Source: a virus
Strand: one strand, 5' to 3'
Length of the DNA: 33,451 nt
Virus record (IMG/VR): IMGVR_UViG_3300032675_000977
Span: 1-33,451 of that record
Part shown: piece after piece, positions 1 to 33,451 of the stretch
Layout: every line of letters begins with the position of its first letter
Numbering within the stretch: position 1 is the stretch's first letter
Made by a program: the position numbers and the translations under genes
The notes under the pieces: generated by a model
Told to the model about the DNA's origin: nothing
The model's input: only the letters and a program-made list of their open reading frames with translations
Database searches by the model: none

Positions 1-83
1 TCCCAGGCATCAAACCGTATGCCAATTGGGAAGCCCCATTTTTTAAAGGCTGTGTGTCTGCGGTTTAGCTTTACGATTTTCAT
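1..83 (-). CDS. 5' end of a truncated gene, unknown product
   Basis: An ATG at 83-81 opens a reading frame that runs off the left edge of the window. The 27 visible residues begin MKIVKLNRRHTAFKKWGFPI and are basic with aromatic residues. No family can be named. I accept it because a near-consensus promoter ends only about 9 nt before the ATG and no other start fits that promoter. There is no Shine-Dalgarno sequence, so the message would be essentially leaderless. Confidence 0.6.
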   Translation of the reverse strand, partial: MKIVKLNRRHTAFKKWGFPIGIRFDAW

Positions 84-92
84 AATACTGCT

Positions 93-121
93 ATTGTACT
101 ATTTTGAGTATTTTTGGTCAA
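93..121 (-). promoter_or_regulatory. sigma70-like promoter, leaderless configuration
   Basis: Read on the minus strand: TTGACC (116-121), 17-nt spacer, TACAAT (93-98). The -10 ends 9 nt before the ATG at 83, so transcription should begin within about 3 nt of the start codon. It directly abuts the T-tract of the groEL terminator. Confidence 0.8.
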
Positions 122-122
122 C

Positions 123-145
123 AAAAAACCCACCGAAGTGGGTTT
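123..145 (-). terminator. Rho-independent terminator after groEL (UUCG loop)
   Basis: On the minus strand an 8-bp stem AAACCCAC/GTGGGTTT closes a TTCG tetraloop and is followed by a T-run. It lies 20 nt past the groEL stop. The same CCCAC-TTCG-GTGGG core recurs after the porin gene. Confidence 0.85.
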
Positions 146-164
146 AATGTTAGTACCTACTAAC

Positions 165-1787
<1,623 letters not shown>

Positions 1788-2087
1788 TTATTCTCCTAGT
1801 GTGATAACGCCGAGGATGTCTTCCTCTTTTAAAATCAATAATTCTTCTCCGTCAATCTTGACAGTCTGACCAGAAAACTTGCCAAACAATACACGATCGT
1901 TAACAGCAACATCAAGTGCAATTAATTCACTTGTTTCTTTGTTACGTTTGCCCGGACCTACTGCTAGTACTGTACCTTGATCTGCTTTTTCTGCGGCGGC
2001 GTCAGGAATAAAGATACCACCTTTAGTTACTGTTTCGCTGTCGACTCTGCGAACTACAACTCTGTCGGATAGAGGTTTAAGATTCAT
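1788..2087 (-). CDS. groES: Co-chaperonin GroES (10 kDa)
   Basis: Heptameric lid of the GroEL chamber. The protein is 99 aa, close to the bacterial norm. It has the N-terminal [12 protein letters not shown] strand, a mobile loop ending in GGIFIPDAA that would contact GroEL (GGI-hydrophobic motif), and the C-terminal ILGVI strand. Its start is preceded by AAAGGAGTT at good spacing. It is the first gene of the groES-groEL operon and has its own strong promoter. T4 instead encodes only a GroES-like protein (gp31), so this phage differs from T4 by carrying both partners. Confidence 0.96.
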
Positions 2088-2123
2088 TATGAACTCCTTT
2101 TAATAAAATAAATGATTTGTGTT

Positions 2124-2153
2124 ATTGTACTACGAAAAACTGCTGTATGTCAA
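2124..2153 (-). promoter_or_regulatory. Promoter of groES-groEL
   Basis: On the minus strand: TTGACA (2148-2153), 18-nt spacer, TACAAT (2124-2129). The TGA stop of the upstream 271-aa gene lies inside the -35 TTGACA. No CIRCE or heat-shock operator was seen, so expression looks constitutive/early. Confidence 0.85.
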
Positions 2154-2965
2154 TTAATAACTAAGTTAGTTTGTGGATTTTGGGCATCACGCTCTAACCA
2201 TTGTGCAACACCGTCTAGTAGGTCTGGACTATTCTTAACTAGTTGATCTATCATGTACTCATAGATATCCATGCGATTTCTACGTATAACTGCGGCAAGT
2301 ACATGGTGCCATTTATAAATGTTCCATCCTGCATAGTTAATCTTGGGCATGAAGTAATCCATATCTGCGTCAGGCATAAAGTTAAATATGTTCCAAAGTC
2401 CGTGGAATCCAAAACTTGGCTTGTATGTGCCTAATTCAAAACTAAATTGCTGTGCTACTGTGGTAGGAGCAAACTGTATGCCGTATTGTTCTTCTAAGTA
2501 TGCTCTTTTAGTTTTGCCAATAATATTATCTTCTGCAACAGATTCTTCTGGGGTTAAACTGATAGCGGGATCCTGGCAAGCATCTAATAGTTTCTTACTG
2601 CGTAAACTAAAGCCACCATTGCCAACGTTACGTCCTTCTTGTTCCCATGGCCAAGGTGCACCGATATAGTCAAACTCCATAAAGTGATCTAACCATAGTT
2701 CGCTATCGTTTGCCATGCCATCCCATTGTACATATAGCGCATGGCTAGTATCAACGTGTTCAGCAGTACCTTTAAGCATGATATCAGCATACTCGCTAAT
2801 GTTGGCAACCGGTGGTACAATGATATGCTTGGCACCAGGATAAATTTCTCGATCACTGATAACTAATATTTCTTTTGGATCAATGTGTTTTAAACTGTGT
2901 TCAATTGCGTGACGAGTTAAATCATACCACTGGAATTCAATTGCTACTAAGGTAATGTTTTTCAT
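2150..2965 (-). CDS. DUF5672-type glycosyltransferase-like protein
   Basis: 271 aa. The central part has the signature of DUF5672 proteins: YVQWDGM, then a DYIGAPWPW segment, then VGNGGFSLRSKKLL, followed by an acidic EDN element. DUF5672 is associated with glycosyltransferases of surface-glycan loci; the substrate is unknown. The roughly 80-residue C-terminal extension is not recognised. The start overlaps the GT9 gene by 4 nt, and the gene ends the glycan cassette just before the groES promoter. Together with its neighbours it probably helps assemble or modify a cell-surface or virion glycan. Confidence 0.8.
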   Translation of the reverse strand: MKNITLVAIEFQWYDLTRHAIEHSLKHIDPKEILVISDREIYPGAKHIIVPPVANISEYADIMLKGTAEHVDTSHALYVQWDGMANDSELWLDHFMEFDYIGAPWPWEQEGRNVGNGGFSLRSKKLLDACQDPAISLTPEESVAEDNIIGKTKRAYLEEQYGIQFAPTTVAQQFSFELGTYKPSFGFHGLWNIFNFMPDADMDYFMPKINYAGWNIYKWHHVLAAVIRRNRMDIYEYMIDQLVKNSPDLLDGVAQWLERDAQNPQTNLVIN

Positions 2966-3852
2966 AGTTGTCTTAAAATTGCTTGTGCTATTACATCTGT
3001 ATCAAAATTGTTATTGCAAGGTGTGTTACCTTTTTTGCATACTAACTGACGTACAGGGCGGGCTTGATCTCGATTACAGCCTCGGCAGTCTTCTTCTGTT
3101 GGAATAGCAGTAGTATGATATCCATCTTCATGTCGACGTTGTGGAATAATAACATCGGGATCTAAGTGCGTTAGTAAAGCAATGATGTGAGTGCTACTTG
3201 CTGCGGCACAATGGAATGGCCCGCTATCAATACCAACAAATGCCTTGGCATGATCGCATAGATACTTAATTTGCTGACTATTGTATTGACCACGTAGATC
3301 AACAAACAAGGGATGATCTACCCAATGATCTGTTGTGCCGCCCACACATACTACTTTAAAGTCTGCACAAGCTTCAAACAGTTTGCCAAATACTTCTAAC
3401 CATACATCCATACTAATGTTCTTTGCAGTCCAGTGCCAATTACGCATGTGAACAACAATAAACTTGGTACCAATTTCTTTTAAGTCTGCGTCTACAGCAA
3501 TCTTATCTTCTTCTGTGGGGAATAGTTCTACAGCCATATTGCGAGTAGTATCTGCAAACACGCGATAAAAATAGTTCTTTACATAGTGTTCAGTAGGATT
3601 GAGCTCGTATGCATCATCTAAATTAAAATATAAATCCCATCGGCTTTTTACATCTGGAATCTGATCAACCGGGAATATATTTCTAATATGCGGATTATTG
3701 CGATATGGTTCCGCAAAATCTGTAGCAATATCAATTTGAGCATCATCTCCAAACTTACGTTTTAACTCACGCACAACGCCTGTAGTCATAATAACGTCAC
3801 CAATGGCAGCACGTCTTTGTACAAGAATGTTAATGGGTTTTTCTAATTTCAT
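2962..3852 (-). CDS. Glycosyltransferase family 9 (heptosyltransferase-like)
   Basis: 296 aa. GT9 enzymes such as WaaC/WaaF move ADP-heptose onto lipopolysaccharide core. Here the N-terminus INILVQRRAAIGDVIMTTGV matches the RxxxIGDxxxT start of that family, and the C-terminal AFVGIDSGPFHCAAA is the family's donor-site GxDSGxxHxAAA motif. It lacks a signal peptide, as expected for a cytoplasmic enzyme at the inner membrane face. It is shorter than typical WaaF (about 350 aa). A Cys-rich tail (CRGC, CKKGNTPC near residues 255-280) is unusual and could bind metal. It lies in the glycan cassette, overlapping the DUF5672 gene. Confidence 0.85.
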   Translation of the reverse strand: MKLEKPINILVQRRAAIGDVIMTTGVVRELKRKFGDDAQIDIATDFAEPYRNNPHIRNIFPVDQIPDVKSRWDLYFNLDDAYELNPTEHYVKNYFYRVFADTTRNMAVELFPTEEDKIAVDADLKEIGTKFIVVHMRNWHWTAKNISMDVWLEVFGKLFEACADFKVVCVGGTTDHWVDHPLFVDLRGQYNSQQIKYLCDHAKAFVGIDSGPFHCAAASSTHIIALLTHLDPDVIIPQRRHEDGYHTTAIPTEEDCRGCNRDQARPVRQLVCKKGNTPCNNNFDTDVIAQAILRQL

Positions 3853-3857
3853 ATTAT

Positions 3858-5084
3858 TTAAAAAGATTCGTGTGTTATTGTGGGAAAGTATTTAATAAAC
3901 AAATCGTTTTCGTTATCACGTATATTGCGAATCTTCTTGACAATCTCGTTATAAACATTCCACGCAAGCGGGACGAATATCACGCTGTCCTTGTTGCGAA
4001 TGCCCTTGATATAATCAGAACTAACTACTGGAATAGTTGTACCTGGACAGAATAGGCCTTGTTTCAAGGGGTTATCATCAACAACCGCATCTAAATAAAT
4101 GTCGCTTGCATTGATTAAGGTCATACCTTTAGCAGCAGCGCCGTACCCAACAATATGATATCCGTGATGACGATATTCGTCAAGTTGATCTTTAAGTCGA
4201 GTGATTAGTTTGTTTACACCTTCTGCCCACTTGGTATAGGTTTCAGGCGTTTGTAATCCAAGTGCTCGTTCATTTGCAAGGATGTTTTCTACACGTGCTT
4301 GTTCTGTAGCTTTCTTGGATAAGATAAAGATATAACTAGTTCCGTGGATAGGAGTTTTAATTACATCATTCAAATACAAGCCGGCACGTTCTGCTAAACA
4401 CTTCATGCTATACGCATTGTAATAACTAATATGCTCGTGATAGATAGTGTCAAACTCTCCATTTGGCACCATGTCTGCTTGACTTGTGCTAATAAAGATC
4501 TTGCCATCGTTACGTAAATAATCCCGGGCAAGACGTAAATATGCAAGTGGATCAGGAATATGAGCAAATGAATTTTGTGTAGTAATAATATCAAAGTCTC
4601 TACCTAACTTACCTGCACTATCTTCGTCCCAGAATCCCAGTACCACATTGTGGTTAGCACTTGACTTAGCGTGTAAGTTAGTTGCTGGATCTACCCCAAA
4701 TGTTTGTAATTTGATCTTTTTAAATGCGTTAAGTTGACTACCATCATTACAGCCAATGTCCAATACTCCGCCATCGGGCCAACGATCAAATTGCTCACGC
4801 ACAAAATTGGCGTACCAATCCATGTACTCTACGTAGGTGCCGCTAGTTCCGCTAACATATAGATAGTGTGTGTAGATTAGTGCAGGGTTAACTGCATGTG
4901 TAAGTTGTAGGTGGTTACAGTTAGTGCAACGGTTAATTGCAAGTGGGAACCATAAATCTGTATCTAGAACTCCGGCATGTTCCTGGAAGTTATTTGCCAG
5001 TGGCTGATCTTGTAAATCTAATGTCAATACTAGATCATTGCCGCCACATGCAAGACATTCTGTAATTTGTGTACAATCTTCCAT
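3858..5084 (-). CDS. Sugar C-methyltransferase-like protein (zinc + SAM domains)
   Basis: 408 aa with three regions expected in the NovU/TylC-III family of sugar C-methyltransferases. First is an N-terminal zinc-binding module (CLAC at residues 10-13, CTNC near 55). Second is a class I SAM fold with VLDIGCNDGSQL near residue 107. Third is a C-terminal domain starting around YHIVGYGAAAKGMT. Family members methylate a keto-deoxysugar nucleotide, which fits the adjacent dTDP-glucose 4,6-dehydratase-like gene that would make a 4-keto-6-deoxy sugar. The start abuts the stop of the upstream gene (shared base at 5084). The exact sugar product cannot be deduced. Confidence 0.85.
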   Translation of the reverse strand: MEDCTQITECLACGGNDLVLTLDLQDQPLANNFQEHAGVLDTDLWFPLAINRCTNCNHLQLTHAVNPALIYTHYLYVSGTSGTYVEYMDWYANFVREQFDRWPDGGVLDIGCNDGSQLNAFKKIKLQTFGVDPATNLHAKSSANHNVVLGFWDEDSAGKLGRDFDIITTQNSFAHIPDPLAYLRLARDYLRNDGKIFISTSQADMVPNGEFDTIYHEHISYYNAYSMKCLAERAGLYLNDVIKTPIHGTSYIFILSKKATEQARVENILANERALGLQTPETYTKWAEGVNKLITRLKDQLDEYRHHGYHIVGYGAAAKGMTLINASDIYLDAVVDDNPLKQGLFCPGTTIPVVSSDYIKGIRNKDSVIFVPLAWNVYNEIVKKIRNIRDNENDLFIKYFPTITHESF

Positions 5085-5800
5085 TAGTTCTTAATAGGTG
5101 TTCCATTTGGTGCAATTTGTCCTTCCACACCAAGATTGGCAATTTCGTGAACATTTGCAGGATCTAAGAATTTAGCAAGCACGTGTTCAATGTCCACATA
5201 ACCGCCTTGACTTAAACGTTCAGCAAAGAAAATAAATGAATCTCCGTATACCTTAACAACTTCATCTACACGACTAGTTGGCCAAGACCATAAGCGAGCC
5301 ATGTATTGAAATGGCACCTGTGTTATTTCTGGCGGGAATTGGCTTTTGTATTTTGGTCCAATAACAATTTTATCCTGCACATCAGACTGTTCGTATGTTT
5401 CTACATCAAACATATCGTTAAGAATATATCGACCAGACATCTTGTGTATACGATCAATATTAGCAAAAAGTCCTTCATGCGCTAATACAGCCAATGCACG
5501 ACCAAAACACATGATTTCTGTTCCGTTCTTTACTACGTCCCAGTTATCGTTATCATACAATGCTTGTACTTCTTCGTCCTGACTGTAATCAACAAATACA
5601 TCACAGTTACTACGTAGAATAGCTTCTTGTGTAGGCTTGATTGGTTCTCCGCAACATTCCATAATAACAATAAGAGCAGTAGGAATCTTAGACTTGATAC
5701 TGTTAATTGTGTCAATGGTTTGTTGCAACCGTTCTTCGGGTTTGAATACGCCAAACTTACTGTTGACTGCACTGGTTACGATAAATGCGTGTTTGATCAT
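5084..5800 (-). CDS. Glycosyltransferase-like protein of unknown family
   Basis: 238 aa. I do not recognise a named family with certainty. The opening HAFIVTSAVNSKFG, a central HKMSGRYILND segment and an aromatic-rich second half resemble GT-A-type proteins found in surface-polysaccharide and phage glycan loci. It overlaps the 4,6-dehydratase gene by 4 nt upstream and the C-methyltransferase gene by 1 nt downstream, so it belongs to the glycan operon. No signal peptide or membrane segment is visible. Confidence 0.6.
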   Translation of the reverse strand: MIKHAFIVTSAVNSKFGVFKPEERLQQTIDTINSIKSKIPTALIVIMECCGEPIKPTQEAILRSNCDVFVDYSQDEEVQALYDNDNWDVVKNGTEIMCFGRALAVLAHEGLFANIDRIHKMSGRYILNDMFDVETYEQSDVQDKIVIGPKYKSQFPPEITQVPFQYMARLWSWPTSRVDEVVKVYGDSFIFFAERLSQGGYVDIEHVLAKFLDPANVHEIANLGVEGQIAPNGTPIKN

Positions 5801-6828
5801 TTACGCAACCAACGAGTATTAACTAATGTCCATTCAACTACTTCTTTAACACGTTCACTGAACTTGATCTTTGGTTCCCAACCTAGGCTCTTTAACAATT
5901 CGCCACTGAGTGCGTAACGCAAGTCATGCCCAGGACGGCTTGAATGGAAGTCGGTCATTTCATACTGTAGTTCATTACCTACTGCCGCAGCAATCATTTT
6001 AGCAAGTGTTAGGTTATCGATTTCTTCTGGCCCGACCAGGTTAAACTTAGGACACTTGGCTCCGCCGTAATCACCTGTATGCTTGTAGTCTTGTAAGTTC
6101 TCAAGAATAAACATTAGGCCATCTGCTACATCTTTGGCGTGGATGTAATGACGTGAACCTGCGATAGTTTTGCTTGGATCACTGTGTACAGTAACAACTT
6201 CACCATCACGTGCTTTTTGGATTACCATCGGGATAAACTTCTCCGGATGTTGACGTTCGCCAAACACATTCATAGTATGTGTAACTACAATAGGTAACTT
6301 GTAGGTGTTTTCAAACGCTACGCAAATTTCTTCTGCGGCCGCTTTTGATGCTGAGTAAGGGTTTGTTGAGTTGTAACGATCATACTCAGCGTAATTAACA
6401 CCTTCTGGTGCTGGACCAAATACTTCATCTGTTGAGAAATAAACAAAGCGATCTAGGTTAGGTAGTGTACGTGCATACTGTAGCAAGTTGGTTGTGCCAA
6501 CCACGTTGTCCATAACAAATTCCATTGGGAATTCAATACTACGGTCTACGTGGCTACCTGCGGCCAAGTGTAGTACAATATTGATATCGCCAATCATTGC
6601 GGCAGTAAGCGGATTGATTTCTGCTTTAAGATCATGCCATACAATTTTTAAACGATTTTGCTGATCTTTAGGAATGTCTTGCATCATATCAGCAAGGCGG
6701 TTTAAGTTACCGCTAAAGTCTAAACGATCTAGACTTACAATTTCCCAATCTGTTGTGCGTAAGATACGCTCGATTACGTGGTGTGCAATAAAGCCAGCAC
6801 CGCCAGTGATTAACACTCTTTTTGTCAT
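5797..6828 (-). CDS. NAD-dependent dTDP-glucose 4,6-dehydratase-like protein
   Basis: 343 aa extended short-chain dehydrogenase. The Rossmann motif GGAGFIA is at residues 9-15, the active-site FVYFSTDEVFG carries the Thr-Asp-Glu triad of 4,6-dehydratases, and NPYSASKAAAEE holds the catalytic YxxxK. RmlB enzymes convert NDP-glucose to 4-keto-6-deoxy-glucose, the entry point to rhamnose and other deoxysugars. No rmlA, rmlC or rmlD is visible in this window, so the sugar nucleotide may come from the host. It has a clear GGAG Shine-Dalgarno and a late-type promoter just upstream. Confidence 0.88.
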   Translation of the reverse strand: MTKRVLITGGAGFIAHHVIERILRTTDWEIVSLDRLDFSGNLNRLADMMQDIPKDQQNRLKIVWHDLKAEINPLTAAMIGDINIVLHLAAGSHVDRSIEFPMEFVMDNVVGTTNLLQYARTLPNLDRFVYFSTDEVFGPAPEGVNYAEYDRYNSTNPYSASKAAAEEICVAFENTYKLPIVVTHTMNVFGERQHPEKFIPMVIQKARDGEVVTVHSDPSKTIAGSRHYIHAKDVADGLMFILENLQDYKHTGDYGGAKCPKFNLVGPEEIDNLTLAKMIAAAVGNELQYEMTDFHSSRPGHDLRYALSGELLKSLGWEPKIKFSERVKEVVEWTLVNTRWLRK

Positions 6829-6855
6829 TTGAACTCCGTTATTATTTGATACTAC

Positions 6856-6863
6856 TATTTATT
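6856..6863 (-). promoter_or_regulatory. T4-like late promoter before the 4,6-dehydratase gene
   Basis: Minus strand reads CTAATAAATAGTAG; core AATAAATA at 6856-6863. If placed like T4 late promoters, transcription starts near 6850, giving a leader of about 22 nt that contains GGAG before the ATG at 6828. The core overlaps the stop codon of the preceding GT17 gene. Confidence 0.55.
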
Positions 6864-7707
6864 AGCTAAAAAGTTCACGGGCACTTTTTGTAACCCCAGA
6901 AATAATTTTATCTTGATACTGCGCTAGGTTGTCTACTACTGTACGTGGAAAGTAATCATCAACTGCAACTGGTGTAAACGGCCTAGGGTCTTGTGGATTG
7001 AATCCAACCCCACGTGCGATCATAGCATCCACATCAATGTTGCTTAATACTTGATCATTGTTTAATTCTGTGTGTGCAAAACTACGAATTTTATTCTTAA
7101 CAAACTCTGTATCGCCTAGGTAGGTAAAATGCCATCCTGCATGTTCGTACATACGGATAGTGTCATCTTCATAATTCATCGGTAACTGTGTTAAATTAAA
7201 TCTAGTTCCACGGAAAGCATCTGGTGCTTCTAAGAACTTACGTCGGCAAGCAACTGTCCATACGTGATAACTTTCATTATTATTAACTAGCATATAGTTA
7301 AGTTTGAAATTAAAATACGGCATACGGAATCCCATGATATCTTTAGGATTAGCTCGTATGTGATCAATTGTTTCTGGACGTAAAATTTCGTCTGCATCAC
7401 CAATGATACAAATATCTTCCGGGTCTGCTCCATCTAGTCCACGCATGATAGCATTGCGTTGGAAGATATCATTTACCCAAGCATCTGGATCGCCGGGCGC
7501 ATCATCAACAACAACGTGAATCATTTTGTCATGATACTGAGCATACCGATCCCAGTTATCTTTAAGGAATAACTGCTTAGGAGTACTTTGGAAAGTAGTA
7601 GTTGCTTCTACAATAACAAAGTGATCAACATGATTGTATAACTCTGCTAAACGTAGGTCTAGTAAATCTAATTCATTGTAAAAGGGAAAGCAATCGTATA
7701 TTTTCAT
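6862..7707 (-). CDS. Glycosyltransferase family 17
   Basis: 281 aa. It begins MKIYDCFPFYNELDLLDLRL, the hallmark of GT17 (relatives of beta-1,4-N-acetylglucosaminyltransferase III). VIVEATTTFQ and the metal/nucleotide-binding region IIGDADEIL follow at the expected places. Phage and bacterial GT17 members sit in surface-glycan clusters; acceptor and donor are unknown. It overlaps the FkbM methyltransferase gene by 4 nt. It is cytoplasmic, with no membrane segment. Confidence 0.88.
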   Translation of the reverse strand: MKIYDCFPFYNELDLLDLRLAELYNHVDHFVIVEATTTFQSTPKQLFLKDNWDRYAQYHDKMIHVVVDDAPGDPDAWVNDIFQRNAIMRGLDGADPEDICIIGDADEILRPETIDHIRANPKDIMGFRMPYFNFKLNYMLVNNNESYHVWTVACRRKFLEAPDAFRGTRFNLTQLPMNYEDDTIRMYEHAGWHFTYLGDTEFVKNKIRSFAHTELNNDQVLSNIDVDAMIARGVGFNPQDPRPFTPVAVDDYFPRTVVDNLAQYQDKIISGVTKSARELFS

Positions 7708-8408
7708 TGTCTCTGGAATATTAAGTTTACATCTGTTTCTGCTACTAAATTATAATTGTTAGCAAGCATAAAGTCAATGATACTTTGCGTACTACCCGGA
7801 CTATAATCTTCACTTGGTTCTACAATAAGAATAAATGGTTTGTATTTTACCCAATCAATATCTTGTAGAATACGCAAGTCATATCCTTCGACGTCTACAC
7901 TTAACAAAATCATTTCTGAATCTGCACGTGCTAATACTTCGTTGGCCCTGATAGTCGGTACTGTAATCTTTTCATCGATTCCTGGTGTTCTAATTGAAAC
8001 AAATTTATCATCTAGACTGCTTGTTTCATTATTGGCACTAATGTAAAAGTCTACCGTGGGCTCGTCTGTGTCAACTACTGCCGCTTGAATAATAATATCC
8101 CCACGGCGGAATTGTTGCAACGCCGGAATCAATTTTGGATTTGCTTCTACTAGGAATGCTTGTATTCCAAACTTTTCTTTTAGTAAATAACTACTACTTG
8201 TGCATACAGGATGATTAGCACCGATTTCCACAAAAGCGATAGATTCAGGACTTCCGTGTATTTTTACGTGTGCCCGTAATAATCCTTCGACTATAATGTC
8301 CTCATAGCATTGACTATAGGTTGCTGTTAAGTATGCAGGTATGTTTGGGTTCGGCATACCTGTTTCTAGTATACGCTGGTATACAAAACTATTAACTATT
8401 TTATCCAT
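7704..8408 (-). CDS. FkbM family methyltransferase
   Basis: About 234 aa from the ATG at 8408. A longer frame would need a TTG start at 8447 deep inside the upstream gene, so I prefer the ATG, which overlaps the upstream stop as ATGGATAA. SAM-binding motif FVEIGANHP and the later VDVEGYD and LIVEPS segments are typical of FkbM O-methyltransferases, which often methylate sugars in glycan loci. YSQCYEDIIVE before the SAM site is also characteristic. Translational coupling to the HAD gene is likely. Confidence 0.85.
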   Translation of the reverse strand: MDKIVNSFVYQRILETGMPNPNIPAYLTATYSQCYEDIIVEGLLRAHVKIHGSPESIAFVEIGANHPVCTSSSYLLKEKFGIQAFLVEANPKLIPALQQFRRGDIIIQAAVVDTDEPTVDFYISANNETSSLDDKFVSIRTPGIDEKITVPTIRANEVLARADSEMILLSVDVEGYDLRILQDIDWVKYKPFILIVEPSEDYSPGSTQSIIDFMLANNYNLVAETDVNLIFQRQ

Positions 8409-9756
8409 TTGTAAATTGATCCAAGTAGGTTGTTTCTTGATTAACAAAGTCGCCTAATAGTGCATACAAATCTGTACGAACACATAAGCTACTTGTGCAA
8501 TATCGGAAAAACTCTATAAGCTGATCATGAGGTAGGCCAGCAAGTTCATTCTTAATTGCTTGTTTATATATACTAGACAATGCTACCGCTTGATATACAG
8601 GACGGTGTATAGCATTAACAATGTCTTTATCTAGTTCGGGAGTACCAAACTCTGCATGGAACATACCATCTGTAAATTGTTCTACACGATTTAAATGTCC
8701 GTGATCGCCGCAATTAAATACTTCTAGCAATAAGTTAGTCTGTCCAATTTCTGTATTAGTAGTAAGGTAGCTAAAGGTTGCAGGTAGAGTTGGCTTAGTA
8801 GGAGTGTAATAACTTTGGTCTGAGTAGATTAATACTTCAACATCAATGGGATCAAGTTTTTGCCATGTGCCGCCAGTGCTTGAAATATCTACTAGAACTG
8901 CGTTAGGCGCACTATGTCTGTGTAAGTATGCTAGAGCTAATGCAGGATCTGTGTAGGCAACCTTGCGTGAGAAAGGTGTATAGTAGCTTAGTTCAAAATA
9001 CTCATTGTATATCTTATGTAATAGCTGACAATCTCTGCCAAGGAATACTATGGGACGTGCTTGATATTTTCTATACAGCAACTCACTAGCAATAAACAAA
9101 AAAGGTAAGTTTAAACTGGCAGATAAATCTGAGAATACTTCATTTGTCGCAGAACCACTACGTAACCTCGCTTCTCTTGCAAGTGTGGCAATATTTTTTA
9201 AATTATTACTAAACAGATCTTGCTCATAGTCGTTAAAGTGTGTGCCTAGATATAGTTCACCGTTGATGTTATGTGCAAGAGCTTGCGCTACATCGCTGTT
9301 AGTATGGTCACCTAGATGTATACCAGGCTTGCAATGTTGCATACGACGCCATATATCCCCGGTGCTTTTGTCGCCGCCACTTTGATATATTGTTACTTGC
9401 TTGGTAAGGCCAATGCTACGTACAAATTGTAAAATAGCACTACCATGCAAATACATATCAGAAATTAGAATGTCTCCATCCTTAACTCTATCTATATTTT
9501 TTTGTATCGGAAAAGAAGTTTCAATTTCTAGTTCGAGTTCGCGAGTAGCAATAACATTACGCTGGTCTGCGGCGATAGCGTTGGTGTCAACTAGATAATC
9601 GTATATTTGTTCATACGAACGTCCGCCAGTGTCAGCGGCTTTTCTTTGTTGAACAAAGTCGGGCAAATTAAATTCAGCAGATAGATGATGCCAAATTGGA
9701 TCGCTAGTAAAATATCTACGTGCTAGTAGTGTATCAAATACGTCAAACGAATTCAT
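8401..9756 (-). CDS. HAD-superfamily hydrolase, glycan-locus type
   Basis: 451 aa. It starts SFDVFDTLLAR, the DxFDT form of HAD motif I in which the usual +2 Asp is replaced by Phe. DILISDMYLHG supplies motif II and HLGDHTNSDV the C-terminal acidic motif. Proteins with this start occur beside polysaccharide glycosyltransferases. The roughly 250 residues after the HAD domain are unrecognised and could bind a glycan or partner. Because the motif I acid is missing, phosphatase activity is not certain. Its ATG overlaps the stop of the 53-aa upstream gene (TAATG), implying coupled translation from the promoter at 9950-9978. Confidence 0.75.
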   Translation of the reverse strand: MNSFDVFDTLLARRYFTSDPIWHHLSAEFNLPDFVQQRKAADTGGRSYEQIYDYLVDTNAIAADQRNVIATRELELEIETSFPIQKNIDRVKDGDILISDMYLHGSAILQFVRSIGLTKQVTIYQSGGDKSTGDIWRRMQHCKPGIHLGDHTNSDVAQALAHNINGELYLGTHFNDYEQDLFSNNLKNIATLAREARLRSGSATNEVFSDLSASLNLPFLFIASELLYRKYQARPIVFLGRDCQLLHKIYNEYFELSYYTPFSRKVAYTDPALALAYLHRHSAPNAVLVDISSTGGTWQKLDPIDVEVLIYSDQSYYTPTKPTLPATFSYLTTNTEIGQTNLLLEVFNCGDHGHLNRVEQFTDGMFHAEFGTPELDKDIVNAIHRPVYQAVALSSIYKQAIKNELAGLPHDQLIEFFRYCTSSLCVRTDLYALLGDFVNQETTYLDQFTNG

Positions 9757-9917
9757 TACTCGGCTTCTTGTGTAGTTACTCGTTCACCTAGGTATTGTTT
9801 AACAACTCGCACAAGTTTACGTTCTGTATCGTAAACAAATTCTTTAGCATCTTCTTCAGTGGTAACTACTAAGATAAAGCCATTTGCGGCACGACGGATT
9901 TCTAATGATTCAAACAT
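9756..9917 (-). CDS. Small unknown protein (53 aa), first gene of glycan operon
   Basis: A 53-residue frame starting MFESLEIRRAANGFILVV and rich in charged residues, ending ERVTTQEAE. It has a promoter at the right distance and a TTGGAGT Shine-Dalgarno, and its stop overlaps the start of the HAD gene as TAATG. The pattern (two predicted strands, a helix, acidic end) suggests a small soluble protein; no family is recognised. Confidence 0.7.
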   Translation of the reverse strand: MFESLEIRRAANGFILVVTTEEDAKEFVYDTERKLVRVVKQYLGERVTTQEAE

Positions 9918-9949
9918 TGTAATACTCCAATAGGGGTTAACTAGTAGCT

Positions 9950-9978
9950 AGTATACAGTATCAAGAAATTAAAGTCAA
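9950..9978 (-). promoter_or_regulatory. Promoter of the glycan-modification operon
   Basis: Minus strand TTGACT (9973-9978), 17-nt spacer, TATACT (9950-9955), followed by AGCTACTAG. The -35 lies right after the T-tract of the porin terminator. The -10 region TATACTAGCTACT is also found in the omega-like gene's promoter. Confidence 0.82.
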
Positions 9979-9980
9979 CA

Positions 9981-10001
9981 AAAAGCCCACCGAAGTGGGC
10001 T
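9981..10001 (-). terminator. Rho-independent terminator after porin (UUCG loop)
   Basis: Minus strand: 7-bp stem AGCCCAC/GTGGGCT with TTCG tetraloop, then TTTTTG. It lies 20 nt past the porin stop. It is near-identical to the groEL terminator and likewise fused to the next promoter's -35. Confidence 0.85.
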
Positions 10002-10023
10002 AATTATCTATCCAAAATTTGGA

Positions 10024-11202
10024 TTAGAATGTATGACGTACACCTAACGCATAGTTGCTACCTGCAAGTGCTGGATTGCTACCTGCTGATGCCACGCTTG
10101 ATGTTTGTGTCTGACCATAGATAGCATACAAGTTTGTACGCTTGCTTAGCCAGTAGTTAGAACCAAGTTGAAATGCTGTAAAATTAGCAACTGGTTGGCC
10201 TACGCCAAACGCTGTTACTTTACCTAAGCCGCCTGATAACCATGCATCAATATTTGGTGTAATGTTACCACGGATACCAATTTGTTCAGCTTTACGTTGA
10301 GCATAGTAACCTGTGTTCAAAGTATCAGTAGCTTTACGGTTGATGTATTGAGCGTAGGCCTTCAAGATACCAAAGTCATATGTTGCAGCAACGTATGTTT
10401 GATTGTCTTGTGTATTTGTTCCGCCTGCGGCACCAGTCCACAATGCAGGAGCAGGTGTTGTTAACGTAGCTGCTGACTGGAAACTCTTAAGAGCTTGGTA
10501 GTTAGCTGTTACTAATAACTTTTCCCATTCGTAGTTAGCACCTAAGCCCCAACCACTTGCATTGTTAGTACCACCAGAAGTAGAACTAGTTTGTGTTGCA
10601 TTTTGATTGTTTACAACCAGCAACGCAGTACCAGTAAACCCTTCAAAGTTACTAGTTGTTGCTGTTAACGAATTTGAAACACGAACTGTAAATGCATCGC
10701 TTGAACTAGAGCTAGAAGTGCTGTTAGCATATGGGCCAGATCCACTATTGCCGTTACTTTGTGGATTCGATGCATAGATCGCATCGCCGACTAAGTTGTT
10801 CATTTGACCTGCATCTGTTAATGCTACTGCATTAAAGATCGGGGTGTACTGAGTACCCACTGCAACTTGACCAATACCGTTTTGACGGAAGCCAACAAAT
10901 GATTGACGATTGTTAAATGTACTTGCGGTTGAGTCAGACGGATTTAATCCTGTCTCAACAGTAAAGATTGCACTTAATCCGCCGCCTAAATCTTCACTGC
11001 CTTTAAAGCCTAATCGACTCGATTGTTCGGCACTATTCCCAAAGGCATTTGTATTTTGACTTGATGTAGCCGAAGTACCAACGCCCTTATAGTTAGTACC
11101 AATATAACCTACGTCTAACAAACCGTACACGGTTACGTTTGATTGGGCTTGCGCGAGGCTAAACCCAGTTACTGCTAATAGAGCTATTAATAGCTTTTTC
11201 AT
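10024..11202 (-). CDS. Gram-negative outer-membrane porin (Burkholderiales type)
   Basis: 392 aa. A Sec signal peptide (MKKLLIALLAVTGFSLAQA) should be cut after residue 19. The mature protein starts QSNVTVYGLLDVG, the standard first beta-strand of betaproteobacterial general porins, and contains SRLGFKGSEDLGGGLSAIF. It ends in an aromatic residue after alternating hydrophobic strands (YALGVRHTF), the signal for BAM-mediated assembly. It would form a trimeric 16-strand diffusion channel in the host outer membrane. It stands alone with its own promoter and terminator, like a transferred cassette. Phage porins are known from the lambdoid phage PA-2, where they alter the surface and block superinfection; a similar role, or improved nutrient entry, is inference. 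The low-complexity Ser/Asn loop near residue 160 could be surface exposed. Confidence 0.93.
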   Translation of the reverse strand: MKKLLIALLAVTGFSLAQAQSNVTVYGLLDVGYIGTNYKGVGTSATSSQNTNAFGNSAEQSSRLGFKGSEDLGGGLSAIFTVETGLNPSDSTASTFNNRQSFVGFRQNGIGQVAVGTQYTPIFNAVALTDAGQMNNLVGDAIYASNPQSNGNSGSGPYANSTSSSSSSDAFTVRVSNSLTATTSNFEGFTGTALLVVNNQNATQTSSTSGGTNNASGWGLGANYEWEKLLVTANYQALKSFQSAATLTTPAPALWTGAAGGTNTQDNQTYVAATYDFGILKAYAQYINRKATDTLNTGYYAQRKAEQIGIRGNITPNIDAWLSGGLGKVTAFGVGQPVANFTAFQLGSNYWLSKRTNLYAIYGQTQTSSVASAGSNPALAGSNYALGVRHTF

Positions 11203-11260
11203 TTTACTTCTCCTTTTTAATTATTGTACAACGGGTAATAGTGTAATACTATTAAATTGA

Positions 11261-11290
11261 TATTAACATATATTTAGAGTATATGTCAAA
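11261..11290 (-). promoter_or_regulatory. Porin promoter
   Basis: Minus strand TTGACA (11285-11290) with TAATAT (11261-11266) 18 nt downstream, an AT-rich region and a second TACAAT-like hexamer at 11224-11229 with no good -35. The leader is about 50 nt and ends in AAAAAGGAGAAG before the ATG. Confidence 0.65.
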
Positions 11291-11309
11291 TGGTAAACTA
11301 CAGATGTAT

Positions 11310-11840
11310 TTAACTTTGGATTACTTCTACACCAGATTTTCGTAGGAAATCAAGTCCTGTAGACTCACGATAACTATTCCGATAGTAAACAGTAGAAATG
11401 CCACTTTGGTATATAAGTTTGGCACAATCCATACAAGGAGCGTGAGTAACAAATAAACTAGCATCAAGACCACTTTCGTTTGATTTTGCCAGTTTCGCAA
11501 TGGCGTTGGTTTCAGCATGAAGTACCTCAGGTTTTGTTTTAAGTCTGAATCGACGTGTATGTGTCCATACTGTATCGTCACTTTGCGTTTCATGGACTAA
11601 TTCTTCGTGTGGCCAACTTTCCTGAATTTCCTCTGGAGCTAACCAACCGCCCTCGTCACCGCTTGAATATTCTTTATTCTCACAGTCGTTGTCCCAGCCC
11701 GAAGGCATACCATTATATCCAATACTAATAATGCGATCATCCTTGACCACAATAGCACCTACATGCAATCTACGTGCATGACTAAGCTCTGCGAATGTTT
11801 CCGCAGTCTTCATATAGGCTTGTGCTAACTTTGGCTTCAT
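11310..11840 (-). CDS. Deoxycytidylate (dCMP) deaminase
   Basis: 176 aa. Converts dCMP to dUMP for thymidylate synthesis, a standard T4-type nucleotide-metabolism enzyme. The zinc site is complete: HAE at 108-110 (metal His and catalytic Glu) and PCMDC at 135-139 (two Cys ligands). VGAIVVKDDRIISIGYNGMPSG is the family's N-terminal signature. A roughly 50-residue insertion between residues 50 and 105 is similar to that in phage dCMP deaminases that bind allosteric dCTP/dTTP. It overlaps the upstream 99-aa gene by 4 nt, so the two are co-expressed. Confidence 0.93.
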   Translation of the reverse strand: MKPKLAQAYMKTAETFAELSHARRLHVGAIVVKDDRIISIGYNGMPSGWDNDCENKEYSSGDEGGWLAPEEIQESWPHEELVHETQSDDTVWTHTRRFRLKTKPEVLHAETNAIAKLAKSNESGLDASLFVTHAPCMDCAKLIYQSGISTVYYRNSYRESTGLDFLRKSGVEVIQS

Positions 11841-12136
11841 CTGCCGCGTCCTGCTGATTTTTTTGTTGGTTTGTTTGTGCTGACTTGTGGACCAGATTTG
11901 GCCTTTTGCACTTGTGCCGTTGTAGTACTAGGCACTTTTGGATTGGCTGCTATAGCCTTGGCGGCATTGGCCGCATTGATAAAAGGATTCTTAGATTTTT
12001 TAGCTTCTTCTGCCATTTCTTTTCTCGCTAGTTGTTTTTTTTCTATTCGATCTAGTAATGCTAATAGTTCTTCTTTGGTTAGCATCTGACCCCATGTGGT
12101 TCTTGGTTTAATAGGTTCAGGTTTTTTCTTTGACAT
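11837..12136 (-). CDS. Small basic unknown protein (99 aa)
   Basis: From the ATG at 12136 (MSKKKPEPIKPRTTW). Longer versions would run into the tRNA-Thr gene and need a non-ATG start. A helical middle (LTKEELLALLDRIEKKQLARKE) is followed by an Ala/Lys-rich, probably disordered tail ending in KKSAGRGR, which could bind nucleic acid. No family is recognised. The start lies only 9 nt beyond the tRNA-Thr CCA end and lacks a Shine-Dalgarno, so tRNA processing may create the 5' end of its message. Confidence 0.7.
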   Translation of the reverse strand: MSKKKPEPIKPRTTWGQMLTKEELLALLDRIEKKQLARKEMAEEAKKSKNPFINAANAAKAIAANPKVPSTTTAQVQKAKSGPQVSTNKPTKKSAGRGR

Positions 12137-12145
12137 TGAATTATT

Positions 12146-12221
12146 TGGTGCCCCCACCATGATTCGAACACGGGACATCAGCATTACAAATGTTGCGCTC
12201 TACCAGCTGAGCTATAAGGGC
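12146..12221 (-). tRNA. tRNA-Thr (TGT)
   Basis: Complete cloverleaf with encoded CCA. Acceptor GCCCTTA pairs with TGGGGGC (two G-U). Loop TTTGTAA gives anticodon TGT. The anticodon stem has one A-C mismatch. It has its own promoter. A second tRNA-Thr(TGT) lies at 19808. Confidence 0.93.
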
Positions 12222-12232
12222 ATTAAAACTAT

Positions 12233-12261
12233 ATTGTACTTATTTCACTTGGCATTGTCAA
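12233..12261 (-). promoter_or_regulatory. Promoter of tRNA-Thr / 99-aa gene / dCMP deaminase
   Basis: Minus strand TTGACA (12256-12261), 17-nt spacer, TACAAT (12233-12238). It overlaps the end of the upstream peroxiredoxin-like gene (stop 12245-12247 lies in the spacer). Predicted start is a few nt before tRNA position 1. Confidence 0.88.
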
Positions 12262-12757
12262 GTAAATATTTTGCTACTCTATCTGGACCTAATCTAAAAT
12301 ATTGATATACAGGTTTACAATAAAGTTTAAATGGCATGTTGGGTATTAACGGATTATTAAATAATTTTTCCGGAACACCATCGTTTAAAACAATAACGTA
12401 TTGCCATAAATGCGATAACTCATTGAGATCTTTTGATGATTCTGCATAGTCTTTAACTAGTGCAGTGAATTGCATTGTTGTATCTACCAACGGCATAATA
12501 TGCGGGCCGTGATATTCAACATAGGGAATTAAAAATGAAGTATCACTTACTACACAGATTTGGTCTACACCGGCATTACTTAATTCTTTGTAAGCTGTTT
12601 CGTATCTCTTTATCTGGTCCCACGAATTTACATTTGCCGGCAAGGGTAAAGAAAAGACTACTGTTCTGCGGCCAGCAAAAAGATCTGCATAATCATTACA
12701 ATTGTGCAGTCCTTTAAATTTTACAGTTTTTAGTTGTTGTTGAAAATCAATTACCAT
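12245..12757 (-). CDS. Peroxiredoxin-5-like fold protein without catalytic Cys
   Basis: 170 aa. The pattern GRRTVVFSLPLPANVNSW, then YKELSNAGVDQICVVSDTSF, resembles Prx5-type redoxins (strand, PxxxT loop, helix, VxxISVND-type strand). In active enzymes the loop ends in a peroxidatic Cys; here that position is Asn-Ser-Trp, so peroxide reduction is unlikely. Remaining Cys residues are scattered. It follows the SBP-like gene by 4 nt and shares its late promoter, suggesting a linked role. The family assignment is tentative. Confidence 0.5.
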   Translation of the reverse strand: MVIDFQQQLKTVKFKGLHNCNDYADLFAGRRTVVFSLPLPANVNSWDQIKRYETAYKELSNAGVDQICVVSDTSFLIPYVEYHGPHIMPLVDTTMQFTALVKDYAESSKDLNELSHLWQYVIVLNDGVPEKLFNNPLIPNMPFKLYCKPVYQYFRLGPDRVAKYLLDNAK

Positions 12758-12761
12758 TTAA

Positions 12762-13745
12762 TTACGATTTGATAATACCGTCCAGTAATCCAGGTTGGAA
12801 GAAATGTTGATATTTGTCATACAAGGGAGCAGTTAGTTCTTTGAACTTAGCTGTATCAACATCACTTAGTTCTTGATAAGTAACACCGATATCGTCATGA
12901 TTATCTTTAGCAGCAAATTCAACTGAGTCGTCAACTGACCATTGACGTTCTAATTGACTTGCGTACATACTTGCTTCTTCAAACGCTGCTTGATCAACTG
13001 CGTCCAATGATTCCCAGAATGCTTTACTGATAATAATACTAGTCAGGAACAAACTGTGTTTTGTGTTGATAAGATGCTTCTTATTTGTACCTTGGAATTG
13101 TGCTAGGTAACGTGGAATAGTTGTTTCTAAAAGAGTAGAATTAAAACCTTCTTCTGTAACTTTCTTTACATAATCTCTAATAGAGAAAGATTCAGGAACA
13201 CCGCCAAGTGCAAGTACAGTATCAACTGCTACAGGATTTGTATTAATTGCATAGCTTAACCCCTTCATATCACTAATGTCGTTGATCGGAGTTTCTGATA
13301 CTACACAACGGAATCCGCCACTGTAAGTAAATGCCATTCCTTTAGCCGGGCTTGTTTCTTCAATAGTACCCAATAGGCCTTTACCAATTGGTCCTTCAAA
13401 TACGCGACTTGCATGTTCATGATCACGAAATAAGAATGGCATTTCAAGTGCCCAAAAATCTGTATTACACCACATGGCCAATTCATTAATATGAACTTGG
13501 CTAATTTCAATGTTGCCTTGTTCCATTTCGATGATAGGACCGTTATCACGGTAAAAGTTACCTAGGTTGTTTTCGTAGCCAGTAAGTTTAGCTTGCTCAA
13601 AATAATGGGATGGTGTGAAAATTTCTATTTCAAATTTGCCATCGGTTAATTCAGCAATTTTAGCACTAAACGCTTCAGCTGTACGTAAAAATAGCTTTAC
13701 AGGTTCATGTGCAATTAGCCAGCGGATTTTTGTTGTTTGACTCAT
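12762..13745 (-). CDS. TRAP-type solute-binding protein (DctP-like), no signal peptide
   Basis: 327 aa from the ATG at 13745, which has a GGAGAA Shine-Dalgarno and lies after the late promoter; an upstream ATG at 13835 would precede that promoter. The fold signature of DctP-family periplasmic receptors is clear: ALEMPFLFRDHEHASRVFEG, KGMAFTYSGGFRCV with the ligand-carboxylate Arg, then DMKGLSYAINTNPV and ALGGVPE. These proteins normally bind carboxylic acids in the periplasm, yet no Sec signal or lipobox is seen, so this one should stay in the cytoplasm or enter the virion. No DctQ/DctM membrane partners are nearby. It may sequester a metabolite or have been recruited as a structural or sensor protein (inference). 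Confidence 0.82.
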   Translation of the reverse strand: MSQTTKIRWLIAHEPVKLFLRTAEAFSAKIAELTDGKFEIEIFTPSHYFEQAKLTGYENNLGNFYRDNGPIIEMEQGNIEISQVHINELAMWCNTDFWALEMPFLFRDHEHASRVFEGPIGKGLLGTIEETSPAKGMAFTYSGGFRCVVSETPINDISDMKGLSYAINTNPVAVDTVLALGGVPESFSIRDYVKKVTEEGFNSTLLETTIPRYLAQFQGTNKKHLINTKHSLFLTSIIISKAFWESLDAVDQAAFEEASMYASQLERQWSVDDSVEFAAKDNHDDIGVTYQELSDVDTAKFKELTAPLYDKYQHFFQPGLLDGIIKS

Positions 13746-13786
13746 TTGGGGATTCTCCAGTTTCGTGTGATACGATTGTATAGTAT

Positions 13787-13793
13787 TATTTAT
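13787..13793 (-). promoter_or_regulatory. T4-like late promoter of the SBP-like gene
   Basis: Minus strand GATTCATAAATAATACTA; core ATAAATA. It gives a leader of roughly 36 nt with CTGGAGAA before the ATG at 13745. A TACAAT hexamer follows but no -35 fits. Confidence 0.55.
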
Positions 13794-13836
13794 GAATCTG
13801 AATAAAATAACCAAAATATCAATAAATTTGGGCATA

Positions 13837-14078
13837 CTAAAATCTGCTTTTCGACAGTGGACCGCAATGCCAGTCGGGAGCTACCCAACCAATAAGGCTC
13901 GCCTTCGCAGGCTCTTTCACGGGATCTAGCAACACTTTCACAGTTTTAAAATAACTTGTACCCTCGGAAGTATCCGAAATTGCAGTATCAGTGCCACGGG
14001 GCCGGTCCTACGACTGTTACTCATACTCCCACATGTATCAGATGGTCGCCACACCATATGCCCAAACTTATTGCTACT
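13837..14078 (-). other. Intergenic region, GC-richer, with hairpins and an ATG-less open frame
   Basis: No clear gene. On the minus strand a frame of about 57 codons (ending KSRF then TAG at 13837-13839) is open but has no ATG; the best start would be GTG at 13941. The region is GC-richer than its surroundings and contains small hairpins, for example GCCT-GCGA-AGGC near 13895-13915. It could be a structured RNA trailing tRNA-Ser, a gene remnant, or a short non-ATG gene. I cannot decide. Confidence 0.35.
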
Positions 14079-14168
14079 TGGCGGAAGCGGTGAGATTCGA
14101 ACTCACGATACAGTTGCCCGTATGCCTGCTTAGTAGGCAGGTGCCATCGGCCACTCGGCCACGCTTCC
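14079..14168 (-). tRNA. tRNA-Ser (ACT anticodon, unusual)
   Basis: Class II tRNA, 90 nt with CCA, G73, acceptor GGAAGCG. Anticodon stem CCTGC/GCAGG closes loop CTACTAA, giving ACT where bacterial tRNAs for this box have GCT. A normal tRNA-Ser(GCT) exists at 19466. T-arm TTCGAAT is normal. Confidence 0.88.
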
Positions 14169-14175
14169 GTTACTT

Positions 14176-14319
14176 TTATCTTGTTACTTGTCTTACTAAC
14201 TTATACCAATAATACCGTAAACCACGGTATGTAGGGAACCAGTCGAATATATCGCCAGGACCAACTTCTTTAGGAATGTTACCGTATGCTCGATCAATTG
14301 TATTTTTTTGCTTTGACAT
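14176..14319 (-). CDS. Small unknown protein (47 aa) between two tRNAs
   Basis: Starts MSKQKNTIDRAYGNIPKEVG, has a Trp/Tyr-rich centre (FDWFPTYRGLRYYWYK) and a basic end. A good AAAGGGAAAG Shine-Dalgarno precedes the ATG, 16 nt after the tRNA-Leu 3' end. It ends 8 nt before tRNA-Ser. No family is recognised. The aromatic-basic composition could suit nucleic-acid or membrane contact. Confidence 0.65.
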   Translation of the reverse strand: MSKQKNTIDRAYGNIPKEVGPGDIFDWFPTYRGLRYYWYKLVRQVTR

Positions 14320-14335
14320 ACTTTCCCTTTATTAT

Positions 14336-14420
14336 TGGTGCGACTGGGCGGACTTGAACCGCCATGCCGTGAAGCGTCAGATTTTAAGTCTGATGAGTAT
14401 ACCAATTTCTCCACAGTCGC
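14336..14420 (-). tRNA. tRNA-Leu (TAA)
   Basis: Class II, 85 nt with CCA, acceptor GCGACTG/CAGTCGC, A73. Loop CTTAAAA in stem TCAGA/TCTGA gives anticodon TAA. It begins 8 nt after the omega-like gene and is likely co-transcribed with it. Confidence 0.95.
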
Positions 14421-14427
14421 ATTAAAC

Positions 14428-14655
14428 TTATTTAATCTTTTTGTAGTACTCTTGATCTACTTTTCCGTGTTGAATTTCTAACAATGCTGTCATAACACCG
14501 TGATGGTGTTCCATATGAATACTACGTGAATTGCCTGCTTTAATTTCACGGGCACGTTGAGCAGCCATAATAATCAACTCAAACTTATTACCGCCGGACT
14601 CTTTAACGCATTTCTCCACGTCTAGGTGTTCATGACGACTGTGATATTTTGACAT
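14428..14655 (-). CDS. RNA polymerase omega subunit-like protein
   Basis: 75 aa. LDVEKCVKES, then NKFELIIMAAQRAREIKAGN, then VMTALLEIQHGKV align in order with bacterial RpoZ (VExxxx..NRFxLVxxAAxRARQ..G...TVxALREIxxG). Omega stabilises the beta' subunit and helps assembly. The invariant NxF and AAxRAR residues are kept; the acidic insert before the last helix is replaced by a His-rich stretch (HMEHHHG). It is first in a transcript with tRNA-Leu and starts from a strong early promoter with AAAGGAAC Shine-Dalgarno. A phage omega could alter host RNAP composition, perhaps for late-promoter use (inference). Confidence 0.85.
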   Translation of the reverse strand: MSKYHSRHEHLDVEKCVKESGGNKFELIIMAAQRAREIKAGNSRSIHMEHHHGVMTALLEIQHGKVDQEYYKKIK

Positions 14656-14682
14656 TTTGTTCCTTTAGTTAATTAAGTAGCT

Positions 14683-14711
14683 AGTATAATACAATTTTGT
14701 ATTTGTGTCAA
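14683..14711 (-). promoter_or_regulatory. Promoter of omega-like gene and tRNA-Leu
   Basis: Minus strand TTGACA (14706-14711), 17-nt spacer, TATACT (14683-14688). The sequence after the -10 (AGCTACT) matches that at 9950. Confidence 0.87.
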
Positions 14712-14745
14712 TGGTTAATTAAATATTTTATTAATAGCAGGTTAC

Positions 14746-14755
14746 TTAATAAATA
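14746..14755 (+). promoter_or_regulatory. T4-like late promoter for the plus-strand PP-loop gene
   Basis: Plus strand TTAATAAATAG; predicted start about 14761, leader about 22 nt. No Shine-Dalgarno is evident before ATG 14783. It faces away from the early promoter at 14683-14711. Confidence 0.5.
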
Positions 14756-14782
14756 GTTGTATCTAAGTAGTAAACCACCACA

Positions 14783-16075
14783 ATGTCAACCAAAATAGAA
14801 CATACCTCTGCCGGCGGAGTCCGCTTTGAACCAAATAAAAAATTAGGTTACTATGTTGTTAATAACGAAATTTATTACAACAAGAACCAGGCCATGCTCG
14901 TTGGGTCTAAACAACCGGGTGATGTAGGCGGACTTAATAACGATCCTGTTCGCTGGTTATTCAACGAAGATACTTTTATTCGATTTCCGTGGCACGAAGA
15001 ACCTAATGTTCCATTAAATGAATTGTACCGCATACGTGCTCAACAGTTGCGCGACCAGTATGACTACATACGGTTAGAACTAAGCGGCGGCGCAGATAGT
15101 ACCACTGTAGCGTATGCGTTTTTATTAAATGGCATACGATTAGATGAAGTTGTATTTCGATATCCTGAAAAAGGTTCTAAGGATGTATCAAATAATCCGT
15201 GGGATACCGAAAGTCGAAATCATTTGAGTGAATGGGAATTTGCAGCTAAGCCATTATTAAATTGGATCAAAACTAATTATCCAGAAGTTAAAGTTACTGT
15301 ACACGATTTTACCGATAACATAGTCAATGAAAAAACCAATGATGAAAATTGGATTTACAAAACACGACACTATATACATCCTGGTCATGTGCATAAGCAC
15401 ACAATAGATAAAGAATTGGCTGACACCGGCAAGCGTATTGCTGTTGTTTTCGGCATTGACAAACCCAAGGTTTGTATCAAGGACAGTAAATTCTTTATGT
15501 ATTTTGTTGATAGTCAAGCAAGCAATAATCACCCCGAGATTGGTGACTACACCAATATTACCAACGAATTCTTCTACTGGTCACCCGATGCTTGCGAGTT
15601 ACTGGCTAAACAGGCACACATGATTAAGAATTGGTTTAGTATGCCGGCACACTATGCCATGAGTCATATCCTGCAATGGCCCAACCATGATTATAGTACT
15701 CGCACATTCCGAGAACAAATTCTCAAACCTATCATCTATTCTGACTACGATTTTAATACCTTCCAAACTGCTAAGAGTACTACTGCTATTAATGCAGAGA
15801 TGGATACATGGTTCTTTACAAATTTTAAAGATACTGATTTATATGCAACTTGGACAGCTGGCGTAGATTATTTAAAAACAAATCTTGACAGCAGATACTT
15901 TCAATACTATCGTAACTGTGTAAGTGATCTTAAACAATACCAAACTCCATTTTATTATATCGGAGATAGTACTATACCAGTTGCTAATAAACCGTTTTGT
16001 GTATCAAAGCAAGAAATACTCAATGATCAAACTACCTACGTACATTGTATACGTGGTAAACTGTCAATTTATTAG
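14783..16075 (+). CDS. PP-loop (N-type ATP pyrophosphatase) protein
   Basis: 430 aa, one of only two plus-strand genes. The PP-loop motif ELSGGADST at residues 99-107 is followed by a helix and FRYPEKGS, as in adenine-nucleotide alpha-hydrolases (PAPS reductase, NH3-dependent synthases, tRNA thiolases). These activate a carboxyl, carbonyl or sulfate group by adenylation and release PPi. No CXXC thiolase motif, NUSAM/THUMP domain or glutaminase domain is seen. The N-terminal 60 residues (GYYVVNNEIYYNKNQAM) look like a conserved beta-rich module but are unknown. A PP-loop protein of a different type is at 25162. The substrate cannot be inferred. Confidence 0.75.
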   Translation: MSTKIEHTSAGGVRFEPNKKLGYYVVNNEIYYNKNQAMLVGSKQPGDVGGLNNDPVRWLFNEDTFIRFPWHEEPNVPLNELYRIRAQQLRDQYDYIRLELSGGADSTTVAYAFLLNGIRLDEVVFRYPEKGSKDVSNNPWDTESRNHLSEWEFAAKPLLNWIKTNYPEVKVTVHDFTDNIVNEKTNDENWIYKTRHYIHPGHVHKHTIDKELADTGKRIAVVFGIDKPKVCIKDSKFFMYFVDSQASNNHPEIGDYTNITNEFFYWSPDACELLAKQAHMIKNWFSMPAHYAMSHILQWPNHDYSTRTFREQILKPIIYSDYDFNTFQTAKSTTAINAEMDTWFFTNFKDTDLYATWTAGVDYLKTNLDSRYFQYYRNCVSDLKQYQTPFYYIGDSTIPVANKPFCVSKQEILNDQTTYVHCIRGKLSIY

Positions 16076-16080
16076 ATTAA

Positions 16081-16112
16081 TGTAGGGATTCCACCTACAC
16101 CCACCTCGTTTT
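16081..16112 (+). terminator. Possible terminator between convergent genes
   Basis: Hairpin TGTAGG/CCTACA with a short loop starts 6 nt after the plus-strand stop and is followed, after a gap of 10 nt, by TTTT. A second small hairpin AGTCC/GGACT follows at 16115-16133. Weak, but placed where termination is expected. Confidence 0.4.
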
Positions 16113-16134
16113 AAAGTCCGCGTGTCCAGGACTA

Positions 16135-16698
16135 TTACATTGCAGGACCGTTACTGTTCCTGAATCCCACAGTACCGCCTTCTGCTTCAATCCTTTTTAA
16201 TACATCTTCAAAAAGAATCGGTGCCCAGTCAGTTTGCTCTACGCATACTGCATGATAGCGTGGATCAATTACGCCATCTTTCATAACACGATTGGCGTGA
16301 GTATGTCCGTGTATGTTGCAACCAAAGCGACCAAGACTTTCTTCGTGAATAGGAATGTGACTAAGAATAAGTCCGTTCATAACATGGTAGGCACGAAGTT
16401 CTCTAAAGTATTGACGGTATTCGTCATCTCGAAAGATATCGTGGTTACCACGAATTAAAACTTTGTCGCCGTTAAGTCTGGATAAAACTTTTAACGCTTT
16501 CCGATTAATAACAACATCGCCTAAGTGATAGACTTTGTCGTTGGGTCTAACCCGGTCATTCCATGCTGTAATCATGGCCTCATCCATTTCCGCAGGATCA
16601 TCCCACGGGCGAAGTTTTGTAATACCATCGTTGCGTGTGAAGCGACATACACCATGATGACCAAAGTGCGTATCGCTAACTAAAAATACTGCTGGCAT
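16135..16698 (-). CDS. Calcineurin-like metallophosphoesterase
   Basis: 187 aa. All metal motifs of the family are present in order: SDTHFGH (8-14), HLGDVV, RGNHD, LSHIPIH, then HGHTHAN. Such enzymes hydrolyse phosphomonoesters or diesters, or dephosphorylate proteins; similar small ones occur in many T4-type phages (end healing or RNA processing roles have been proposed). It has an AAAGGAGC Shine-Dalgarno and follows the unknown gene at 16714 by 15 nt, so it probably belongs to the transcript that begins in the tRNA array. Confidence 0.92.
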   Translation of the reverse strand: MPAVFLVSDTHFGHHGVCRFTRNDGITKLRPWDDPAEMDEAMITAWNDRVRPNDKVYHLGDVVINRKALKVLSRLNGDKVLIRGNHDIFRDDEYRQYFRELRAYHVMNGLILSHIPIHEESLGRFGCNIHGHTHANRVMKDGVIDPRYHAVCVEQTDWAPILFEDVLKRIEAEGGTVGFRNSNGPAM

Positions 16699-16713
16699 AT
16701 TATGCTCCTTTCT

Positions 16714-17160
16714 TTATATGCTTAATAAAAATGTATCAACTTGTAAAGAGTTGACCGATTCGAAGTATCCCGAACCCGGGTTATGTAGCGTAACTGTGTT
16801 ACCTTCATCGTCTTTAACTGGGATTGAATACTGCTCGGTGTCTGCCTGGAAAGCCGCCAATGCTCGTTCGGCAACATCTGCGTTTTTAAATACCCACAAG
16901 ATCTCGCCATATCCATCGCCGTGCCCAAAGCTATCCCCGGATCCGTAAGTCATCCAAAGGATATACAAAGGAGTACCTGCTTCTGCTTCAAACGAAACAT
17001 TTATCTTTTCTTCGTCATACGCTAATCCTGACCAACGGCCACGACTTGATATACTGATACCTTTAACTTCGTAATCCCATGTTTCAGACCAATCACCGTA
17101 CTCTTTGTCCTCACGATAAGAGTCGGTGCAGATTTCGTTGTATTGTACAAATAATTCCAT
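16714..17160 (-). CDS. Unknown protein (148 aa)
   Basis: Start taken at ATG 17160, which has AAGGAGTT at ideal spacing; a TTG two codons earlier is less likely. The protein is acidic and aromatic-rich (DYEVKGISISSRGRW, FGHGDGYGEILWVF) with an alternating pattern suggesting a beta-sandwich plus one helix (NADVAERALAAFQAD). No named family is recognised. It is preceded by an unusually long structured leader and followed by the phosphoesterase gene. Confidence 0.75.
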   Translation of the reverse strand: MELFVQYNEICTDSYREDKEYGDWSETWDYEVKGISISSRGRWSGLAYDEEKINVSFEAEAGTPLYILWMTYGSGDSFGHGDGYGEILWVFKNADVAERALAAFQADTEQYSIPVKDDEGNTVTLHNPGSGYFESVNSLQVDTFLLSI

Positions 17161-17166
17161 TACCAA

Positions 17167-17650
17167 CTCCTTTCGTTAAATTAGGTGCCAGTTGAGTGGT
17201 AGCAAGGCTACACTCTTCTCCTTGTGAAAGTTACTGGCAGAACTCACTCTTGTTTATTTTACTAGGTTAAGAACTTGACCGCCGATTGGCTCCTAGGGGT
17301 CTGTTGACGACTTACTCCTTAAATCACTTCCCATCACGTTGCACAAGGCTAGAAGGGCGAGTTAGTCAAATCCGTTATGGGCGAAACTGGTGTTTGTATT
17401 CAGTGCTTGAACCTGCGGTAGCCCAGACTCTTCATGGCACCTCTTGCGTCGACCGGCATCATAACAAGTTCAGTGTTGTTCCATTGTAGCCACTATACAA
17501 ACGTAAAAGGTTTTTGGGAATATAGCAGTAATGCGCTGACGTCTGCTATATTTGTCTCGAGAAGGAGAGCTCATCTTTATTTCACGCTAAATTTGTTTCG
17601 TACTGCTTGCACGTTACTTAGGACTCATCCAACCGTCTATCCCAAAAATT
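17167..17650 (-). other. Long structured leader between tRNA-Glu and the 148-aa gene
   Basis: 484 nt with no convincing ORF. On the minus strand it contains a 9-bp hairpin ATATAGCAG/CTGCTATAT (17519-17552). Close to the downstream gene is a two-level structure: outer stem TGCCAGT/ACTGGCA (17233-17239 with 17186-17192) enclosing GAGTGTAGC-CTT-GCTACCACTC. The latter ends about 15 nt before the Shine-Dalgarno and could act as a riboswitch-like control or processing site. No known riboswitch class was recognised. Confidence 0.5.
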
Positions 17651-17725
17651 TGGCACTCTGTAGCGGAATCGAACCGCTCTTGCCTGGATGAAAACCAGAT
17701 GTCCTAACCGATAGACGAACAGAGC
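17651..17725 (-). tRNA. tRNA-Glu (TTC)
   Basis: 75 nt with CCA; acceptor GCTCTGT/ACAGAGT, G73, loop TTTTCAT gives TTC, normal T-loop TTCGATT. Last tRNA of the main array in the direction of transcription. Confidence 0.95.
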
Positions 17726-17730
17726 AAACT

Positions 17731-17807
<77 letters not shown>

Positions 17808-17918
17808 AAATTTGAAATAGCATGTAATGTTGAGTACCTTCCTGGCCCACGCTCAAGTTCTACCAGGAGCTTTAAGGTCATACGCAAAGGGTAATTAGTC
17901 CTTATTATATCATTACTT
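17808..17918 (-). other. Spacer with hairpin between element A and tRNA-Asp
   Basis: No gene. On the minus strand a stem TCCTGG/CCAGGA (17863-17868 with 17840-17845) encloses a short loop. A TATAAT-like hexamer at 17904-17909 has no matching -35. Confidence 0.4.
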
Positions 17919-18002
17919 ACTATATTGAAACACACTAATGTATCTTGTATACGGGCGCCCTAGGCATAACTATCTGCCCCCACTAATACGTTTCAATATA
18001 GT
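17919..18002 (-). ncRNA. Long-stem RNA element A
   Basis: A perfect 13-bp terminal stem (ACTATATTGAAAC with GTTTCAATATAGT) encloses 58 nt that can form further small hairpins (GGCA/TGCC, the palindrome GGGCGCCC, GTAT/ATAC). The stem sequence is shared with elements B and C. It lies between a promoter-boxA leader and tRNA-Asp. The encoded RNA is unknown; an RNase III-type excision substrate is inferred. Confidence 0.5.
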
Positions 18003-18003
18003 A

Positions 18004-18017
18004 ACCCTTCCCAGGGT
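18004..18017 (-). other. GNRA-like hairpin after boxA
   Basis: Minus strand ACCCT-GGGA-AGGGT: 5-bp stem with a GNRA tetraloop, located between the boxA-like element and element A. Possible boxB-like or processing hairpin. Confidence 0.45.
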
Positions 18018-18030
18018 GCTAATATTCTAC

Positions 18031-18047
18031 TCAAATTGTTAATGAAC
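18031..18047 (-). promoter_or_regulatory. boxA-like antitermination element (P2 leader)
   Basis: Minus strand GTTCATTAACAATTTGA. It differs by one base from GTTCTTTAACAATTT, my recollection of the rRNA-operon boxA core (E. coli TGCTCTTTAACAA). It sits about 20 nt after the P2 -10, as in rRNA leaders. Confidence 0.6.
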
Positions 18048-18065
18048 TTTAATTACTATACAAGT

Positions 18066-18094
18066 ATTATAGCATTATGATCTTTATTGGACAA
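18066..18094 (-). promoter_or_regulatory. Promoter P2 inside the tRNA array
   Basis: Minus strand TTGTCC (18089-18094), 17-nt spacer, TATAAT (18066-18071). Downstream sequence (TACTTGTATAGTAATTAAAG) is nearly the same as after P1, so promoter and leader look duplicated. Confidence 0.8.
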
Positions 18095-18096
18095 CC

Positions 18097-18224
18097 ATAT
18101 TAAAACATACTTGGTAGGAATCGAACCTACATCACTGTCGCTTCGCTGTATCGCTGTCGCTTCGTTAGTGCCAACACGCTGGGCTTACTTGCCTCCCCCG
18201 ACTACTTACGGTATGCTTTAATAT
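18097..18224 (-). ncRNA. Long-stem RNA element B with T-arm-like hairpin and tandem repeat
   Basis: A 14-bp stem (ATATTAAAGCATAC with GTATGTTTTAATAT, one G-U) encloses 100 nt. Inside are a perfect tRNA T-arm (GTAGG-TTCGATT-CCTAC, 18113-18130) and two 19-nt tandem repeats (16 of 19 identical). No acceptor stem, D-arm or anticodon arm can be fitted, so it is not a normal tRNA. It follows the P1 boxA leader directly. Confidence 0.5.
18127..18164. repeat. Tandem 2 x 19-nt repeat within element B
   Basis: CTACATCACTGTCGCTTCG followed by CTGTATCGCTGTCGCTTCG; three differences. It extends the variable part of the element. Confidence 0.85.
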
Positions 18225-18230
18225 AGTGCC

Positions 18231-18248
18231 AATAAATTGTTAATGAGC
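18231..18248 (-). promoter_or_regulatory. boxA-like antitermination element (P1 leader)
   Basis: Minus strand GCTCATTAACAATTTATT. It matches the E. coli-type boxA GCTCTTTAACAATTTATC except for one internal T-to-A and the last base. Located about 22 nt downstream of the P1 -10 and immediately before element B. Confidence 0.65.
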
Positions 18249-18269
18249 TTAATTACTTAATATACAACT

Positions 18270-18298
18270 ATTATACAATAATGAGAATTAACCGTCAA
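18270..18298 (-). promoter_or_regulatory. Promoter P1 inside the tRNA array
   Basis: Minus strand TTGACG (18293-18298), 17-nt spacer, TATAAT (18270-18275): near-consensus. It restarts transcription after tRNA-Cys and reads toward element B, P2, element A, tRNA-Asp and tRNA-Glu. Confidence 0.85.
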
Positions 18299-18329
18299 TT
18301 ACTGTATGTTGTGAAAAAGCAACACTATG

Positions 18330-18407
18330 TGGAGCACAGGGTCAGATTTGAACTGACGGTTTTACGGGTTTGCAATCCGTTCCCTTGGGCCTCTCGGGCA
18401 CCTGTGC
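18330..18407 (-). tRNA. tRNA-Cys (GCA)
   Basis: 78 nt with CCA; acceptor GCACAGG/CCTGTGC and the Cys identity base T73. Loop TTGCAAA gives GCA; one mismatch closes the anticodon stem. Confidence 0.9.
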
Positions 18408-18412
18408 ATAAC

Positions 18413-18502
18413 TGGAGGAGGGTGTGGGATTCGAACCCACGGAGCTTTTACACCCTTTAGTTTTCAAGACTAACGCAATCGGCCGGACTCTGCCAACCCT
18501 CC
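18413..18502 (-). tRNA. tRNA-Ser (TGA)
   Basis: Class II, 90 nt with CCA; acceptor GGAGGGT/ACCCTCC. Stem TTAGT/ACTAA with loop CTTGAAA gives TGA. Position 73 is T rather than the usual Ser G. Confidence 0.9.
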
Positions 18503-18509
18503 ATATTTT

Positions 18510-18604
18510 TGGTAGTAGATCTAGGTTATGATCCTAGCCGTTTCAGCCCATCTGACCGATCTCCGGGAATTATAAGGCCCCGCCGCACACCAGTGCTATC
18601 TACC
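18510..18604 (-). tRNA. Atypical tRNA-like gene (possible TAT anticodon)
   Basis: 95 nt ending CCA, acceptor GGTAGAT/ATCTACT (one G-U). It deviates strongly: T-loop ATCATAA instead of TTCRANY, no T8, a D-loop of about 4 nt, and an anticodon hairpin (CGGGG/TCCCG) with a 9-nt loop. A long variable hairpin TCAG/CTGA is present. If a 7-nt loop CTTATAA is forced, the anticodon is TAT (Ile). It may be a degenerate tRNA, decoy or RNA with another role. Confidence 0.5.
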
Positions 18605-18606
18605 AT

Positions 18607-18683
18607 TGGTGCCCAAGGTAGGACTCGAACCTACAACATTCTCCCTCTTAAGAAGACACGTCTACCAATTGCGTCACTTGGGT
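18607..18683 (-). tRNA. tRNA, probably Leu (AAG), atypical
   Basis: 77 nt with CCA. Acceptor and D-arm (CCCAAGTGACGCAATTGG) resemble tRNA-Leu, but the variable loop is only 5 nt (class I) and pair 1-72 is A-C. Stem TCTTC/GGAGA with loop TTAAGAG gives AAG; the neighbouring reading TAA does not pair. Confidence 0.6.
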
Positions 18684-18685
18684 AT

Positions 18686-18761
18686 TGGGGTAACATATGG
18701 GGAACGATCCCATACTACCGCTTTCACAGAGCGGGGTGCGAACCTCTACACTAATGTCACC
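18686..18761 (-). tRNA. tRNA-His (GTG)
   Basis: 76 nt including the His-specific G-1 opposite C73; stem CCGCT/AGCGG with loop CTGTGAA gives GTG. The T-loop is ATCGTTC, lacking T54, which is unusual. Confidence 0.88.
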
Positions 18762-18767
18762 ATGGTT

Positions 18768-18842
18768 TGGTCTGCCCTGCAGGAATTGAACCCACATCAA
18801 AAGGGTAGAAGCCTTCTGTACTATCCATTGTACTAAGGGCAG
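18768..18842 (-). tRNA. tRNA-Arg (TCT)
   Basis: 75 nt with CCA; acceptor CTGCCCT/AGGGCAG, A73; loop CTTCTAC gives TCT for AGA/AGG, codons typical of AT-rich phage genes. Confidence 0.93.
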
Positions 18843-18846
18843 GTAT

Positions 18847-18978
18847 TTAAATTATTTGGGAGAGAGTGTCAATTGCTGTCTGCACATGATCAATACTAAC
18901 ATGTAACCTATGAGCGATTTCATAAGCATCTAAGTTTCTACCGAGCAGTTCTTTGACTTGTAGTAATAGTCTTGACAT
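18847..18978 (-). CDS. Small HTH-like protein (43 aa) inside the tRNA array
   Basis: A 43-residue frame from MSRLLLQVKELLGRNLDAYE to DTLSQII, fully between tRNA-Arg and tRNA-Gln. The middle (LDAYEIAHRLHVSIDHVQTAID) has the helix-turn-helix pattern of short DNA-binding modules, where a second helix after HVS contacts DNA. A weak AAGG lies about 13 nt upstream. It could regulate the array; the family is not identified. Confidence 0.55.
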   Translation of the reverse strand: MSRLLLQVKELLGRNLDAYEIAHRLHVSIDHVQTAIDTLSQII

Positions 18979-19027
18979 ACATATATAACGCCTTAAATTA
19001 CAATTAAGTTTACGCAATCGGATAAAT

Positions 19028-19101
19028 TGGTAGAGGTACCAGGACTCGAACCTAGAATGACGCAGTCAAAGTGCGTAGTGTTACCATTACACTATACCTC
19101 A
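19028..19101 (-). tRNA. tRNA-Gln (TTG)
   Basis: 74 nt with CCA. Stem ACGCA/TGCGT with loop CTTTGAC gives TTG. Pair 1-72 is T-T, in line with the weak first pair of tRNA-Gln. Confidence 0.92.
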
Positions 19102-19111
19102 ATAGAAACTA

Positions 19112-19187
19112 TGGTGGTGCCTCGTGGGATTGAACCACGTTCAACAGCTCTTCAAACTGCCGCTATGACCACATCAGCTAAAGCACC
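19112..19187 (-). tRNA. tRNA-Phe (GAA)
   Basis: 76 nt with CCA; acceptor GGTGCTT/AGGCACC, A73; loop TTGAAGA gives GAA. Its position 1 overlaps the last base of element C's stem. Confidence 0.93.
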
Positions 19188-19259
19188 ATATTGAAACACA
19201 CTAATCGCCCAAAACTCCCAAGTGGAGGGTGACCCTTTAGACTAATGTGTTTTAATATG
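19187..19259 (-). ncRNA. Long-stem RNA element C
   Basis: A 20-bp stem (19240-19259 with 19187-19206; one A-C mismatch, two G-U in the minus-strand RNA) joins tRNA-Lys to tRNA-Phe and encloses about 33 nt with two hairpins (GGG-TCA-CCC and CTCC/GGAG). The stem begins inside the CCA of tRNA-Lys and ends at base 1 of tRNA-Phe, so excision would release both tRNAs. It is related in sequence to elements A and B. Confidence 0.55.
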
Positions 19260-19331
19260 GTGAGGGCACAGGGACTTGAACCCTGATTGAGAGATTAAAA
19301 GTCTCCTATTCTACCTTTGAATTATACCCCC
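19258..19331 (-). tRNA. tRNA-Lys (TTT)
   Basis: 74 nt with CCA; stem GGAGA/TCTCT and loop CTTTTAA give TTT. Acceptor GGGGGTA/TGCCCTC with two G-U. Its CCA is the start of element C. Confidence 0.93.
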
Positions 19332-19355
19332 TTTGTTTACCACTCTTGTCACTAT
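19302..19355 (-). CDS. Possible 17-aa leader peptide overlapping tRNA-Lys
   Basis: AAAGGAGATCCTATC then ATG gives a textbook Shine-Dalgarno and the frame MDSDKSGKQRGYNSKVE before a TAG inside the tRNA-Lys D-arm/anticodon region. The ATG sits in a 3-nt loop of CTATC-ATG-GATAG. Translation would compete with tRNA folding. It may be chance. Confidence 0.3.
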
Positions 19356-19384
19356 CCATGATAGGATCTCCTTTCATTTTAAAT

Positions 19385-19459
19385 TGGCGGGTCTTGCAGG
19401 AATCGAACCCACACTTTAACGTCCGTAGCGTTACGTAATTTCCATTTTACTAAAGACCC
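19385..19459 (-). tRNA. tRNA-Arg (ACG)
   Basis: 75 nt with CCA; acceptor GGGTCTT/AAGACCC, G73; stem TAACG/CGTTA with loop CTACGGA gives ACG, normally edited to ICG to read CGN. Confidence 0.94.
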
Positions 19460-19465
19460 TTTGTT

Positions 19466-19553
19466 TGGCGGAAAGTATAGGATTCGAACCTATGCATCTC
19501 GTTAGAAATGACGGTTTAGCAAACCGTTGCCTTAACCACTCGGCCAACTTTCC
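19466..19553 (-). tRNA. tRNA-Ser (GCT)
   Basis: Class II, 88 nt with CCA, G73; stem ACGGT/ACCGT with loop TTGCTAA gives GCT. The standard decoder of AGY codons, in contrast to the ACT version at 14079. Confidence 0.95.
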
Positions 19554-19560
19554 TTTGTTT

Positions 19561-19634
19561 TGGTAGCCAGTACAAGAATTGAACTTGTAATAAACGCTTA
19601 TCAAGCGTCCGTTATACCATTTAACTAACCGGCT
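19561..19634 (-). tRNA. tRNA-Ile (GAT)
   Basis: 74 nt with CCA; acceptor AGCCGGT/ACTGGCT, A73; loop TTGATAA gives GAT. Confidence 0.93.
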
Positions 19635-19639
19635 ATATA

Positions 19640-19717
19640 TGGCTCCGTCTTGTGGAATCGAACCACACTCTATACTGATTAACAGTCAGTCGCGTACACC
19701 TTGCTCGCTCAGACGGA
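19640..19717 (-). tRNA. tRNA-Asn (GTT), copy 1
   Basis: 78 nt with CCA; acceptor TCCGTCT/AGACGGA, G73; stem ACTGA/TCAGT with loop CTGTTAA gives GTT. A second tRNA-Asn(GTT) is at 20179. Confidence 0.94.
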
Positions 19718-19725
19718 ATTGTTAT

Positions 19726-19800
19726 TGGTCTCAGTGGAGTGAATCGAACACTCGACGTCTTGGTCCCAAACCAAGCGACATACCACTTGCCTACACTGAG
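19726..19800 (-). tRNA. tRNA-Pro (TGG)
   Basis: 75 nt with CCA; acceptor CTCAGTG/CACTGAG, A73; stem CTTGG/CCAAG with loop TTTGGGA gives TGG. Confidence 0.94.
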
Positions 19801-19807
19801 ATTGTTA

Positions 19808-19883
19808 TGGTGCCCTCTGTCTGATTCGAACAGACCACATCCTGATTACAAAACAGGTGCTCTACCTAATGAGCTAAGAGGGC
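19808..19883 (-). tRNA. tRNA-Thr (TGT), array copy
   Basis: 76 nt with CCA; acceptor GCCCTCT/AGAGGGC, A73; loop TTTGTAA gives TGT with one T-T mismatch closing the anticodon stem. First tRNA after the internal terminator. Confidence 0.93.
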
Positions 19884-19884
19884 A

Positions 19885-19925
19885 TAAAAAACCCTCAAGC
19901 TGTTCAGTTAAGCAACAGAAGAGGG
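19885..19925 (-). terminator. Intrinsic-terminator-like hairpin inside the tRNA array
   Basis: Minus strand CCCTC...GAGGG followed by TTTTTTAT, with an inner CTGTT/AACAG stem. It would stop transcripts coming from tRNA-Val unless antitermination or read-through occurs; no new promoter is obvious before tRNA-Thr. Confidence 0.65.
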
Positions 19926-19937
19926 CCGTATTAAAAT

Positions 19938-20013
19938 TGGTAGGACTTGCCAGGTTCGAACTGACGACATCCACGGTGTAAACGTGGCGCTCTACCAACT
20001 GAGCTAAAGTCCT
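19938..20013 (-). tRNA. tRNA-Val (TAC)
   Basis: 76 nt with CCA; acceptor AGGACTT/AAGTCCT, A73; stem CCACG/CGTGG with loop TTTACAC gives TAC. Confidence 0.95.
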
Positions 20014-20017
20014 ATTA

Positions 20018-20091
20018 TGGTTGCGGGTCCTGGAATCGCACCAGGGACTGGGGCTTATGAGACCCCTGAGATACTCCTTCTCCAACCCGCG
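20018..20091 (-). tRNA. Initiator tRNA-fMet (CAT)
   Basis: 74 nt with CCA. Pair 1-72 is the C-A mismatch diagnostic of bacterial initiator tRNA (5' CGCGGGT, 3' ACCCGCA), and the anticodon stem has four consecutive G-C pairs; loop CTCATAA. The T-loop TGCGATT is slightly unusual. Confidence 0.85.
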
Positions 20092-20097
20092 ATAGAT

Positions 20098-20173
20098 TGG
20101 TAGATATGACTGGACTCGAACCAGTGATAGTCTCCGTATGAAGGAGGTGCATTAGCCACTATGCTACATATCT
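20098..20173 (-). tRNA. tRNA-Met or tRNA-Ile2 (CAT)
   Basis: 76 nt with CCA; acceptor AGATATG/CATATCT, A73; loop TTCATAC gives CAT. The paired first position rules out an initiator; elongator Met and lysidine-modified Ile cannot be separated by eye. Confidence 0.88.
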
Positions 20174-20178
20174 ATAAT

Positions 20179-20254
20179 TGGCTCCGAGCCCTGGAATCGA
20201 ACCAGGCTTAACGGATTAACAGTCCGCCGCCTACACCGTGTTTGCTTGCTCGGA
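20179..20254 (-). tRNA. tRNA-Asn (GTT), copy 2
   Basis: 76 nt with CCA; acceptor TCCGAGC/GCTCGGA, G73; loop CTGTTAA gives GTT. Its 5' 24 nt are also the end of the HNH gene, whose stop TAG falls in the D-arm. Confidence 0.94.
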
Positions 20255-20869
20255 ATTGATTGTTACTAAAATACTATTTGCAAGTCTCATATTAGCTGGG
20301 GTATCATTGAACCCTAATGCTTTTAATGCAGGCTTTGCAAATTTATGTTTCTTTAATTCTTCAGTTAGTAGTATAACATCTACTTTTTTATTTGTCTTTA
20401 TATTTCTTGCCCTGAACGTAGGAGTCTGACTATGGCAGTTAGGACACAATAATCGTAAATTTTCTACTTTATTATTTTTATTATTACCATCAATATGATC
20501 TAATTCTACCATTAGATATTCGCCTTGCCAGTTTTCCCCGACTCCACATTTTTCACATCGGTGTCCACGTTCGTGTAGTAATCTTTTCTTTACAGATTCA
20601 TTGCTCATTTCTTCGTATGGGCGACTCCACGATTGTTTACGTTTTGTTTCTGCAGCACGTTTTTGTTGATCATCGTAATCGTACTTGGAACGTTTATCAG
20701 CGGCAAGTGCTTTTTGTTCTTCTTCGGTTAAAGAATACCAGTACTTTGCATTCGATAATCGCTTCTTTTCTATTGCTTCAGGGCTAAATGTTCTACTGTT
20801 AGAACATTTTCTACTACAGTATGCACCATTCATATTATGGTCTGCATTACACTTAGGACATTGTTTCAT
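20231..20869 (-). CDS. HNH homing-type endonuclease
   Basis: 212 aa. N-terminal zinc-ribbon-like motif CPKCN...CSRKC (4-24), a long basic helical linker, then an HNH core: CEKCG (about 109), VELDHIDGNNKNNKVENLRLLCPNCHSQTP, with the catalytic DH, central Asn and zinc CxxC. Such proteins are usually site-specific homing nucleases in phages. The last 8 codons overlap the 5' part of tRNA-Asn, implying insertion next to a tRNA or capture of the tRNA end as C-terminus. A GGAGG Shine-Dalgarno and late-type promoter precede it, so it can be expressed apart from the tRNAs. Confidence 0.9.
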   Translation of the reverse strand: MKQCPKCNADHNMNGAYCSRKCSNSRTFSPEAIEKKRLSNAKYWYSLTEEEQKALAADKRSKYDYDDQQKRAAETKRKQSWSRPYEEMSNESVKKRLLHERGHRCEKCGVGENWQGEYLMVELDHIDGNNKNNKVENLRLLCPNCHSQTPTFRARNIKTNKKVDVILLTEELKKHKFAKPALKALGFNDTPANMRLANSILVTINSEQANTV

Positions 20870-20885
20870 ATCGAACCTCCAATAT

Positions 20886-20892
20886 TATTTAT
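20886..20892 (-). promoter_or_regulatory. T4-like late promoter of the HNH gene
   Basis: Minus strand AATCATAAATAATATTGGAGG: core ATAAATA, predicted start about 20880, short leader with GGAGG before ATG 20869. Confidence 0.55.
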
Positions 20893-20923
20893 GATTTATG
20901 TCGCTGGTTCAAAATAAAATGTA

Positions 20924-20997
20924 TGGAGCGGGATATCGGAATCGAACCGATGACCGAAGATTGGAAATCTGCTGTTTTGCCCCTAAACTAATCCCGC
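20924..20997 (-). tRNA. tRNA-Gly (TCC)
   Basis: 74 nt with CCA; acceptor GCGGGAT/ATCCCGC, T73 as in Gly tRNAs; loop TTTCCAA gives TCC. Confidence 0.93.
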
Positions 20998-21006
20998 ATA
21001 ATACTC

Positions 21007-21080
21007 TGGCGAATCTCCAGGGAGTCGAACCCCGGCCTGAGGCTTTGGAGGCCGCTGTGCTACCGTAACACTTGAGACTC
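21007..21080 (-). tRNA. tRNA-Trp (CCA)
   Basis: 74 nt with CCA end; acceptor GAGTCTC/GAGATTC, G73; loop CTCCAAA gives anticodon CCA. Confidence 0.93.
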
Positions 21081-21088
21081 GTAAAACT

Positions 21089-21164
21089 TGGTGGAGACAG
21101 TCGGGATCGAACCGACCACCTACTGCTTGCAAAGCAGCCGCTCTCCCAAATGAGCTATGCCCCC
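21089..21164 (-). tRNA. tRNA-Ala (TGC)
   Basis: 76 nt with CCA; the Ala identity pair G3-T70 is present, A73; loop TTTGCAA gives TGC. Confidence 0.95.
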
Positions 21165-21172
21165 ATAAAACT

Positions 21173-21248
21173 TGGAGCGGAATAAGAGATTCGAACTCTC
21201 GACCTCGACGTTGGCAACGTTGTGCTCTACCAGCTGAGCTAATTCCGC
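21173..21248 (-). tRNA. tRNA-Gly (GCC)
   Basis: 76 nt with CCA; acceptor GCGGAAT/ATTCCGC, T73; loop TTGCCAA gives GCC; one mismatch in the anticodon stem. Confidence 0.93.
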
Positions 21249-21276
21249 ATTGTATTACTTATACTTCTTTGATACT

Positions 21277-21360
21277 TGGTGGAGAATACTGGGATCGAAC
21301 CAGTCGTGCCATAGGCGGCGGATTTACAGTCCACTGCATCACCATTGATGCTTCTTCTCC
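21277..21360 (-). tRNA. tRNA-Tyr (GTA)
   Basis: Class II, 84 nt with CCA, A73; loop CTGTAAA gives GTA. First tRNA of the main array; its 5' sequence GGAGAAGAAGC also occurs inside element D. Confidence 0.95.
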
Positions 21361-21366
21361 ATTGTT

Positions 21367-21456
21367 TATAGTAAAATGCTCTGGTGCTGTTTCAGTTCTT
21401 ATATAAGAGAACCTGCGTATGTATTGGCTTCTTCTCCTCCAAAGCACTTTACTATA
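21367..21456 (-). ncRNA. Long-stem RNA element D
   Basis: An 18-bp stem (21439-21456 with 21367-21384) whose two exceptions are G-U in the minus-strand RNA but A-C in the other strand, which points to a minus-strand transcript. It encloses 54 nt with GGAGAAGAAGC (copy of the tRNA-Tyr start) and a GTTCT/AGAAC hairpin. It lies between the array's first promoter and tRNA-Tyr. Function unknown. Confidence 0.5.
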
Positions 21457-21519
21457 ACTAGATTTTTCACACCACACTAGGTGCTCCATCCTTAGTTCCG
21501 CCCATTTATGCTTTTTTAT

Positions 21520-21549
21520 AGTGTAGCATAGGATCTCGTTCCCTGTCAA
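21520..21549 (-). promoter_or_regulatory. Promoter at the head of the main tRNA array
   Basis: Minus strand TTGACA (21544-21549), 18-nt spacer, TACACT (21520-21525). Reads through element D into tRNA-Tyr and onward. Confidence 0.75.
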
Positions 21550-21562
21550 CACTTAATTCTTA

Positions 21563-21718
21563 TTATCTACGAGCTCGAGCTTTTTCAAGTAGTTGAGCTT
21601 GTTCCGCTAAACTCTTAATATATGCTTCTGCTCTGGCAATCTTTGCTTCCACCAATGCAACCTTCTGCTCCGATGTTAGCAAAAACTGACTATCTAAAAT
21701 CTTACGTTTTTCTAACAT
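21563..21718 (-). CDS. Small helical unknown protein (51 aa)
   Basis: Runs from MLEKRKILDSQFLLTSEQK to EKARARR. Heptad-like Leu/Ala/Glu spacing over residues 15-48 predicts one long, coiled-coil-prone helix. AAAGGATAAGGAA precedes the ATG. It lies after the terminator at 21737-21765, so it needs read-through or an unseen promoter. No family is recognised. Confidence 0.65.
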   Translation of the reverse strand: MLEKRKILDSQFLLTSEQKVALVEAKIARAEAYIKSLAEQAQLLEKARARR

Positions 21719-21736
21719 TTCCTTATCCTTTAAAAA

Positions 21737-21765
21737 CAAAAAACCCTGGGGTTTTAATCCAGGGT
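21737..21765 (-). terminator. Rho-independent terminator
   Basis: Minus strand ACCCTGG/CCAGGGT stem (7 bp), 9-nt loop, then TTTTTTG. It ends the transcript of the 53-aa leaderless gene. Confidence 0.85.
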
Positions 21766-21794
21766 CCTTAAAGTTTGTATGATTATTTTGTTAC

Positions 21795-21956
21795 TTAATC
21801 ATCGTATCCTTCATGGACCCCAATTCTAATCTCTGTTCCGCGATCTAAATTACTAGGATTACTAAACATCGCCGGTGCACAATTTACTGACCAATAGGCT
21901 GACACGCCTGTTTGGACTGTATGTTGTATGGACTGTTTAGAGTTCTGTAATTTCAT
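21795..21956 (-). CDS. Small unknown protein (53 aa), leaderless start
   Basis: From the ATG at 21956 (MKLQNSKQSIQHTVQTGVSA). The -10 TACAAT ends 9 nt before this ATG, so the mRNA would start within about 3 nt of it, the same geometry as the gene at 1-83. An upstream non-ATG start (21998) would overlap the promoter and is rejected. The C-terminus is acidic (HEGYDD). No family is recognised. Confidence 0.65.
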   Translation of the reverse strand: MKLQNSKQSIQHTVQTGVSAYWSVNCAPAMFSNPSNLDRGTEIRIGVHEGYDD

Positions 21957-21965
21957 AATATATCT

Positions 21966-21994
21966 ATTGTAGCTTATTGAGCTTTTACTGTCAA
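21966..21994 (-). promoter_or_regulatory. sigma70-like promoter, leaderless configuration
   Basis: Minus strand TTGACA (21989-21994), 17-nt spacer, TACAAT (21966-21971), then AGATATATT and ATG. Confidence 0.85.
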
Positions 21995-22060
21995 CCACCT
22001 ATTGGCCGATCAGTAATTTATTTATCCTTTTGTAAAAACTTTGTTACTTAATATAGTTCT

Positions 22061-22089
22061 ATTGTATGTTATTTATCTTTTACTGTCAA
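22061..22089 (-). promoter_or_regulatory. Second promoter after the symporter gene
   Basis: Minus strand TTGACAGTAAAAG... with -35 at 22084-22089, 17-nt spacer and TACAAT at 22061-22066. The first 13 nt (TTGACAGTAAAAG) are identical to the promoter at 21966-21994, so the two are probably a tandem duplication. The leader has AAAAGGATAAATAA but no start codon. Confidence 0.8.
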
Positions 22090-22093
22090 CCTG

Positions 22094-23545
22094 TTAGTAG
22101 CTCGGAGGTGCAAAAGTAAACTTACCATCTCTGGATAGACGTTCAACCAGTCCGCCCAAGAGTGTAATTGTAGCACTAACTATTAGACAAGTAAAGAATC
22201 CAACCAAACTTAAATTAACCATTTTGTTCAAACTGGCATAGCTGTATAATGGTACGCCCATGGCCAAGGCCAGCAAGATGCCTGTGACTAAACTGCGCGG
22301 TTGCAACCATGCAGGTCTAAACAATGCTACAATGCTGGGCACAATGAATGTCATGCAAATACTGCCAGTTACGAATCCAAAATACAAAATGTTTACACCC
22401 GGAATGTTTACCAACAACCAGCTTAGTCCAACTATGGCCACGGTTGCAATGCGGCTTGCATCAATTGACTGTTCTTCTGCGATTGTTCGAAATTGCGGAA
22501 TGATGTCATTGCTGATCAATGTAGTTACACTGGTAATCTGACTATCAAGTATGCTGGTCAATGCTGTCAACAACATAAACACAACCAATCCCAGGGCCCA
22601 CGGATCTAATAATTTTGCAATCACAGCAACATTGGTTAATTGTGCATTGGCAGGAGTTATACCCATACCAGCAGCAACAAATCCTAGTGTGCCAAATAAT
22701 GCAGGAGCTATAAAGAATAGTCCAGCGGCCGCAAAATAAGTACGTTTAATTTTGGTTGGATTAATAACAAACGCACGTTGCCAAAAGCTATTGTCCGACC
22801 ACGGTAAACTAAAATGTCTAAACAATAGATATACACCTGTTGTTAGAAATACTGTTAGTGCTTCAGGAGTGCCCCATAACGCACCGTACTGGCCTGTGGC
22901 TCCGTGCATACCTTGTACAATGGTAGCAAGGTCAGTCTTTGACCACACCAACGGAACAATTATCAATGCAGTTGCCAGTACAACTACCATCTTAAATATT
23001 TCTGTAACGTTGGTGCCTCTTAATCCTCGAAAAATAGAGAATACAATAGCACTAACTACCAAGAACCCTGCAGCAAGGTTCATGTTTAATCCTGTTAAGG
23101 TCTCGATTAGTTTACTACCGGCATAGATATTCATACTAAACGCTGTAATAGCAATTAAAATAAATGCAAGAAGATAGGTATTGTGCGCTACACGTCCATA
23201 ATGATTTTTGATATGTTCTGCAAATGTAAATCCAGTAGGATACAATGTTCTAATCTTGTGTGCACCGAATCCAAACAGAGCAAGGGTGGCAGTATTCATC
23301 CCAAGTGCCCAGAAGAATCCTGTAAATCCAAACTGATAACTCAGTTGCGGAATTACAAATAGGGCTGTTGCCCAGGTCCATGCTGCTGTCAGACTAAACA
23401 TGCCGCGAACTGTATCAAATTTTCTGCCGGCCAACAAAAAGTTTTCTTTTGTCTTGATAAGTTTTCCGCTAAATGCCCAGGTAAGTGTACCACATACAAT
23501 AAAATACGTAGCCATTAACGCTAATACAGTTGTTAAGTCCAACAT
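22094..23545 (-). CDS. Sodium:solute symporter (SSS family)
   Basis: 483 aa with about 13 hydrophobic segments. The N-terminus has the SSS start (helix, then ENFLLAGRKFDTVRGMFSL, matching the FFLAGR segment) and later AWTWATALFVIPQ and FAEHIKNHYG. LTALTSILDSQITSV at about residue 325 corresponds to the eighth-helix (LeuT-fold TM8) serine region that binds sodium. Families such as urea, proline and acetate symporters share this fold; the substrate cannot be assigned, but the closest look is the PutP/Dur3 group. It would sit in the host inner membrane. It follows the oxygenase gene by 3 nt, so it belongs to a late-promoter operon. Transporters are rare in phages. Confidence 0.9.
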   Translation of the reverse strand: MLDLTTVLALMATYFIVCGTLTWAFSGKLIKTKENFLLAGRKFDTVRGMFSLTAAWTWATALFVIPQLSYQFGFTGFFWALGMNTATLALFGFGAHKIRTLYPTGFTFAEHIKNHYGRVAHNTYLLAFILIAITAFSMNIYAGSKLIETLTGLNMNLAAGFLVVSAIVFSIFRGLRGTNVTEIFKMVVVLATALIIVPLVWSKTDLATIVQGMHGATGQYGALWGTPEALTVFLTTGVYLLFRHFSLPWSDNSFWQRAFVINPTKIKRTYFAAAGLFFIAPALFGTLGFVAAGMGITPANAQLTNVAVIAKLLDPWALGLVVFMLLTALTSILDSQITSVTTLISNDIIPQFRTIAEEQSIDASRIATVAIVGLSWLLVNIPGVNILYFGFVTGSICMTFIVPSIVALFRPAWLQPRSLVTGILLALAMGVPLYSYASLNKMVNLSLVGFFTCLIVSATITLLGGLVERLSRDGKFTFAPPSY

Positions 23546-23548
23546 TAA

Positions 23549-24238
23549 TTATCCTTGATTAATTTTATTACCAGTAACAACAAATATAAAATTTGTTTCG
23601 TATCCAAAGTTGCTTGTTCCGTGCGGCACGTTACGGAAGTTCCAGTTATATACATCTCCAGCTTTCCATTGCAGAAACTTGTTGCCCATTTGAATTGCTT
23701 GCCCGTGTGCCCAGTCCTGAAAAGGAATGATATAAATGCTGTGCTTATGAAAGTCCAGGTTCTTGTCGTAGACTGCTGTGGTAGTATCATCCACTTCCCA
23801 TTCTTGATACTTGTGACGATCCAGGTGCATCATAAAATAATGCCCGGGTTCTTCAACTTGCACACGAATACGAGTCGATGCTGGATCTAATTCCAAGTTG
23901 GTGCTTATAATATCGTAGATAGCAGTATTGCTTTCGCCGAAACTACGAATATACTTGTGCCCGTGCCCCGACACCAAATCAAAGTACTCTGCTAACCAGG
24001 CTTTGAATTGATCTTCGCTTACTTCACCGTCGGTTGTAGCACTGGTACGCTTGATGTAATCTGGACGTATGAATACATTTTCAAAGAACGCAGGCAATGT
24101 TTCATCTTTAAAACTGTTAATAATATATTCACAATGCGGTGCTAACTTTTCACCAAGGTTGCATATAGGATGCTGGGCGTAATCCCACTCCCATTCAATG
24201 ATTTGATTCTTATATTGGTATTCTACCCATTTTTTCAT
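23549..24238 (-). CDS. 2-oxoglutarate/Fe(II) oxygenase-like protein
   Basis: 229 aa. GHYFMMHLDRH (132-142) gives the HxD half of the iron-binding triad (His138, Asp140); NVPHGTSNFGYETNFIF (from about 203) supplies the distal His206. This matches aspartyl/asparaginyl beta-hydroxylase-like and related phage oxygenases. RIRVQVEEPGH before the triad is typical of the first core strand. Possible targets are amino acids, proteins or a nucleobase. It has the best T4-type late promoter in the window (TATAAATA) and is cotranscribed with the symporter, possibly acting on what that carrier imports (inference). Confidence 0.75.
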   Translation of the reverse strand: MKKWVEYQYKNQIIEWEWDYAQHPICNLGEKLAPHCEYIINSFKDETLPAFFENVFIRPDYIKRTSATTDGEVSEDQFKAWLAEYFDLVSGHGHKYIRSFGESNTAIYDIISTNLELDPASTRIRVQVEEPGHYFMMHLDRHKYQEWEVDDTTTAVYDKNLDFHKHSIYIIPFQDWAHGQAIQMGNKFLQWKAGDVYNWNFRNVPHGTSNFGYETNFIFVVTGNKINQG

Positions 24239-24282
24239 AATTGTTTAATTTCAGGAGTTATAAGGAAACTGCGTGTGTAGTG

Positions 24283-24290
24283 TATTTATA
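24283..24290 (-). promoter_or_regulatory. T4-like late promoter, exact TATAAATA
   Basis: Minus strand GATATAAATACAC; exact match to the T4 late core. Drives the oxygenase and symporter genes. It is back to back with a plus-strand late core at 24292. Confidence 0.7.
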
Positions 24291-24291
24291 T

Positions 24292-24299
24292 CATAAATA
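24292..24299 (+). promoter_or_regulatory. T4-like late promoter (plus strand)
   Basis: Plus strand TATCATAAATATTGC; core CATAAATA. Predicted start about 24305, short leader to ATG 24324. Confidence 0.55.
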
Positions 24300-24323
24300 T
24301 TGCTATAAAACGAAAATAGAGCT

Positions 24324-24821
24324 ATGTTATACATACTAGAAAATATACATATCAACCCTGTAGAAAATCTATTCTATGGATCTGTGGAAAACAAATGGGA
24401 AGCAAAAGCATTTAAAGACCCAATTGAAAAACGTCATTTAGAAAAAGGTTCGTTTGCGTCTAACCAAACATCAGTTCTTAACGATCGTTCTATTAAAAAA
24501 CTTGCTACCGGGGAATGGCAACTTACTAACATGTTTAAATTTTTTGTAAGTATTGCAGCTGCTTCAGAATACTTCGATGATTTAGTGAAGCCTGGATCCA
24601 ACTACAGAGAACAACGTAAAGCATGGCACCAAGCACATGGCATTTTAAACGAAGCTAATGTACTCGACGAAGATGGTAATATTGTTGCTGTATTAAATTC
24701 TTGTCAAGCGCATAAGTGCATTCACTTTGGCACTTGCCCAACAGATGGGTTAGGGTGTTCTCTGGTACCTACAACAACATTACCGGGAATTTACCCCATT
24801 TATCATTTAACTACAATTTAA
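24324..24821 (+). CDS. Unknown protein (165 aa), plus strand
   Basis: Not recognised. N-terminal MLYILENIHINPVENLFYGS, a charged helical middle, and a C-terminal Cys/His cluster (CQAHKCIHFGTC then GLGC) that could bind zinc. Probably expressed late from the divergent promoter. Its TAA stop interlocks with the stop of the convergent minus-strand gene (shared TTAA at 24818-24821). Confidence 0.65.
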   Translation: MLYILENIHINPVENLFYGSVENKWEAKAFKDPIEKRHLEKGSFASNQTSVLNDRSIKKLATGEWQLTNMFKFFVSIAAASEYFDDLVKPGSNYREQRKAWHQAHGILNEANVLDEDGNIVAVLNSCQAHKCIHFGTCPTDGLGCSLVPTTTLPGIYPIYHLTTI

Positions 24822-25165
24822 GGGTTTTGTACTTCTGTTGTACCCATAAAGGTCCATCCTGTATTAGGTGGAAAAACTACATCAGTTGTATTTACTGCCC
24901 ATCCTTCAGTCGGATGTTTAATAGAAGAATAATACTGAACTGAATTTGATACAATTCTGCTGATAGATAAATTGCCAGATGCTTGATCCCAAGTATATGT
25001 TTCAGGAACTGTCATCACACCTTGTGAAAGAAGCTGAGTTTTTAGAGTGCTAATTCTAGCAACCGCGTCGGCTGAGTATGTTGAATTTTTATCTGCGTAT
25101 GCTTCTTCGCCCGATGCAAATGTTGCATCTGGTTTATTGTATACTGCGGTTATGGTAGTTGTCAT
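24818..25165 (-). CDS. Unknown protein (115 aa), virion-like composition
   Basis: Thr/Ser/Ala-rich and beta-patterned (TITAVYNKPDATF, SNSVQYYSSIKHPTEGW), with one central helix (DAVARISTLKTQLLSQG). This is common in small phage tail or decoration proteins but not diagnostic. It overlaps the PP-loop gene's stop by 4 nt and has GGATAATC before its ATG. No family is recognised. Confidence 0.65.
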   Translation of the reverse strand: MTTTITAVYNKPDATFASGEEAYADKNSTYSADAVARISTLKTQLLSQGVMTVPETYTWDQASGNLSISRIVSNSVQYYSSIKHPTEGWAVNTTDVVFPPNTGWTFMGTTEVQNP

Positions 25166-26334
25166 AGATTATCCTCTAATATTAATTTACCAAGGAATTG
25201 TCTGTCTTCCCGGCGTTTCAAAGTATATTTATTCCAATCTGTGTCTATTGCAAAAACTAATGACGAATTTGATAAATGTGAAATGCCAAACGACCCAGTT
25301 TCAGTTTTATACTCAAAATAATGATAATTGTTGTCAAAATCCAATATATACTTTTTAGCAAAATACTTTAAATCTACTGTGGTCATTTCTGCACGTAGAT
25401 CCTTGCTCAACATGCTCCAGCATTGCAATTCTTTACTAGCAAACGGTCTTAATAAAACATCGTCCCATAGTGTTTTAGTATCTGTATTTGTTAAATTATA
25501 CGAATAGCCGGGAATCTTCCTTAACAACACTTCATTAAATTTCATGTCAAAGTTTGCCCACCAAAACAAATCATATATGGTATTAATTTCCACAGGGCTG
25601 TAAGGAACAGTTTCAAGCAGGCGATTCACCCAATTACTTACCACTGTATCAATGTTGGGCCATCGCTGAGGACACTTTGAAATCCAACGGTTTTCTATTG
25701 CTAGTAATTGATTTAAATTTGGTACATTGCGCCATGGGGTTAATAATATGTCCGATTGATTTGCAAAGACTAGTTTAGCAATAATATTGTTTCCCATGCA
25801 TTGATTGCCAGCTTCTCCATCAATTACTATAGAGGTATTTACTGTAGTGGCATCTAATAAAAACGTGTTAATTATTTGCTGTTTAAACTTATCTTTAAGA
25901 AATGTATGATAAAAATATGGATTTTCTTTAATAGAGTCGTCATTGCATAATATTATTATGCGTTCGAGTATTTCTTTGGGCGCATTTCGTAAAAAACCTG
26001 TCATTATTGTTGTGCTATCAATGCCCCCAGACCAAGATATATAAATTGTTTTATTATGCTGTGCAAACTCGTTGCAATACCGGACTATCAATTCATCAAA
26101 TACATGTTCAAAAGAGTCTAGACTACCAAGATCACTGGCACCTGGCATCTTAGATATAGCTGGCGCTAAAAAATCAAAATTAGGTATTGCATCACAAGAT
26201 CTTGAACGTGTAAATGCGCCAGCATAACTAATTGCCATATGCGGGGCTACCCAATTTCCCACCTTTGTATTGTGTATTATTTCAGGGTCGTGCTTATATA
26301 ATTCATCCGCACGAAGATATATCAATTTAGTCAT
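25162..26334 (-). CDS. Asparagine-synthase-like PP-loop protein
   Basis: 390 aa. PP-loop ISWSGGIDSTT (SGGIDS at 102-107) followed at residue 172 by DGEAGNQCMG, which corresponds to the GDGxDExFGGY segment of the asparagine synthase C-terminal domain. It lacks the N-terminal glutaminase, so it would use free ammonia or another nucleophile, as in lasso-peptide and other amide-forming cyclases. The N-terminal 90 residues are unknown. It overlaps the upstream 193-aa gene by 8 nt and the downstream 115-aa gene by 4 nt, giving a three-gene unit whose partners may be substrate or scaffold (inference). Confidence 0.72.
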   Translation of the reverse strand: MTKLIYLRADELYKHDPEIIHNTKVGNWVAPHMAISYAGAFTRSRSCDAIPNFDFLAPAISKMPGASDLGSLDSFEHVFDELIVRYCNEFAQHNKTIYISWSGGIDSTTIMTGFLRNAPKEILERIIILCNDDSIKENPYFYHTFLKDKFKQQIINTFLLDATTVNTSIVIDGEAGNQCMGNNIIAKLVFANQSDILLTPWRNVPNLNQLLAIENRWISKCPQRWPNIDTVVSNWVNRLLETVPYSPVEINTIYDLFWWANFDMKFNEVLLRKIPGYSYNLTNTDTKTLWDDVLLRPFASKELQCWSMLSKDLRAEMTTVDLKYFAKKYILDFDNNYHYFEYKTETGSFGISHLSNSSLVFAIDTDWNKYTLKRREDRQFLGKLILEDNL

Positions 26335-26908
26335 ATTTCATGTGCGGGGGTAGAATTGCAAATAGGTGTCTTGCTTCGCCAGGAGATTGTTGGGCATATA
26401 GATAACTAGCTAAATCAAATAGATTATTGTGCATGTCGGTTATTGTTAACCCACGCGAAATATAATCATTTATGTCATCAAAAAAACATTGGTTGGACTC
26501 TGGATTTTCATAGCGCACTACAATATCACGGTATAAGAATAATTGTTTATATAGATCAAGGTCTAAGTCAGTGAAAGTCACATTGTCTATTACTGCCCAT
26601 GCGTCGTCGTTGACAATATTAGGAAACCCATCTAGCGAATCTTTACCAAGAAAATAATCAACACCATATTGTTTTATAAATTTCCAATTTAGTATCACGC
26701 TATTATCAACTTTGTTATCTACACTTTTGTCATCGGATAATTCAACTACAACAAAATTACGTTTTGATACAAAAGCATCTTTAATTTTGATTAAGTTGTT
26801 GGGTATAGTATCTACCATCCATATCCGATAGGATAGCGCATCTACTAGCGCATACTCGGCTGGTAGTCCGTAGAAAAATCCCTGTATTGAAGTGATATCT
26901 GTTATCAT
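26327..26908 (-). CDS. Unknown protein (193 aa), partner of PP-loop gene
   Basis: Acidic, hydrophobic-patterned protein (MITDITSIQGFFYGLPAEYA; later LDLDLYKQLFLYRDIVVRYE). It overlaps the PP-loop gene by 8 nt. It begins 19 nt after tRNA-Leu with no Shine-Dalgarno, so its message probably starts at the tRNA cleavage site. No family is recognised; pairing with the synthase-like enzyme suggests a shared pathway. Confidence 0.6.
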   Translation of the reverse strand: MITDITSIQGFFYGLPAEYALVDALSYRIWMVDTIPNNLIKIKDAFVSKRNFVVVELSDDKSVDNKVDNSVILNWKFIKQYGVDYFLGKDSLDGFPNIVNDDAWAVIDNVTFTDLDLDLYKQLFLYRDIVVRYENPESNQCFFDDINDYISRGLTITDMHNNLFDLASYLYAQQSPGEARHLFAILPPHMKYD

Positions 26909-26927
26909 TGAATTGTGTGGTGTGGTG

Positions 26928-27012
26928 TGGTGGGGATAGTCAGACTCGAACTGACACGTCTTGCGACGCTGGTACCTAAAACCAGTGCGGCTACCAATTA
27001 CGCCATATCCCC
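26928..27012 (-). tRNA. tRNA-Leu (TAG)
   Basis: Class II, 85 nt with CCA; acceptor GGGGATA/TATCCCC, A73; loop TTTTAGG gives TAG. Confidence 0.93.
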
Positions 27013-27029
27013 GTGTTTCTATTTATCTT

Positions 27030-27104
27030 TGGTGGGCCTTGAAAGAATTGAACTTTCACTCCATCGATTATGAGTCGATTGCTTTACCATTAAGCTAAAG
27101 GCCC
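27030..27104 (-). tRNA. tRNA-Met or tRNA-Ile2 (CAT)
   Basis: 75 nt with CCA; acceptor GGGCCTT/AAGGCCC, A73; stem ATCGA/TCGAT with loop CTCATAA gives CAT. First position is paired, so not an initiator. Confidence 0.9.
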
Positions 27105-27116
27105 AACTAAGTAACA

Positions 27117-27145
27117 ATTATATACTATTGATCGTTAAAGGTCAA
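27117..27145 (-). promoter_or_regulatory. Promoter of the tRNA-Met/tRNA-Leu pair
   Basis: Minus strand TTGACC (27140-27145), 17-nt spacer, TATAAT (27117-27122). The TGA stop of the 436-aa gene is inside the -35. Also serves the synthase-like unit. Confidence 0.87.
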
Positions 27146-28452
27146 GTACGGCGTTGACGTTCAGGACTGCCGGGTCTGCGTTCACGTACAGGTGGGGTAG
27201 CTTGTGTTACCGGCGGTGTACGCAAAGCAGGGATCATTTTCTTCAATTGAGCTTCGATGCTTTTGTTTTGCAGACCATTCATCTTACCTTGCATTACAAT
27301 GTGAGTAATACCATCAATACCCGCTTGATCGACTGCAATACCATTCTTTCGTGCCCAGGCTGTAGCATAGTTTGTGAATAGTTGAGTGATAGCGGCCTGG
27401 TTCGGTCCACGTTTTCCAGCTACCTTTTGTGGTAGGTCTGGAATTACTACAGGTGGCTCTTTGAAAGGACGCAAAGTTACTTGGCTGATAATTTGGCGAG
27501 CCTGTGCAGCTTTATCTTTACTAATCAAGTAAACACCCGGATCGTAAATTTGTTGAATCATGTCGTCGGGATTTCGGTAGTACTGCAATTCGCCTAGTGC
27601 AAAGTTCATTAACATAACTCCAGTAAATCCTGAATCTTTTTGATACAAAGCATAGTTGGCTTTAATATACTCTTGTTTAAAAGTTTCTAGATCGCCAGAT
27701 GCAAAGGCCGACACTAATTTATTAACTGAAATTTGATTTTTAAAGATGTACCCAAACAACTCTTTACCTAATTTAGATCTAGTTTCAGGTTTAGCATTAG
27801 AAGTTAATGTAATTAAACCTTTCAAACTTAAATTGCCATCGGGTATCGCACGAGACATATTGATGTTTAGATGCTTGGCAATAATACTTTCCACATTGTC
27901 TGAATGTAACAAACCAGGCGTTCCTAATCGGCCACCGCCACTTGATACTTCTTTACCAGCACTTGCTTTAACTTCAATAATATCGTCACCGATATTTAAA
28001 TCGCCTTTACCGGTAATTCTAATATACGGACTCATAACAGCAAGACCAAATTCTCCTGGTCCTTTAGCAGTTCCAAAGGTTACTCTTTTTAATTTATCAA
28101 ATACACGAGTTACAAAAGTACCGCCGGTTAATAAATCTGAATATTTAACACGTTCTCCAGATAACATTAATTTAACATCAACATATCCTGTTGGAAATCC
28201 GTTAATAAAATCATGCTTTTCTTGATATGTGCCCGGAGCATCGATAATGATCTGTGTTAAATCTGCCACATAACCTGCTGTATCAGTTTCCCGTTCTAGT
28301 GTTCCGCTAATACGGTCCGACAGCCCACTCTTATTGAGTACCGTAAAGATACGGTCCAACAATTCTTCATCGTCGGTTTTTTTAACTTGTTTAATGATGT
28401 CAGCCTTTAACTGGCTTACTGAATCTTCTAGTAGATTGATTAAATTACGCAT
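27142..28452 (-). CDS. Unknown 436-aa phage protein
   Basis: Starts MRNLINLLEDSVSQLKADII, a helical opening like other T4-type phage proteins of unknown role. A middle segment, NIGDDIIEVKASAGKEVSSGGG, has a D-x-EVK pattern reminiscent of PD-(D/E)XK nuclease folds, and GGGRLGTPGL could be a loop of the same fold, but I cannot confirm it. The C-terminus is basic and Pro-rich (ending ERRPGSPERQRRT), probably disordered and possibly DNA- or partner-binding. It stands alone between the NTase gene and the tRNA pair. Confidence 0.7.
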   Translation of the reverse strand: MRNLINLLEDSVSQLKADIIKQVKKTDDEELLDRIFTVLNKSGLSDRISGTLERETDTAGYVADLTQIIIDAPGTYQEKHDFINGFPTGYVDVKLMLSGERVKYSDLLTGGTFVTRVFDKLKRVTFGTAKGPGEFGLAVMSPYIRITGKGDLNIGDDIIEVKASAGKEVSSGGGRLGTPGLLHSDNVESIIAKHLNINMSRAIPDGNLSLKGLITLTSNAKPETRSKLGKELFGYIFKNQISVNKLVSAFASGDLETFKQEYIKANYALYQKDSGFTGVMLMNFALGELQYYRNPDDMIQQIYDPGVYLISKDKAAQARQIISQVTLRPFKEPPVVIPDLPQKVAGKRGPNQAAITQLFTNYATAWARKNGIAVDQAGIDGITHIVMQGKMNGLQNKSIEAQLKKMIPALRTPPVTQATPPVRERRPGSPERQRRT

Positions 28453-28572
28453 AATGTATTTATTACCTTTGCTATAGTTTAAGTACAGCTAATTCTGTAC
28501 CGTAATGTAATTATACTATAGTTTGTATTTTTGGGCTGATTAAATAAGCGTTTTAAATTAGTTTTGTTAACA
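28453..28572 (-). other. Intergenic spacer with small hairpin
   Basis: No gene. The minus strand has GTACAG/CTGTAC with a 6-nt loop (28483-28500), flanked by two CTATAG copies, and a TATAAT-like hexamer without a good -35. Promoter function for the 436-aa gene is possible but unproven. Confidence 0.4.
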
Positions 28573-29307
28573 CTATTTACGCTCTATATCTTCTTCTACG
28601 CAACGTGCGCCATACTGTATTTCTACTAGTTTGCAGGGTACTGTAAAGGGGTTACTTAGCTGGTGCCAATTTCCGGTTGCTATTTGTACCGTTTGGTGCT
28701 TGCGTACGATTGTAGTATCAGTCCCGTTGGCTACCTGACATTCGCCTTCTGTTACAATCCAGTACTCGCTACGGTCTGCATGTCGTTGCATACTAAGCGT
28801 TTGCCCTGGTTCAACTGTAAGCTCTTTAACTTTGGTGCCTTCAACTTCATGCAATACACGGTAATATCCCCATGAGCGTACAGTCTTGGGTGCTTTCCAC
28901 TCCTCAAGGATCCAACTACTACTGTTGGCCTTATCTTCACCACCTACTGCAAATGCAAAGGTAATACCATCTACTCGCATTTCGGGAATATTCTCTTGAG
29001 TACGATCACCGCCATTAGCAAATATGATTTCTGCGTAGGGAAAGTTTTTCTTTGTCCACTCAAGTAGGTCACACGCCGAGCCATCTGCATCATCAAACCC
29101 ACGGACAGCATCCACCGACTTTATGTTATACAGTATTGCTTCACGTTCATCAAAAGGCATAAATGCACGACCCTTTTTACGCTCTAGCCATGCATCAGAG
29201 TTGATGCCAACTAGTAACCAATCACCTAGTTCTCGTGCAGCATTAAGATATCGAATATGCCCTGAATGTATAGGATCAAATCCACCAGTTACAATTACAA
29301 TTTTCAT
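28573..29307 (-). CDS. Nucleotidyltransferase-cupin fusion
   Basis: 244 aa in two parts. Residues 1-145 form a cytidylyltransferase-like (HIGH-type) domain: TGGFDPIHSGHIRYL with HxGH at 14-17 and a KKGRAFMPFDERE segment, as in heptose-phosphate or glycerol-phosphate nucleotidyltransferases. Residues about 155-240 match the cupin end of mannose-1-phosphate guanylyltransferase/isomerase (ELTVEPGQTLSMQRHADRSEYW, then GNWHQLSNP and LVEIQYG). The pair could make and edit a sugar nucleotide; the fusion is unusual. It follows the methyltransferase gene by 1 nt, at the end of the UvsX operon. Confidence 0.82.
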   Translation of the reverse strand: MKIVIVTGGFDPIHSGHIRYLNAARELGDWLLVGINSDAWLERKKGRAFMPFDEREAILYNIKSVDAVRGFDDADGSACDLLEWTKKNFPYAEIIFANGGDRTQENIPEMRVDGITFAFAVGGEDKANSSSWILEEWKAPKTVRSWGYYRVLHEVEGTKVKELTVEPGQTLSMQRHADRSEYWIVTEGECQVANGTDTTIVRKHQTVQIATGNWHQLSNPFTVPCKLVEIQYGARCVEEDIERK

Positions 29308-29308
29308 A

Positions 29309-30067
29309 TTAGTTTGTGATTAAATAGTTGTCTTTGTCTAACCAATGTACTATAGTATCTTCTAAACGGGCATAACCATATTTGTTTACGCTGTTGATGA
29401 TGCTGTCGTTAATTAAATTACGCTCGGCTAGATCGTGCCACGACGCATTAGCAGATAATGGTCCATGCTCGCTGGCATATACTGCGGCATATAGCCACGG
29501 TGTATTAGGTTTACGATAAAAATATGCATCTCTACAATCAAACCCTGAAATTGCCAACATGTACATCAAGTTTAATATGTTGTAACTGTAATACTGATGA
29601 CTATGGTTACTTACGATTAGTCTACTGTATGAATGATCCCAGTAGGTAGTTTGAGGAACACTCAACACTAGCATACCATTTACCGTCATAGTTGACTTCC
29701 ATGTAGCTAAAGTTTTAAATGGATCCCTGGACTCATGAAAGCAATCATGTGCCCACATTAGGTCAACTTGTCTAGGAATAATTCTTTCTGAAAAGTCGCC
29801 TTCGATTATAGTAATGTTTGGAATCCCACGAACTTCGGGCTCAATTTGATTTGTATTTTGATCAACTGCATACACAAGATAATTGTGCGGTTCTGGCGGA
29901 TCATCTCTTGTGGTTAACTCTGCCCACCATTTTGCATCTAGCCCGCCGCCACACCCTAGGTCAGCTACTACAGATAAGTTATCTAAAAAACTATCATATT
30001 CGCATAGTAAATTTAAAATGCCTAAGCTATGGGCATGACTATCATATGAGTTTTTAAACAGGGCCAT
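29309..30067 (-). CDS. Class I SAM-dependent methyltransferase
   Basis: 252 aa. Motif I VVADLGCGGGLDAKWW at about residue 33, VYAVDQN (acidic residue of motif II), IIEGDFSERI (motif III) and LMWAHDCFHESRDPFKTL (post-motif) are all in place. The target is unknown; it may be a glycan or small molecule given the neighbouring NTase. The start overlaps the 84-aa gene by 14 nt. Confidence 0.82.
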   Translation of the reverse strand: MALFKNSYDSHAHSLGILNLLCEYDSFLDNLSVVADLGCGGGLDAKWWAELTTRDDPPEPHNYLVYAVDQNTNQIEPEVRGIPNITIIEGDFSERIIPRQVDLMWAHDCFHESRDPFKTLATWKSTMTVNGMLVLSVPQTTYWDHSYSRLIVSNHSHQYYSYNILNLMYMLAISGFDCRDAYFYRKPNTPWLYAAVYASEHGPLSANASWHDLAERNLINDSIINSVNKYGYARLEDTIVHWLDKDNYLITN

Positions 30068-30308
30068 TGGTTAATATTTCCATTACTAGTTTTTCTTTTA
30101 ATTTATTGAGTCTAGGTTCAAGTTGATGGCATGATTCAGCAATTTCTGTATCTGTTCCCCAGCTACGTTGAGTAGCCAAGTGATATGCAAATTTAGAGCA
30201 AGAATCTTTATCCAATTGAATATTTACTGCATCATGTTTAGGTTTAGCTCGGCAACAAAGATCAAATTCTGCTAATAGTTGATCTGCATATTCTTTCCAA
30301 TCTATCAT
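30054..30308 (-). CDS. Unknown protein (84 aa)
   Basis: MIDWKEYADQLLAEFDLCCR start, Cys at several positions (CC, CSK, SCHQ) and a helical end (LEPRLNKLKEKLVMEIL). It overlaps uvsY by 4 nt and the methyltransferase by 14 nt. No family is recognised; a small helical recombination-operon protein. Confidence 0.65.
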   Translation of the reverse strand: MIDWKEYADQLLAEFDLCCRAKPKHDAVNIQLDKDSCSKFAYHLATQRSWGTDTEIAESCHQLEPRLNKLKEKLVMEILTNGPV

Positions 30309-30760
30309 GATATAGTAATATCCTCCATTCCTGCTGTACGCAAACGGACTACGTGTCCCAGCATAAAGTTCTTTGACTCAATGCCTTTCATAACACCTAG
30401 CCACTTGTTACGCAATAGTGCTACTTCATTGATGATTGTTTCCATATCAATAACTTCATCTTCAGCTTCTGCGTACTTTTCTGCATCTCTGCTAGTTAAT
30501 GCTCTGGCGTATGCTTCTAGGTACTTCTTATAATGCTTTTGTCTAATCTTGCGTAACTGTATATTAAGATGTTCTAAGACTGCTTCAATCTCTTGTAGTT
30601 GATTAAAGCGATGTTCAGTCTCGCCCGGCAGATTGCTTAATTCTTTTTCAACTTTGCCGTTGATCTTGATATGCGATTTGGCGGCAATTAGTTCATGATC
30701 ATAGTAATCAATAAAATCCGGAATTGCACCTAGGCTTGCTACGACTTTATTATACCACAT
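30305..30760 (-). CDS. uvsY: UvsY-like recombination mediator
   Basis: 151 aa, near T4 UvsY (137 aa). The C-terminal block NEVALLRNKWLGVMKGIESKNF then HVVRLRTAGMED corresponds to the T4 UvsY end (W..ILL.....DAIKSRGFAIKHIQDMRA) and matches the cyanophage UvsY pattern well. UvsY loads UvsX on gp32-coated ssDNA for recombination-dependent replication. The central helices are basic and coiled-coil-like, fitting its oligomer. It starts 1 nt after the radical SAM stop, within the uvsX operon. Confidence 0.82.
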   Translation of the reverse strand: MWYNKVVASLGAIPDFIDYYDHELIAAKSHIKINGKVEKELSNLPGETEHRFNQLQEIEAVLEHLNIQLRKIRQKHYKKYLEAYARALTSRDAEKYAEAEDEVIDMETIINEVALLRNKWLGVMKGIESKNFMLGHVVRLRTAGMEDITIS

Positions 30761-31927
30761 TTATAGTTCCAGCCAATTTAAAAATGATTGTGGGAATATA
30801 CCCATTGAAATATCTGCACGACGGGCAACAAACTCCTTAAGGAATGTGCTAATAGCTATACGCTCTTGCTCTGTTGGATCTGTTGCCATTGACTTCAAAA
30901 TTGGATCCTTGATATGTGCAGGTAATGTTTCAATATCTTTTTGTATACTTTGTTTACTTATTGAATCTAGTACATACGGCGCCATCATCTCAGGCTGGTA
31001 TGCGTAAGTTACTATTATACGCTCTTTGTTAAAATAGTCAAAGAACTGACGAAATCCAAACAGCGTTAAATTTGTTAATGTGCAATGGAATCTAAAATTG
31101 ATCTTTTGCTCTTTTAACAGGTCTATTTTCTTTTTGAAATCTTCCCAACCACTACCGTAACGATTAAACTCTAAAAATTCACCGATTGATTCAGCACTAA
31201 CTATTATTAACAAATTATTAAGCTGTTTAAGATTTTCTACAATCTTGGTAAATCTTTTATAATCGACCCCTAATCCTGTGTATATTTCTATAACCGAAGA
31301 ACCAGGCAATGGTAAGTTTGTTAATATTTCCACTAAACTATTGTCAAGTAATGGCTCGCCGCCAGTTACAGTCAATGTCTTTAGTGTAGGCGAAGCTAAT
31401 TGTATTTCATTTAATAGTGTTTGGTACTGTTTAGTATTCTTTAATTCACGTTGACTAATTTTTAGCAATGCACGGTCTTTGATGTTAGCACTATAGCGTA
31501 AATCGTTTAACGGATAATCACCATTACTTATTATGTCGCGGCGCCATGCACTACTAAACTCTTTGCAACAATACGAACAAGTTAAATTGCAATCTCCGCC
31601 AATTGTTAAATCAATGATCTCTGGGGTTGTTTGAATTGTTGTATGTGTTTGTTCTGTGCCGTCTTGATAGAGTCTTGGGCTAACAGCGCCACGATCTTCT
31701 GCAGACCAACAGTTTTGCTCGCAACTATCATTACGTTCGTTGCGTAACATCATTCCACGTTCTAATACATTAATATCGTTGTTAAATAATTCGCCAGGAT
31801 TTTTGTTTAACCATACAAAGTCCACGTCATGCGGAGTTGCCGCATGACATGTATATGTTGTTTTTGATTCAAGATCTATTTTTAAATACTTGAACTTCAT
31901 CGAACAATAATAACTACGGTCGGTCAT
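30761..31927 (-). CDS. Radical SAM protein
   Basis: 388 aa. The [4Fe-4S] motif CNLTCSYC (CxxxCxxC) lies in IGGDCNLTCSYCCKEF, followed by TVTGGEPLLD, the GGE motif that binds SAM. Extra N-terminal cysteines (CEQNCW at about 75) could bind another cluster or zinc. The domain fits PqqE/anaerobic-sulfatase-maturase relatives that modify peptides or small molecules, but no full SPASM Cys set is evident. It sits between uvsX and uvsY genes, overlapping the 75-aa gene as TAATG, so it is made with the recombination proteins. The substrate is unknown. Confidence 0.87.
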   Translation of the reverse strand: MTDRSYYCSMKFKYLKIDLESKTTYTCHAATPHDVDFVWLNKNPGELFNNDINVLERGMMLRNERNDSCEQNCWSAEDRGAVSPRLYQDGTEQTHTTIQTTPEIIDLTIGGDCNLTCSYCCKEFSSAWRRDIISNGDYPLNDLRYSANIKDRALLKISQRELKNTKQYQTLLNEIQLASPTLKTLTVTGGEPLLDNSLVEILTNLPLPGSSVIEIYTGLGVDYKRFTKIVENLKQLNNLLIIVSAESIGEFLEFNRYGSGWEDFKKKIDLLKEQKINFRFHCTLTNLTLFGFRQFFDYFNKERIIVTYAYQPEMMAPYVLDSISKQSIQKDIETLPAHIKDPILKSMATDPTEQERIAISTFLKEFVARRADISMGIFPQSFLNWLEL

Positions 31928-32154
31928 TACCAGTCTTCGCCGTCGTCCTCATTAAGATCGTCGTCTGTCGAGTATTCTTTAAGTGCCTTTTTGGTAGTAC
32001 CATCAGTGCCACCAAAGTTAGCCAACTCCTCATCACTGAGCATGTCAACCATAACACTCATTAGGTTATCAACAGCCTCTTGTCGATCTTTTGCAGGAAT
32101 ATACTGTTTTAAAATAGTATACGCTTCGATTAATACCTCTACGTCCATGCTCAT
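31927..32154 (-). CDS. Small acidic protein (75 aa)
   Basis: Helical first half (DVEVLIEAYTILKQYIPAKD and a second amphipathic helix), then a very acidic tail (STDDDLNEDDGEDW). Similar small proteins follow uvsX in other T4-type marine phages as far as I recall, without known function. The acidic tail could mimic DNA or bind UvsX. Overlaps both neighbours. Confidence 0.7.
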   Translation of the reverse strand: MSMDVEVLIEAYTILKQYIPAKDRQEAVDNLMSVMVDMLSDEELANFGGTDGTTKKALKEYSTDDDLNEDDGEDW

Positions 32155-33251
32155 TCTGCTGTTTCCTCTGCTGTAATTTCGCCAGTTTCTTCGTTAACTA
32201 CTTCTACTACCGGAATAACTTTCTGGTGTGGGTTAGCTGTATAGTCAGCCATTACTTTATCAAGACAGTTGTCATCGTTGCGTTCCCATGCTTTGCGGAA
32301 CTTCTTAATAACTGTGCCATCTGACAATGTATATACCGAGCTATTGCCTTCTTTCTTTAGCAATTCCTTGCCTTCAAACATGTCAAACAGGCCTGAGTAA
32401 GGATTCATTCCAGTTTCGTAAGGAATCTTAACTTGTACCGATTCAAACGGTTTGGCGTAGCGTGTTTTCATAATCTTACAAGCGGCGCGGATGCCATTTA
32501 CTTCTGACACCTTGTTACCATCTTCGTCTTCTTTTAACTTGAGCTTACGCATAGCCACAACGATAGAACTAGCATAGATAAAACCCTGGCCGCCGCTGAT
32601 CTTGTCATCAGGATCAAACATATCCTGACTTGCGTAGGTATGTGCTGTACAAACTAGACCTAAGTTTAAATTACCAAACATGTTTACACAGTTGCGAACT
32701 AACGATGCAAGTGCCTTAGGTTTACGACCCATGTCACCTTTCATATCGCCTGCTTCAAATTGATTAACGTCTGTAGGTGTAAGTAACATGCCTAAAGAAT
32801 CAACTACAAATAATACTTTAGGACGTTGATCTTCTGGCATTGCTTTGTATTCTTTAACAAACTCGCTAACCATCTTAGCCACGTCATCGATCATGGCCAT
32901 GTTAAGTTTAAGTAACTTATCTTCGCTGGTGTCAACATTAAGTGCATGTAACCACTTTTCGTCAAGTGCGTTTTCTGAGTCGATCAAGATAACATAGATG
33001 CCATCCTTTTGTGCATTGGCTACCAAGTTACCCGAACAGATAAATGATTTACCTGCGCCAGATTCCCCGGCAAATACAGTGACCTTGCCTAAGGGAACAC
33101 CCTTGTTAAAGTCACCGGAAATAAGATAGTTTAATGCGAAATTGTTTGTTGAGATCCAATCACTTGGATCATTAAAGCCAACGCTAATACCGTCAATGCT
33201 TTTTGTAATGCTTTTGCGAAACTTTGATACGTCGAATGGTTTAGTTGCCAT
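32151..33251 (-). CDS. uvsX: UvsX/RecA-type recombinase
   Basis: 366 aa. Walker A GESGAGKS at 62-69, RecA-like DSENALDEKWL at 91-101, Walker B VLFVVDSLG at about 146-154, then GDMGRKPKALASLVRN and SGGQGFIYASS. This is the strand-exchange ATPase of phage recombination and recombination-dependent replication; it is of the RecA/UvsX type found in T4-like phages. The acidic C-terminus (EVVNEETGEITAEETAE) is like that of RecA. It is the first gene of a seven-gene run with short spacings or overlaps. Shine-Dalgarno AAAGGA. Confidence 0.92.
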   Translation of the reverse strand: MATKPFDVSKFRKSITKSIDGISVGFNDPSDWISTNNFALNYLISGDFNKGVPLGKVTVFAGESGAGKSFICSGNLVANAQKDGIYVILIDSENALDEKWLHALNVDTSEDKLLKLNMAMIDDVAKMVSEFVKEYKAMPEDQRPKVLFVVDSLGMLLTPTDVNQFEAGDMKGDMGRKPKALASLVRNCVNMFGNLNLGLVCTAHTYASQDMFDPDDKISGGQGFIYASSIVVAMRKLKLKEDEDGNKVSEVNGIRAACKIMKTRYAKPFESVQVKIPYETGMNPYSGLFDMFEGKELLKKEGNSSVYTLSDGTVIKKFRKAWERNDDNCLDKVMADYTANPHQKVIPVVEVVNEETGEITAEETAE

Positions 33252-33271
33252 AATGGAAATCCTTTAAATTG

Positions 33272-33303
33272 AAAAAGGGTAGAGATCTTATTGACCCCTA
33301 CCC
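33272..33303 (-). terminator. Terminator upstream of uvsX
   Basis: Minus strand stem GGGTAG/CTACCC with inner GGTC/GATC and AATAA loop, then TTTTTC. It ends the transcript of the truncated gene at the right edge; uvsX would need read-through or a promoter not seen here. Confidence 0.8.
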
Positions 33304-33451
33304 ACAAGAGCTTATTGCGTTTTTTGACGATTACGGATTTGTGCTAAAATATCTTCTGCTTTAACACTAGCAGCAGGTTTAGCCGCTTCTACTGGAGCAG
33401 TAGGAGCTGGTACTTCATCTTCTTCATCACCAACAAACGGACTAGCTGTTA

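Follow-up and report, generated by a model that had tools for sequence, protein, structure and literature searches.

The stretch of DNA analysed here (called the window throughout) comprises 33,451 bases of an IMG/VR virus record. It is fragmentary, encodes a UvsX-like recombinase and carries 29 tRNA genes, numerous metabolic genes, numerous glycosyl- and nucleotidyl-transferase-like genes and a porin. The locus of interest consists of a symporter gene (SSS), an oxygenase-like gene (OX), two promoter elements and their neighbours:

22094..23545, minus strand: SSS, an SSF-family cation:solute symporter of 483 aa, belonging to a DUR3-related phage clade.
23549..24238, minus strand: OX, a double-stranded beta-helix protein of 229 aa, a probable Fe(II)/2OG-type oxygenase.
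24283..24290, minus strand: late-promoter element TATAAATA, 44 nt upstream of the OX start codon.
24292..24299, plus strand: late-promoter element CATAAATA, facing orf165 and arranged divergently, immediately beside the OX promoter.
24324..24821, plus strand: orf165, divergently transcribed and outside the OX-SSS pair.
24818..25165, minus strand: orf115, which encodes a small protein and overlaps with the neighbouring PP-loop gene; in a 344-kb phage genome (G001, see below), SSS is followed by a relative.
25162..26334, minus strand: PP-loop ATPase, asparagine-synthase-like by motif only, a probable partner enzyme.

OX lies upstream of SSS on the same strand with a gap of only 3 nt, which supports the layout of a two-gene operon and agrees with the preliminary description of this locus, in which the two genes were held to be cotranscribed. 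This layout is not an assembly artefact, because it recurs in a contig from a different sample (L002), which shares the segment from the UvsX-like ORF through the PP-loop ORF at 14783 with the window at 100% identity, and because the pair is also present in a sister strain (L003). A 344-kb relative (IMGVR_UViG_3300019776_000324, hereafter G001) has a 99-bp terminal repeat and is thus circular. It encodes a T4-type gp23 (9.8e-98) and a gp55-like late sigma factor (1.2e-7), both of which are located in G001 and not in the window, which is a fragment. The best explanation of the locus is a late operon of OX and SSS in a T4-type jumbo-phage lineage.

OX is found directly upstream of SSS in seven lineages (the window, L004/L016, G001, L006, L007/L018, L011/L019 and L013), among which OX itself diverges by up to about 57%. 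Relatives of OX are carried by 12 viral contigs, and close relatives of SSS by 10 (63-74% or 100% identity), in addition to L013 (68%). Rather than being broken in all relatives, the symporter has kept its full length without disruption in several independent contigs (63-72% identity). Values of dN/dS were 0.16 (the closest informative pair) and 0.05 for SSS, and 0.07 and 0.05 for OX, in each case from two pairs, since synonymous sites were saturated in the others. Purifying selection thus acts on both genes, which argues that they are maintained for a function. The link between import and hydroxylation made in the preliminary description is plausible, because the pair is both conserved and under purifying selection. 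OX and SSS are not obligate partners, since three contigs (L005, L008 and L009) have SSS but no OX. In three others (L020, L021 and L022), OX is followed by a gene for a TctC-type periplasmic solute-binding protein and SSS is absent; because TctC replaces SSS there, OX appears still to be tied to solute uptake.

These exceptions lend weight to the main rival explanation, according to which SSS would be a plain nutrient-uptake auxiliary gene that, late in infection, provides host metabolism with more of a limiting source of carbon or nitrogen, with OX a mere neighbour. We consider this possible but rather unlikely, and judge in the same way its further supposition that the cargo is, for example, an organic acid, an amide or a polyamine and that TctC/DctP binding proteins and the porin assist. 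It is favoured by the relationship of SSS to DUR3-type symporters, by the TctC receptors encoded after OX or SSS in a number of relatives, and by the presence of both the porin and a DctP-like protein in the window, as well as by the three contigs with SSS alone. Yet the association of OX with SSS extends over seven lineages; the symporters, in turn, lie near PP-loop genes and not near catabolic ones, and neither a urease nor any other evident catabolic gene was recognised near the pair. Moreover, the DctP-like ORF of the window apparently lacks a signal peptide.

The DctP-type TRAP solute-binding protein is encoded at 12762-13835 on the minus strand (1.6e-32). Its likely start is at about 13745, where a GGAG ribosome site and CATAAATA are found upstream, and the missing signal peptide refers to the protein initiated there. 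The porin (10024-11202, minus strand) is full-length and of the gram-negative type, with a signal-peptide-like start. It had no relatives among 50,697 phage records; its nearest matches are in Burkholderiaceae metagenome-assembled genomes (MAGs; 44-57% identity), a similarity that is a hint as to the host.

An exact late promoter had been reported for the pair, and TATAAATA is indeed present before OX. As stand-alone evidence, the exact element was rejected: the window contains a single copy compared with 4.6 expected by chance, that is, fewer, and G001 contains 14 compared with 19 for the reversed control. The relaxed core ATAAATA and a positional test were substituted for the exact count. 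Based on mechanically called ORFs, 7 of the 11 copies of ATAAATA in the window are followed by an ORF start within 60 nt, compared with about 10% for other 7-mers of equal composition (P about 3e-5); in G001, this applies to 30 of 46 copies. The core also precedes OX by 50-79 nt in three of eight relatives (L018, L019 and L006), where it is kept though the upstream gene differs. For ATAAATA within 100 nt upstream of OX, P was about 1e-4 to 2e-5, which is slightly optimistic given that L018 and L019 are related. Late promoters of the T4-like cyanophage S-PM2 are of the NATAAATA class (PMC2984593), and the positional statistics support the action of NATAAATA as a late promoter in the present lineage as well. 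The promoter class of the element before OX is thereby backed by the positional test. Similar to the late promoters of T4 and S-PM2 (TATAAATA and NATAAATA, respectively), the elements share the core and their location upstream of ORFs, and they occur in a lineage that possesses gp23 and a gp55-like sigma factor.

The assignment of SSS as a membrane transporter holds: the intact protein of 483 aa matches the Pfam SSF family (PF00474) at 1e-15 over residues 36-409, above the curated cut-off. It additionally matches PHROG_20720 (5.9e-57, residues 27-463). In a PDB search using a profile of seven phage relatives, the DUR3 urea symporters were the top matches (2e-26), far ahead of SMVT (1.5e-6); NIS and SMCT1 were also found. 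DUR3 and UreA (PDB 9vim, 9j7c and 9x5u) are the closest relatives of solved structure, but they share only about 24% identity with SSS and comprise about 700 aa compared with its 483. DUR3 proteins are named urea-proton symporters, and the coupling ion of SSS may be either Na+ or H+. Following the DUR3 match, a function of SSS as a urea transporter was considered. Residues were mapped with Aspergillus UreA as the reference, leaving out Y388, and residue roles were taken from earlier work (PMC4077062, PMC9783183). UreA W82, W84, T133 and D286, a set that includes residues required for transport (PMC4077062, PMC9783183), correspond to W56, W58, T107 and D251 of SSS, which are invariant in the jumbo-phage symporter group. 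Likewise, T330-S331 of SSS align with the TS pair in TM8 of DUR3, so that the conserved Ser/Thr pair of SSF proteins is present. By contrast, in the phage symporters UreA Y106, A110 and N275 are replaced by A/V/I, N and L/F, and N279, T282 and Y437 by H, L and G/V, in the corresponding positions; this second set includes urea-selectivity or urea-transporter-conserved residues (PMC4077062, PMC9783183). Because the transport residues are kept and the selectivity residues replaced, we describe SSS as DUR3-related and have dropped the label of a urea transporter.

A profile scan of cellular genome contigs for a cellular origin of SSS gave no match, and the 369 genomes of the class that includes the porin-bearing Burkholderiaceae MAG contained distant SSF proteins only (best 2e-30). 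The preliminary statement that transporters are rare in T4-type phages stands for isolates, since relatives of the symporter were absent from 50,697 annotated phage records with the exception of a PHROG_20720 member in one unverified contig. It does not stand for the uncultured T4-type lineage, throughout which SSS is recurrent; a further 87 viral contigs or more carry the sister family of the symporter.

OX gave no match in Pfam, PHROG, NCBIfam, PADLOC or PDB sequence searches. Eight diverse members of its family have in common an invariant H138-x-D140 and distal H206, as well as R125, R141 and K159. A first, shallower AlphaFold model gave cupin sugar-phosphate isomerases as the best Foldseek matches (1.6e-5). 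This outcome, along with the lack of a 2OG profile match and of an Arg/Lys at the usual 2OG site, would fit a cupin-type protein (a sugar isomerase, an epimerase or a metal-binding protein) that is no oxygenase. We regard such an identity as unlikely, given that a second model, of moderate confidence and from a deeper alignment (mean pLDDT 75, pTM 0.74), placed AspH, viral and bacterial prolyl hydroxylases and PHD2 at the top (about 6e-5 to 2e-4), that the HxD...H set is invariant across the eight members and that OX has an N-terminal helical region absent from small cupins. OX is likely to be a 2OG-type oxygenase by predicted fold and motif, and to call it oxygenase-like, as had been done earlier, is fair. 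It resembles AspH and prolyl-4-hydroxylase (P4H) in its predicted double-stranded beta-helix fold and putative HxD...H-like metal site, but differs from them in having no detectable sequence similarity and no Arg at +10 after the distal His, and the Foldseek TM score against 2OG oxygenases was only about 0.4. The position at +10 is N216, and because the usual Arg/Lys is missing, OX is at most a putative user of 2OG. K159 and R125 are candidates for binding the C5 carboxylate of 2OG, with residues 147-163 forming the least confident part of the model.

In several relatives (loci L018-L023), the genes beside OX encode NifU/IscU, an A-type Fe-S protein, rubrerythrin, a class IV aminotransferase, a class II aldolase and a second 2OG oxygenase (2OG-FeII_Oxy_5).

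The match of OX to P4H, which acts on EF-Tu, also bears on the envelope changes that the preliminary description had offered as an alternative to import. Here, the symporter and the porin would block superinfection or prepare lysis through envelope remodelling or exclusion, and OX would hydroxylate an envelope or translation protein in the manner of P4H. Late expression, the porin and the many glycosyl- and nucleotidyl-transferase-like genes of the window are consistent with this, but the conserved SSF residues of SSS (W-x-W, the D286 equivalent and the TM8 T-S pair) point to real transport, and no link of OX to proteins was found. We consider this explanation very unlikely, and equally so a change in ion balance or receptor display as its basis.

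Import linked to modification, the reading that we prefer, draws further on the genes next to the pair. The PP-loop ATPase at 25162..26334 contains SGGIDST and G-E-[AG]-G-[ND]-Q motifs and has no Pfam or PDB match. Members of this family lie within three genes of OX or SSS in nine contigs (the window, L003, G001, L019, L013, L008, L009, L021 and L022). The PP-loop gene of the window is 80% identical to its counterpart in the sister strain L003 (7224-8384), compared with 94-100% for the neighbouring genes, a sign of local allele exchange. A second PP-loop ORF (SGGADST) is located at 14783-16075 on the plus strand of the window, and relatives of it are near the symporter in L009 and G001.

The group next nearest to the SSS lineage is PHROG_20720, which comes from MT836198-like contigs, is represented in at least 87 viral contigs and is currently annotated as of unknown function in PHROGs. 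Its members share 27-31% identity with the SSS lineage, and the two groups have in common an invariant Asn at the A110 position, D-x-x-FWQR in TM7 and PP-loop genes nearby. Of the 73 PHROG_20720 loci with a downstream gene, 69 have an SxGxDS PP-loop gene no more than three genes away, and in 48 it is the very next gene. Unlike SSS, this group adjoins terminase genes and is accompanied by PAPS-reductase-like and ParB-like genes; no OX gene was conspicuous in its surroundings, and it is not known to have a late T4 promoter. The cassette of these loci (L059-L138) consists of the symporter, a PAPS-reductase-like PP-loop gene, a ParB-like gene, a second PAPS-reductase-like gene and another ParB-like gene, with the terminase adjoining; the second PAPS-reductase-like protein has weak similarity to DndC/BrxP. 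A phylogenetic tree unites the SSS lineage and PHROG_20720 in a single clade (97/95), to the exclusion of the cellular SSF proteins included. Because these were a thin sample, composed of E. coli SSF proteins, two DUR3 sequences and five matches from the 369 genomes, the phage clade is best regarded as provisional. That two branches of a single transporter clade each have PP-loop genes nearby, though of distinct families, is the strongest clue to function. The families are, however, asparagine-synthase-like in one group and PAPS-reductase-like in the other, so that a pathway shared by the two groups is at most a possibility.

Taken together, we propose that the late OX-SSS operon is, with the nearby PP-loop enzyme, an import-and-modify module, an explanation that we hold tentatively and place just short of an even chance. 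A gp55-like phage late sigma factor would start transcription at TATAAATA, yielding one message for both OX and SSS. SSS would reside in the inner membrane and use a cation gradient to drive the import of a small polar solute, probably other than urea itself. The nearby PP-loop enzyme, predicted to be adenylating, would activate or ligate the imported solute, and OX would either oxidise this same solute or hydroxylate the product after PP-loop attachment. Candidates for what the pathway finally yields are a modified nucleic acid, a peptide, a glycan and a metabolite. In a broader version, which we consider doubtful, the phage SSF symporters would constitute a clade of their own, partnered with PP-loop ATPases in a system dedicated to import and modification. 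Two unrelated phage groups, the T4-type jumbo phages and the phages with the PHROG_20720 cassette, would have taken up this system, to which the T4-type lineage would have added a late promoter and an oxygenase of the 2OG type, with the solute entering a phage product such as modified DNA.

Transporters in phages are already known as a kind, and a phage-borne transporter together with a PP-loop enzyme has a precedent in 7-deazaguanine import by YhhQ with QueC. The two cases share the notion that an imported precursor feeds a modification pathway of the phage, but the transporter fold and the PP-loop family are different, and no deazaguanine genes were seen here. To our knowledge, secondary transporters in lytic phages have rarely been reported. 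Literature word searches found no paper on phage SSF symporters, and symporters are absent from the text of papers on large freshwater phages, Limnohabitans phages and jumbo phages. A late OX-SSS operon and a PP-loop-tied clade of phage symporters in two phage groups thus appear to be undescribed in the searchable literature. A conserved and selected symporter under a late promoter, tied to two enzyme families and with a large sister family in a fixed PP-loop cassette, poses the testable question of whether phages import an external precursor for their own chemistry, and a functional lead on PHROG_20720 would reach many phage genomes.

Additional observations concern promoters outside the pair. 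Three strong sigma-70-type promoters (TTGACA, a spacing of 17-18 nt, and TACAAT or TACACT) are present at 21520-22089 on the minus strand, between the symporter stop and the tRNA array; since they directly follow the SSS stop, early-type and late-type promoters abut at this locus. In G001 (loci L034-L051), the distances from TAAATA to ATG are bimodal. For 24 genes they are 4-7 nt, so that the ATG coincides, or nearly so, with the expected start of transcription, and just one of these genes shows a Shine-Dalgarno motif; for a leadered class they are 17-32 nt, with nearly no distances of 8-16 nt. T4 differs in this respect, having no such distance below 9 nt. These observations suggest numerous leaderless late mRNAs in this T4-type lineage. 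In the window, orf436 (27142-28452, minus strand) starts 4 nt after ATAAATA and may therefore belong to this class.
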